Source of the DNA: a virus
Reading direction: 5' to 3' (one strand)
IMG/VR virus record: IMGVR_UViG_3300045141_000229
Span: 1 to 39,704 of that record
DNA length: 39,704 nt
The position numbers and the translations under genes were made by a program. The notes below the pieces were generated by a model. It was not told the DNA's origin, ran no database searches, and was given only the letters and a program-made list of their open reading frames with translations. Shown piece by piece: positions 1-39,704 of this stretch (within the stretch, counting starts at the first letter, position 1; every line of letters starts with the position of its first letter).

Positions 1-1248
1 ACCGCAGCCATCAAGATCACCTCGGTGCGGCACGACAGCGAGGACGACAACTTCGCCGCCGGGCTCACCAACACGCTGACCAAGGATGGGCAGTCGCAGC
101 CGACCGCCAACATCCCGATGAACGGCAAGAAGATCATCAACCTCGGCACGCCGACGCTGACCACCGACGCGGTGACCAAGGCCTATGCCGACGCCATCAC
201 CACCGCCTACATCGCCGCCGACGTCCTGAAGGCAAACATCGCCAGCCCGACGTTCACCGGCAAGGTGGTGCTGCCGACCGCCGCTGCCGGCGGTGCCGGG
301 GTCAAGTTGCCGATTGGAGCCGCCAACCCGACGTCGCCGGCATCCGGCGATTTTTGGAGCGTCGAGCTTGCCAACAACTTCTTGGCGGCACAGACGATCA
401 CCGGCTTCACGCTGACCATCCAGACCGCCGCTGTCGGGCAGGCGATTGGCGTCAACAGCACCCCCGCCGCCAACAGTGAAGGCGTCCTCATCAATGCCCC
501 GGCAGGGGCCGGCAACGCGTCCTTCATGTCGTTCAACCGGGGCGGATCGTTCGCCTGCAATTTCGGCCTCGACACCGACAATTTTCTGAAGGTCGGCGGC
601 TGGTCCTTCGGGGCCAACGCCTACAAGGTCATGCACGAAGGCCTCGCCAGCGGCACCTTCACCGGCACTTACACTTGGTCTGCGGCGCAGACGTTCTCGG
701 TCGGGCCGATTGTCCCCACGGCGGCGGTCGGCACCAACACGACGCAGGCAGCAAGCACCGCTTTCGTGCAGGCGGCCAAGACGATTGCTGGCTCGGCGGT
801 GCAGGCCACCACGGCAGGAGCGACCATCGACTTCACCGGCATCCCGGCGACGGCCAAGCGGGTCACTATGGTTCTCGCGGGCATCTCGACGACCGGCACA
901 TCCAACCCGCAGCTGCAGATCGGACCCGCCGCCGGCCCAGAGACCACCGGCTACGCCGGCAACACCGGAGCGTCGGCAGGTGGCGTCAATGCCGCCCACA
1001 GCACGGGCGCGCTGCTGTCCTCGGCGACCGCCGCCGCCGATCTCCTCCATGGCGTGGCGACATGGGCGCTTGTCGACCCGGCCACCAATACGTGGGTGTT
1101 CTCATTTGCCGGCGGCGTCTCCTCGAATTTCGGCCTGTCGGGCGGCGGCACCAAGTCGCTGGCTGGTCCGCTGACGCAGGTGCGCCTGACCACCGTCACC
1201 GGCACCCCAACCTTCGACGCCGGCAAAGCCACAGTGTTCTGGGAGTGA
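1..1248 (+). CDS. Tail fibre-like structural protein, 5' partial
   Basis: The reading frame is open from base 1, so the gene enters from outside the window; the first start codon available inside is a GTG at 25, giving 407 residues. Near the N-terminus it has the motif [19 protein letters not shown] followed by [11 protein letters not shown], and further on [13 protein letters not shown]. Motifs of this kind are typical of phage tail fibre and receptor-binding proteins. The rest is Ala/Gly/Thr-rich with no obvious enzyme motif, consistent with beta-rich fibre repeats. The stop is four bases upstream of the collagen-like gene, so the two are probably co-expressed late genes. The fibre call is by motif and position; exact receptor role is unknown. 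Confidence 0.7.
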
Positions 1249-1252
1249 GATC

Positions 1253-2302
1253 ATGATCGAGCGCACCATCATCGTATCGAAGATCGAGCCGGCCCAGCTC
1301 TCGGTTCGCGCCGCGATGGGCTGCGATCTCGACCTCGACCTGTCCTTCATCAACCGCGACGATACCCCTGTCGATCCGGCCACGCTGATGCCACAGCTGG
1401 TGCTGATGCCGCGCAGCTCGCTGCTGGTCTATGCCTTCGACGTCGGCGACGACGGCACCGTCAGCGTGCCCGGCAGCGGCCTCTCGGACAGGCTCGGCTA
1501 CACGCTGGAGCTTTACCAGCGCCGCGAGGCCGACAACCCCGACAACCCGCCTGTGGCCACCGGACTGCTCGCCAAGGGCGTGCTGCGGCTGGAGGGCTCG
1601 GCCTACGACAGCTCAGGCCCGATGGGTCCGATCCAAGCCACCACGGTCGTCGGCCCTCCCGGCCCGATGGGTCCGCTCGGCCCGCAGGGCGTCATGGGAC
1701 CGGCAGGCCCGTCCAACGTGCTGGCCATCGGCACTGTCACCACCGGAGCCGCCGGCAGCGACGCCGTCGCGATCATCACCGGCACCTCGCCCAGCCAGAC
1801 CATCTCCTTCGTCATCCCGCAGGGTATCGTCGGCAGCACAGGCGCGCAGGGCCTCCAAGGCGTGCAGGGCCTCCAAGGCGTGCAGGGCATTCAGGGCGTC
1901 GTCGGCCCGCTTGGCCCGACCGGCCCGATTGGTCTCACCGGGGCCGACAGCACGGTGCCCGGCCCGACCGGCCCCATTGGCCCCACCGGCCTCACGGGCG
2001 CTGTCGGCGCGGTCGGCGCTGTCGGAGCCACCGGCCCGACCGGCCCTGTCTCGACGGTCCCCGGCCCGACCGGGCCTACCGGCCTCACGGGCACCCCCGG
2101 AGCGGTCGGAGCGACCGGCGCGGTGGGCGCGACCGGAGCCACCGGCTCGCCCGCCATCAACCTGCTGTCGGGCGCTGTCGACCCCGTCGCCGGCACCGGC
2201 AACGCGGGCGACTTCTACTGCAACACCGCCACCGGCTCGCTCTTCGGCCCGAAGAGCGGCTCGACGTGGCCGGTGATCAAGCTCACGACCTACTGGGCGT
2301 GA
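1253..2302 (+). CDS. Collagen-like tail protein with Gly-X-Y repeats
   Basis: The protein has 349 residues. The first 120 or so form a non-repetitive domain that could attach to the tail. Residues about 120-305 carry runs of Gly-Pro-x and Gly-x-x triplets such as [19 protein letters not shown], broken by one non-collagenous patch near residues 155-195. The last 45 residues form a short globular tail ending in TYWA. Phage collagen-like repeats are known to form trimeric fibre shafts, so an adsorption appendage is the likely role. The DNA of the repeat contains short tandem units near 1850-1890, so length variation by recombination is plausible. It starts four bases after the fibre gene. Confidence 0.75.
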
Positions 2303-2320
2303 AGAAAGGGACGTGCAGAC

Positions 2321-2893
2321 ATGGACGCTCAACCCTCGATCTGGAGTGGCTTCGCCGCTTCGATGCTGCCTCTCGTCGTCACCGTTGCGACCGCGCTGAT
2401 TGGCGTCGCCACGACTGTCGTGACGGTCAGGCTCAACAGCTGGTTTGGCATCACCAACGACACCGCCCAGAGGGCCAACGAGCAGCTGGTGCGCAACGTG
2501 CTGCACGACGCCGTCTGGTCGGCAGTGAAGTACGCCGCGATGAAGACCGGGCTCACCCTCGACCAGCTCTCGGCGATCAGCGCTGGCGGCTCGGCAAGCA
2601 GCCTCACGTCGAAAGAATTTATCGACGTGGCGCTCGCCTATGTCCGATCAAAGAACCCCGACACCGCCGCTGCGGCGGGACTGGCACCCGGCGCGAGCGG
2701 CGATGCCGGCCTGACCGAAATCATCATCAGCAAGGTGCCTGACCTGATCAAGATGCTGGTCGAGGCAGCGGTGCCCGGCGGCCCTGTCGTCGGTGCCATT
2801 GTCGGTGCCGCCATGGACGCCGCCACCAAGTCGCTGTCGCCGAACAAGTCGGGGCCGGCGGTGCTGCCCTCGTCGCCGCGCAGGGGAGGCTGA
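2321..2893 (+). CDS. Membrane protein, holin-like candidate
   Basis: The 190-residue protein has a hydrophobic segment near residues 10-38 (MLPLVVTVATALIGVATTVV), then a mostly helical soluble part with VRNVLHDAVWSAVKYA, and a Gly/Ala-rich amphipathic stretch near residues 145-175. One N-terminal membrane helix plus a helical domain recalls phage holins of the LLH type, but I do not see a decisive signature. It follows the tail proteins and precedes two more small membrane proteins, a usual place for lysis genes, although the endolysin is about 14 kb away. Function inferred from topology and position only. Confidence 0.5.
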   Translation: MDAQPSIWSGFAASMLPLVVTVATALIGVATTVVTVRLNSWFGITNDTAQRANEQLVRNVLHDAVWSAVKYAAMKTGLTLDQLSAISAGGSASSLTSKEFIDVALAYVRSKNPDTAAAAGLAPGASGDAGLTEIIISKVPDLIKMLVEAAVPGGPVVGAIVGAAMDAATKSLSPNKSGPAVLPSSPRRGG

Positions 2894-2894
2894 C

Positions 2895-3053
2895 ATGCCG
2901 CTTTCAACCATCCTGATCATCCTGCTGGTGCTGATCCTGCTCGGCGTCTTCCCCCGCTGGGGCTACAACTCAGGGTGGGGCTACGGCCCCTCCGGGATTG
3001 TCGGCCTGCTGCTGATCGTCGTGCTGGTGCTGTTCCTTGTCGGTCGCATCTGA
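2895..3053 (+). CDS. DUF3309-family small membrane protein
   Basis: This 52-residue protein begins with a hydrophobic helix (TILIILLVLILLGVFP), has a short aromatic Gly-rich loop with YNSGWGYGPSG, and ends with a second helix (GLLLIVVLVLFLVGRI). That pattern, with the WGYGPSG loop between two helices, matches the DUF3309 family as I know it from alphaproteobacterial chromosomes. The start is the ATG behind a strong GGGGAGG site; a longer upstream reading would overlap the previous gene without such a site. The family's function is not known. In this phage it may be a captured host gene or a second holin-type protein. Confidence 0.75.
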   Translation: MPLSTILIILLVLILLGVFPRWGYNSGWGYGPSGIVGLLLIVVLVLFLVGRI

Positions 3054-3057
3054 GCCC

Positions 3058-3693
3058 ATGACCGCGACCGCGACCGACCAGCCGGCACCGATCCTGCCGC
3101 GCGACATCGCCTCCTTGCGCGAGCTGATCGAGGCGCGCCTCGACGGTTACGACAAGGCCATCGTCGTGCTGCAGGCCATCGCCAGCAGCCAGCCGACGCC
3201 GGGCATCGTCATGGCTGCGGTCGAGGCGTTGAAGGAGCGGGTCGACCTCAGCCTGTACGGCCTGAAGGAGCTTCGCGACGAGAAATTTGCGGGCATTCAG
3301 GTGCAGTTCAGGGAGCGCGACACCCGCACGGAACAGTCGGCGGCGGCCACCAAGATCGCCGTCGACGCAGCCCTGCAGGCGGCCAAGGAAGCGGTCGCCG
3401 CGCAGAACATCGCCAGCGCTCAGGCCATCGCCAAGGCCGAGGCCGCGACCACCAAACAGATCGACGCCATCGCTGCTTTGATCTCGGCTCAGGCCAAGGG
3501 CACCGACGACAAGATCGACGACGTGAAGGGCCGCGTCACCATGATCGAAAGCCAGAAGGCCGGCGACAAGATCAACAAGGAAGACAACCGCCAAGGCAGT
3601 CGCGACACCTTCGCCTACGTCGTCGGAGCGGTCGGCATGTTGGGCGGTTTGGTCGGTGCAGCCATCGGCATCGCCGGCTTCCTCGCCAAGTGA
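3058..3693 (+). CDS. Coiled-coil protein with C-terminal membrane anchor
   Basis: The protein has 211 residues from the ATG four bases after the DUF3309 stop; a TTG at 3037 would extend it but overlaps that gene. Residues about 15-170 are charged and helical with long Ala/Lys/Glu/Gln stretches, suggesting coiled coil. The C-terminus has one clear membrane segment, FAYVVGAVGMLGGLVGAAIG. A tail-anchored coiled coil next to small membrane proteins could be a lysis accessory or a membrane-linked virion assembly factor. I cannot assign a function. Confidence 0.6.
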   Translation: MTATATDQPAPILPRDIASLRELIEARLDGYDKAIVVLQAIASSQPTPGIVMAAVEALKERVDLSLYGLKELRDEKFAGIQVQFRERDTRTEQSAAATKIAVDAALQAAKEAVAAQNIASAQAIAKAEAATTKQIDAIAALISAQAKGTDDKIDDVKGRVTMIESQKAGDKINKEDNRQGSRDTFAYVVGAVGMLGGLVGAAIGIAGFLAK

Positions 3694-4031
3694 CAGGGTT
3701 GAAGGTCAAGAAAATGTGTATAAATAGCTGGGAGTAGTCCGGCGTATGGTGCTGGTATAAGCGCTGGGATAGCTCAAAACGGCCTACAGAAACATGTAGG
3801 CAAAACAACGTGTTAAGGCCCGTTTTACGGGGATCGTTCCTTCTCGTCCCTCCCGATTTTCCCCTGTCACCATAGCTCAAGGAAATGTAACAGGGCTCAA
3901 GGTCTGCCCTGCAACCCGCGCAAATGCTGGATTTCATTGACACAGGCGTACAGGAGGGTTTAAGAGTGTCTCTGGGCCATCAAGGCCTGCCCGCTGGGAT
4001 AGCCACTGGGATAGACGGAAGGGACACCACC
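3694..4031 (+). other. attP-like intergenic region with repeats next to integrase
   Basis: This 338-base non-coding stretch separates the late genes from the integrase. It holds four copies of CTGGGA(G)TAG near 3728, 3763, 3994 and 4006. It also has three copies of GTGACAGGG or GTAACAGGG: forward at 3690-3698 and 3887-3895, reverse at 3862-3870. The forward copies share the extended form GT(G/A)ACAGGG(T/C)T(G/C)AAGGTC. A hairpin CCTACA/TGTAGG (3783-3788 with 3795-3800) lies inside a larger imperfect AAAACGGCC/GGCCCGTTTT pairing. Two families of short repeats beside an integrase gene are what integrase arm sites and excisionase sites look like. The crossover core itself cannot be named. Confidence 0.5.
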
Positions 4032-5324
4032 ATGAAACTCTCGACTTTGACCGTCACCGCCCTGCAGCCGCGCATCAACAAGAATGGCAAGTTTGGCTTC
4101 TACCGGGTCGGCGATGGCCGGAACCTTTATGTGCAGGTTTCGCCGACCGGTGCGAAGTCGTGGGTCTACCTCTACCGCGCCGGCAACGGCAAGCAGCGCG
4201 AGCTTGGCCTCGGCTCCTTCACGGGTGACGGCGCTGCCGTCTCGGTCTCCCTGAAGGATGCCCGTCTGGCCGCCGACAAGGTCCGCGCCCAGCTCGCCGC
4301 CGGCACCGATCCCATCGACGCCAAGACCGCCATCAAGGCCGCCGCCAAGGTCGATGTCATCACCTTCGCCTCGATCCTCGATCTTGTGATCGCCAACGAG
4401 AAGATCAACTGGAAGCTCAACCCTGAGGGCGGCAGCGACAACGAAAACCAGTGGCGCTCCAGCATGGCCAACTATGCCGCCAAGCTGCTCGACATGCCGG
4501 TCGCCAAAGTCGGCGAGGACGAGGTGCTGGACGTGCTGAGGCCGATCTGGAAGACCATCCCGATGACCGCCGACCGCGTCCGCTTCCGCATCAACGCGGT
4601 GATCGAGCATGCCACCATCAAGCGTCTCTATGTCGGCCCGAACCCGGCTCGCACGAAGGCGCTCATCGACGTCCTGCTGGGCAAGGCTGAGGTCGCCGCC
4701 GTCGTCAACCAGCCTTCCCTGCCCTACGCCGAGCTGCCCGCCGTGGTTGCATTGCTGCGCGCCAAGAAGGGCATCGCCGCCAAGGCCACCCTGTTCACGA
4801 CGCTGACCGCCGTGCGCACCGACGAGGCGCGGCTGGCGCTGAAGAGCGAGGTCAATTTCGACACCAAGCTGTGGCTGGTGCCGGCGGCCCGCGTGAAGGG
4901 AAAGAAGGGCGAGGCGAACAGCCCGGAGCGCATCGTGCCGCTCTCCGACGCCGCCATCGAAGTGCTGCGCACCCTGCAGGACAGCGACAGCATCTACCTC
5001 TTCCCCGGCACCAAGGAAGGCCAGACGCTGAACCCCTCCAGCCTCAACGACATGCTGGTCAAGCCGAAGGCGAAGGGCTGTCTCGACCTCAAGGGCAAGG
5101 CGACGATGCACGGCATGCGCGCCTCGTTCAGCACATGGGCCAACGAGCAGCTCACCTTCGACAAGGACGCCATCGAGCTGTGCCTCGCGCACGTCGTCGG
5201 CACCAAGGTCAGCCGCGCCTACAATCGCTCCGAGAAGCTCGCCGAGCGCACCCGGATCATGCAGGCGTGGGGCAACTACTGCTTCGGGATTTCGAACCTC
5301 GTCCAGCTGGAGCGGGCAGCATGA
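4032..5324 (+). CDS. int: Tyrosine recombinase integrase, P4-type
   Basis: The 430-residue protein integrates and excises the phage genome at attP/attB. The N-terminal part (GRNLYVQVSPTGAKSWVYLY, then ARLAADKVRAQLAAGTDPI) matches the DUF4102 domain of P4-like integrases. A core-binding region follows, and the C-terminal catalytic domain shows the expected set: R262 in TAVRTDEARLAL, H360 and R363 in HGMR, H387 in HVVG, and the nucleophile Y397 in SRAYNRSE. The ATG at 4032 is preferred: GGAAGGG lies eight bases upstream and the product then begins at the family's usual point, while the frame runs open to 3924. The adjacent repeats are candidate binding sites. Confidence 0.95.
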   Translation: MKLSTLTVTALQPRINKNGKFGFYRVGDGRNLYVQVSPTGAKSWVYLYRAGNGKQRELGLGSFTGDGAAVSVSLKDARLAADKVRAQLAAGTDPIDAKTAIKAAAKVDVITFASILDLVIANEKINWKLNPEGGSDNENQWRSSMANYAAKLLDMPVAKVGEDEVLDVLRPIWKTIPMTADRVRFRINAVIEHATIKRLYVGPNPARTKALIDVLLGKAEVAAVVNQPSLPYAELPAVVALLRAKKGIAAKATLFTTLTAVRTDEARLALKSEVNFDTKLWLVPAARVKGKKGEANSPERIVPLSDAAIEVLRTLQDSDSIYLFPGTKEGQTLNPSSLNDMLVKPKAKGCLDLKGKATMHGMRASFSTWANEQLTFDKDAIELCLAHVVGTKVSRAYNRSEKLAERTRIMQAWGNYCFGISNLVQLERAA

Positions 5325-5521
5325 GCCGCCGCTTCATGGTCGTGACCTCGTCGGGCAAGGACGAGGTCGAGATGATCGACGGGCGGGTCTACTGGACCGA
5401 CGACAACTGGACCACGGTCAACCTGAAACTCGCCAACGGCAAATCGAAGGTGATCACCGGGCAGGATGCCGATCTGGCGCGCTTCCTCGCCATCGCCCAG
5501 TCGAGCGCTGGGCCTGCCTGA
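5321..5521 (+). CDS. Small hypothetical protein coupled to integrase
   Basis: The 66-residue frame starts at an ATG overlapping the integrase stop (ATGA), so translation is probably coupled. The sequence contains VEMIDGRVYWTDDNWTTVNLKL followed by a polar tail; it looks like a small beta-rich soluble protein, with no motif I recognise. It ends ten bases before a strong hairpin, so it is the last gene of this transcript. Its tight linkage to the integrase suggests a role in, or co-regulation with, recombination, but that is only inference. Confidence 0.55.
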   Translation: MSRRFMVVTSSGKDEVEMIDGRVYWTDDNWTTVNLKLANGKSKVITGQDADLARFLAIAQSSAGPA

Positions 5522-5530
5522 AGCACACAA

Positions 5531-5556
5531 AGAGGGCCGCCTTGCAGCGGCCCTCT
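5531..5556. terminator. Hairpin between convergent integrase and excisionase operons
   Basis: A perfect 10-bp stem, AGAGGGCCGC with GCGGCCCTCT, encloses a six-base loop. It sits just after the integrase-side ORF and faces the end of the leftward operon. Read leftward the stem is followed by TTTGTGTGCTT, the more terminator-like side; rightward it is followed by CCTTGTC. It probably stops transcripts from both sides. The 149 bases from 5557 to 5705 hold no gene I can support. Confidence 0.75.
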
Positions 5557-5705
5557 CCTTGTCGACGACAACCCCACATGAAGTCCGATTTCTGCGCACG
5601 TCCGTCAGGGGCCTATTTCCTGCTCGGTAGCGCACGTCGGGGGCCGCTGCGAATGGCCCTACGTTCCATCCTCTACCCGCGCCGGTTTCCCGACATCGTC
5701 AACAA

Positions 5706-5972
5706 TCAGGCGACCGGCCTGCCGAGCGTCTTGGTGCGCACCGGCTTCGCTTTGACTGGCGGCGGCCCGCCACGCCGGTTCATCAGCATCTTCTGGTAGG
5801 CCACACACTCCTCGTAGACGAGCATCGGCTTGCCGGTCGGATAGACGCGCTGCGGCCACCCCTCGTCGTTGCGATGGTTGTAATAATTCGACCGCGCCTT
5901 CAGGCCGAGCATGTCGATGACGAAGTAGTCGATGCTGACGAAGCGCGGGTGATCCTCAGTGGATTGGTCCAT
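5706..5972 (-). CDS. AlpA/MerR-like excisionase candidate
   Basis: The 88-residue protein begins at an ATG behind an AAGGAGG site; the longer frame reads into the neighbouring gene. The part DYFVIDMLGLKARSNYYNHR, then EGWPQRVYPTG and MLVYEECVAYQKMLM, follows the layout of AlpA-type winged helix proteins: a helix-turn-helix, a wing with a P-x-x-V/R pattern, and a C-terminal helix with an acidic specificity segment. Such proteins act as excisionases or as activators of excision. Its place as the last gene of the leftward recombination operon, converging on the integrase, fits that role. Subfamily and partner are inferred. Confidence 0.6.
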   Translation of the reverse strand: MDQSTEDHPRFVSIDYFVIDMLGLKARSNYYNHRNDEGWPQRVYPTGKPMLVYEECVAYQKMLMNRRGGPPPVKAKPVRTKTLGRPVA

Positions 5973-6474
5973 TGTGTCCTCCTTGCTGGCTGTCAGGGCC
6001 GCCAGCAGCCGTCGAGGCTCTCGTTGGTGTCTCAGTGCCCGCCGAGGCCGACGCCTCTGTACGGGGCCGCCAGTGGCGCGCGGGCCACCACTGGTCCTCA
6101 TGGGTGTCGAAGTCGAAGCCGACCTCCCGGTGCCGCCAGCCCCAGCGCCGCAGGATCAGCTCCATGTCGTCCATCGGGCAGATCACGACCGGCGTCAGGT
6201 TGGCCGCCACGATCCCGGCCAGCAGCCGGTTGAACGCCCCAGTGCGCGGGTGCCGTGCCTTGAGAGCGACGATGCGCACGACGTGGCCATCGGTGCTGAA
6301 GACGTCGCGCCTGTGCCAGTCGGCCCTCGGCAACCACTTCTCCGTGCCGACCTCGACGACCCGGTAGCCCTTGGCGACCTCGATCTCGCGCATCATCGCC
6401 GCCGGGTCGTCGCCGGCCAGCATGCGCATGAACGCCTGCAGGGCCTTCTCCATGTCGTTCTGGGCGCGGGTCAT
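5956..6474 (-). CDS. Phage protein with GNAT-like pattern
   Basis: The protein has 172 residues. After a helical N-terminus it reads VVRIVALKARHPRTGAFNRL, then LTPVVICPMDDMELILRRWG. A strand, a TGAF turn, a helix, a VVI strand and an IL-x-RWGW end resemble the second half of an acetyltransferase (GNAT) fold, but the acetyl-CoA loop is not canonical, so enzymatic activity is uncertain. The last 40 residues are polar and low complexity and overlap the start of the AlpA-like gene by 17 bases. Its ATG overlaps the stop of the gene upstream (ATGA), so it is translationally coupled within the recombination operon. Confidence 0.6.
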   Translation of the reverse strand: MTRAQNDMEKALQAFMRMLAGDDPAAMMREIEVAKGYRVVEVGTEKWLPRADWHRRDVFSTDGHVVRIVALKARHPRTGAFNRLLAGIVAANLTPVVICPMDDMELILRRWGWRHREVGFDFDTHEDQWWPARHWRPRTEASASAGTETPTRASTAAGGPDSQQGGHNGPIH

Positions 6475-6761
6475 TTGAGGTCAAACTCGATGTCGAGCTG
6501 CCTCCCCGGTGCGATCATGGTCAGCTTCAGCTGCTCGACCTCGCTCTGGAGCGTGGAGTAGATTTTCTCGACGTCCTCCTCGGCAAACTCGTAGGCGTAG
6601 CGGTTCTTGCCGCCCATGTTGGCGAGGATGCGAATGGCCTTGATGACGCGCTTGGTGCGCGGCACCGCCAGCTCCTGAAACTTGGCGCGCTTCGCCGACT
6701 GGGTCGGCGGCGCAGCTGGCGGCGCGACGTCGGGGTGTCGCAGGGTCAGGGTCTCGCTCAT
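6471..6761 (-). CDS. Small hypothetical protein of recombination operon
   Basis: The 96-residue protein starts at an ATG that overlaps the stop of the putative annealing protein, behind GGAGGAG. The first 35 residues are Pro/Ala-rich and probably disordered. The rest (RVIKAIRILANMGGKNRYAY and KIYSTLQSEVEQLKL) is helical and basic. It sits between a recombinase-type gene and a GNAT-like gene, so an accessory role in phage recombination is possible. I do not recognise a family. Confidence 0.6.
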   Translation of the reverse strand: MSETLTLRHPDVAPPAAPPTQSAKRAKFQELAVPRTKRVIKAIRILANMGGKNRYAYEFAEEDVEKIYSTLQSEVEQLKLTMIAPGRQLDIEFDLK

Positions 6762-7876
6762 TTCTGCTCCTCCAGCCACTTGCGGGCGACGTCCAGCGTC
6801 ATGTCCTTGCGCGCCACCTTGGCGGCGGTCTGGCAGGCCTCCTTGATGAAGTCGTGGAAGCCGATGGCGTAGGTGTCGATCAGCTCCCGGCGTTCGTGGT
6901 CGAGCCGCTCCAGCCGCTCGTCCAGCGCCCGGTCCTCGGTGGCAACGCCCAGCACCCGGTTGACGATGGAGAGGCGGTCAACCGCAGCCGGGGTCGTGCC
7001 ATCCCCGGCTGCGGTCTCGCCGCCGGCAGCTGACGGGCCTCCAGCGGTTTCTGTGGAAAACTTGTCGAGGGCATCGGTGGTGGCCGCCTCGGTGACCGCG
7101 CCGAGGGCCGGGAAGGTCTCGTCCCACGACGCCATGCCGTCCTCGCAGGCCTTGCCCATGGCGATGACGCGAGCGATGTCGGGCGCAAGCCACTTGTCGG
7201 CTGTGCGCCCGACCACCGCCTCGACGCGCTTCAGGTCCACCTTGAGGCTGATCCGCTCGGCGGTGTTGCGCCGCCATTTGTCGATGTCCTGCCCGATCTT
7301 GCCGACCAGCGCCTCCTTGGCCTCCTCGAAAGCGAAGTCGGCGAAGGTCTGCAGGGCGTTGACGACGACGTTGCGGATAGCCTTCGACGCGCCGATCTGG
7401 AATGTGATGTCGTCCCGGCGGCCATCGTCGGCACCGCCGAGCTTCGATGCGCCCTTGCGCTGCTGGAAGGGCCGGGTCAGGGCGTAGCCGCTTTCGAGAT
7501 CGACGAAGCGGGCGTGGAACAGGATCGAGCTGCCGAGGTCTTGCGCCCGGCAGTCCACCTCGCAGTTGCCGTAGAGGCGGGCGAGATCGTTGGCCAGTTT
7601 GATCGAAGGCCCCTCGATCCAGCTGGTCTTGCCGCCCTTGTCCTTGACCGGGAAACGGTAATACCAGTCGGTGCCGGCGGCGGTGGCCAGCACCTTGATG
7701 CGACGCAGCACCGAGGCCTCGTCGCGATGCACGGCCACGGCCTGCGCACCGGACACAACGTGTGCCGGCGGCTGCGCGCCGACAACCTGCACCATGCCAT
7801 CGCTGGCGGGCTTGCCCAAGGCGGCGAATTTCTCAAGCTCGGAGATTGCCTCCTCGCGGGTGACGGTCTGGCTCAT
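6758..7876 (-). CDS. Putative single-strand annealing protein paired with exonuclease
   Basis: The 372-residue protein starts at MSQTVTREEA, an ATG overlapping the stop of the YqaJ exonuclease. Its core contains DWYYRFPVKDKGGKTSWIEG, SIKLANDLARLYGNC, an ARFVDLESGYALTRPFQQRKG segment, a QIGASKAIRNVVVNAL helix, then VEAVVGRTADKW and VIAMGKACEDGMASWDETFP. I recall proteins with the IEGPSIKLAN and SKAIRN motifs beside phage exonucleases, usually unnamed. By position it would be the annealing partner of the exonuclease, like RecT with RecE or Bet with Exo. I cannot place it in RecT, Erf, Sak or Sak4 by eye. The region near residues 280-310 is low complexity. Confidence 0.6.
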   Translation of the reverse strand: MSQTVTREEAISELEKFAALGKPASDGMVQVVGAQPPAHVVSGAQAVAVHRDEASVLRRIKVLATAAGTDWYYRFPVKDKGGKTSWIEGPSIKLANDLARLYGNCEVDCRAQDLGSSILFHARFVDLESGYALTRPFQQRKGASKLGGADDGRRDDITFQIGASKAIRNVVVNALQTFADFAFEEAKEALVGKIGQDIDKWRRNTAERISLKVDLKRVEAVVGRTADKWLAPDIARVIAMGKACEDGMASWDETFPALGAVTEAATTDALDKFSTETAGGPSAAGGETAAGDGTTPAAVDRLSIVNRVLGVATEDRALDERLERLDHERRELIDTYAIGFHDFIKEACQTAAKVARKDMTLDVARKWLEEQK

Positions 7877-8787
7877 GCTGCTTGCTCCTCGATCTCGGTG
7901 ACGCGCAGCACCCGGCGGGTGCTGGCCTTGACGGTGTAGGCGGCACGTTCCTCGGTCTTCCACGACAGCTTCCAGCCGGGCAGCGTGGCGCGCTCTGCCT
8001 CGCCCAGCTTGGCCTTGATCTCGGTGTCGATCTCGGCCAGCACCTTCTCGTCGCTGGCGATCATCTGGCGCAGCATCTCGCGCTTCGGCAGCAGGATGCC
8101 GAGCGCGTTGTCGCCGGTCAGGTCCAGCACCGGCTCGGCGACCGACTGCGGGAAAAGCGCGGCCACGGTCTCGGCGTCGCGCCGGTAGTCTACAGGCGGT
8201 GGGGTGCCAGCCGCGACGCGAGACCAGAACGCGGTGGCGATCTCTTTCACACGGGCCTCTGCGGCCTCATGGCGCGGCACCGGGTGCAGGTAAAGCTCTG
8301 CGGTGTAGGTGTCGATCACCAAGGCCGCCACAAGGCTCCTGTGGGCGTCCAGCAGCATGCCCTCGGTCAGCGTCTGCAGCTGGTAGCCGAGCGGCGGGCC
8401 GTTGACCCAGTCGCGCTCGTAGGATGGCCGGTTGACCACCTTGCACTGGATGTTGGTCAGGCCCGGCTCGTCGGTCTGGGCGACGGCGTCGGGCGTCGCG
8501 CCGAGCCGCAGCTCGGTGTCGCGCAGGTAGATGCCCGCCGGCCTCACCTCCCAGCTGGGGTTCTCCTCGCGGATCGCCGACAGCACAGCGGCTTCCAGCC
8601 AGCGGCCACGGCGCATGGCGTTGTTGTCGCCCTGCGGCATCAACAGCCCGGTCTTCTCGGCGAACAGCGCCAGCTGGCTCTTGTAGGGGTCGATGCCGAC
8701 CGCCGCGCCGACGTCGGAGGCGGTCAGGTCGACCGCCCGCAGCGCCAGCCACTCGTCGCGGCTGTGGACCTTGTAGCGCTCAATCAT
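7873..8787 (-). CDS. YqaJ-family viral exonuclease
   Basis: The 304-residue protein resembles lambda Exo/YqaJ recombination nucleases of the PD-(D/E)xK fold. It has the N-terminal signature SRDEWLALRAVDLTASDVGA, E65 in GRWLEAAV, D100 in GATPDA and K116 in IQCKV. The acidic residue normally in the ExK motif is Gln114 (QCK); I recall QxK variants in this family, so it may still be active. A helical C-terminus (KREMLRQMIASDEKVLAEID) follows, as is usual. It would resect double-strand ends 5' to 3' so that its partner can anneal single strands. It overlaps its partner by four bases. Confidence 0.85.
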   Translation of the reverse strand: MIERYKVHSRDEWLALRAVDLTASDVGAAVGIDPYKSQLALFAEKTGLLMPQGDNNAMRRGRWLEAAVLSAIREENPSWEVRPAGIYLRDTELRLGATPDAVAQTDEPGLTNIQCKVVNRPSYERDWVNGPPLGYQLQTLTEGMLLDAHRSLVAALVIDTYTAELYLHPVPRHEAAEARVKEIATAFWSRVAAGTPPPVDYRRDAETVAALFPQSVAEPVLDLTGDNALGILLPKREMLRQMIASDEKVLAEIDTEIKAKLGEAERATLPGWKLSWKTEERAAYTVKASTRRVLRVTEIEEQAA

Positions 8788-8986
8788 CGTCCACCTCGTC
8801 GAGGCGGATCAGGTCCAGCTCATCGAGCGGGATGCCCCGGTAGAGCTGGGCGAGCTGGATGTCATCGCAGCGATACTCGACGCCCTCGACGAGGATGTCG
8901 TAGCAGCACGACGGAACACCGGTCGGCTGCTGCCGGTGATGCCGGCCAAAAATGTAGGGCTGAGAGGACATCCCATATGCAACCAC
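8780..8986 (-). CDS. Small hypothetical protein, first gene of recombination operon
   Basis: The frame gives 68 residues from a GTG at 8986, or 63 from an ATG at 8971; neither has an ideal ribosome site, so the start is uncertain. The sequence YDILVEGVEYRCDDIQLAQL then ELDLIRLDEVDDD is acidic, with an initial aromatic/histidine-rich part. It overlaps the exonuclease gene by eight bases. No family recognised. Confidence 0.5.
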   Translation of the reverse strand: MVAYGMSSQPYIFGRHHRQQPTGVPSCCYDILVEGVEYRCDDIQLAQLYRGIPLDELDLIRLDEVDDD

Positions 8987-9090
8987 CCTACAAATCGGAT
9001 GGCAATGGCGAAACGTGCGGCCAAGTCAAACAGTTGAACGTGCCTGCAACACGCCCCTGTGCTTCCAGTGATTTGGGGCTACGCCGAAGC

Positions 9091-9163
9091 ACACCCAGCT
9101 GCGTCTCGCAAGCCGGCCACCGTGAGTGTCCACCGACATTTCAACAGCGACGCAGCTGGGTGT
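9091..9163. repeat. Perfect 15-bp inverted repeat, 43-base spacer
   Basis: ACACCCAGCTGCGTC at 9091-9105 is exactly mirrored by GACGCAGCTGGGTGT at 9149-9163. It lies in the 205-base gap (8987-9191) between the repressor gene's stop and the recombination operon. The spacer has no T-run after the second arm in either direction, so it is not a classic terminator. It could be a transcript-stabilising or attenuating stem, or a pair of sites bound by one protein. No gene is visible in the gap, which should also hold the leftward promoter, though I cannot pick one with confidence. Confidence 0.7.
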
Positions 9164-9191
9164 CGTTGACCCGTCAGGGACAACTAGAAGC

Positions 9192-9569
9192 CTACCGCCC
9201 TGCGACTGGGTGGTAAGTCTCGACGATCAGGGAACGCTTTGACGCATACTCACGAAGCACAGTCTTCATATCGTCCTGATCTAACGTTGCTATGATGCGC
9301 CACAGGTCGGCTTCATTCTCCGGGTCTTTACAGACCAGAAGCTGCCACGGTTCAACATGAAGCTCTTTGGCCAGAGCTTCCAGCGTGGTCTGGGTGTAGG
9401 AGGTTTTACCGCGCTCAAGCTGTGAGATCATCGACGGGCTCACCTTTGACAACTTGGCTAGACTGTCGAGGCTGTGGCCGCGATACTTTCTCCATTCCTT
9501 GATGTAGTGGACGACAGGCCGCGCGATGCGCACCCGGTGTGGTCCGGTCATTTCGACTTCCGTGTTCAT
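9192..9569 (-). CDS. XRE-family repressor, candidate lysogeny regulator
   Basis: The 125-residue protein starts at an ATG behind GGGGAG (spacing five). Residues about 25-80 form a clear XRE helix-turn-helix: HSLDSLAKLSKVSPSMISQL, then ERGKTSYTQTTLEALAKEL and VEPWQLL. After an acidic linker (DPENEADLW) comes a short helical C-terminus, probably for dimerisation; there is no LexA-like peptidase domain. It diverges from a Cro-like gene, with candidate operators between them. This is the layout of a CI/Cro switch, so it is the best candidate for the prophage repressor. Induction would have to work without autocleavage. Confidence 0.8.
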   Translation of the reverse strand: MNTEVEMTGPHRVRIARPVVHYIKEWRKYRGHSLDSLAKLSKVSPSMISQLERGKTSYTQTTLEALAKELHVEPWQLLVCKDPENEADLWRIIATLDQDDMKTVLREYASKRSLIVETYHPVAGR

Positions 9570-9717
9570 TTGAACTCCCCAAAGGTTTTTTCCATTCACC
9601 CAGCTATCATGAACTACACCGGTACATTTTGTAAACCGGCGGTGTCAGCAGGACCGTTTCATCCCTTAAAATTTGACCATTGACTCGCGTCTGTGAAGGG
9701 TAGTTGCATAGTCGCAA
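9570..9717. promoter_or_regulatory. Divergent switch region with palindromic candidate operator
   Basis: Between the repressor and the Cro-like gene lies CCGGTACATTTTGTAAACCGG (too long to be chance alone; two overlapping dyads, CCGG/CCGG at 9619-9639 and TACA-TTT-TGTA at 9623-9633, in slightly different registers). The flanks ACACCG and CGGTGT extend the symmetry. Rightward, two -35-like TTGAC boxes (9673-9678 and 9680-9685) precede the Cro-like ATG, with no clear -10. Leftward, TTTACA near the dyad could be a -35. Assignment of exact promoters is weak. Confidence 0.5.
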
Positions 9718-10017
9718 ATGGACAAAGCAATCGAAACCGACGCCCACCGCCTGACCAGATTTGGTGAGGTTGACAGGCGTGGCCAGCCGAAGTCGCGCAG
9801 CATGCCGAACCGTCTGCGCGACTGGCTGGAGACCACGCCGGCACCGATGAGCAAGGCACAGTTCGCCCGGCAGATCGGCTGCGCTCCGAGCTACGTCTCG
9901 ATGCTCTTGGCCGACAATGCACCGTGGCCGAACCGGGATATGGCGCGACGCATCGCCATCGTCTCAAGGGGTGCTGTCACGCCCAATGATCTGGCCGGCT
10001 ACCCGCCGGACGGTTGA
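9718..10017 (+). CDS. Cro/YdaS-like HTH regulator
   Basis: The 99-residue protein has a disordered polar N-terminus of about 40 residues, then a helix-turn-helix of the YdaS/Cro type: SKAQFARQIGCAPSYVSMLL, RDMARRIAIVSRGAVTPNDL and AGY. The ending with a GAVTPNDL motif is characteristic of small Cro-like regulators of lambdoid phages. It is transcribed away from the repressor gene and would favour lytic development. The ATG at 9718 has no strong ribosome site, so weak or leaderless translation is possible. Confidence 0.75.
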   Translation: MDKAIETDAHRLTRFGEVDRRGQPKSRSMPNRLRDWLETTPAPMSKAQFARQIGCAPSYVSMLLADNAPWPNRDMARRIAIVSRGAVTPNDLAGYPPDG

Positions 10018-10060
10018 CTTATAAATCAACACCGCCGGGGCCTAACAACAGGAGGGACGC

Positions 10061-10330
10061 ATGCCGCGCATTGAGATGATCCCCATGGGCCAGCCGGGAG
10101 GCCGGCGCACCGTCATCACCTTCGACGAGCGCGAGCTGGCCGTGGTCCTGTTCGAGGCCCTGATGGAGCTGAAGCGGGCACCGGAGAAGTCGGTCGAGGA
10201 TGCTCTGGCCGACATCGAGGAGAGGAACCCGGCCATGCACGACGGCCTGCGCCGGGCGTCGCACGCCGCCATGGAGTGGATGGTCGTGCGCATGAAGGCC
10301 GGCACCCCTGATCCGAGTGAGCTGCAATGA
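10061..10330 (+). CDS. Small hypothetical early protein
   Basis: The 89-residue protein starts behind a strong GGAGGG site. It has a short beta-like beginning (RRTVITFDERELAVVLFEAL) and a long acidic helical part. Its end overlaps the start of the VRR-NUC nuclease by four bases, so the two are translationally coupled. No family recognised. Confidence 0.65.
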   Translation: MPRIEMIPMGQPGGRRTVITFDERELAVVLFEALMELKRAPEKSVEDALADIEERNPAMHDGLRRASHAAMEWMVVRMKAGTPDPSELQ

Positions 10331-10704
10331 AGCGCAGCGCCCTGCCATTGCCCTACGAGCTGGAGACGCACATCGGCGTCGCCGACGCGCTGCGGGCAGG
10401 CTGTGCGCCGAGCTGGCTGTGGACACACTTCCCGGCGGGTGAGAACCGCGACGCGAGGACCGGCGAGCGGCTCAAGCGCATGGGCCTGCAGAAGGGCTGG
10501 CCCGACTTCCTGCTCATCGATCCCTTCGGCCTGCACTACTGGCTGGAGCTGAAACGCGGAAAGGCCCCGCTCACCGAAGAGCAAGAGGCCTTTCGCGACG
10601 CCTGCGAGGCGCGTGGGGTGCCGTGGGCGATGGCCCGGTCCTTGGAGGCCGCCATCGAGCGGCTGGCCCTGTGGGGAGCCCTGCGGCTCAGGGTGTCGGC
10701 ATGA
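10327..10704 (+). CDS. VRR-NUC domain nuclease
   Basis: This 125-residue protein is a stand-alone VRR-NUC domain. It shows GWPDFLLI with D60, then WLELKRG with E74 and K76, the PD-(D/E)xK catalytic set, followed by LTEEQEAFRDACEARGVP and a closing helix. VRR-NUC proteins act on branched or structured DNA, and phage copies are thought to work in recombination or replication, for example as Holliday-junction resolving enzymes. It ends two bases before the stop of the convergent HTH gene. The specific substrate is not shown by the sequence. Confidence 0.85.
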   Translation: MKRSALPLPYELETHIGVADALRAGCAPSWLWTHFPAGENRDARTGERLKRMGLQKGWPDFLLIDPFGLHYWLELKRGKAPLTEEQEAFRDACEARGVPWAMARSLEAAIERLALWGALRLRVSA

Positions 10705-10706
10705 GA

Positions 10707-10928
10707 TCAGGCCTCGACCATGCGCACCACGCGCATCCCCGGCCTGTAGCCGGCCTCGTAGGCATCGATCAGGCGCGTCAGCATCGGCGTGAAGGTGGCG
10801 CGGCCAGCCTCCAGCGCAGCAACGTGGCTGGCCTGCGAGAAGCCCAGCGCCACCGCCATCTGCGCCAGCGTCAGTCCCATGTCCTTGCGCACGGCGCGCA
10901 GCCGCTCCGGGTGGGTCTTGTTGGTCAT
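10707..10928 (-). CDS. Small XRE-type HTH regulator
   Basis: The 73-residue protein is almost entirely a helix-turn-helix: ERLRAVRKDMGLTLAQMAVA, LGFSQASHVAALEAGRA, then PMLTRLIDAYEAGYRPG. The start follows AGGAGG. It is the last gene of a five-gene leftward operon whose promoter carries a palindromic operator, so it is a plausible autoregulator of that promoter pair. That pairing is inference. Confidence 0.75.
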   Translation of the reverse strand: MTNKTHPERLRAVRKDMGLTLAQMAVALGFSQASHVAALEAGRATFTPMLTRLIDAYEAGYRPGMRVVRMVEA

Positions 10929-10931
10929 CGG

Positions 10932-11171
10932 TCAGTCCTCCTTCACGGGTTCGAGAGCTGCATCCAGCTCGATACGGTCGACCATCATCAGGCTGGCCGC
11001 CTGCTGGGCGCACAGCCCCGCCAGCACCTTGCCGACGTTGCCGCCGCACAGCATGGCCAGACACTGCTCCTCGCCCTTGTGGCGGCCCCCGGCGCGGACG
11101 GCAAGCACCGCCCAGCCGTAGATCGCGTCGGGCTCAAGCCGACGCACGATGATCTTCTCCTCGGTGCCCAT
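10932..11171 (-). CDS. Small hypothetical protein
   Basis: The 79-residue frame begins at an ATG eight bases after GGAGG. The sequence EEKIIVRRLEPDAIYGWAVL looks like a beta hairpin start, followed by an Ala-rich helix (VGKVLAGLCAQQAASLM) and an acidic end. It lies in the small leftward operon with tight spacing on both sides. No family recognised. Confidence 0.6.
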   Translation of the reverse strand: MGTEEKIIVRRLEPDAIYGWAVLAVRAGGRHKGEEQCLAMLCGGNVGKVLAGLCAQQAASLMMVDRIELDAALEPVKED

Positions 11172-11174
11172 GGC

Positions 11175-11522
11175 TCAGGCCTCCATGGCGGTGGTGATGT
11201 CGGCGATCACCTTATCGAGATCGATCAGCGCGCCCTGCTGGGCGTTGAAGGCCGCCACCGGGTGCGGGTGTTCGTTGCGACCGTTGCGGATGTTGGTGCG
11301 GTCCCGGTAGGCTTGTGCAGCGCGCAGATCACCGAAGAAAGCGGCGTGTTCGAAGCCGGCGGCAGAGCCGCGCTTGGTGACCGGGTCGACATGCACGTAG
11401 AGGCCATTGCCCCACGACAGCACGTAGTTGAAGTGCGGCACGTCGCGGGCGCTGATGGCGGCCTTGCGGCCTTCCAGCGTGGCGATGACGTCGTCGATGG
11501 TGAGCTGGGTGTTGTTGGTCAT
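11175..11522 (-). CDS. Hypothetical protein of leftward operon
   Basis: The 115-residue protein starts with an acidic helical part (LTIDDVIATLEGRKAAISAR) and then has NYVLSWGNGLYVHVDPVTKR, a beta-like stretch, and NGRNEHPHPVAAFNAQQGAL. GGAGG lies twelve bases upstream, rather far. It belongs to the leftward small-gene operon. I do not recognise it. Confidence 0.6.
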   Translation of the reverse strand: MTNNTQLTIDDVIATLEGRKAAISARDVPHFNYVLSWGNGLYVHVDPVTKRGSAAGFEHAAFFGDLRAAQAYRDRTNIRNGRNEHPHPVAAFNAQQGALIDLDKVIADITTAMEA

Positions 11523-11528
11523 GGTGGT

Positions 11529-11726
11529 TCAAGCCTCCGGGGTGATGGTGAGAATGCGAAGATCGGCGAGGCCGACCATGATGGCGCAGTCGAAGTGGTC
11601 AGGGTGGTCAGCGTCTTCCTCGATCATGACGACGGTGCCGAGAGCCTCGACCATCGCGATGGCCTGCGCTGCGGTGGCGGTGCGGGCGACGAAGCCCTTG
11701 GCGGAATAGTCGATGCGGTAGGTCAT
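11529..11726 (-). CDS. Small hypothetical protein
   Basis: This 65-residue frame follows an AAGGA site nine bases upstream. The sequence MTYRIDYSAKGFVARTATAA begins with a strand and a helix, and has an acidic middle (MIEEDADHPDHFD). It could be a small alpha/beta protein. It is the second gene of the leftward operon. No family recognised. Confidence 0.6.
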   Translation of the reverse strand: MTYRIDYSAKGFVARTATAAQAIAMVEALGTVVMIEEDADHPDHFDCAIMVGLADLRILTITPEA

Positions 11727-11747
11727 GGCTGTTGTCCTTTCAGCGGT

Positions 11748-11957
11748 TCAGCGAGCGGCGAGCTTGTCTTCGTAGGCATGCGCCTCGGCCCATGTGGCGA
11801 ACGCCTTCATGGTGACCGTGCCGCAATCCATCTTCTTCAGGTCGCGCACCTCGCGCTTGGCCTCGGCAGCGGAGCCGCAAATCTGGTCGACAGCGCCGTC
11901 GACGAGGACCATCCAAGCCGGGGTGGCGATGTGCTGGGCGTGGGTCAGATCGGTCAT
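11748..11957 (-). CDS. Small hypothetical protein, first gene of leftward operon
   Basis: The 69-residue product starts at MTDLTHAQHI behind AAGGAAG; the longer frame to 11993 runs through the promoter and is not used. The pattern WMVLVDGAVDQICGSAAEAK resembles small proteins with a strand-helix-strand layout, but no family is recognised. It is read first from the operator-controlled leftward promoter. Confidence 0.65.
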   Translation of the reverse strand: MTDLTHAQHIATPAWMVLVDGAVDQICGSAAEAKREVRDLKKMDCGTVTMKAFATWAEAHAYEDKLAAR

Positions 11958-11989
11958 GTGGGTCTTCCTTGTGGTTCGTTGGTGGAGAC

Positions 11990-12045
11990 ACATTCATATG
12001 CCCCAGCATATGCAATGTCCATGCACATTCGTATGCCCCAGCATA
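11990..12045. promoter_or_regulatory. Duplicated palindromic operator between divergent promoters
   Basis: The palindrome TATGCCCCAGCATA occurs at 11997-12010 and again at 12032-12045. Each copy is preceded by ACATTC and one base, so the repeat covers 21 bases with one difference and a 35-bp centre spacing. Each half-site pair is TATGC/GCATA around CCCC(A). One copy lies inside each of the two divergent promoters. This is the expected layout for a repressor that shuts both off. The regulator is probably one of the phage XRE proteins. Confidence 0.75.
11993..12021 (-). promoter_or_regulatory. Leftward sigma70-like promoter
   Basis: Read leftward, TGGACA (12016-12021) matches the -35 consensus at five of six bases, then a 17-base spacer and TATGAA (11993-11998) as a -10. 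It drives the five-gene operon that starts at 11957. The first operator copy covers its spacer and touches the -10. Confidence 0.6.
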
Positions 12046-12050
12046 ATAAT
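12022..12050 (+). promoter_or_regulatory. Rightward sigma70-like promoter
   Basis: TGCACA (12022-12027), a 17-base spacer and AATAAT (12045-12050) form a candidate promoter for the DUF1376 operon at 12065. The second operator copy (12032-12045) lies in its spacer and touches the -10, mirroring the leftward promoter. The -35 is weaker than the -10. Confidence 0.55.
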
Positions 12051-12064
12051 CGAGCGAGGCGCGC

Positions 12065-12775
12065 ATGATGGCCGACCTGCCGTACATGATGATGAACTGG
12101 GCGCGCTTCTTCAGCGACAGCAAGGTCGCCCAGCTCTCCGGTGAGGCACAGGGCATCTATGCGCTGCTGCTCGGCAAGATGTGGCTCAACGAGGGCTGGA
12201 TCAGCGCCGACGACAAGATCATCGCGCGCCAGCTCGGCCTCGATGTCAGGCGCTGGAGGACCGTGTTCAAGCCGGTGGTCGTGCCCCTACTTCGCCGAGA
12301 GATCGAGCCACATGTCGGCGACATCTATGTGCAGAAGCACCTGCTGGAAGTGCGCAGCCAAGCGCTGGCATCTGTCGAGAGAATGGCGGCCAGTACGGCG
12401 CGAGCCAGAGCCGCCAAGGCCGCGAAACATGGATATGCGCCGTCTGTGCCAGAGCCGCGTCGCCGGCCTGCTGCAGCCCCTGCGCCAAGACCTGCGCCAG
12501 CATCTGTTCCAGAGCCTGTTGCAACCACCAAAGAACAACCACAAGAGAAAGAAGCTCTGCTTCCAAACAGCAGAGAGCTTCTTTCTCTCACGCCAACAGT
12601 CGACCACGCTGCGCTTCCTCCGATGCCGAACGGGCACGACGACGAGCCTGCATCCGATCCTGAGCTGGTGCAGCGACTGGTCAAGGCCGGGCTCAAGCGG
12701 GAGAAGCCGACAGGCCTGATGGCAGCGCTGTACCAAGAGATCGAGGACGACGATGGTCAAGCCGACGAGGATTGA
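12065..12775 (+). CDS. DUF1376 (YdaU-like) replication-type protein
   Basis: The 236-residue protein has an N-terminal DUF1376 domain: MNWARFFSDSKVAQLSGEAQ, then LLLGKMWLNEGWISADD and a winged-helix-like segment ending in YVQKHLLEVRSQAL. The middle is a Pro/Ala linker (PRRRPAAAPAPRPAPASVPE), and the C-terminus is acidic. In other phages DUF1376 proteins occupy the place of lambda O-type initiators, so it may bind the replication origin. It heads the long rightward operon right behind the operator-controlled promoter. The start could be 12065 or 12068; GAGG upstream favours 12065. Confidence 0.8.
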   Translation: MMADLPYMMMNWARFFSDSKVAQLSGEAQGIYALLLGKMWLNEGWISADDKIIARQLGLDVRRWRTVFKPVVVPLLRREIEPHVGDIYVQKHLLEVRSQALASVERMAASTARARAAKAAKHGYAPSVPEPRRRPAAAPAPRPAPASVPEPVATTKEQPQEKEALLPNSRELLSLTPTVDHAALPPMPNGHDDEPASDPELVQRLVKAGLKREKPTGLMAALYQEIEDDDGQADED

Positions 12776-13055
12776 TTTCAAGGCCCAGAGCGAGGCCGGC
12801 AAGCGCTACTACGCCCGCTGGAAGGCGCTGCAGGCCAATGGCGGCGAGATGATCGGCGTCACGGTCAACAGGCTCGCCCATCCAGAGCAGTGGCAGGCAT
12901 GGCGGAAATACTACAAGGCGCATGGCCTGTGGGCGATGCTGGAGCTGATGGACGACGGCAGAGTGGCCAAGACCATGCCGACGCTCGACCCGCTCGACTT
13001 CGAGCCGCTGATGTTCGTCGAGGTCAGCCCCGACAACCGCGTGAAGGATGACTGA
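12753..13055 (+). CDS. Hypothetical protein after replication protein
   Basis: The 100-residue protein overlaps the end of the DUF1376 gene by 23 bases. It contains RIDFKAQSEAGKRYYARWKA and HPEQWQAWRKYYKAHGLWAM, basic and aromatic helices, then an acidic end. The position behind an initiator-type gene is where lambda P or DnaC-type loaders sit, but it is too short and lacks a Walker motif. No family recognised. Confidence 0.6.
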   Translation: MVKPTRIDFKAQSEAGKRYYARWKALQANGGEMIGVTVNRLAHPEQWQAWRKYYKAHGLWAMLELMDDGRVAKTMPTLDPLDFEPLMFVEVSPDNRVKDD

Positions 13056-13056
13056 C

Positions 13057-13254
13057 ATGGGAACGAGCCCCGACAACCAGAACTGTAACTGGCTCCCGCC
13101 TGACGATGACGGGCCACGCAAGCCGCAGCGTCCTCGTCCAAAGCCGCTTCCTCCGTCAGGTCCGAAGATCAGGCCGAGCAAGCGCGACAGGGCTGAGCGA
13201 GCTGAGCGCATCAAGCGACAGGTCGACGAGATGGCAGGCAAGGTCGATGCGTGA
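13057..13254 (+). CDS. Short basic Pro-rich hypothetical protein
   Basis: From the ATG at 13057, eight bases after AAGGA, the product has 65 residues; an ATG at 13048 is possible but lacks spacing for a ribosome site. The first half is Pro/Arg/Lys-rich (RKPQRPRPKPLPPSGPK), the second a charged helix (RDRAERAERIKRQVDEMAG). It looks like a flexible nucleic-acid or protein linker. Function unknown. Confidence 0.5.
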   Translation: MGTSPDNQNCNWLPPDDDGPRKPQRPRPKPLPPSGPKIRPSKRDRAERAERIKRQVDEMAGKVDA

Positions 13255-13441
13255 GCCCTACGAGCCAAAGCGCTGCGAGACCAACCTCGTCGGTGCAATC
13301 GGTGAGTGTCTCGCCTGTCAGGCTGATCAGGGCGAGCATTGCAGGAGCCTGCGACCCGACGCGCGGGCAGCGGAGCCCGGCGCGCGTGGTGCGGTCGTTC
13401 CGCGTCCGAAACGATCTCCCCGAAGGGGAGGCCGAGAGTAG
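13247..13441 (+). CDS. Small Cys-containing (zinc-ribbon-like) protein
   Basis: The 64-residue frame overlaps the previous stop (ATGCGTGA). It contains CLACQADQGEHCRSLRPDA, close to the CxxCxAxxGxxCR pattern of small phage zinc ribbons, with another Cys earlier (KRCETNL). The C-terminal part is Arg/Pro-rich and may be poorly structured. Other frames in this stretch lack a recognisable motif. The call is tentative. Confidence 0.45.
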   Translation: MREPYEPKRCETNLVGAIGECLACQADQGEHCRSLRPDARAAEPGARGAVVPRPKRSPRRGGRE

Positions 13442-13531
13442 GACAGCACTGCTGACCGACAGCCGTGAGGAGACATCCTCCTAATAAACGTAGCGTAAGC
13501 GCTTGAAACCATTGAGCAAAGGAGCAAGGAC

Positions 13532-13972
13532 ATGAGCCTATCCCAGCAGCAACCCCAGCAGCATGATGCATTCGAGGACGTGATGAGCGAGATGAAGCGC
13601 AGCCTGAGCGAGACCGTCGAGCGCTCGATCCCGCGCGTCGCGCCGTCGCCGCAGCCTGCCACGCCAGCGCCGGCTGGCCGGGCGGCTTCACCGGAGGCCG
13701 GGGCCGGGGTAGGCTTGTGGGGCCCCTCATCCCCGCGCATTACCTCCCCCTTGCAATTGTTGATGGAAGTTGCGGATAATGCAGTCCGGTTGAAGAAACA
13801 GGTCGAGCTGCTGAACGAGGCGGTGACGGGAGAGCCCCCGGTGGTCAGGACACGGGCTGCGATCAAGCTGGAGACACCCCTGCTGCCCGCTGTGGCCCAG
13901 CTGGCGACCGAGATCGGCAACACCCACGCCGAGATCGCCCACCTGATCATGCACCTGAGGGAGCGGCTGTGA
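13532..13972 (+). CDS. Hypothetical protein with helical ends and disordered middle
   Basis: The 146-residue protein begins behind AAAGGAG. A polar N-terminal helix (FEDVMSEMKRSLSETVERSI) is followed by a Pro/Ala/Gly-rich middle (residues 35-70) and a long C-terminal helical region (MEVADNAVRLKKQVELLNEA, then AVAQLATEIGNTHAEIAHLI). This two-ended coiled coil suggests an adaptor. The 90 bases before it hold only its ribosome site. No family recognised. Confidence 0.6.
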   Translation: MSLSQQQPQQHDAFEDVMSEMKRSLSETVERSIPRVAPSPQPATPAPAGRAASPEAGAGVGLWGPSSPRITSPLQLLMEVADNAVRLKKQVELLNEAVTGEPPVVRTRAAIKLETPLLPAVAQLATEIGNTHAEIAHLIMHLRERL

Positions 13973-14178
13973 TGACGTGGGCGAGAGAGCGCAAGACCGA
14001 GCTGACGCCGACCGAGGTGATCATGGTCGCCCACGCCCACCTGATCGGAGGCGTCGACCAGCACACGCTGGCGTCGCTCTATTCGGTCAATCAGGGCCGG
14101 GTCAACGAGGCCATCGTGGTGATGCGGGAGACCGCCGAGAACCACAAGGCCGTCCATCGTGCGAGGGCAAAAGCATGA
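13972..14178 (+). CDS. Small HTH-like phage protein
   Basis: The 68-residue protein starts at the ATG overlapping the previous stop (TGATG). It contains EVIMVAHAHLIGGVDQHTLA then SLYSVNQGRVNEAIVVMRE, the layout of a short helix-turn-helix where QHTLASLYSVNQGRVNEAI gives the two helices; similar sequences occur in many phage and prophage ORFs. It may bind DNA. Four bases overlap the next gene. Confidence 0.6.
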   Translation: MTWARERKTELTPTEVIMVAHAHLIGGVDQHTLASLYSVNQGRVNEAIVVMRETAENHKAVHRARAKA

Positions 14179-14369
14179 CGACCGACAAGGAAGTGATCAA
14201 CAGGCTGGTCGAGGCCGGCGAGAATTACCTTGCCCAGCTGGCGCTGATGTTCTCGCCGACGCTGGCGTCGATGATCCCCGATGCGAAGGGCCGGCGCGAC
14301 TTTGCCCGTGCCCAGCTGCTCGACGCCTTGGAGGCGTTCTATCTGGCCGGCAAAGGGCCACGGCCATGA
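14175..14369 (+). CDS. Small helical hypothetical protein
   Basis: The 64-residue product is mostly helical: EVINRLVEAGENYLAQLALM, then SMIPDAKGRRDFARAQLLDA and LEAFYLAGKG. Both ends overlap neighbours by four bases (ATGA), so it is part of the coupled chain. No family recognised. Confidence 0.6.
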   Translation: MTTDKEVINRLVEAGENYLAQLALMFSPTLASMIPDAKGRRDFARAQLLDALEAFYLAGKGPRP

Positions 14370-14596
14370 CGACGGTCGATCCTGCGAAGCGGCGGGTGGC
14401 CGACATCCGCTACGACGTGCTGGGCATCGGCACCCCGGTGGTCAAGGTCACCGGCTACCCGTTCCCCGGCGAGGTGCGGGCGGTGTTCCTGACGACCAAG
14501 GGCGAGCTGCGCTACGTCATCGAGGCGAGCGGCGAGGCCTACGCCGGGCTGCTGCACATCTTCAACCCCGAACAGATCGAGGACGCGCGATCATGA
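14366..14596 (+). CDS. Small conserved-looking beta protein
   Basis: The 76-residue protein reads VVKVTGYPFPGEVRAVFLTT then GELRYVIEASGEAYAGLLHI and FNPEQIE. Alternating hydrophobic strands around a FPGEVRAVF core resemble a small SH3-like barrel. I recall near-identical motifs in rhizobial phage ORFs without assigned function. It is coupled to both neighbours by ATGA overlaps. Confidence 0.65.
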   Translation: MTTVDPAKRRVADIRYDVLGIGTPVVKVTGYPFPGEVRAVFLTTKGELRYVIEASGEAYAGLLHIFNPEQIEDARS

Positions 14597-14868
14597 CACC
14601 GCTGACCATCCGCTTTCACCCTGACCGTGATGTGCTGATCTTCCCCGACATCGAGGAGGGTCAGGGCGTCGAGGCGAACCTGACCGAGGTCGTCTGTGTC
14701 GCCAACGGCACCCACGACGTCACCGGCACCGCCACCCGGCCCAGCGTCCTGTTCAAGCTGGAGCTGCCAGACGGCAAGATCGGGGTCGCCCTGACCACGG
14801 CGCGGCTGCTCTGCACCTTCGCCAAGATGATCGAGGCTCGCCACCCCAACCTGTTCGAGGGGCCGTGA
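14593..14868 (+). CDS. Small hypothetical protein
   Basis: The 91-residue protein starts TPLTIRFHPDRDVLIFPDIE and ends TARLLCTFAKMIEARHPNLF. The first part is beta-like, the last a helix with a LxTFAKMIE pattern. It is translationally coupled on both sides. No family recognised. Confidence 0.6.
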   Translation: MTPLTIRFHPDRDVLIFPDIEEGQGVEANLTEVVCVANGTHDVTGTATRPSVLFKLELPDGKIGVALTTARLLCTFAKMIEARHPNLFEGP

Positions 14869-15074
14869 TGAGCAACGAGACAGCAGTGCGCCAGCTCTGG
14901 TTCGCCCGGCTGCGCATCGAGGCCAACCAGCTGCACGCGGCCATGAAGGTCATCACCGAGAACGAGGTCGACTGGGTCAACGTCTACAATGCCGTGATCA
15001 AGGACGACATGGCGTGGGAGCAGCTGATGATCGATCTGGAAACGCTCGCCGGGCTGGCGAAGATCGAGGAGTAG
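14868..15074 (+). CDS. Small helical hypothetical protein
   Basis: The 68-residue protein begins at the ATG that overlaps the previous stop (TGATG); a GTG three bases upstream is less likely. It is almost wholly helical: TAVRQLWFARLRIEANQLHA, then NEVDWVNVYNAVIKDDMAWE and LETLAGLAKIEE. It could be a small bundle or inhibitor-type protein; no family recognised. Confidence 0.6.
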   Translation: MSNETAVRQLWFARLRIEANQLHAAMKVITENEVDWVNVYNAVIKDDMAWEQLMIDLETLAGLAKIEE

Positions 15075-15077
15075 ACG

Positions 15078-15290
15078 ATGATGGCGAAGCACCGATATGC
15101 ACCGCCGCGTCGGCCATCGCGTCGCGCGGCGAAGGCCCGCAAGGTCGACCCGGCCACCAACTTCGGCAACCCGGATTTTCCCGGCGATGAGGGCCAGCCA
15201 CCGCACCGCACCACCGACCAGTACGAGGCCGACAAGGCGGCGGGCATCCAGCCAGTCGGCCACCCCACCGAAAAGGGAGGCAAATCATGA
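15078..15290 (+). CDS. Short basic hypothetical protein
   Basis: This 70-residue product starts with a basic arm (RYAPPRRPSRRAAKARKVDP) followed by a polar, Pro/Gly/Asp-rich, probably disordered remainder. The start may be 15078 or 15081. It overlaps the next gene by four bases. No family recognised. Confidence 0.5.
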   Translation: MMAKHRYAPPRRPSRRAAKARKVDPATNFGNPDFPGDEGQPPHRTTDQYEADKAAGIQPVGHPTEKGGKS

Positions 15291-15505
15291 ACCCGTTCTG
15301 GTTGGGCGCGACGCTCGGCTTCGGCATCGGCCTCAACGTCGCCGGGGCCGTCTACTGGGTGCTCTACAAGCGGGTGCGCAGGATCATCAAGGCCGATCTC
15401 GCCGACGTGCGCGCCAACCACGCCCGCATCGAGCGCGAGCTGCTGATCGCCCGGCACCTGATGCAGCACGGCGGCGAAGGCCTGCCACCGGAGCTGCGGC
15501 AATGA
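15287..15505 (+). CDS. Small membrane protein with cytoplasmic helix
   Basis: The 72-residue protein has one N-terminal membrane helix (WLGATLGFGIGLNVAGAVYW), then a basic stretch (KRVRRIIK) that should stay in the cytoplasm, and a charged helix (ADVRANHARIERELLIARHL). It lies about 1.7 kb before the endolysin gene in the same operon, so a lysis role such as a pinholin or accessory protein is possible but not shown. Confidence 0.6.
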   Translation: MNPFWLGATLGFGIGLNVAGAVYWVLYKRVRRIIKADLADVRANHARIERELLIARHLMQHGGEGLPPELRQ

Positions 15506-15681
15506 CGTGGCTGGAGACCGAGGACATCCGCAGGGCGTGCAAGGCCGCCGGGCACGCCTTCGACTTCGACCAGACCGGCAGGAAAGAACTGCTGGCCAAG
15601 GCCGCCGAGGCGATTGAATGGCTGCGCGAGCAGCTGGAGCAGGACGAGGGTTACATCGAATGGTTGGAGGTCGAACGATGA
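15502..15681 (+). CDS. Small acidic helical protein
   Basis: The 59-residue product contains TEDIRRACKAAGHAFDFDQT and AAEAIEWLREQLEQDEGYIE, two helices joined by a polar turn. The strong acidic character at the end suggests a protein-binding role. ATGA overlaps on both sides show coupling. No family recognised. Confidence 0.55.
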   Translation: MTWLETEDIRRACKAAGHAFDFDQTGRKELLAKAAEAIEWLREQLEQDEGYIEWLEVER

Positions 15682-16349
15682 ACAGAACCTTTCTCGGCCC
15701 GATGCCGGCGCGCATCTCGCGCCTGCCGAAGGACGTGCGCGGCTACCCGGTGCCGTTTTTCGTCGCATGGCAGGACGGCAAGCCGCTCTTCCCGGTGATG
15801 GACCCGGCCAAGATGAAGCTCGCCATGCGCGCCAGCCTGTGCTGGATTTGCGGCGAGCCGCTCGGTGCCTACAAGGGCTTCGTCATCGGCCCGATGTGCG
15901 TCTGCAACCGGATCAGCGCCGAGCCGCCGCAGCACGTCGACTGCGGCAAGTTCGCGGCGCTCAACTGCCCCTTCCTCGCCCAGCCGCTGGCCAAGCGCGT
16001 GATCAGCGACGCCGGCACCTACAAGGGCACCCCGGTGCAGAAGCCCGGCGGCGTCATGATCGAGCGCAACCCCGGCGTCTGCGCGGTCTGGGTGACCAAG
16101 AGCTACACGGTGATCAGGGACGCCGGCCACCCGCTGTGGCGCATCGGCCCGGCCACCAGCCTGCAATTCTACGCCAAGGGCCGGCTGGCGACGCGCGCCG
16201 AGGTCGACGCCTCGATAGGCTCAGGCCTGCCGATCCTGCGCAAGCAGGCCGAGAAGGACGGCCCCGACGCGCTCAAGGAGTTTGCCCGGCAGACCGCCGC
16301 CATGGCCGAGATGCTCGAGTTGTTCGTCGAATGGCCGGTGTCGGCATGA
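15678..16349 (+). CDS. Cys-rich conserved phage protein
   Basis: The 223-residue protein has the Cys cluster CWICGEPLGAYKGFVIGPMC, then VCNRISAEPP, VDCGKFAALNCPFL, which may bind zinc or an iron-sulphur centre. The N-terminus (VPFFVAWQDGKPLFPVMDPA) and the later VWVTKSYTVIRDAGHPLWRI parts look beta-rich. I recall this type in rhizobial and Pseudomonas phages as an unnamed conserved protein. It is the largest protein in this chain apart from the endolysin and the DUF1376 protein, and is coupled on both sides. Confidence 0.7.
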   Translation: MNRTFLGPMPARISRLPKDVRGYPVPFFVAWQDGKPLFPVMDPAKMKLAMRASLCWICGEPLGAYKGFVIGPMCVCNRISAEPPQHVDCGKFAALNCPFLAQPLAKRVISDAGTYKGTPVQKPGGVMIERNPGVCAVWVTKSYTVIRDAGHPLWRIGPATSLQFYAKGRLATRAEVDASIGSGLPILRKQAEKDGPDALKEFARQTAAMAEMLELFVEWPVSA

Positions 16350-16444
16350 TCGTGCTGACGCTGATCGGGATTTTCATGCAGCTGCTGATCATCGCCGAGA
16401 TCAGCGGCCTGCGCCGCGACGTCAGGAGGCTGAGGAAGCCATGA
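16346..16444 (+). CDS. Tiny membrane protein (32 aa)
   Basis: A 32-residue frame overlaps both neighbours by ATGA and encodes one membrane helix (IVLTLIGIFMQLLIIAEIS) followed by a basic end (LRRDVRRLRKP). The perfect double coupling in a chain where nearly all genes are joined this way argues that it is translated. Placed 0.6 kb before the endolysin, it could be a pinholin-like or regulatory membrane peptide. Confidence 0.5.
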   Translation: MIVLTLIGIFMQLLIIAEISGLRRDVRRLRKP

Positions 16445-16638
16445 GCGAGGAGCGCATCGTCCAGATCAACGCGCCGCACTTCACCGCCGCGCTGGTGCTG
16501 GCTGAGAACCCGACATTGCGCTGGCGCTGCGTCGCCGCCGCGCCGATCCTGAAGTGGGCGGTCCACAAGACCGAGGACCAGCTGCGCGAGTATTTCTCGC
16601 GCCGCAACTGGATGTGGGAAGAGGTGCCGAAGCCATGA
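16441..16638 (+). CDS. Small conserved phage protein
   Basis: The 65-residue product contains RIVQINAPHFTAALVLAENP, CVAAAPILKWAVHKTEDQLR and YFSRRNWMWEEV. Short proteins with the INAPHF and APILKW elements are, as I recall, common in rhizobial phages and prophages. The function is unknown. Coupled on both sides. Confidence 0.65.
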   Translation: MSEERIVQINAPHFTAALVLAENPTLRWRCVAAAPILKWAVHKTEDQLREYFSRRNWMWEEVPKP

Positions 16639-16832
16639 CTGTTCTCGACCGCGCCAAGGCGCTGCAGCTGAAGGTCACCACCGAGACGTCGTTCTGGGTC
16701 AAGCTCGACCTGTTCGAGGCGATGGTGGCCGAGATCGAGCGACTGCAGGCCTACGAGAGGGCGCACCCGCAGACCGCCGCCAACTCGGTCGCTGAGGTCT
16801 ACCAGCGCCAGAAGGGGAGCGCCGCGCAATGA
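16635..16832 (+). CDS. Small helical hypothetical protein
   Basis: The 65-residue protein is helical: LDRAKALQLKVTTETSFWVK, then LDLFEAMVAEIERLQAYERA, with a polar end. It may form a short coiled coil. ATGA overlaps on both sides. No family recognised. Confidence 0.55.
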   Translation: MTVLDRAKALQLKVTTETSFWVKLDLFEAMVAEIERLQAYERAHPQTAANSVAEVYQRQKGSAAQ

Positions 16833-17023
16833 CCAAGTTCAACGACCGCCCGCTACTATCGCAGAAGCAGCGCCGTGCCGCGCTGGATCATGACCTGAAG
16901 GCCGCCCGTGACGGTGAGCGGCTCAACGGAGGCCTGCTGCCCTCGACGCTCGGCTGGGGGCAGCGCAAGAGCGACAAACGTCGCATCACCCTGTTTGACC
17001 CTTGGAAGGGGACCGTCAAGTGA
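16829..17023 (+). CDS. Small basic hypothetical protein
   Basis: The 64-residue product is basic (LLSQKQRRAALDHDLKAARD, then WGQRKSDKRRITLFDPWKG). It lies directly before the endolysin with a GTGA overlap, so it is translated together with it. No family recognised. Confidence 0.55.
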   Translation: MTKFNDRPLLSQKQRRAALDHDLKAARDGERLNGGLLPSTLGWGQRKSDKRRITLFDPWKGTVK

Positions 17024-17742
17024 CCAGCACCGTCATCGACCTCTCGCACTACAACCCGGAGCCCAACTGGGACCAGCTCAAGGCCAGCCAGATCATGGGC
17101 GTGATCCTGAAGGCGACCGAGGGCACGGGCTACGTCGACCCGACCTATGTCCAGCGACGGCGCGAGGCCGAGGCGGTCGGGCTCCCGGTCGTCGCCTACC
17201 ATTTTCTCAAGCCCGGCAACGTTGGCCTGCAGACCATCCACTTCCTCGAAACCGTCAACCCGATAAAGGGCGAGCGGGTGATCATCGACTACGAGGACGC
17301 CGGCTGTAATCTCTCCGATCTGGAGGTGATGGTGCAGACGCTGCTGGCGCTGGCGCTGGACCTGCAGGTGACCGTCTACGGCGGCGGCAAGCTCAAGGCC
17401 GACATGGGCAGTGTCAAGTCGACGATCCTCTCCAAGACCTCGCTGTGGCTCGCCCAGTACGGTCCGAACCCCTCATGGCCGACGCAGACGTGGCCGAGCT
17501 GGAGCCTGTGGCAGTCGACCGACGCGGCCACGGTGCCGGGCATCCGCTCGCCGGTCGACGGCTCGGTCTTCAACGGCACCAACGAGAACCTCGTCAAATG
17601 GCTGCGCCCGGCCAAATCGGCGGTGCCGACCCCTGTGCCTGGCCCCGTCGTTCCGGGGCGCGAGCCGAACGTCGAAATCAGCCTTCAGGTCGACCCCGGC
17701 GTCACCGTCGAGGTCTGGATCAACGGCAAGAGGGCAGCGTGA
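17020..17742 (+). CDS. GH25 muramidase endolysin
   Basis: The 240-residue protein is a glycoside hydrolase 25 lysozyme that cleaves the MurNAc-GlcNAc bond of peptidoglycan. It starts at a GTG overlapping the previous stop. Key elements: IDLSHYN with D7, GVILKATEGTGYVDPTY, VVAYHFLKPGN, VIIDYEDAG with the DxE pair D90/E92, WLAQYG and WSLWQST. After residue 200 a Pro-rich linker leads to a short beta-like tail (VEISLQVDPGVTVEVWINGK). There is no signal peptide, so release needs a holin. It lies in the middle operon rather than beside the tail-end membrane proteins. Confidence 0.9.
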   Translation: MTSTVIDLSHYNPEPNWDQLKASQIMGVILKATEGTGYVDPTYVQRRREAEAVGLPVVAYHFLKPGNVGLQTIHFLETVNPIKGERVIIDYEDAGCNLSDLEVMVQTLLALALDLQVTVYGGGKLKADMGSVKSTILSKTSLWLAQYGPNPSWPTQTWPSWSLWQSTDAATVPGIRSPVDGSVFNGTNENLVKWLRPAKSAVPTPVPGPVVPGREPNVEISLQVDPGVTVEVWINGKRAA

Positions 17743-18053
17743 TGCATTCGAAGGATTTTCTGGCGCAGGAGCTGCGCAAGGCCGGTCTCGACACCATGGC
17801 GGTCGAGGCCGAGAAGGGCATGTACCACGACTTCCTGAGCCCGCTGGCGACGCCCGACCTGCAGCTCGACGCCGATCTGGTCGAGGCGATCAAGGCCGGC
17901 AACGAGGCGGCGAAAGACCTGCGCCGCCGTCACCATGCCGGCGAGTTTGACGCCACGCTGAAGGAGAGCGACGAGTGGGCCGACAGCGAGGACGGCAAGG
18001 AGGCCTTCGGCATGCTCGCCGGCAACATGGCCAAGAACCGCGACAAGCGCTGA
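17742..18053 (+). CDS. Hypothetical protein after endolysin
   Basis: The 103-residue protein begins at an ATG overlapping the endolysin stop (TGATG). It is helical and charged: LAQELRKAGLDTMAVEAEKG, DADLVEAIKAGNEAAKDLRR, EWADSEDGKEAFGMLAG. I recall similar proteins in rhizobial phages without a function. Its stop codon directly abuts that of the convergent leftward gene (TGATCA at 18051-18056), leaving no spacer for a terminator. Confidence 0.6.
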   Translation: MHSKDFLAQELRKAGLDTMAVEAEKGMYHDFLSPLATPDLQLDADLVEAIKAGNEAAKDLRRRHHAGEFDATLKESDEWADSEDGKEAFGMLAGNMAKNRDKR

Positions 18054-18287
18054 TCAGGAGCCCCACGCCGCGCCGATGTGGCGGGCCTTGATCGAGGCGC
18101 GGCAGTCCTCCAGCGTGAAGCCGGGCGTGATCCGGTAGACGATCACCGAATATTCGGGCTGGTGGCCGTTGAGCGGAAACTCCTCGACCACCTCGACCAT
18201 GCCCAGCTCGGCCAGAATTTCGGAGCAGCCGAGGCACACCTGCGGACGGCGGTCGTCGAGCTTCAGCAGGGCGATGACGGGTGTCAT
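18054..18287 (-). CDS. Small Cys-containing hypothetical protein
   Basis: The 77-residue product starts at MTPVIALLKLDDRR, an ATG overlapping the upstream stop. It has a CLGC pair, an acidic helix (ILAELGMVEVVEEFPL) and YSVIVYRITPGFTLEDCRAS. The two Cys could bind metal or form a redox pair. It ends the leftward operon and faces the endolysin operon. No family recognised. Confidence 0.6.
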   Translation of the reverse strand: MTPVIALLKLDDRRPQVCLGCSEILAELGMVEVVEEFPLNGHQPEYSVIVYRITPGFTLEDCRASIKARHIGAAWGS

Positions 18288-18526
18288 TGCTTCGGCTCCG
18301 AGGGCCAGATCGGGCCGCCTTCGCCGCGCCGCTCGATCTGCTGCGCCATCAGCACCTCGCCGGCATACAGCGCCACGTTGAACCGCCGCCGGCAGTCGAG
18401 ATTGGCACACTCGATGTTGATCGAGCTGCCGCCCTGCGGCCCCAGCACGAAGCCGCGCCGGGCGCAGATCGGGCAGCTGCCCCGGTTGAGCATCTCCATC
18501 GCCGCCTCGTTCATCTGGTCGGTCAT
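18284..18526 (-). CDS. Zinc-ribbon-like small protein
   Basis: The 80-residue protein has CPICARRG near residue 18 and IECANLDCRRRF near residue 38, a CxxC...CxxxxC set suited to one zinc ion. The rest is helical (VLMAQQIERRGEGG). Such phage zinc ribbons often bind DNA or a host protein. It is coupled to both neighbours by four-base overlaps. Confidence 0.65.
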   Translation of the reverse strand: MTDQMNEAAMEMLNRGSCPICARRGFVLGPQGGSSINIECANLDCRRRFNVALYAGEVLMAQQIERRGEGGPIWPSEPKQ

Positions 18527-18726
18527 GGCTTGCGCTCCAGTATTTTGGTGAAGGTCAGGGCCGGCGCGAGCTGGATCATATCGACGATCTCGGTCAGCGT
18601 TGCTTCCGGCGCGTCAGCCATCACCTCGAAATGACAGCCGGGATGCTTGGCGTCGAAGTCGCGCAGGTGCTGCAGCCAAGTTTTCGTCAGTCTGTCGGGC
18701 ACATCGGCGACGGTGAAAATCTTCAT
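18523..18726 (-). CDS. Small hypothetical protein
   Basis: The 67-residue product begins MKIFTVADVPDRLTKTWLQH and includes HLRDFDAKHPGCHFEVMADA and LTEIVDMIQLAPALTFTKIL. It looks like a small alpha/beta protein. The ATG lies near the end of the upstream gene with a four-base overlap. No family recognised. Confidence 0.6.
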   Translation of the reverse strand: MKIFTVADVPDRLTKTWLQHLRDFDAKHPGCHFEVMADAPEATLTEIVDMIQLAPALTFTKILERKP

Positions 18727-18938
18727 ATCCACGTCTCCACGATGTTGGGCGGGTCGCTGGGATCGCGCGGCATGCGGCACAGGCCCCAGCGCCGGAAATG
18801 GTCGCGCAGCGTCTTCATGTCGGGCGCTGTCACCACCTGATTGGTCGGCCTGTCGTAGATGAATTTCCGCGCAATGAAGCCGTCAGGATAGTCGACCGGG
18901 TGGTCGTAAATAGTCCAGATTTCGAGGCCTTGCGTCAT
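18723..18938 (-). CDS. Small hypothetical protein
   Basis: The 71-residue product starts at MTQGLEIWTIYDHPVDYPDG behind GGGAGGAG, then has FIARKFIYDRPTNQVVTAPD and MKTLRDHFRRWGL. The frame stays open far upstream, but the strong ribosome site and the change of composition favour this start. It is the first gene after the structured gap. No family recognised. Confidence 0.6.
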   Translation of the reverse strand: MTQGLEIWTIYDHPVDYPDGFIARKFIYDRPTNQVVTAPDMKTLRDHFRRWGLCRMPRDPSDPPNIVETWI

Positions 18939-19213
18939 GCTCTCCTCCCGGTGGACGGCGACCCCGCTCCGTCGTGTGAGGGGGGGACTGGGTGGGGGCC
19001 GCCGCCACCTCCCGCGCCTTTTTGCCAAAACGCGGAAGCTGCAACAAAAATCGGCAGGCATAGCCCTCTTGTGAAACTTGCCTGCCCCCTCGCCAAAGGG
19101 ACAATCGGGCGAGGGAAATTTCGAGGCCGGCGGCCCTCTGAGCGAAGACCGCCGACCCCCCACCTGCTGCAACGGGGAACCTTTGGGGGGATAACCCCGC
19201 GTCGCAGGCAAGC
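18939..19213. other. Structured non-coding gap in leftward operon
   Basis: The 275 bases carry several inverted repeats: GGCAGGCA/TGCCTGCC (19053-19060 with 19079-19086), CCCTCGCC/GGCGAGGG (19087-19094 with 19108-19115, 13-base loop), and CTTGCCTGC/GCAGGCAAG (19077-19085 with 19204-19212). They can form competing stems because the 19079-19086 arm is shared. G-runs occur near 18980 and 19180. A leftward frame is open throughout, but its Pro/Arg-rich product looks like GC-rich read-through. It may encode an RNA, an attenuator, or be an intergenic element acquired from the host. Confidence 0.5.
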
Positions 19214-19390
19214 TCAGCCGGGAATGTCGGCGTGCAGGTAGAGGAACCCGGCGACCGTCGCCACCACGATGATGGCGACCACCTGCGACAGGTAGATCGC
19301 GACCACCGCGACCACCGCGACGAACGCCACAGCCTTCACCAGCCGGATCAGACCACGGCGCTCGAACAGCTCGTCTTCCTGCGCACTCAT
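19214..19390 (-). CDS. Small membrane protein
   Basis: The 58-residue protein has an acidic start (QEDELFERRG), then two hydrophobic stretches, VKAVAFVAVVAVVAIYL and VVAIIVVATVAGFLYLH, probably a helical hairpin. The ATG overlaps the upstream stop. A small membrane protein in a regulator-headed operon may act in superinfection exclusion or lysis timing; that is speculation. Confidence 0.6.
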   Translation of the reverse strand: MSAQEDELFERRGLIRLVKAVAFVAVVAVVAIYLSQVVAIIVVATVAGFLYLHADIPG

Positions 19391-19947
19391 CGCGCTGCCG
19401 GCGTGCTGTAGCGGTCCTCGGTGTCGCGCTTGAGCGCACCCTTTACCCGGAGCTGATATAAGGCGTTTGACATGTCCTTGCGGGACTTCTCGTCGCGCGG
19501 CAGGCCGAGGAAGTCGCCGATCTCCCGGCTCGTCATCGGCGTGTCGGCATCCATCATGGCGAGGATTTTGTCGCGCATCTCGCCGCTCGCCGACACCTTC
19601 GACCGCTTGCCGTATTTGGCGCTGTCGGCCTTGTAGTCGCGCTTCGGCTTGACCTTGGTGTGGGTGCCGTTGAGGCCTTCCTTGGCGGCCTTGGAGGCGG
19701 TGCCCTCCTCGTCGCCGCTGCCGGTCCTCCTGACGATCAGCACCGGCTTGGAATGCTCCCCGGCAATGATGCCGGCGCGCTCCAGCTTGGCGTGCTGCTC
19801 TGCCGCCTGATCGTCCTCGACGAGGCGCGCCAGCACCTGTCTGGTGTCCTGCAGCCGCATGATCTCGACCTGTGATCGAGCAATGGCCTGCTTGTGGCCG
19901 ACGATCTCCTCGTCGATCCGCCGCAGGGTGGCGTTGACGTCCTTCAT
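19387..19947 (-). CDS. Coiled coil plus winged-helix protein
   Basis: The 186-residue protein has an N-terminal helix pair (DEEIVGHKQAIARSQVEIMR, then VLARLVEDDQAAEQHAKLER), a polar linker, and a C-terminal winged-helix domain: GEMRDKILAMMDADTPMTSR, EIGDFLGL, KDMSNALYQLRVKGAL, RDTEDRYST. The order is helix, HTH, wing. It probably binds DNA as an oligomer. The ATG follows GGAGG and overlaps the upstream HTH gene. It may cooperate with the two tandem HTH regulators. Confidence 0.65.
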   Translation of the reverse strand: MKDVNATLRRIDEEIVGHKQAIARSQVEIMRLQDTRQVLARLVEDDQAAEQHAKLERAGIIAGEHSKPVLIVRRTGSGDEEGTASKAAKEGLNGTHTKVKPKRDYKADSAKYGKRSKVSASGEMRDKILAMMDADTPMTSREIGDFLGLPRDEKSRKDMSNALYQLRVKGALKRDTEDRYSTPAAR

Positions 19948-20231
19948 TTCTTGCCTCCGCGAATGACCGTTTCGTAGCCCAGCGCTCCAAGGATGCCGGT
20001 GATGGTGCCGAAGCGCGGGTAGTGGGTTTTGCCGCTCGCCAGATTGCTGACGGTGGTCGGGCTCATGCCGCCGCCCTTGGCGACGTTGTTGTACTTCATG
20101 TTCGACTTCCGCAGCGCCCCTGCGACGAAGTTGATGTAGTCGAGGGTGCCGTCGAAGTGAAATTCGCCAGCCGTGTCGGAGCCCAGCCTGCCCCTCTCTG
20201 TCGCCGGGTCGTCGACGACCGGCTTAGCCAT
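19944..20231 (-). CDS. HTH regulator, downstream member of tandem paralogue pair
   Basis: The 95-residue protein has a variable N-terminus of 30 residues, then LDYINFVAGALRKSNMKYNN, GMSPTTVSNLASGKTHYPR and TGILGALGYETVI, an XRE-type helix-turn-helix. The upstream neighbour has the same layout with matching TVSN-ASG-T-YPR positions, so the two are paralogues. It overlaps that gene by eight bases and the winged-helix gene by four. Confidence 0.75.
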   Translation of the reverse strand: MAKPVVDDPATERGRLGSDTAGEFHFDGTLDYINFVAGALRKSNMKYNNVAKGGGMSPTTVSNLASGKTHYPRFGTITGILGALGYETVIRGGKK

Positions 20232-20493
20232 GCTGCTGGCTCGCCGTGATGGTCCAGCCGAGGGCCATCAGGATGCGGATCACCGTCGCCATGCGCGGGT
20301 AGCGGGTGTCGCCTGAGGCGATGTTGGAGACGGTCTGCGTGCAGACCCCTGATCGGGCTCCGATGTCGTAGTATTTCCGGGTCGATGCGCGGATCGCTCT
20401 CTGGCATAAAGCGATGGTGGCTGGACCATCATCCAGCTCCACAACCTCGGTCGATCCTCGTAGGCGCAAGACTTTCGCGACTGCTGCGGGCAT
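20224..20493 (-). CDS. HTH regulator, upstream member of tandem paralogue pair
   Basis: The 89-residue protein carries LCQRAIRASTRKYYDIGARS, GVCTQTVSNIASGDTRYPR and VIRILMALGWTITAS, the same XRE-type domain as the next gene. It is the first gene of the leftward operon and diverges from the terminase operon, so it may control one or both of the promoters in the 254-base gap. Two paralogues of different N-termini suggest heterodimers or competing repressor/activator roles. Confidence 0.75.
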   Translation of the reverse strand: MPAAVAKVLRLRGSTEVVELDDGPATIALCQRAIRASTRKYYDIGARSGVCTQTVSNIASGDTRYPRMATVIRILMALGWTITASQQHG

Positions 20494-20747
20494 GGGCTTT
20501 TCCTCGTCAACTTGTGGTTTTAGTTGTTATTCTGATGCCGCATTCTGCGGTGTAAGTACCGCAAGTGCAAGAAGACTGCAGATCAACGTGAGAGTCAACA
20601 GGTCAATTGCGGTCACCAACAGTGTGGTCAAAGGTCGCTTTTATACATATCCACCCCTGCAGGCACATTGAATTTTCAACTGGCCTATCGAATACCCCAG
20701 AATAAGCGTAGAAAGCGCAGGCACACTTCAATCGAAGGTCCAGCGCC
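20494..20747. promoter_or_regulatory. Divergent control region before late operon
   Basis: The gap has interlocking half-sites CCGCA-ttc-TGCGG (20538-20550) and TGCGGT-gtaagt-ACCGCA (20546-20563), a likely operator next to the tandem HTH genes. Rightward, TCAA elements recur at 20583, 20595, 20603 and 20628 with GGTCA repeats between, and a TATACAT box at 20642-20648 has no good -35, as expected of an activator-dependent late promoter. A second possible promoter is TTGAAT-17-AATACC downstream. No gene is visible here. Confidence 0.5.
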
Positions 20748-21203
20748 GTGGCGATCCTCACCAACCCACGATACGAGCGATTTGCACAGGGGCTCGCGAA
20801 GGGCAAGTCCCAGCACGACGCCTACCTGTACGCCGGCTATGCCCCCAACCAGAAGTCTAAGGACGTTCGCTCCAACGCTGGAACCCTCGCCAGAAGGCCT
20901 GAGGTAGCAGCTCGCGTCGAGGAGTTGCTGTCGAAGCAGCAAAACCGCATCGGCATTACTGTCGACGCCCTGCTGCTGGAGCTGGACGAGATGTACAAGC
21001 TGGCCAAGCGGGTGAAGCAGCCCTCAGCCGGCGTCGGCGTCGTCATCGCCAAGGCCAAGCTGCTCGGCCTGATGACCGACAAGCTGGAGATCGAGGGCAA
21101 CCTGCGCAAGCCGTCGCGCAGCCCGTCCGAGAAGACCGTCATGTCGGTCGAGGAGTGGCAGGCCAAGTTTGTCCCGGTGCCCGGCAAGGACACCATCCAA
21201 TGA
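20748..21203 (+). CDS. terS: Terminase small subunit
   Basis: The 151-residue protein matches the Terminase_2 type: NPRYERFAQGLAKGKSQHDA, YAGYAP, NAGTLARRPEVAARVEELLS, then ELDEMYKLAKR and AKAKLLGLMTDKLEIEGNL. The N-terminal helix-turn-helix recognises the packaging site and the middle helices oligomerise. It starts at a GTG and overlaps terL by four bases. It begins the late operon. Family assignment is by motif and context. Confidence 0.85.
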   Translation: MAILTNPRYERFAQGLAKGKSQHDAYLYAGYAPNQKSKDVRSNAGTLARRPEVAARVEELLSKQQNRIGITVDALLLELDEMYKLAKRVKQPSAGVGVVIAKAKLLGLMTDKLEIEGNLRKPSRSPSEKTVMSVEEWQAKFVPVPGKDTIQ

Positions 21204-22699
21204 ACGCTGCGGCGGCCCAACGCGCAAAAGTGCTGGTCTCGACCGTTTCGATCGATCCCCATAAGGCCCATGCCCGCCCGCAGCGCCAGATCGAGCTGGG
21301 CTTCATCCCGCAGGCCGGGCCGCAGACCGCCTTCATCGACTGCCCCTGCGACATCGTCATCTTCGGCGGCGCGCGCGGCGGCGGCAAGACGCACGGCTCG
21401 CTCGGCGAGTGGTGGATACATTCCGAGGACTACGGCTCAGCCGCCAACGGCCTGATGGTCCGCAAGACCCGCGAAGATTTGCGCGACACCATCCGCGCCG
21501 GGCAGGAGATGTTTGGCGCAGCCGCGACGTGGCGCGAGAAGGGCTCCTTCTTCCAGATGGCCAACGGTGGCAAGCTCACCTGCGCCTACCTCGAAAACGA
21601 TCAGGACGCCGCCAACTACCAAGGCTGGTCGCTGACCCGCGTCTACGTCGAGGAGCTGACCCAGTACGCCTCGTCGAGCGCCATCTTCAAGCTGTTCGCC
21701 TGCCTGCGCTCGCCGGTCGGCGTGCCCTGCCAGTTCCGCGCCACCTGCAACCCCGGCGGCCCCGGCCACCACTGGGTCAAGCAGTGGGCCATCGACATCG
21801 GCCCCTACCAGATTTTCGTCGACCCTGAGACGCATATGAGCCGCGTCTTCATCCCGTCGCGGCTGGCCGACAACCCACTGCTGATGAAAAACGACCCCGG
21901 CTACATCAACAAGCTGCGCGCCTCTGGCTCGCCGCAGCTGGTCAGGGCGTGGCTGGAGGGCGACTGGAACGTCATCGAGGGCGCTTTCTTCTCCGAGTTT
22001 TCGACCCACCGCCACATCATCCCGGCCTTCAAGGTGCCCGAACACTGGGTCCGCTTCCGCTCGATGGACTGGGGATCGGCGCACCCGTTCTCGGTCGGCT
22101 GGTGGGCGGTCTGTCAGGACGAGTTTGTCCACGACGAGCGGGTGATCCCGCGCGGTGCCATCATCCGCTACCGCGAATGGTACGGGGCCAAGACCGGCCA
22201 GCCCAACATCGGCCTGAAAATCCCCGCCGAGGCCGTGGCCGCCGGCATTGTTTCCCGTGAAACCGAGACCGGCACCAAGGAGCGCATCGCCTACGGCGTG
22301 CTGGACCCGGCGGCCTTCGCCGTGATCTCAGGGCCGTCCATCGGCGAGACGCTGATGCGCAACGGCGCGGTCTTCCGCCGCGCCGACAACAGCCGCACCA
22401 CCCGCGACAAGCGCATGGGCGGCTGGGACCAGATGCGGGCGCGCCTGAAGGGCAACGCCGATGGTCATCCGATGATATTTTTCTTCGACACATGCCGTGA
22501 TCTCATCCGCACCCTGCCGATGATGCAGCACGACGAAAACCGGCCCGAAGACCTCGACACCGATGGCGAGGATCACGCCGTCGACGAGACCCGCTACGCC
22601 TGCCTGTCGCGGCCCTATCTGGCCTCGACGGTCACTGTTGCTTCGAAGAACCCGTTCCTCGTCGCCAACGCCTTCAAGCTCAACGATCTGAGGGACTGA
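21200..22699 (+). CDS. terL: Terminase large subunit
   Basis: The 499-residue packaging motor has an N-terminal ATPase with Walker A GGARGGGKT (K63) and Walker B VYVEE (about 148-152), and a C-terminal RNase H-like nuclease with MDWGS (D290), VLDPAAF (D369) and DHAVDETRYA (D458/D462). It cuts concatemers and pumps DNA through the portal. The length is normal for the family. The ATG overlaps the terS stop, and the next gene starts two bases after its stop. Confidence 0.95.
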   Translation: MNAAAAQRAKVLVSTVSIDPHKAHARPQRQIELGFIPQAGPQTAFIDCPCDIVIFGGARGGGKTHGSLGEWWIHSEDYGSAANGLMVRKTREDLRDTIRAGQEMFGAAATWREKGSFFQMANGGKLTCAYLENDQDAANYQGWSLTRVYVEELTQYASSSAIFKLFACLRSPVGVPCQFRATCNPGGPGHHWVKQWAIDIGPYQIFVDPETHMSRVFIPSRLADNPLLMKNDPGYINKLRASGSPQLVRAWLEGDWNVIEGAFFSEFSTHRHIIPAFKVPEHWVRFRSMDWGSAHPFSVGWWAVCQDEFVHDERVIPRGAIIRYREWYGAKTGQPNIGLKIPAEAVAAGIVSRETETGTKERIAYGVLDPAAFAVISGPSIGETLMRNGAVFRRADNSRTTRDKRMGGWDQMRARLKGNADGHPMIFFFDTCRDLIRTLPMMQHDENRPEDLDTDGEDHAVDETRYACLSRPYLASTVTVASKNPFLVANAFKLNDLRD

Positions 22700-22701
22700 C
22701 C

Positions 22702-25080
22702 ATGGTGGCTCAAGACCCAGCCCTCAAGCCAGAGCCGGTCAACTCAGGACCGCCCGGCAGGCCTGACCAGCAGGACGTGGCCGCGACCTCGCCCGCCGAC
22801 ACCTATTCGGCCAACGACGACATCGACGTCAAATACTGGCTCGACTGCCTCGACGACGCCGAGCGCGCCGAGCAGGACTGGCGCAGGCGTGGCCGCGAGA
22901 TCATCGGCATCTACCGCAACGAGAACCGCAACGGAAAATCCGGCAAATGGCAGGCCGGCAACATCACCTTCAACATCCTCTACGCCAACACCGAGGTCAT
23001 GCTGCCGGCGGTCTACCAGAAGCCGCCAGAGCCTGTCGTGCGCAGCCGTTTCACGAAAGTGGCACCGCCGCCACCGCCGCCGATGCCGCCCCCCGGTCTG
23101 GGACTTCCGGGTCAGCCGCCCCCCGGTGTCGGGATGCCACCCCCGCCGCCCGGCGCGCCCTTGCCGCCGCCGGGCGGCCCCGTTCCCGAAATGCCTCCCG
23201 GCCCCGGCCCGATGAACGGCCCGCCGCCGATGGGGCCGCCACCGGGACCACCACTCGGCGCTCCCATCGTCATGCCACCGATGGCCCCGCCGGGCGCGCC
23301 GGCCATGCCTTCTCCTCCCATGGGCATGGTCGGGCCGCCACCGCCACCGATGCCACCGCCGCCCCCGCCGGGGCCGGTGCAGTCGGACATCGACACCGCC
23401 GCCTCCGTCATGGAGAAGGCGCTGGAGATCGTGCTGGACGACGAGCATTCCGACGAAGCCGTGAAAATGGCGATCAAGGACGTGCTGCTGCCCGGCAGGG
23501 GCATCGTGCGCGTGCGCTGGAAGCCGCAGATGAAGCAGATGCCGGTGATGGCCGGCGACGGCACCACGCCGCTGCCAGCGCCGCCCCAGATGGGCGACAA
23601 CGGCGGCCCGCCCATGGAGGACGTCAAGGTCTGGGAAGAGGTCGACGACGAGTATGTCTACTGGGAGGATTTCCTCTGCGACCCGGTGCGCTCGACCAGC
23701 GACATGAGCTGGATCGCCTTCCGCCACCTGTTCGCCGCCAAGGAGCTGGACACCGAGTTTGCCGGCTCGCCGCAGTACGAGAAGCTGAAGGCCGCGAACC
23801 AGCTCGACCAGCTGGTCAAGTGGACCGACGAAAGCGCGGCCATGAGCCCGGTCGGCGGCGGCGCGGCGATGAAGACCGCGCAGAAGCTCGGCCAGAAGAT
23901 CAAGAAGGCGATGCTGTGGGAGATTTGGGACCGCAACTCGCGCCAGATCATCTGGTTCTGCCGCGACGCGTCGGGCCTCGCCTTCCGCGTCGACCCCGAC
24001 AGCCTGCAGCTCGACGGCTTCTACCCGATCCCGGTGCCGATGCTGGCGGTGACCACCACCGACAGCCGCATCCCGCGCCCGTTCTACGACCTGTACGCCA
24101 AGCTCGCCGCCGACCTCGACGAGACCTCGGCGCGCATCTCGAACCTCACCAAGCAGATCAAGGTGCGCGGGGCCTTCAACGCCGCCTCGAACGAGATCAG
24201 GGACATCCTCACCGCCGACGACCAGAAGATGATCCCCGTCGAGGGGGTGGACATGATCACGGGCGGCCTCTCGGCGCACATCTGGATGATGCCGATCACC
24301 GACTTCATGAACGCGCTGGACAAGCTGTTCCTCGCCCGCGAGCAGTGCAAGCAGGCGATCTACGAGGTGATGGGCATTTCCGACATCATGCGCGGCGCGA
24401 CCAAGGCCTCCGAGACCGCGACCGCGCAGCGCATGAAGGGCTCCATGGGCGCGTCGCGGCTGCAGGACGCCAAGCAGCAGGCCGGCAATTTCGTGCGCGA
24501 CCTGCTGCGCCTCAAGGGCGAGATCATCGCCAAGAATTTTTCCCCGGAAACGCTGGAGGCGATGACCGGTGAGACAATGACGCCAGAGGTGCTGGCGATC
24601 CTGCGCTCGGACTTCATGCGCACCTGCACCATCGACATCGAGGCCGACAGCACGGTCATCGTCGACGAGCAGCAGGAACAGCAGTCGATGGCCATGGTCA
24701 TGCAGTCGGTGCAAATGGTCATGCAGGGCGCGCAGTCGATGCTGATGACCGGCATCCTGCCGCCGCCGAAGGTGATCCAGCTGTCGCTGGAGCTGCTGAA
24801 GATGGCGCTCCACCCGGTGCGCTACTCCAGAGGCGTCGTCGAGCTGATCAACACCTTTCAGGACCAGCTTGCGGTGATGGCGTCGATGCCACCGCCGCCC
24901 ATGCCACCGCCGGGAGCCCCGCCGGGGCCACCCGGCGCGCCACCGGGAGGCCCACCCGGAGGGCCGCCGCATCTGGGGGCTCCTCCGCATCCACCGGGAC
25001 CACCGAACGGCGCTGGCGGGCCTCCCCGCCCGCCGGGACCACCTATGCCGCCACCCGGCGGCCACCCACCCATGATGTAA
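22702..25080 (+). CDS. Portal protein with polyproline insert and tail
   Basis: The 792-residue protein forms the DNA channel at the capsid vertex. Portal-type segments are WQAGNITFNILYANTEVMLP, AVKMAIKDVLLPGRGIVRVR, DDEYVYWEDFLCDPVRS, and a long helical part with KQAIYEVMGISDIMRGATKA and QRMKGSMGASRLQDAKQQAG. The arrangement resembles portals of P22-like podoviruses. Unusual are a Pro/Gly/Met insert at residues about 120-227 (for example PPPPPPMPPPGLGLPGQPPP) and a similar C-terminal tail at 730-792. The frame is intact and the flanking domains fit, so these are real extensions. Total length is above the usual portal. Confidence 0.85.
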   Translation: MVAQDPALKPEPVNSGPPGRPDQQDVAATSPADTYSANDDIDVKYWLDCLDDAERAEQDWRRRGREIIGIYRNENRNGKSGKWQAGNITFNILYANTEVMLPAVYQKPPEPVVRSRFTKVAPPPPPPMPPPGLGLPGQPPPGVGMPPPPPGAPLPPPGGPVPEMPPGPGPMNGPPPMGPPPGPPLGAPIVMPPMAPPGAPAMPSPPMGMVGPPPPPMPPPPPPGPVQSDIDTAASVMEKALEIVLDDEHSDEAVKMAIKDVLLPGRGIVRVRWKPQMKQMPVMAGDGTTPLPAPPQMGDNGGPPMEDVKVWEEVDDEYVYWEDFLCDPVRSTSDMSWIAFRHLFAAKELDTEFAGSPQYEKLKAANQLDQLVKWTDESAAMSPVGGGAAMKTAQKLGQKIKKAMLWEIWDRNSRQIIWFCRDASGLAFRVDPDSLQLDGFYPIPVPMLAVTTTDSRIPRPFYDLYAKLAADLDETSARISNLTKQIKVRGAFNAASNEIRDILTADDQKMIPVEGVDMITGGLSAHIWMMPITDFMNALDKLFLAREQCKQAIYEVMGISDIMRGATKASETATAQRMKGSMGASRLQDAKQQAGNFVRDLLRLKGEIIAKNFSPETLEAMTGETMTPEVLAILRSDFMRTCTIDIEADSTVIVDEQQEQQSMAMVMQSVQMVMQGAQSMLMTGILPPPKVIQLSLELLKMALHPVRYSRGVVELINTFQDQLAVMASMPPPPMPPPGAPPGPPGAPPGGPPGGPPHLGAPPHPPGPPNGAGGPPRPPGPPMPPPGGHPPMM

Positions 25081-25096
25081 CCCGAAGGAGACCGAC

Positions 25097-25441
25097 GTGA
25101 CCCTCACCCCGCAGCCCTACAACCCGAACCTCGCCGCCGAGCAGCGCGCTCAGGCCACCATCGCCGCCGAGCAGGCACCCGGCTACACCGACACCTACAG
25201 CGACCCGATCATCGCCGCCCGCGATCCTGTCGGTGCCCGCGTCGACCCGGTGCCGGCTGTCATTCTCGACATCCCGGCCAACGAGCCTTACCCGACCGGC
25301 AACCCGTATCAGCCGAGCTGGGCCGAGATTAACGGCGTGCATACGCTGACCGGTGATCAGGCTCCCATCGAGCCGGTGGCCGCCAGCGGCGTGCCGCGCG
25401 GTGAGATCAACACCAGCGGCCTTGCGCCGGTAGGAGGCTGA
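25097..25441 (+). CDS. Small head-region hypothetical protein
   Basis: The 114-residue product starts at a GTG after GGAG. The sequence NPNLAAEQRAQATIAAEQAP then DTYSDPIIAARDPVGARVDP is Pro/Ala-rich with few predicted helices. It lies between portal and an Ig-like protein in the late operon, so it may be a minor head component. No family recognised. Confidence 0.55.
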   Translation: MTLTPQPYNPNLAAEQRAQATIAAEQAPGYTDTYSDPIIAARDPVGARVDPVPAVILDIPANEPYPTGNPYQPSWAEINGVHTLTGDQAPIEPVAASGVPRGEINTSGLAPVGG

Positions 25442-25442
25442 G

Positions 25443-26018
25443 ATGGCTCTGGCTGACCTCAACCGCTCGAACGACACGCCGATCTCGACGCTGAAGTTGG
25501 CCGAGGTGCCGGTGAAGAACTGGCACAGGTTCCCGGCTCGCGTAGGCCCCGGCATCCCGCCGGTCTATGTGCCGACGATCACCTACTTCGGTGGTGCCTT
25601 TGGTGACGAGATCGACACCGCGACCGCCAACTCCACCGACGACTACGCGCCAAAAACGCAGGCGGCCAAGGCCGCGCTGATGGTTCCGGCGGGCGCTCTG
25701 GCGGTCGACGTCACCCGCTCACGCGGCTGGATCGAGCCGGGACAGGCCTACGGTGCCATCCCGGCAGACCCGACGCTGACCGGCATCGCGCCGGCCACCG
25801 CCGTCCATGGCACCGCTGCCGTTCAGGTGACGCTGACCGGCACCGGCTTCACGCGCTTCAGCAAGGTCAGGGTCGACGGCGTCTCGGTGCCGTTCACCTA
25901 CGTCTCGCCGACCTCGCTCATCGCCACCGTCACGCCGAAGGCAACCGCCGGCACCCAGCTGGTCACCGCCGTCGACCACTCGGTGAACACCGCCAGCCAA
26001 AACTTCGTGGTCACCTGA
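25443..26018 (+). CDS. IPT/TIG (Ig-like) domain protein, capsid decoration candidate
   Basis: The 191-residue protein has an N-terminal region of about 100 residues and then one IPT/TIG Ig-like domain: LTGIAPATAVHGTAAVQVTL, GTGFTRFSKVRVDGVSVPF, then LIATVTPKATAGTQLVTAVD. TIG domains of this form are known in capsid decoration and tail proteins. Position between portal and scaffold favours a head-surface role, where it could bind host surface sugars. The exact location on the virion is inferred. Confidence 0.75.
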   Translation: MALADLNRSNDTPISTLKLAEVPVKNWHRFPARVGPGIPPVYVPTITYFGGAFGDEIDTATANSTDDYAPKTQAAKAALMVPAGALAVDVTRSRGWIEPGQAYGAIPADPTLTGIAPATAVHGTAAVQVTLTGTGFTRFSKVRVDGVSVPFTYVSPTSLIATVTPKATAGTQLVTAVDHSVNTASQNFVVT

Positions 26019-26075
26019 CGCGCCTACTGGGGCTGCGCCTGAACGCCCCTCAACCAGACCGGAGCGCACACCAAA

Positions 26076-26453
26076 ATGATCGACCCACAGCTGTCGCTAC
26101 GGCTCGATGAAATCAACCGGAAGCTCGATCATCACCATGAGCTTCTCCACAACCTGATCGAGCGGCAGGCCGACGAAAAGTCCCTGATCCTCGATCTCCA
26201 AGAAAGGACGATAGCAATGTCTGTAATCACTGACCGCCTCGCCGCCTCCGTCGCCGCAGAAACCACCGTCGAGCAATCGGCTGTCGTCCTGCTCGGTCAG
26301 CTCTCGCAGCTGATCCGCGACAACGCCACCGACCCGGTCGCTCTGGCCAAGATTGCCGACGACATCGACGGCAACGCCAAGACCCTTGCCGACGCCGTCA
26401 CCGCCAACACCCCGACGCCCCCGGTGACGCCGCCCGCGAACCCGCCGGCCTGA
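26076..26453 (+). CDS. Small helical protein, possible second start at 26218
   Basis: The full frame gives 125 residues from an ATG after GGAG (spacing about 11). The first 47 residues are a polar coiled coil (LDEINRKLDHHHELLHNLIE). The rest, from MSVITDRLAASVAAETTVEQ at 26218, has its own AAGGA and looks like a complete small phage protein ending in a Pro-rich tail (TPPVTPPANPPA). Two products from one frame are possible. Similar short proteins with VEQSAVVLLGQLSQLI occur in rhizobial phages, as I recall. Confidence 0.6.
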   Translation: MIDPQLSLRLDEINRKLDHHHELLHNLIERQADEKSLILDLQERTIAMSVITDRLAASVAAETTVEQSAVVLLGQLSQLIRDNATDPVALAKIADDIDGNAKTLADAVTANTPTPPVTPPANPPA

Positions 26454-26455
26454 TC

Positions 26456-26701
26456 ATGGGACCGCGCGACCCGGTCAACACCGCGACCGGCGAGCCGCTC
26501 AGCGAGCGGCAGCAGCATCACCTCGCCGCCATCACGGCGGCGGGGGAGACCCTGCTTGACGCGATGCATGCCGCCGAGGGCTCGAACCCTCCCGGCCAGC
26601 ATCAGGAACACACCTTCCAGAGCCGGCGGATGAACATCGCCGCCACGCATCTGGAGACGTCGCTGATGTACGCCAGAAAGGCTGCACTGGAGAGCCGATG
26701 A
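26456..26701 (+). CDS. Acb2/Tad1-hairpin-like small protein (candidate)
   Basis: The 81-residue protein has two helices separated by a polar loop: SERQQHHLAAITAAGETLLD and, at the end, RRMNIAATHLETSLMYARKA. The closing pattern (S/N)-x-A-x-T-x-LE-x-x-x-M-x-A-x-KA is close to that of Acb2-type phage proteins, which sequester cyclic-oligonucleotide signals of CBASS and Thoeris defence, and to T4 Vs.4. The family is often encoded among head genes. The match is from memory of the motif, so it is a candidate. The stop overlaps the next gene by four bases. Confidence 0.5.
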   Translation: MGPRDPVNTATGEPLSERQQHHLAAITAAGETLLDAMHAAEGSNPPGQHQEHTFQSRRMNIAATHLETSLMYARKAALESR

Positions 26702-27009
26702 AACACGACCTGAAGGCTGACATGAAGCGCGAGGGCGAGACCCTCAAGGCCGAGACGAAGGAGCCGCCAGCCGGCGACCCGCAGGACCGCAAGATGCCGA
26801 AGCAGTTCGCGCTGCCGAAGACGGCGAAAAAGGCGATCCCCTTCATGGATGTGCCCGGCTCCGATCCGAGCGCGGTGATGAAGGGCGACAACGCCCAGTT
26901 CGTCAAAGGCTCGACCGCGCCCGGCACCCCGGTGCAGAAGCCGCAGAAGGTGGGCGCACGCGGCTACATCGGCGGCGGCCAGTTCAACCTGCCGAAGTCG
27001 AAGAAATGA
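26698..27009 (+). CDS. Charged head-region hypothetical protein
   Basis: The 103-residue protein is Lys/Pro-rich: KHDLKADMKREGETLKAETK, KMPKQFALPKTAKKAIPFMD and RGYIGGGQFNLPKSKK. It is probably mostly disordered. It is coupled to both neighbours by four-base overlaps. A minor head or assembly role is possible. No family recognised. Confidence 0.55.
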   Translation: MKHDLKADMKREGETLKAETKEPPAGDPQDRKMPKQFALPKTAKKAIPFMDVPGSDPSAVMKGDNAQFVKGSTAPGTPVQKPQKVGARGYIGGGQFNLPKSKK

Positions 27010-27323
27010 CGGTTTTTGTGTTTCGGGATGGCCTCGTAGTCCCGAAAGGGTCGGGCCGCGCTGAAGACGTCCCTCCAGCGCGGTCTGACTTCCCGTCTCC
27101 GATGCTGAGCCGCATCGAGCCGTTCGAAAGTCCGGTGACCGGGGCAGAAATCACGTCGTGGCGCGACCGCGAGCGCGACATGAAGGCCGCCGACGCGGTC
27201 GATCCGAGAGACTTGCCACCCGTCTTCAAGCGAGGCCGGGCGGCGCAAAAAAAGGAAGTCGAAGATGCCAGAAAACGATCAGGCGATGCCTCCGTCAAAT
27301 GGGGCACCCTCTCCAGCCCCTGA
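27006..27323 (+). CDS. Hypothetical protein before scaffold
   Basis: The 105-residue product starts MTVFVFRDGLVVPKGSGRAE and includes FESPVTGAEITSWRDRERDM and AADAVDPRDLPPVF, a pattern I recall from small ORFs before scaffold genes in podoviruses. Its last 59 bases overlap the scaffold gene in another frame. The overlap contains seven A in a row at 27247-27253, which also form part of the scaffold ribosome site. Confidence 0.6.
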   Translation: MTVFVFRDGLVVPKGSGRAEDVPPARSDFPSPMLSRIEPFESPVTGAEITSWRDRERDMKAADAVDPRDLPPVFKRGRAAQKKEVEDARKRSGDASVKWGTLSSP

Positions 27324-28464
27324 GACTACGCTACCCGCTCCCCGCCCGTCGATCCGAGAGGTCGCAGAGGCCTCATGGGACGAGGTGCAGGACGCTGCCG
27401 CAGCCACCGATGGTGAGCCCTCAGCCGACGATGTTGCTGGACAGGAGGCCCGCGCGAGAGATAGGTTGGGCCGCTTCGCACCAGCAGATCAGGCAGCGAA
27501 GCCGGGCGAGCAGTCGCAAGACCCAGCCCCGATCACCGATCCTAAAGCGCCCGGTACGGCGACGCCGGTTGATCCAGCCCACGGGAGCAATCAACCACCG
27601 CAGCACTGGTCTGAGCAGGACCGCAAAACCTTCGCGACGCTTCCACCAGCAGGGCAGGAATTTCTGCTGCGGCGGCACACCGAAATGGAGCGGGACTACC
27701 AAGGCAAGGCGCAGGCCTCAGCGACAGCAGTCCAGTTTACCCAGTCGCTCGCGCCGATCTTCCAAGACCCGGTCATTGCCGGGTCGCTGCAGCAGGCGGG
27801 TGTCTCGGCCTACGATGCCATCGGGCAGTGGGCAGGGTTTCACCGCCGGGCCATGGATCAGAACCCTCAGGTTCGCATGGCGCTGTGGCAGGAGCTTGGT
27901 CAGCGGATGGGTCTGGACCCAGCGGCAACAGGCCAAATGAGCCAGCCGGGCAGAGGGGCCTTGTCGGAAGAAGACCTCAAAGACCCGGCTATCAAGTATT
28001 TCGCCGACCACATCGGTAAAACCTTAAGCGACGTGCAGACCCTGAGAGGGGAATTGCACCAGATGCGTCAGCAGGAAGCTCAAAAGGCCAATGCTGAAGT
28101 GTTGAAGGTCACAAGATGGTCAATCGACAGCTTCGCGGACGAGAAGGATGCTTCGGGCAAGCCGAAACATCCGCATTTCGACGCGGTGTTGCCGCATATG
28201 ATCGAGCTGTACCGGGCGAACCCGGAGCGCGACTTGCAACAGGCCTACGACATGGCCATCTGGGCGGTCCCCGAAATCCGCGCGAGCCTGATTGCCGCTG
28301 AACGCGCAGGCGTCCAGCAGCAGCAGTCCAACGAGCGGGCGCGGCAAGCGGTGCGGTCAAACGTGCGGGGTGTCACCTCGCCAGTTTCCAAGCCCGCCGG
28401 CAGCGGCAAGGCCACAGGGATCAGGGCGGCGCTTGAGGCAGCAGCTGAAGAGGTCGGCCTCTGA
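27265..28464 (+). CDS. Scaffolding protein
   Basis: The 399-residue protein has the features of podoviral scaffolds: a disordered Pro/Ala/Asp-rich first third, the motif RDRLGRFAPADQ, PPQHWSEQDRKTFATLPPAG followed by QEFLLRRHTEMERDYQGKAQ, and then helical parts up to a basic C-terminus (SNVRGVTSPVSKPAGSGKAT) that would contact the capsid protein. It sits directly before the major capsid gene, the normal order. It would be removed from the procapsid during maturation. The ATG lies behind AAGGAAG. Confidence 0.85.
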   Translation: MPENDQAMPPSNGAPSPAPETTLPAPRPSIREVAEASWDEVQDAAAATDGEPSADDVAGQEARARDRLGRFAPADQAAKPGEQSQDPAPITDPKAPGTATPVDPAHGSNQPPQHWSEQDRKTFATLPPAGQEFLLRRHTEMERDYQGKAQASATAVQFTQSLAPIFQDPVIAGSLQQAGVSAYDAIGQWAGFHRRAMDQNPQVRMALWQELGQRMGLDPAATGQMSQPGRGALSEEDLKDPAIKYFADHIGKTLSDVQTLRGELHQMRQQEAQKANAEVLKVTRWSIDSFADEKDASGKPKHPHFDAVLPHMIELYRANPERDLQQAYDMAIWAVPEIRASLIAAERAGVQQQQSNERARQAVRSNVRGVTSPVSKPAGSGKATGIRAALEAAAEEVGL

Positions 28465-28477
28465 GGAGCGCCGTGGA

Positions 28478-28502
28478 ACGGGCTCCTCTGACAGGAGCCC
28501 GT
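28478..28502 (+). promoter_or_regulatory. Hairpin enclosing the ribosome site of the capsid gene
   Basis: ACGGGCTCCT (28478-28487) pairs perfectly with AGGAGCCCGT (28493-28502) around a five-base loop. The AGGAG at 28493-28497 is the ribosome site for the capsid ATG at 28504, so the site is locked in a ten-pair GC-rich stem in the mRNA. There is no T-run, so it is not a terminator. It may gate capsid translation or mark an RNA processing site. Confidence 0.75.
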
Positions 28503-28503
28503 C

Positions 28504-29457
28504 ATGGCCGAACCGACCACCAATAACCTCGTCACCACCACCATCAACAACTACCACAAGGAGTTTGCCGACAACGTCAGCAACTCCAACGCCATCACCG
28601 CGCTGCTCAAGGCCGGTGACCGCGTGCGCACCATTGACGGCGGCAAGGCGATCTCTTGCCCCCTGAGCTACGCAGAAGAAACCTTCGCTTGGTACAGCGG
28701 CGTCGACCTGCTCTCGCGTGCCCTCAAGGAGACCTTGTCCGAGGCCGACTACTCGCCGGCCAACGCGGTCGCCTCGATCACGCTCTCCGGTCCCGATCTG
28801 GCCAAGAACAAGGGCAAGGAGCGCATCCTCAACTTGCTGGAAGGCAAGATGGAGAACGCCCAGTCGACGATGAACAACAACATCACCAAGGCGGTCTACG
28901 GCGACGGCACGGTGGCGAAGTCGTTCGCCGGTCTCAAGGCCTTCGTCACCGATGACGGCCTCGGCACCGTGGGCGGCATCAGCGCCACCACATGGGCGTT
29001 CTGGATGAACCAGTTCCAGTCCATCGCCCGCGCCACCGGCCTGCAGTACCCGGCCCTCAAGGCCGGCATGAATGCGCTCTGGATGAAGCTGATCCGGGGC
29101 ACCGAGCATCCCGACCTCGTCGTCGCCGACGCCGAAGTCTACTCGACCTACGAGAGCGGCCTGCAGGAGAACCAGCGCTACGCCGACGCACGGCTTGGCG
29201 CACTGGGCTTCGAAACCCTGAAATACAAGCAGGCGGCTCTGGTGTTCGACGGCGCGGCCACCGGCCTCGTCGGCGGCTACATGCTCAACACCAAGTTCAT
29301 GAAGTTCGAAATCTACGAGGGCCGGAATTTCGAGATGCTCGATCTTCCCGACCAGTCGCCAGACATGGACGCGATCACCCGCCACCTCGCCTTCATGGGC
29401 GCGCTGACCCTGTCCAACCGCTCCAAGCAGGGCCGCATCCTGCTGACCGGCGTCTGA
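28504..29457 (+). CDS. Major capsid protein
   Basis: The 317-residue protein forms the head shell. It begins AEPTTNNLVTTTINNYHKEF and includes DRVRTIDGGKAISCPLSYAE, WYSGVDLLSRALKETLSEAD, LLEGKMENAQSTMNNNITKA and the closing YMLNTKFMKFEIYEGRNFEM with LTLSNRSKQGRILLTG. The layout, with an E-loop region, a spine helix and a beta-rich end, fits an HK97-fold capsid as in many podoviruses. It has no protease-dependent delta domain. It lies directly after scaffold and is flanked by strong hairpins, which suggests separate control of its expression. Confidence 0.9.
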   Translation: MAEPTTNNLVTTTINNYHKEFADNVSNSNAITALLKAGDRVRTIDGGKAISCPLSYAEETFAWYSGVDLLSRALKETLSEADYSPANAVASITLSGPDLAKNKGKERILNLLEGKMENAQSTMNNNITKAVYGDGTVAKSFAGLKAFVTDDGLGTVGGISATTWAFWMNQFQSIARATGLQYPALKAGMNALWMKLIRGTEHPDLVVADAEVYSTYESGLQENQRYADARLGALGFETLKYKQAALVFDGAATGLVGGYMLNTKFMKFEIYEGRNFEMLDLPDQSPDMDAITRHLAFMGALTLSNRSKQGRILLTGV

Positions 29458-29460
29458 GAG

Positions 29461-29526
29461 TTTGCCGACCACCCTCGGCAAATAACGGGGTGGCTGCAGG
29501 TTTCTTCCTTGATCCTGCAGCCACCC
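29461..29526 (+). terminator. Two hairpins after the capsid gene
   Basis: TTTGCCGA/TCGGCAAA (29461-29468 with 29475-29482) is followed by GGGTGGCTGCAGG/CCTGCAGCCACCC (29488-29500 with 29514-29526, 13 perfect pairs). No long T-run follows, so partial termination or protection of the capsid mRNA 3' end is likely. Downstream tail genes may thus be expressed at a lower level than the capsid. Confidence 0.65.
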
Positions 29527-29545
29527 TCCAAAAAGGGAGAACCAC

Positions 29546-30100
29546 ATGCCAGAAGAAAGCCAAGCCATCGTCCGGTTCGTTGCCGGCTGGGCCGAGGACG
29601 GCGTCAGCGATGACGGCCTGCCGCGCTACCGCGAGACGGTGCGCATCATCAAATCCGTGCCGCCCTTCACCGAGGTGCAGTACGTCGCCACCGAGACCGA
29701 TTTTGACGAAAATCCCGGTCCTTACCAGCTGTTCCTGAAGGAGCAGGGCGCGCGCCAGCTGCAACCGGTGCAGGACGGCTTCCCGCTGGCTCTGTGGCCG
29801 GTCATCACCCCGGCGCAGTTCAAGATGCTGGCCGCCCGCGACGTCAACACCATCGAGCAGCTGGCCAAGCTGCGCTCCGATCCGTCGATGCCCGGCGACT
29901 TCAAGGAGCTGGTCGAGCGCGCCCAGCAGATGCTGAAATTCTCGGCCAACCTCGGCAAGTTCGAGGCGCTGCTGCGCGACCGCGACGGCCAGATCGAGGC
30001 GCTGACCGAGCAGGTCGTCGAGATGCGCGGCACGATCTCGGCGCAAAACTCGATGATCAACGCGCTGAAGCTGCAGCCGCACCGCGAGCAGGTGGCCTGA
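29546..30100 (+). CDS. Head-tail region hypothetical protein
   Basis: The 184-residue protein begins EESQAIVRFVAGWAEDGVSD and has YRETVRIIKSVPPFTEVQYV, a central ALWPVITPAQFKMLAARDVN TIEQ region that looks like a helix-hairpin-helix or SAM-like turn, and a C-terminal coiled coil (LRDRDGQIEALTEQVVEMRG). It lies between capsid and the head-tail adaptor. Function unknown; similar proteins follow the capsid gene in other podoviruses. Confidence 0.65.
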   Translation: MPEESQAIVRFVAGWAEDGVSDDGLPRYRETVRIIKSVPPFTEVQYVATETDFDENPGPYQLFLKEQGARQLQPVQDGFPLALWPVITPAQFKMLAARDVNTIEQLAKLRSDPSMPGDFKELVERAQQMLKFSANLGKFEALLRDRDGQIEALTEQVVEMRGTISAQNSMINALKLQPHREQVA

Positions 30101-30101
30101 C

Positions 30102-30524
30102 ATGTCCGCTCTGGTCAGCGTCAAGGATTGCATCAGCCAAGCCTCCATGGAGATCGGCATCGCCCAGCGACCGGTCTCCACGGCGGTCGGCTCGCTCGAT
30201 CAGGACATTGTCCAGATGCTGGCGCTGCTGTCGGCGGTCGCCGACGAGGTGATGCTCGACCAGCCCTATGTCGACATCCTCGGTGACGGCATCTGGATTT
30301 ATTCCGCCACCGAGGTGCCGAAGGACAGCTTCACCGCCGACGACGACCTCATCGCCTTCGACGCGAGGCTCGCCATCGACGGCCTGAAGTACCGGTTCCT
30401 GAAGGCCAAGGGCCTCGAATATGGCGAGGAGATGCGCGACTTCCTGACCCGGCTGAACAAGCTGGCGGCGCGCACCAATGGCCGCGTCCTCGACCTCAAC
30501 TGCGACGAGGGCCGCCAGCAATGA
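30102..30524 (+). CDS. Head-tail adaptor candidate
   Basis: The 140-residue helical protein has SVKDCISQASMEIGIAQRPV and QDIVQMLALLSAVADEVMLD, then LIAFDARLAIDGLKYRFLKA and EEMRDFLTRLNKLAARTNGR. The layout of a helical bundle with an ALIAxxLxYRFLxAKG region fits head completion or adaptor proteins of the P22 gp4/T7 gp11 type. The stop overlaps the next tail gene by four bases. Assigned by position and secondary-structure pattern. Confidence 0.65.
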   Translation: MSALVSVKDCISQASMEIGIAQRPVSTAVGSLDQDIVQMLALLSAVADEVMLDQPYVDILGDGIWIYSATEVPKDSFTADDDLIAFDARLAIDGLKYRFLKAKGLEYGEEMRDFLTRLNKLAARTNGRVLDLNCDEGRQQ

Positions 30525-32089
30525 GGATGGTCCCATCCCGCTATCTGAAGTCGACGCCTGCGCAGGTGAAGAAGCAGGTGGCCAACCTCAAGCACATCAG
30601 CGCCCCGCTGAAGGGCCTGTCGCTGTCGTCGAAGCTGATACAGGGCGACCCGCTCACCGCCACCGTCCTCGACAACTGGGTGATCGAGGAAAACCAGATC
30701 AAGGCCCGCGCCGGCACCTTGCTTCGCCACACCTTTGCCGGCGGCCACCCGGTCGAGACGCTGGTGCCGTACTACGGCGCGCCAATGCAGATCGCGGCTG
30801 CGGTCAACGGCACCATCAGCCTGCTCAGCGGCACCGTCGTCCACAGCGGCTTCACCGGCAACGACTGGTCGTGGACCTCATTCGCCAACCTGTCGTCGAC
30901 CGACTACACGATCATGGTCAACGGCTTCGACGGCGTCTGGTCGTGGGACGGCACGGCGATGGTCGCCGAGACCGTCACCGCGCCCGCCGCCGAGCCGTGG
31001 ATCACGCCCGCGCAGTTCAACATCGTGCTGGCGCACCAGAACCGGCTGTGGTTCGCCGACACCACCAATCTGGCGGTCTATTACCTGCCGCTGCAGCAGA
31101 AGTCCGGCGAGGTCGCGCTGCTCCCGCTCAACGCCATTTTCAAGCGCGGCGGCACCATCCGCGCCATGTACACATGGTCGACGACCGGCGCGACCAACAT
31201 CACCGACCAGCTGGTGATCTTCACCACCAATGGCGAGCTGGCGATCTACGGCGGCACCGACCCGACCGATCCCGCCAACTTCTACCTGCAGGGCGTCTAT
31301 CGCTTCGACGCACCGATGTCGAAGCATGCGGTCGCCAACTATGGCGGCGAGCTTTACTGCCTGATCTCGACCGGTCTGGTGCCGATGTCGACGCTGATGC
31401 GCGCCGAGAGCGAGCAGCTCGGCGCACAGGACCGCAACGTCTTCACCAATTTCTACCAGCCGGCGCTGCTGCATCGCGACAGTCCCGGCTGGTCGGTCAT
31501 CATCAACCCGCTGAGCGGGCGCATGATCTGCAACATCCCGCAGGGCGGCCTCAACCGCTATGGCCAGATGGTGCGCTTCATGCCGAACCCGGTCTGGGCA
31601 TCGTGGTCGGCGGTGCCGGCGCGCTGCTGGGGCTGGCTCGATGGGCGGCTCTATTTCGGCTCCGACGACGGCCTCGTCTACGAGATGCACCCGACGTTCC
31701 TCAACGACAACGGCAAGCCGATCAAGGTCGACGTGCAGATGGCGTGGTCGAATTACGGCACCCCGGCGTCGAAGCTCTTCAAGATGATCCTGCCCTACAT
31801 CCAGACCGAGGGCTCGCCGCTCCCGTTCATCGACATGAAGGTCGACTACGACCTGTCCGCGCCGACCAACCAGCCCGACGTCACCTTCTCCTCGCAAGGT
31901 GCCGTCTGGGACTTGGCGACGTGGGACGTCGACGGCTGGGGCGGTGCGCTGACAGGCCACAACGACTGGTCGGGTGTCGGCGTCATCGGACGTGTCGGCG
32001 CGCCGCGCCTGACCGCACTGATCCTCAACTGCAGTTTCGCGGTCGGCGGCTGGGACGTGCTTTACGAGCAGGGGAGCATCTTCGGATGA
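30521..32089 (+). CDS. Tail protein, P22 gp10-like (beta-propeller-like)
   Basis: The 522-residue protein is beta-rich, with repeated blades such as YTIMVNGFDGVWSWDGTAMV, IVLAHQNRLWFADTTNLAVY, LVIFTTNGELAIYGGTDP and RLYFGSDDGLVYEMHPTFLN. Repeated L-V-x-x-N-G and W-x-D-G motifs suggest a propeller. Similar proteins in podoviruses form the tail hub or stabilise packaged DNA, as P22 gp10 does. It is followed by a coupled GNAT-like gene. Name by analogy; the precise tail part is not shown. Confidence 0.7.
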   Translation: MRMVPSRYLKSTPAQVKKQVANLKHISAPLKGLSLSSKLIQGDPLTATVLDNWVIEENQIKARAGTLLRHTFAGGHPVETLVPYYGAPMQIAAAVNGTISLLSGTVVHSGFTGNDWSWTSFANLSSTDYTIMVNGFDGVWSWDGTAMVAETVTAPAAEPWITPAQFNIVLAHQNRLWFADTTNLAVYYLPLQQKSGEVALLPLNAIFKRGGTIRAMYTWSTTGATNITDQLVIFTTNGELAIYGGTDPTDPANFYLQGVYRFDAPMSKHAVANYGGELYCLISTGLVPMSTLMRAESEQLGAQDRNVFTNFYQPALLHRDSPGWSVIINPLSGRMICNIPQGGLNRYGQMVRFMPNPVWASWSAVPARCWGWLDGRLYFGSDDGLVYEMHPTFLNDNGKPIKVDVQMAWSNYGTPASKLFKMILPYIQTEGSPLPFIDMKVDYDLSAPTNQPDVTFSSQGAVWDLATWDVDGWGGALTGHNDWSGVGVIGRVGAPRLTALILNCSFAVGGWDVLYEQGSIFG

Positions 32090-32580
32090 AGGTCACCTTC
32101 GACGCCCTCGACCTCGACGCCGCCGAGTTTCTCTCGGAGGAGACCGGCATCGATTTTCGCCGCATCGATTTTCGCCACCCGCGCTGGTTCTGCGTCACCG
32201 CCCGGCGCGACGACGACACCCTGATGGGCGTGCTGGCCTGCGAGTTTAAGGAGTGGTTCAACGTCCACTTCTCGACCGCGATCTGCGACCAGCGCTGCAT
32301 GAGCCGGCGGCTGCTGCGGGCGATCTTCACCGGGCTGTTTTCTCGAGCCGTGCGCGTCACCGCGCTGGTCGACCCGGAGGCCCAGACGACCATCGAGCTG
32401 ATCCGCCGCATGGGCTTTGTCTACGAGGGTTTCATGCGCATGGGCGTCGAGGGACGACGCGACGCCCTGCTCTTCGGCATGCTCCGCGAGGACTGCCGCT
32501 TCCTGCCCGGCTACCACCCGGCGCGCGCCTCAATCCAGCCTCTCGCCCTCGGAGGGTTCCACCATGGTCTCCAGTCCTAG
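32086..32580 (+). CDS. GNAT-like acetyltransferase in tail region
   Basis: The 164-residue protein starts at an ATG overlapping the tail gene stop. It has DTLMGVLACEFKEWFNVHFS, RCMSRRLLRAIFTGLFSRAV, VTALVDPEAQTTIELIRRMG and FVYEGFMR, the typical last strands and helix of GNAT enzymes, where VDPEAQTTIELIRRMGFVYEG is the diagnostic end. GNAT-like genes recur in the tail cassettes of related phages. Substrate unknown; it may modify a virion or host protein. It overlaps the next gene by 17 bases. Confidence 0.75.
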   Translation: MKVTFDALDLDAAEFLSEETGIDFRRIDFRHPRWFCVTARRDDDTLMGVLACEFKEWFNVHFSTAICDQRCMSRRLLRAIFTGLFSRAVRVTALVDPEAQTTIELIRRMGFVYEGFMRMGVEGRRDALLFGMLREDCRFLPGYHPARASIQPLALGGFHHGLQS

Positions 32581-33721
32581 CCCGCCCAACCCATACACGC
32601 AGGCGGCGGCGCAGCAGTCGTCGGACCTCTACGGGGCGCAGTCGTCGGCGATCATCAACAACGCCAACGAGACCAACCCCTATGGCTCGGTGAAGTACAC
32701 CAACAACGGCTACGAGACGATCTACGACGCCAAGGGCAATGCCTCCTATGTGCCGCGCTACCAGCGCGACGTTTCGCTGAGCCCCGACCAGAACAAGCTG
32801 CTCGGCCTGCAGACGCAGGCTCAGGGCAATGCCGGGCAGGCCGCCGTCACCGCCAGCGCCAATCTTGCGGACCAGTTCAAGACCTCGCTCGACAGCTCCA
32901 GCTGGAACCCGTGGTCGCAGGGCCAGGCACCGCAGGCCGTCCGACAGGATCAGACGCCGACCGACCGTGGCGCTGTGCAGGACGCGATGATGCAGCGCTA
33001 CAACGAGACCGCCGGCAAGGCGAACGCGTCGCAGGACGCCCAGCTCGCCGCGCGCGGCCTCAACCCCGGCAGTCAGGGTGCTGGCAGTGTCGCCGACACC
33101 CGCGCCCGCGCCTTCACCGACGCCACCAATCAGGCCTACCTCGCCAGCGGCGACGAGAGCCGGGCGGCGCAGAGCGCCTACAACGCCGCCGGGGCGCAGC
33201 AATATTCGCAGGGGCAGGACTACGCCTCGGCGGGCAACAATCTGCGGCAGGCGCAGCAGTCGAGCGACACCGCGCTGCGCAACCAGCTGCCGAACGAGGT
33301 CGGCGCGCTGATGGGCATGGGTCAGGTGACCACGCCGCAGTTCCAGCCGTTCTCGCGGCAGGGCGTCGCCGCCGCGCCGGTCGGCCAGTACATGAGCGAT
33401 GCCTACAAAAATCAGGTGGCGGCGGCCAGCGCCACCAACCAAGGCCTCTTCGGCCTCGGCGGTGCCGGCGTCAGCGCGATGTTTGGTCCCGGCGGCATGT
33501 TCGCCTCCGACCGCCGGCTGAAGACCGACATCGAGCCGACCGGCGGCGAGCTGGCCGGCGCGCCGCTCTACTGGTTCCGCTATCGCGGCCAGCCCGATCT
33601 TCATGTCGGCGTGATGGCCGACGAGGTGCGTCAGCTGCACCCCGACGCCGTGGTCCGCATGGGCGGCTTCGACGCGGTCAATTACGACCTGCTGTATTCG
33701 AGAGGAAATCACCATGGGTAG
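32564..33721 (+). CDS. Virion protein with C-terminal S74 chaperone domain
   Basis: The 385-residue protein begins behind GGAGGG at MVSSPSPPNPYTQ. Residues up to about 310 are Gln/Ala/Asn/Ser-rich and helical, as in internal virion proteins (ADQFKTSLDSSSWNPWSQ and DATNQAYLASGDESRAAQSA). The end carries ASDRRLKTDIEP, WFRYRGQPDLHVGVMADEV and DAVNYDLL, a peptidase S74 intramolecular chaperone, with the S-D-R-R-L-K arrangement of the self-cleaving Ser/Lys pair. S74 normally folds trimeric fibres and is then cut off, so this protein may be a needle or fibre-like ejection component. Confidence 0.8.
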   Translation: MVSSPSPPNPYTQAAAQQSSDLYGAQSSAIINNANETNPYGSVKYTNNGYETIYDAKGNASYVPRYQRDVSLSPDQNKLLGLQTQAQGNAGQAAVTASANLADQFKTSLDSSSWNPWSQGQAPQAVRQDQTPTDRGAVQDAMMQRYNETAGKANASQDAQLAARGLNPGSQGAGSVADTRARAFTDATNQAYLASGDESRAAQSAYNAAGAQQYSQGQDYASAGNNLRQAQQSSDTALRNQLPNEVGALMGMGQVTTPQFQPFSRQGVAAAPVGQYMSDAYKNQVAAASATNQGLFGLGGAGVSAMFGPGGMFASDRRLKTDIEPTGGELAGAPLYWFRYRGQPDLHVGVMADEVRQLHPDAVVRMGGFDAVNYDLLYSRGNHHG

Positions 33722-34073
33722 TTCCGGCAGCAGCGACTATTCGGACCCGCCGAGGGGGCCAAACCCGCCGTCGAACATGATCATTCCGCAGGGCGGCTCG
33801 GCCCCGCTGAAGACGAATTTCATCAACTTTCTGGGCGACCCCAGCCAGCCTTCGCATGGCCTGACGCCTGACATGCTCCAGCAGATCATGGGCGGCGGCA
33901 ATCAGCAGGGCGGTGGACCGCCGAACCCGGCGGCATCTGCCGACGCCACCGCGCCACCACCAGCGGCGGCGGCGCGCAACGTGCTGGCCGACCTGCTCAC
34001 GCGCGGCGGCAACGGCGGCGGCGCGCGCGGTGCCGGCAGCGGCGGCAACGGCAACGGCTGGGGCGGCCACTGA
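33714..34073 (+). CDS. Gly/Pro-rich small virion-region protein
   Basis: The 119-residue product is low complexity: SDPPRGPNPPSNMIIPQGGS, NFINFLGDPSQPSHG, then Gly/Asn/Ala-rich repeats at the end. It overlaps the S74 gene by eight bases and ends one base before the next ATG. It is probably disordered; perhaps a spacer in the tail needle or a scaffold for ejection proteins. No family recognised. Confidence 0.55.
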   Translation: MGSSGSSDYSDPPRGPNPPSNMIIPQGGSAPLKTNFINFLGDPSQPSHGLTPDMLQQIMGGGNQQGGGPPNPAASADATAPPPAAAARNVLADLLTRGGNGGGARGAGSGGNGNGWGGH

Positions 34074-34074
34074 C

Positions 34075-34935
34075 ATGACCAAGCTGCTTGGTGCCCTGCT
34101 CAGGAATGAAAGTGGTGGGCGCAACATCGCCAACACCCATGAGGGCACCTCGTCGGGCCAAGCTCAAGGCTATTTCCAGATCACCACCGGCACTTGGAAG
34201 GACTTCGGCGGCGGCAAATATGCGTCGAACCCGCTGGGCGCGAGCTACGATCAGCAGGCCGAGATCGCTGCGAAAATTCCGCTCAAGCGCTGGGACAGCA
34301 GCACGCTCGCCGCCATGCGCAACACCGGCCTGCCCATCGACCCCAATCGCACCCTCGGCGAGAACCTCGCCATGCACGGCGAGGGCTTCGGCGGCGGTGC
34401 CCGCGACGGCGGCCAAGGCGCGGCCCCGGCGCAGCAGGCACAGCCGCAGCAGGCACCCGCCCCGCCGCCAGCACCGCCCGTCATGGACGGTCCTCGCGGT
34501 CAGGAGCAAGTCCAGCCCGCCGGTTACTCGACGCGCCCGCAGGGGCCTGTAGAGGCCGCTGGTGGCGGTCGCGGCTCCGATCCCCGCTCGATGCTCGCCT
34601 CGCTGATCGGTGGTGGCAACTCTGCGAACCCCGGAGGCCCCGTGGAGGCCGCTGGCGGCGGCGCGGGCAATGAGGCCGGCGCTGGCGCTACCGCCCCTGT
34701 GGGGGGCGCTGCTGCCACGCCATGGTGGCAGACGCTGGCCAAGAACCTCGGCGGCGTCGGAGAGAGCATGGGCGGCGGCGGCATGCCGCAGCCGGCGAGC
34801 GGCGCGCCAGCGCAGCCCGGCCCGGCCCGCATCGATCAAGGGGCCGTCGCCACTGTCGATCCCGCGCAGCAGGACCAGCAGCGCCAGCAGCTGGCCATGG
34901 CCATGCAGCGGCTCAATTCGGGGAGGCTGTTCTGA
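34075..34935 (+). CDS. Virion lytic transglycosylase-like protein
   Basis: The 286-residue protein has an N-terminal SLT-like domain: LLRNESGGRNIANTHEG with the likely catalytic Glu in NESGG, SSGQAQGYFQITTGTWKDFG, then QQAEIAAKIPLKRWDSS. The rest (from residue 115) is Gln/Pro/Gly-rich low complexity, ending in a helix (AQQDQQRQQLAMAMQRLNSG). Such virion enzymes open a hole in peptidoglycan during DNA entry. The position among ejection proteins supports this. Confidence 0.8.
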   Translation: MTKLLGALLRNESGGRNIANTHEGTSSGQAQGYFQITTGTWKDFGGGKYASNPLGASYDQQAEIAAKIPLKRWDSSTLAAMRNTGLPIDPNRTLGENLAMHGEGFGGGARDGGQGAAPAQQAQPQQAPAPPPAPPVMDGPRGQEQVQPAGYSTRPQGPVEAAGGGRGSDPRSMLASLIGGGNSANPGGPVEAAGGGAGNEAGAGATAPVGGAAATPWWQTLAKNLGGVGESMGGGGMPQPASGAPAQPGPARIDQGAVATVDPAQQDQQRQQLAMAMQRLNSGRLF

Positions 34936-36275
34936 TGGCCCGCATCGCCAATTTCACCTCCGCAGGCACGTCGACCGATCCGACCGGCGGCATGACGCTC
35001 GACGGCCTGATGGCGCGCCAGAAGATGCTCGCCGAGCAGGCCCAGCAGATCGCCGCGCCGCGCGACATGCCGAGCCCGTGGCAGGGTGCCGCGCAGCTGG
35101 CGCAGGCCTTCGTCAACGCCCGGCAGGGTGGGCAGGCGCAGGAGCAGATGATGGCTGGCCGCGACGCGCTGGCCAAGATCAGGTCGGGCATCAACCTCGA
35201 CACCGGGCCGACGTCGGACCAGATCGGTCAGGCCTCGACGCTCGACCCGCACTTCGCCGACAACCTGACCCAGATGGCCGTCGAGATGATCCGCTCCAAG
35301 CGCGAGCGCGAGCAGCACCTCGCCGACGTCTCCAGCTCGCAGACTTTCCAGTCGGGCCAGCAGCAGAACCAGCAGGATTTTCAGGCCGGTCAGACCAAGG
35401 AGAAGCAGGCCTACGACCAGTCGCAGCCGGTCACCGACATCGGCAAGATCGATCAGGAGCTGGCCAACGGGCGCATCACTCAGGCAGAGGCCGATCAGGC
35501 CAAGGCGACGCTCGCTCCGGTGACCTATCGCCCGGCGACGCAATCGGAGATCGACGCCTACCACCTCAACCCCAGCCTGTCCTACCGGGTCAATTCGAAG
35601 ACCGGCGAGCCGGAAGCCATCGGCAGTCCGATGCAGCTGCTGCCCGCCGAGTTTGCGTCGAAGATCGCGCTTGGCGACGAGTTTCTGTCGAATTTCGACA
35701 ACATCCGCACGCAGGCCGCCAGCGGCTCGATGACCGGCCCCGTCGACTACGCCACCTCCTCGATCCTCGGTCGCGGCGAAGGCGGGCAGTCCTACCGGCA
35801 GCTGAAGCAGGGCTCCGAGGCGCTGCTGCGCATGCTGACCGGTGCCGGCGTGAGCGACACCGAGGCGGTCAATCAGGTCAAGCAGTACGAGCCATCGCCG
35901 ACCGACGACGCGCCGACGCTGGTGTCGAAGATCGATGGCCTCAAGAATGCGATGGTTCGCATCCGCCAAGGCGCGACGGCGGGCCGCGCCTCGATCCCGA
36001 TGCCCGAAAGCAAGCCGGCGGCACCCGGCGCGACGCCACCTCCGGGTGCGCCACCCGCGCCCGGCGCGACGCCGCCAGCAGCATCCGGCGGCGGCGTGCC
36101 GTCAGTAGCTGCGAACGATCTCGCCGGCTACCGCGCCCTGCCGCCCGGCGCGCAGTACACGGTGCCGGGTCACAATGATCCCAACGGCGGCCTGATGGTC
36201 TTCATCAAGCCTGCGGCTGCGGCGACCCCCTCGCCCGCGCGGCAAGCCTTGCCGAACACGAACGGGAGGCCCTGA
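34935..36275 (+). CDS. Internal virion/ejection protein
   Basis: The 446-residue protein is helical and Gln/Ala-rich: TLDGLMARQKMLAEQAQQIA, WQGAAQLAQAFVNARQGGQA, FQSGQQQNQQDFQAGQTKEK and a long middle with SSILGRGEGGQSYRQLKQGS and LRMLTGAGVSDTEAVNQVKQ. The C-terminal 90 residues are Pro/Ala linker and a small domain (NDLAGYRALPPGAQYTVPG). This is typical of DNA-ejection proteins of podoviruses. The ATG overlaps the previous stop by one base. Confidence 0.7.
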   Translation: MARIANFTSAGTSTDPTGGMTLDGLMARQKMLAEQAQQIAAPRDMPSPWQGAAQLAQAFVNARQGGQAQEQMMAGRDALAKIRSGINLDTGPTSDQIGQASTLDPHFADNLTQMAVEMIRSKREREQHLADVSSSQTFQSGQQQNQQDFQAGQTKEKQAYDQSQPVTDIGKIDQELANGRITQAEADQAKATLAPVTYRPATQSEIDAYHLNPSLSYRVNSKTGEPEAIGSPMQLLPAEFASKIALGDEFLSNFDNIRTQAASGSMTGPVDYATSSILGRGEGGQSYRQLKQGSEALLRMLTGAGVSDTEAVNQVKQYEPSPTDDAPTLVSKIDGLKNAMVRIRQGATAGRASIPMPESKPAAPGATPPPGAPPAPGATPPAASGGGVPSVAANDLAGYRALPPGAQYTVPGHNDPNGGLMVFIKPAAAATPSPARQALPNTNGRP

Positions 36276-36276
36276 T

Positions 36277-37896
36277 ATGGCAGGCCCCCTGCTCTCTCCG
36301 TTTGGTGATCCGGCAGCGCCGACGCAGGCACCGCCCACCTCACCGTTTGGCGATCCGGTCGCGCCGGCTGCTGCGCCTTCGCCGCAGGACGAGCGCGCCG
36401 CCCGGCTGCGCAAGATCGCGGCGGCTGGGCTGAACGCCGATCCCGGCGCGAAAGAGGTCTTCAACGACAGCATCACCCTCGGCCTGCAGAAGCCGGCTGC
36501 AGGCCTTGCTGCAGGTCTCGGCGGCAAGCTCCTGCAACTGCTCGGCAATTCCAATGGTAGCGACTTCGGCGAGGGCTACACCGCCGGCACGGGTGCCTAC
36601 CAAGACATGATGGACAAGGCCAACAAAAACTCTGGCTGGGGCGGCACTGCCGCCGGCCTCGCTGGTGGCCTCGTCGCTGGCGGCCCGGCGCGCGGCGTCG
36701 TCGAGCAGGGTCTGTGGCCGATGATCAAGAGCGCGGCGGGCTTCGGCGCGGTCGAGGGCGCGGCGCGCAATTCCGAAGACCCGCTCAGTGCCGCTGAAGG
36801 AGCCGCCAAGGGCGGTCTGGCGTCGGCGGCGACCGCCGGCACGATTGGCACCGCTCTCAGCCTGCCGGGCTTCGGTGCCCGCCGGGCGGCGGCCAGAGAG
36901 GCCAATCGTGGCACCCCGCCCGATGAACTGACCGCGCAGGCCAAGGGCATCTACAAGCGGCTCGACGACGGTGGTGTCGCCTACGACAGCAACCAGTCGT
37001 CCCAGCTGGCGAGCAGCCTGAACACCGACCTCAGGCAAAATGGCTTCGATCCACAAGGTGCCCACAAGGTGCTGAGCGACGGCGTCCTCTCCCGCATCGA
37101 GGACCAGAGCGGCCACCCGATGAGCCTTGAGACGCTGCAGCAGATCAGGTCGCAGGCCTCGTCCAATACGACGAACCCCGACCCCAACGTGCGCCGCATC
37201 GCCGGTCGCATCGTCAATCACATCGAAGGTTTCGTCACCAACGAGACCCCGGCGATGTCGCAGCTGCCGCCCGATCAGGTCGGCCCGCTGTGGCAGCAGG
37301 CACGGCAATTGTGGCGCGCCTCCAACACCGCCGCCGACATCGGCTGGCGCGTCGGCAAGGCCGAGAACCGCGCCGCCTCGACCAATTCCGGCGGCAACGA
37401 GGAGAACGCCATCCGGCAGAACATCCGGGGCGCGCTCGACAAGGCCGAGCAGCCGGGCCGCTACAACCCCTACAACGCCCCAGAGCTGGCGCAGATGCAG
37501 AAGGTTGTCGACGGCACCCAGATGCAGAATTGGCTGCGGTCAGCCGGCAATCAGGTGTCGGGCATTCCGGTGAAGACCTTGATGGGCGGCCTTGCCGCAG
37601 GCGCGGGCCTGCATGGCGGCTTCGACCCCATCAGCACCCTGCTGGCCGGCAGCGCCGGGCTGGGTGCTTCGGCGCTGACCCAGAAGGCCGGCAGCGCCAT
37701 CAAGAACCAGTCGACGCGGATCGCGCAGGATCAGGCCGACAGCCTGATCAGGCTGATCTCGACCGGCTCGCTCGCCAAGACGCCGAGTGTGATGTCGGGG
37801 CCGCCGACGCGCGCGGCGCTTGCCGCGCTGATGGCCAGAAAGGCTGCGGCCCGTGGCGGCGGCATTTTCGCCGGGCAGGAGGCGTCGCAGCAATGA
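36277..37896 (+). CDS. Internal virion/ejection protein, Gly/Ala-rich
   Basis: The 539-residue protein has an N-terminal Pro-rich part with SPFGDPAAP and SPFGDPVAP repeats, a Gly/Ala-rich hydrophobic region (GTAAGLAGGLVAGGPARG, AAGFGAVEGAARNS, AKGGLASAATAGTIGTALS), then a helical domain with LNTDLRQNGFDPQGAHKVLS and a second hydrophobic stretch (LMGGLAAGAGLHGGFDPIST). Amphipathic Gly-rich stretches are common in ejection proteins that cross the host membrane. The function is inferred from composition and position. Confidence 0.65.
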   Translation: MAGPLLSPFGDPAAPTQAPPTSPFGDPVAPAAAPSPQDERAARLRKIAAAGLNADPGAKEVFNDSITLGLQKPAAGLAAGLGGKLLQLLGNSNGSDFGEGYTAGTGAYQDMMDKANKNSGWGGTAAGLAGGLVAGGPARGVVEQGLWPMIKSAAGFGAVEGAARNSEDPLSAAEGAAKGGLASAATAGTIGTALSLPGFGARRAAAREANRGTPPDELTAQAKGIYKRLDDGGVAYDSNQSSQLASSLNTDLRQNGFDPQGAHKVLSDGVLSRIEDQSGHPMSLETLQQIRSQASSNTTNPDPNVRRIAGRIVNHIEGFVTNETPAMSQLPPDQVGPLWQQARQLWRASNTAADIGWRVGKAENRAASTNSGGNEENAIRQNIRGALDKAEQPGRYNPYNAPELAQMQKVVDGTQMQNWLRSAGNQVSGIPVKTLMGGLAAGAGLHGGFDPISTLLAGSAGLGASALTQKAGSAIKNQSTRIAQDQADSLIRLISTGSLAKTPSVMSGPPTRAALAALMARKAAARGGGIFAGQEASQQ

Positions 37897-38060
37897 CGAG
37901 GTCAGTTTTCACAAAACAGCATGATCCACGCAACTTGCACGCCTATGGCAAGGCCGCCGCCGGCCAGAGCGCAGGCTACGAGCAGAAGGGAATACAGCAT
38001 GACGTCGGTCCTTTGTGGACCCCGAATATAGGCTCTATGCAGGGAGGCTGCAATGGCTGA
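37893..38060 (+). CDS. Small frame in late operon, doubtful
   Basis: A 55-residue frame starts at an ATG overlapping the previous stop (ATGA) and ends eight bases into the next gene. The sequence RSVFTKQHDPRNLHAYGKAA has no motif. A leftward gene with better signals lies within the same bases, so this frame may be only a bridging reading, although its couplings are typical for the phage. Confidence 0.35.
   Translation: MTRSVFTKQHDPRNLHAYGKAAAGQSAGYEQKGIQHDVGPLWTPNIGSMQGGCNG
37902..38000 (-). CDS. Small membrane protein antisense to late operon (moron candidate)
   Basis: The leftward 32-residue frame encodes one membrane helix, MLYSLLLVACALAGGGLAIG, then VQVAWIMLFCEN. AAAGGA lies eight bases before the ATG and a promoter with a TATATT box and a 17-base spacer lies just upstream. 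The LVAC string resembles a lipobox, but there is no basic n-region, so lipidation is doubtful. Everything expected of an independent transcription unit is present in 150 bases between two late genes. It may be expressed by the prophage and act on the cell envelope. Confidence 0.55.
   Translation of the reverse strand: MLYSLLLVACALAGGGLAIGVQVAWIMLFCEN
38025..38053 (-). promoter_or_regulatory. Leftward promoter for antisense membrane protein
   Basis: Read leftward, TTGCAG (38048-38053), a 17-base spacer and TATATT (38025-38030) form a good sigma70-like promoter. It lies 25 bases upstream of the ATG at 38000, with AAAGGA at 38009-38014 between. Confidence 0.6.
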
Positions 38061-39546
38061 CCGCCGCCCGCTGATCCCCGAAAGCTACGATCCCGCGACC
38101 GATCCCGGCGACCCTTTCGCGCGCCCGGCTGCGCCGATCACCAACGCCGCCCCGCAGAAGCCTTGGCAGGGGCCGCTGAAGCCCGGCGCGACCGGCGAGG
38201 CATCCAATGGCGTGCCACCCGATCTGCGCGCCACGCTGGCCTCCCTGCTCGGCTCTGCCTATGGCGGCGATCCCAAAGCCGCCAACGCCTTCGGCCAGCA
38301 GGCCAGCGCTCCCGCCGACTACCTGCCGGTGGTTGGCGGTGTCTCGCAGGGTCAGAAGGGCGTCGAGGACTTCAAGCATGGCGACTACCTCGGTGCCGCA
38401 CTGGGCGCACTGGGCGCGGTCCCTGAGGTCGGTGGCGCGCTGGCCAAGGGCGGCAAGGCGCTGGTCAAGGGTGGCGAGGAGGCCGGGGCGCGCGACGCGC
38501 TGGCGGCAATCGTTCGCCCGGCGCAGGAGAAGAGCGGCGTCTTCGACTATGGCGCGAGCTACGAGCCGCGCGACCTTGGCGTCCAGCGCTTCGTGCCGAA
38601 GAAGGTGCCCGACCGCACCGTCGACCTGCTGTCGCGGCCAGACGTCCACGACAAGATGGTGGCCGGCGTCGAGCGAGGCATCCCGGTCAAGGACTGGTAC
38701 GAGACCGGCCCGCTGCGCAAGAGTTTCGAGGACCAGCTCGGCACCGGAGCCGGCCTCGGCAAGTTCGACCAGTTCATCGACAGCGTCGCCGCCACCAGCC
38801 CGCGCTCCGACGTCGGCACCAACGTGCGCAACGCCAGCTTCTACTACGGCAAGGCCCAGCCGACGCCCGGCAACCCGGTGCCGTCGATTGCCGATCTGGG
38901 CGACAAGAACCCGGTGCCCTACGGCCATCTGGCCCAGAACCTGCACCGCATGAACGCCGAAAAGTCAGTGTTCCCCGGCGGTTCCGGCCTCGACTTCAAG
39001 GCCAATGCCAAGCCGATCTCGTTCGCCGCCAACCTCAAGGGCGATCCCTCGGTGGCGACCATCGACACCCACGCCTTCCGCGCCCCGGCGATGGCCGGTG
39101 CCGATCCGCGCTTTCTGGAGCGGTCCTTCCTGAACGAGAAGGGCGCGACGCCGCGCAACATCATGGAAGAGCATGCCGCCGGTCAGGTGCCGATGTCGGA
39201 GGCGCTGGGGCGCGGTGCCTTCTGGCAGTCGAAGCCGCTGCCGACCGAATATGCGGCATTCGAGGAACACTACAAGAAGATCGGTCAGGAGCTGGGGCTG
39301 ACGCCCGCCGAGACGCAGGCCGCCGGCTGGGTCGGCCATGGCCAGACCACCGGGCTGGAGAGCGCGCCGAAGAGCTTCATGGACTTCGTCGAGGAACGCA
39401 TCCTGAAGACCGCCAAGGAGCGCGGCATGGACCCGAAGGACGTCTGGAAAATGGCGGTGTCGGGGAAGATGCCGCTGCTCAGCGCTGGCGGGGTGGCTGC
39501 GGGCGGTGCGGCGCTGGCAGGACAGAAATCTGGAGATCAGCAGTGA
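38053..39546 (+). CDS. Large late protein with conserved C-terminal enzyme-like domain
   Basis: The 497-residue protein has a Pro-rich N-terminus, a hydrophobic Gly/Ala part (YLGAALGALGAVPEVGGALA), and a C-terminal domain from about residue 200: DWYETGPLRKSFEDQLG, FIDSVAATSPRSDVGTNVRN, ASFYYGK, then PSVATIDTHAFRAPAMAGAD and LTPAETQAAGWVGHGQ. The ATSPR and IDTHAFR motifs recall DUF7178-type domains that occur in polyvalent phage proteins and are thought to have a helix-hairpin-helix nuclease or glycosylase-like fold. It is last in the ejection gene row and so might be injected with the DNA. Confidence 0.65.
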   Translation: MADRRPLIPESYDPATDPGDPFARPAAPITNAAPQKPWQGPLKPGATGEASNGVPPDLRATLASLLGSAYGGDPKAANAFGQQASAPADYLPVVGGVSQGQKGVEDFKHGDYLGAALGALGAVPEVGGALAKGGKALVKGGEEAGARDALAAIVRPAQEKSGVFDYGASYEPRDLGVQRFVPKKVPDRTVDLLSRPDVHDKMVAGVERGIPVKDWYETGPLRKSFEDQLGTGAGLGKFDQFIDSVAATSPRSDVGTNVRNASFYYGKAQPTPGNPVPSIADLGDKNPVPYGHLAQNLHRMNAEKSVFPGGSGLDFKANAKPISFAANLKGDPSVATIDTHAFRAPAMAGADPRFLERSFLNEKGATPRNIMEEHAAGQVPMSEALGRGAFWQSKPLPTEYAAFEEHYKKIGQELGLTPAETQAAGWVGHGQTTGLESAPKSFMDFVEERILKTAKERGMDPKDVWKMAVSGKMPLLSAGGVAAGGAALAGQKSGDQQ

Positions 39547-39661
39547 TGTCAGCCGCCATCTGCAGGAAATCGTCGAGCGTGATGTCAACGCGCCCGTGCC
39601 CGTCCTCCAGAACGAGGATGTTGTTGTTGCCATTCCATTCGAGGCGGCGGGTCACGGGCAT
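39479..39661 (-). CDS. Small leftward protein at right edge (moron candidate)
   Basis: The 60-residue product starts MPVTRRLEWNGNNNILVLED and continues GHGRVDITLDDFLQMAADIT, which looks like a structured small beta/alpha protein; the last 15 residues overlap the end of the convergent late gene. AAGGA lies eight bases before the ATG and a TATATC box 26 bases before it. The same distances are seen at the other antisense gene. Function unknown. Confidence 0.6.
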   Translation of the reverse strand: MPVTRRLEWNGNNNILVLEDGHGRVDITLDDFLQMAADITADLQISVLPAPHRPQPPRQR

Positions 39662-39686
39662 TTCGGCGTTCCTTGTTCGAGCCAGA

Positions 39687-39692
39687 GATATA
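39687..39692 (-). promoter_or_regulatory. -10 box of right-edge gene (promoter partly outside)
   Basis: TATATC, read leftward, lies 26 bases before the ATG at 39661. The -35 would fall beyond the window edge, so the promoter is incomplete here. Confidence 0.4.
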
Positions 39693-39704
39693 GCGATTTT
39701 GCAG

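Follow-up and report, generated by a model that had tools for sequence, protein, structure and literature searches.

A divergent relative of the Acb2 signal sponge is a candidate anti-defence protein among the head genes of a soil virus

Acb2 proteins such as Vs.4 of phage T4 and p26 of PaMx33/PaMx41 are small (88-94 aa), consist of two long antiparallel helices and form a homohexamer that is built as a dimer of trimers. The site for cyclic trinucleotides is found at the ends of the central channel and is separate from the dinucleotide site, the ligands bound vary among homologues and, according to the same review, Acb2 acts in induction of the lytic cycle and not in lysogeny (PMC12043709). 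In the T4 protein, the exchange T68M lowered binding and the variant Y8A was binding-deficient (PMC12657230). A putative Acb2, gp57 of Microbacterium phage Statler, was named by its authors (PMC13348362). A hairpin of the same family, carrying the motif SRExxxALTHxEEALMW, forms the C-terminus of the anti-Thoeris protein Tad1, which is longer (PDB chains of 123-138 aa) and has an additional N-terminal beta domain. R67 of PaMx33 Acb2 is taken here to be a residue that contacts the trinucleotide, and K26 of PaMx33, which corresponds to K23 of T4, is presumably a lysine with a role in dinucleotide binding. Cao et al. 2024 reportedly found the cyclic trinucleotide bound where helix 2 begins.

The window analysed here is a 39,704-base IMG/VR virus record of a soil phage. 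It contains an open reading frame of 81 codons (26456-26701, plus strand) whose product belongs, by the evidence given below, to the Acb2/Tad1 hairpin family (PF24729) and which is referred to as the hairpin gene. As the preliminary description had it, the gene is located among head genes. It lies between those for portal and capsid, and all genes of this region are encoded on the plus strand. Upstream are the genes for the large terminase subunit (21155-22699; Pfam PF03237, PHROG 2), the portal protein (22702-25080; PHROG 12082, E 5.5e-121), an IPT/TIG-domain protein which is a conserved neighbour by synteny (25443-26018; PF01833, E 2.5e-6) and a small protein with no significant match (26076-26453). 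Downstream follow two small proteins recognised by synteny (26698-27009 and 27006-27323), the second of which is kept also in viruses that lack the hairpin gene, a probable scaffold protein that matches no family and is assigned from its syntenic position only (27265-28464), and the major capsid protein (28504-29457; PHROG 9953, E 9.7e-72), on which the synteny test was anchored. In the window, as in those relatives with enough sequence, the hairpin gene is located past the TIG-domain gene and ahead of the small genes that precede the probable scaffold gene and the capsid gene. The proposed coupling into the operon is borne out by the spacing: the reading frame starts 2 nt past the stop codon of 26076-26453 and ends in a TGA that shares nucleotides with the start codon (ATG) of 26698-27009. 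A consensus scan, which is a weak test, revealed no promoter of its own. Comparison with nine relatives gave dN/dS values of 0.18-0.48, and differences were enriched at the third codon position (148/130/276 for positions one to three); therefore, the hairpin gene is a real gene under purifying selection.

PF24729 was the sole Pfam match of the window protein (E 1.3e-5, residues 14-76), although its score of 25.7 bits is 1.3 bits short of the curated cut-off of 27 bits. The proven Acb2 Vs.4 reached 71.4 bits on this model, which was matched by all ten Acb2-type proteins of the comparison set. PADLOC returned nothing for the window protein and NCBIfam only an irrelevant weak match, and the single sequence had no match in either the PDB or phage records. 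Homologues were collected by a protein search followed by an alignment search of IMG/VR, which yielded 18 loci, and by a second search with the major capsid protein as anchor, in which the open reading frames of the best 80 of 146 loci were scanned with the family profile; the homologues found in the latter way are encoded at a similar distance upstream of the capsid gene. Identity to the window protein was as low as 20%, and the divergent homologues include DRRMALAFTKLEEALMWASAAVLDH, which comes near the canonical motif. PF24729 was matched by 31 of the 43 homologues (best E 2.1e-10), and six homologues from the same locus, scanned singly, exceeded the cut-off (L057, 41.1; L073, 36.6; L086, 35.7; L070, 34.6; L044, 33.7 and L076, 31.4 bits). 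A divergent homologue had no match in phage records, and no relative turned up when the family was scanned against 84,980 bacterial and archaeal species, each represented by one genome.

When the profile of the 43 homologues was compared with all PDB sequences, the first hit was T4 Vs.4 (E 0.0098) and hits two to six were five Tad1 chains (E 0.19-0.22). An alignment of this profile with the ten Acb2-type proteins by hhalign scored 51.2 (E 2.9e-9), and the window's own clade alone still gave an E-value of 6e-5; 30 column-shuffled controls scored at most 16.0 (best E 0.03) and the reversed profile 12.3. Thus, the C-terminal resemblance to the closing helix of Acb2 that had been noticed before (residues 61-76 of the window protein are IAATHLETSLMYARKA) goes beyond chance. 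From the profile hits in the PDB and the profile-profile score with its clean controls, we consider kinship with the Acb2/Tad1 hairpin family to be established with little room for doubt.

AlphaFold2 predicted for the single chain a two-helix hairpin with helix 1 at residues 17-41 (26504-26578), an inter-helix loop at residues 42-56 (26579-26623) and helix 2 at residues 57-79 (26624-26692), with a pLDDT of 87.1 from 18 and 91.5 from 43 sequences. The two-helix layout recognised earlier is therefore also predicted by the model, and the size is similar as well. The outcome that had been named as refuting, a missing profile match together with a fold different from the Acb2 hairpin, was not obtained. 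Two-helix hairpins make poor Foldseek queries, and a search of the PDB and of viral models yielded no hit at E <=0.001; T4 Vs.4 (E 1.6, TM 0.47) and PaMx33-type Acb2 were listed at E 1.6-4.4 and a TM of about 0.5, which is compatible with Acb2 but counts as no evidence for it. Ahead of helix 1 the window protein has only 16 residues and no beta domain. Since this domain is absent, the gcADPR pocket of Tad1 cannot form; identity with Tad1 was rejected for this reason, and the anti-Thoeris action once suggested, a property of Tad1, is not supported for the window protein.

Helix 2 contains the motif R57-x6-T64-x2-E67-x3-M71, which could be aligned with both Vs.4 and Tad1. According to the profile alignment, T64 corresponds to T68 of T4 Acb2, and R57 to D61 of T4 Acb2 and to R67 of PaMx33 Acb2. 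Of the 43 homologues, 36 have R and 2 have K at position 57; position 64 is T in 35, position 67 is E in 36 (E or D in 42) and position 71 is M in 27. Unlike Acb2, the window protein lacks the N-terminal tyrosine (Y8 in T4, Y11 in PaMx33) that is invariant in all ten Acb2-type proteins compared; its only tyrosine is Y72. The position of PaMx33 K26 and T4 K23 is occupied by T27, and a lysine is found there in 13 of the 43 homologues, mainly in the divergent branch. Further differences from Acb2 are an N-terminal V[DN]xxTG stretch and an invariant H38-x-x-[DE]-G loop: H38 (26567-26569), near the end of helix 1, and G42 are present in 43/43 homologues and D/E41 in 41/43, and neither H38 nor G42 is conserved in the Acb2 set. 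Strong pairwise similarity to Acb2 is missing. Gordonia phage UBSmoodge gp25 and Paenibacillus phage Lily gp72, which also match PF24729, keep the N-terminal tyrosine and are without the H38/G42 loop. In the window's own clade (19 of the 43 homologues, with a GEHQEH-type motif) the stretch H38-x2-E41-G-S-x-P-P-G-x-H49-Q-E-H52 (residues 38-52, 26567-26611) is nearly invariant and could be a metal site; distant homologues keep only H38, D/E41 and G42.

Taken from these residues, the dinucleotide pocket looks lost or rebuilt, and the beginning of helix 2 is retained. Cyclic-dinucleotide binding as in Acb2 is not predicted for the window protein because the N-terminal tyrosine is absent, and since this residue of the dinucleotide pocket is lost, a cyclic trinucleotide is the more likely ligand.

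A place in the late operon had been regarded as odd for an anti-defence gene, unless the protein was packaged or expression was leaky. This objection loses its ground on comparison with other phages. In Vibrio phage D96a, a homologue of PaMx33 Acb2 (47% identity) is encoded between the portal gene and the gene preceding the major head gene; a homologue with 52% identity is found in Pseudomonas phage vB_Pae-SS2019XII, two genes past the capsid gene, and vB_Pae_CF125a has one with 42% identity in the same place. The PF24729 gene of UBSmoodge (gp25) is directly 3' of the portal gene; portal or capsid genes are the neighbours of Acb2 homologues in D96a, Pseudomonas Beetrevirus and UBSmoodge. Arthrobacter phage Jasmine has a similar gene two genes ahead of the terminase gene. 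Other positions occur as well: the Acb2 gene of PaMx41 closes the replication block, and vs.4 of T4 is surrounded by non-structural genes. The location of an Acb2-type gene in a head operon is thus not unusual, placement beside portal or capsid genes recurs across unrelated phages, and because several homologues adjoin such genes, neither packaging nor leaky expression has to be invoked.

The presence of the hairpin gene was counted in the 50 capsid-anchored loci whose upstream sequence spans 2,300 bases or more. It was found in 44, in one of them (L055) by a weak match, and was absent from six in which the flanking genes are intact. In these six, the family profile detected nothing at the locus, and the Pfam model found no copy elsewhere in the records, which are partly fragments. 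On the capsid tree the absences correspond to three changes, at least two of them on well-supported branches. The hairpin gene is therefore accessory; it is old and widely kept but dispensable, with about three losses. In Mx8, BUCT555, Bradyrhizobium phage ppBjS10J-1 and Aureimonas prophages, which are related more distantly by their capsid proteins, no homologue was found near the head genes. Several loci without the gene (L050, L052, L094, L095 and L074) have an unrelated small open reading frame between the TIG-domain gene and the counterpart of 27006-27323, possibly an alternative accessory gene for the same slot. The virus had been called rhizobial; this is loosely suggested by the similarity of its capsid protein to those of Aureimonas prophages (47-49%) and a Bradyrhizobium phage (39%), and a Hyphomicrobiales host is only hinted at.

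The reading that we favour, with somewhat better than even confidence, is that the window protein is a divergent Acb2-type (PF24729) signal sponge. The two-helix subunits would assemble into trimers and these into a hexamer, as in Acb2, and the oligomer would capture the cyclic oligonucleotide that serves the host as alarm signal, so that a CBASS-type effector stays off. Of the Acb2 surface, the part retained is where helix 2 begins (R57/R58 and T64), and the ligand would more likely be a cyclic trinucleotide bound at the three-fold axis than a cyclic dinucleotide; oligomer, ligand and anti-defence action are all inferred. In favour of this reading are the family matches of the window protein and its homologues, the predicted hairpin, the conservation of R57, T64 and E67, and the accessory nature of the gene. 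Several findings count against a sponge: the score below the Pfam cut-off, the missing tyrosine and the change of K26 to T27, the aspartate of T4 Acb2 where R57 aligns, and the non-significant Foldseek result, albeit obtained with a hairpin as poor query. Broad retention at one capsid-adjacent site would also suit a role in the virion or its assembly.

The main alternative is that the hairpin fold was co-opted for the virion or head assembly, for example as a small protein associated with portal or scaffold, and that nucleotide binding was lost. We consider this unlikely, but it is the strongest of the competing explanations. It would account for the single fixed site, with the TIG-domain gene on one side and the pre-capsid genes on the other, which is shared by the relatives examined first and by 44 of the 50 capsid-anchored loci, for the promoter scan, weak as it is, and for the loss of the dinucleotide tyrosine while an unrelated loop (H38 and G42, with HQEH in the window's clade) became invariant. 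An essential head part, however, would not tolerate the absences in six loci of about three lineages with intact flanks and no copy elsewhere in those records; moreover, close Acb2 relatives in other phages hold the same kind of place, and the position of T4 T68, important for ligand binding, is retained. The protein could also be a sponge for a signal other than the known di- and trinucleotides of CBASS, such as a cyclic oligoadenylate of type III CRISPR or one used by some other defence system, with the H38/G42 loop forming a new pocket at the end of the trimer. The strict conservation of H38, G42 and D/E41 in homologues of down to 20% identity, and of H38 and G42 outside the Acb2 set only, speaks for this, but the loop could be merely structural, as a helix cap, and we hold this improbable, more so than a role in the head. 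Chance resemblance of an unrelated protein, finally, was suggested by a short, helical and alanine-rich sequence that scores just below the Pfam cut-off; since bridging homologues exceed the cut-off, the top six PDB hits are all Acb2 or Tad1 chains and the shuffled and reversed controls are clean, it was rejected and is very improbable indeed.

If the protein is an Acb2-type sponge, an uncultured group of soil viruses carries a near-constant but dispensable sponge gene with an altered binding site in its head operon. Its members would then be a pointer to host signals that are important in the soil habitat, and would provide natural variants with which the dinucleotide site and the trinucleotide site could be told apart. 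A bolder version, to which we give little credence, would be an Acb2-type subfamily of head operons which lacks the dinucleotide tyrosine, has a new, invariant pocket at the end of the trimer, formed by H38-x-x-[DE]-G, and sequesters a signal for which no sponge is known yet, in soil viruses that probably infect alphaproteobacteria.

Some further features of the window were noted. The IPT/TIG-domain protein (25443-26018) is conserved across the group yet only 35-55% identical, and is possibly a head-surface protein. The portal gene (22702-25080) has long proline-rich insertions and a long proline-rich tail; the 787-codon open frame antisense to it (22744-25107) is probably a high-GC artefact. 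The reading frame of 700 codons at 30478-32580 is probably not a single gene: its arginine-rich start overlaps the open frame 30521-32089, and the match to an acyl-CoA N-acyltransferase family (PHROG 4470) is confined to its end. A collagen-like tail fibre protein is encoded at 1253-2302, and a tyrosine integrase at 3924-5324 points to a temperate virus.
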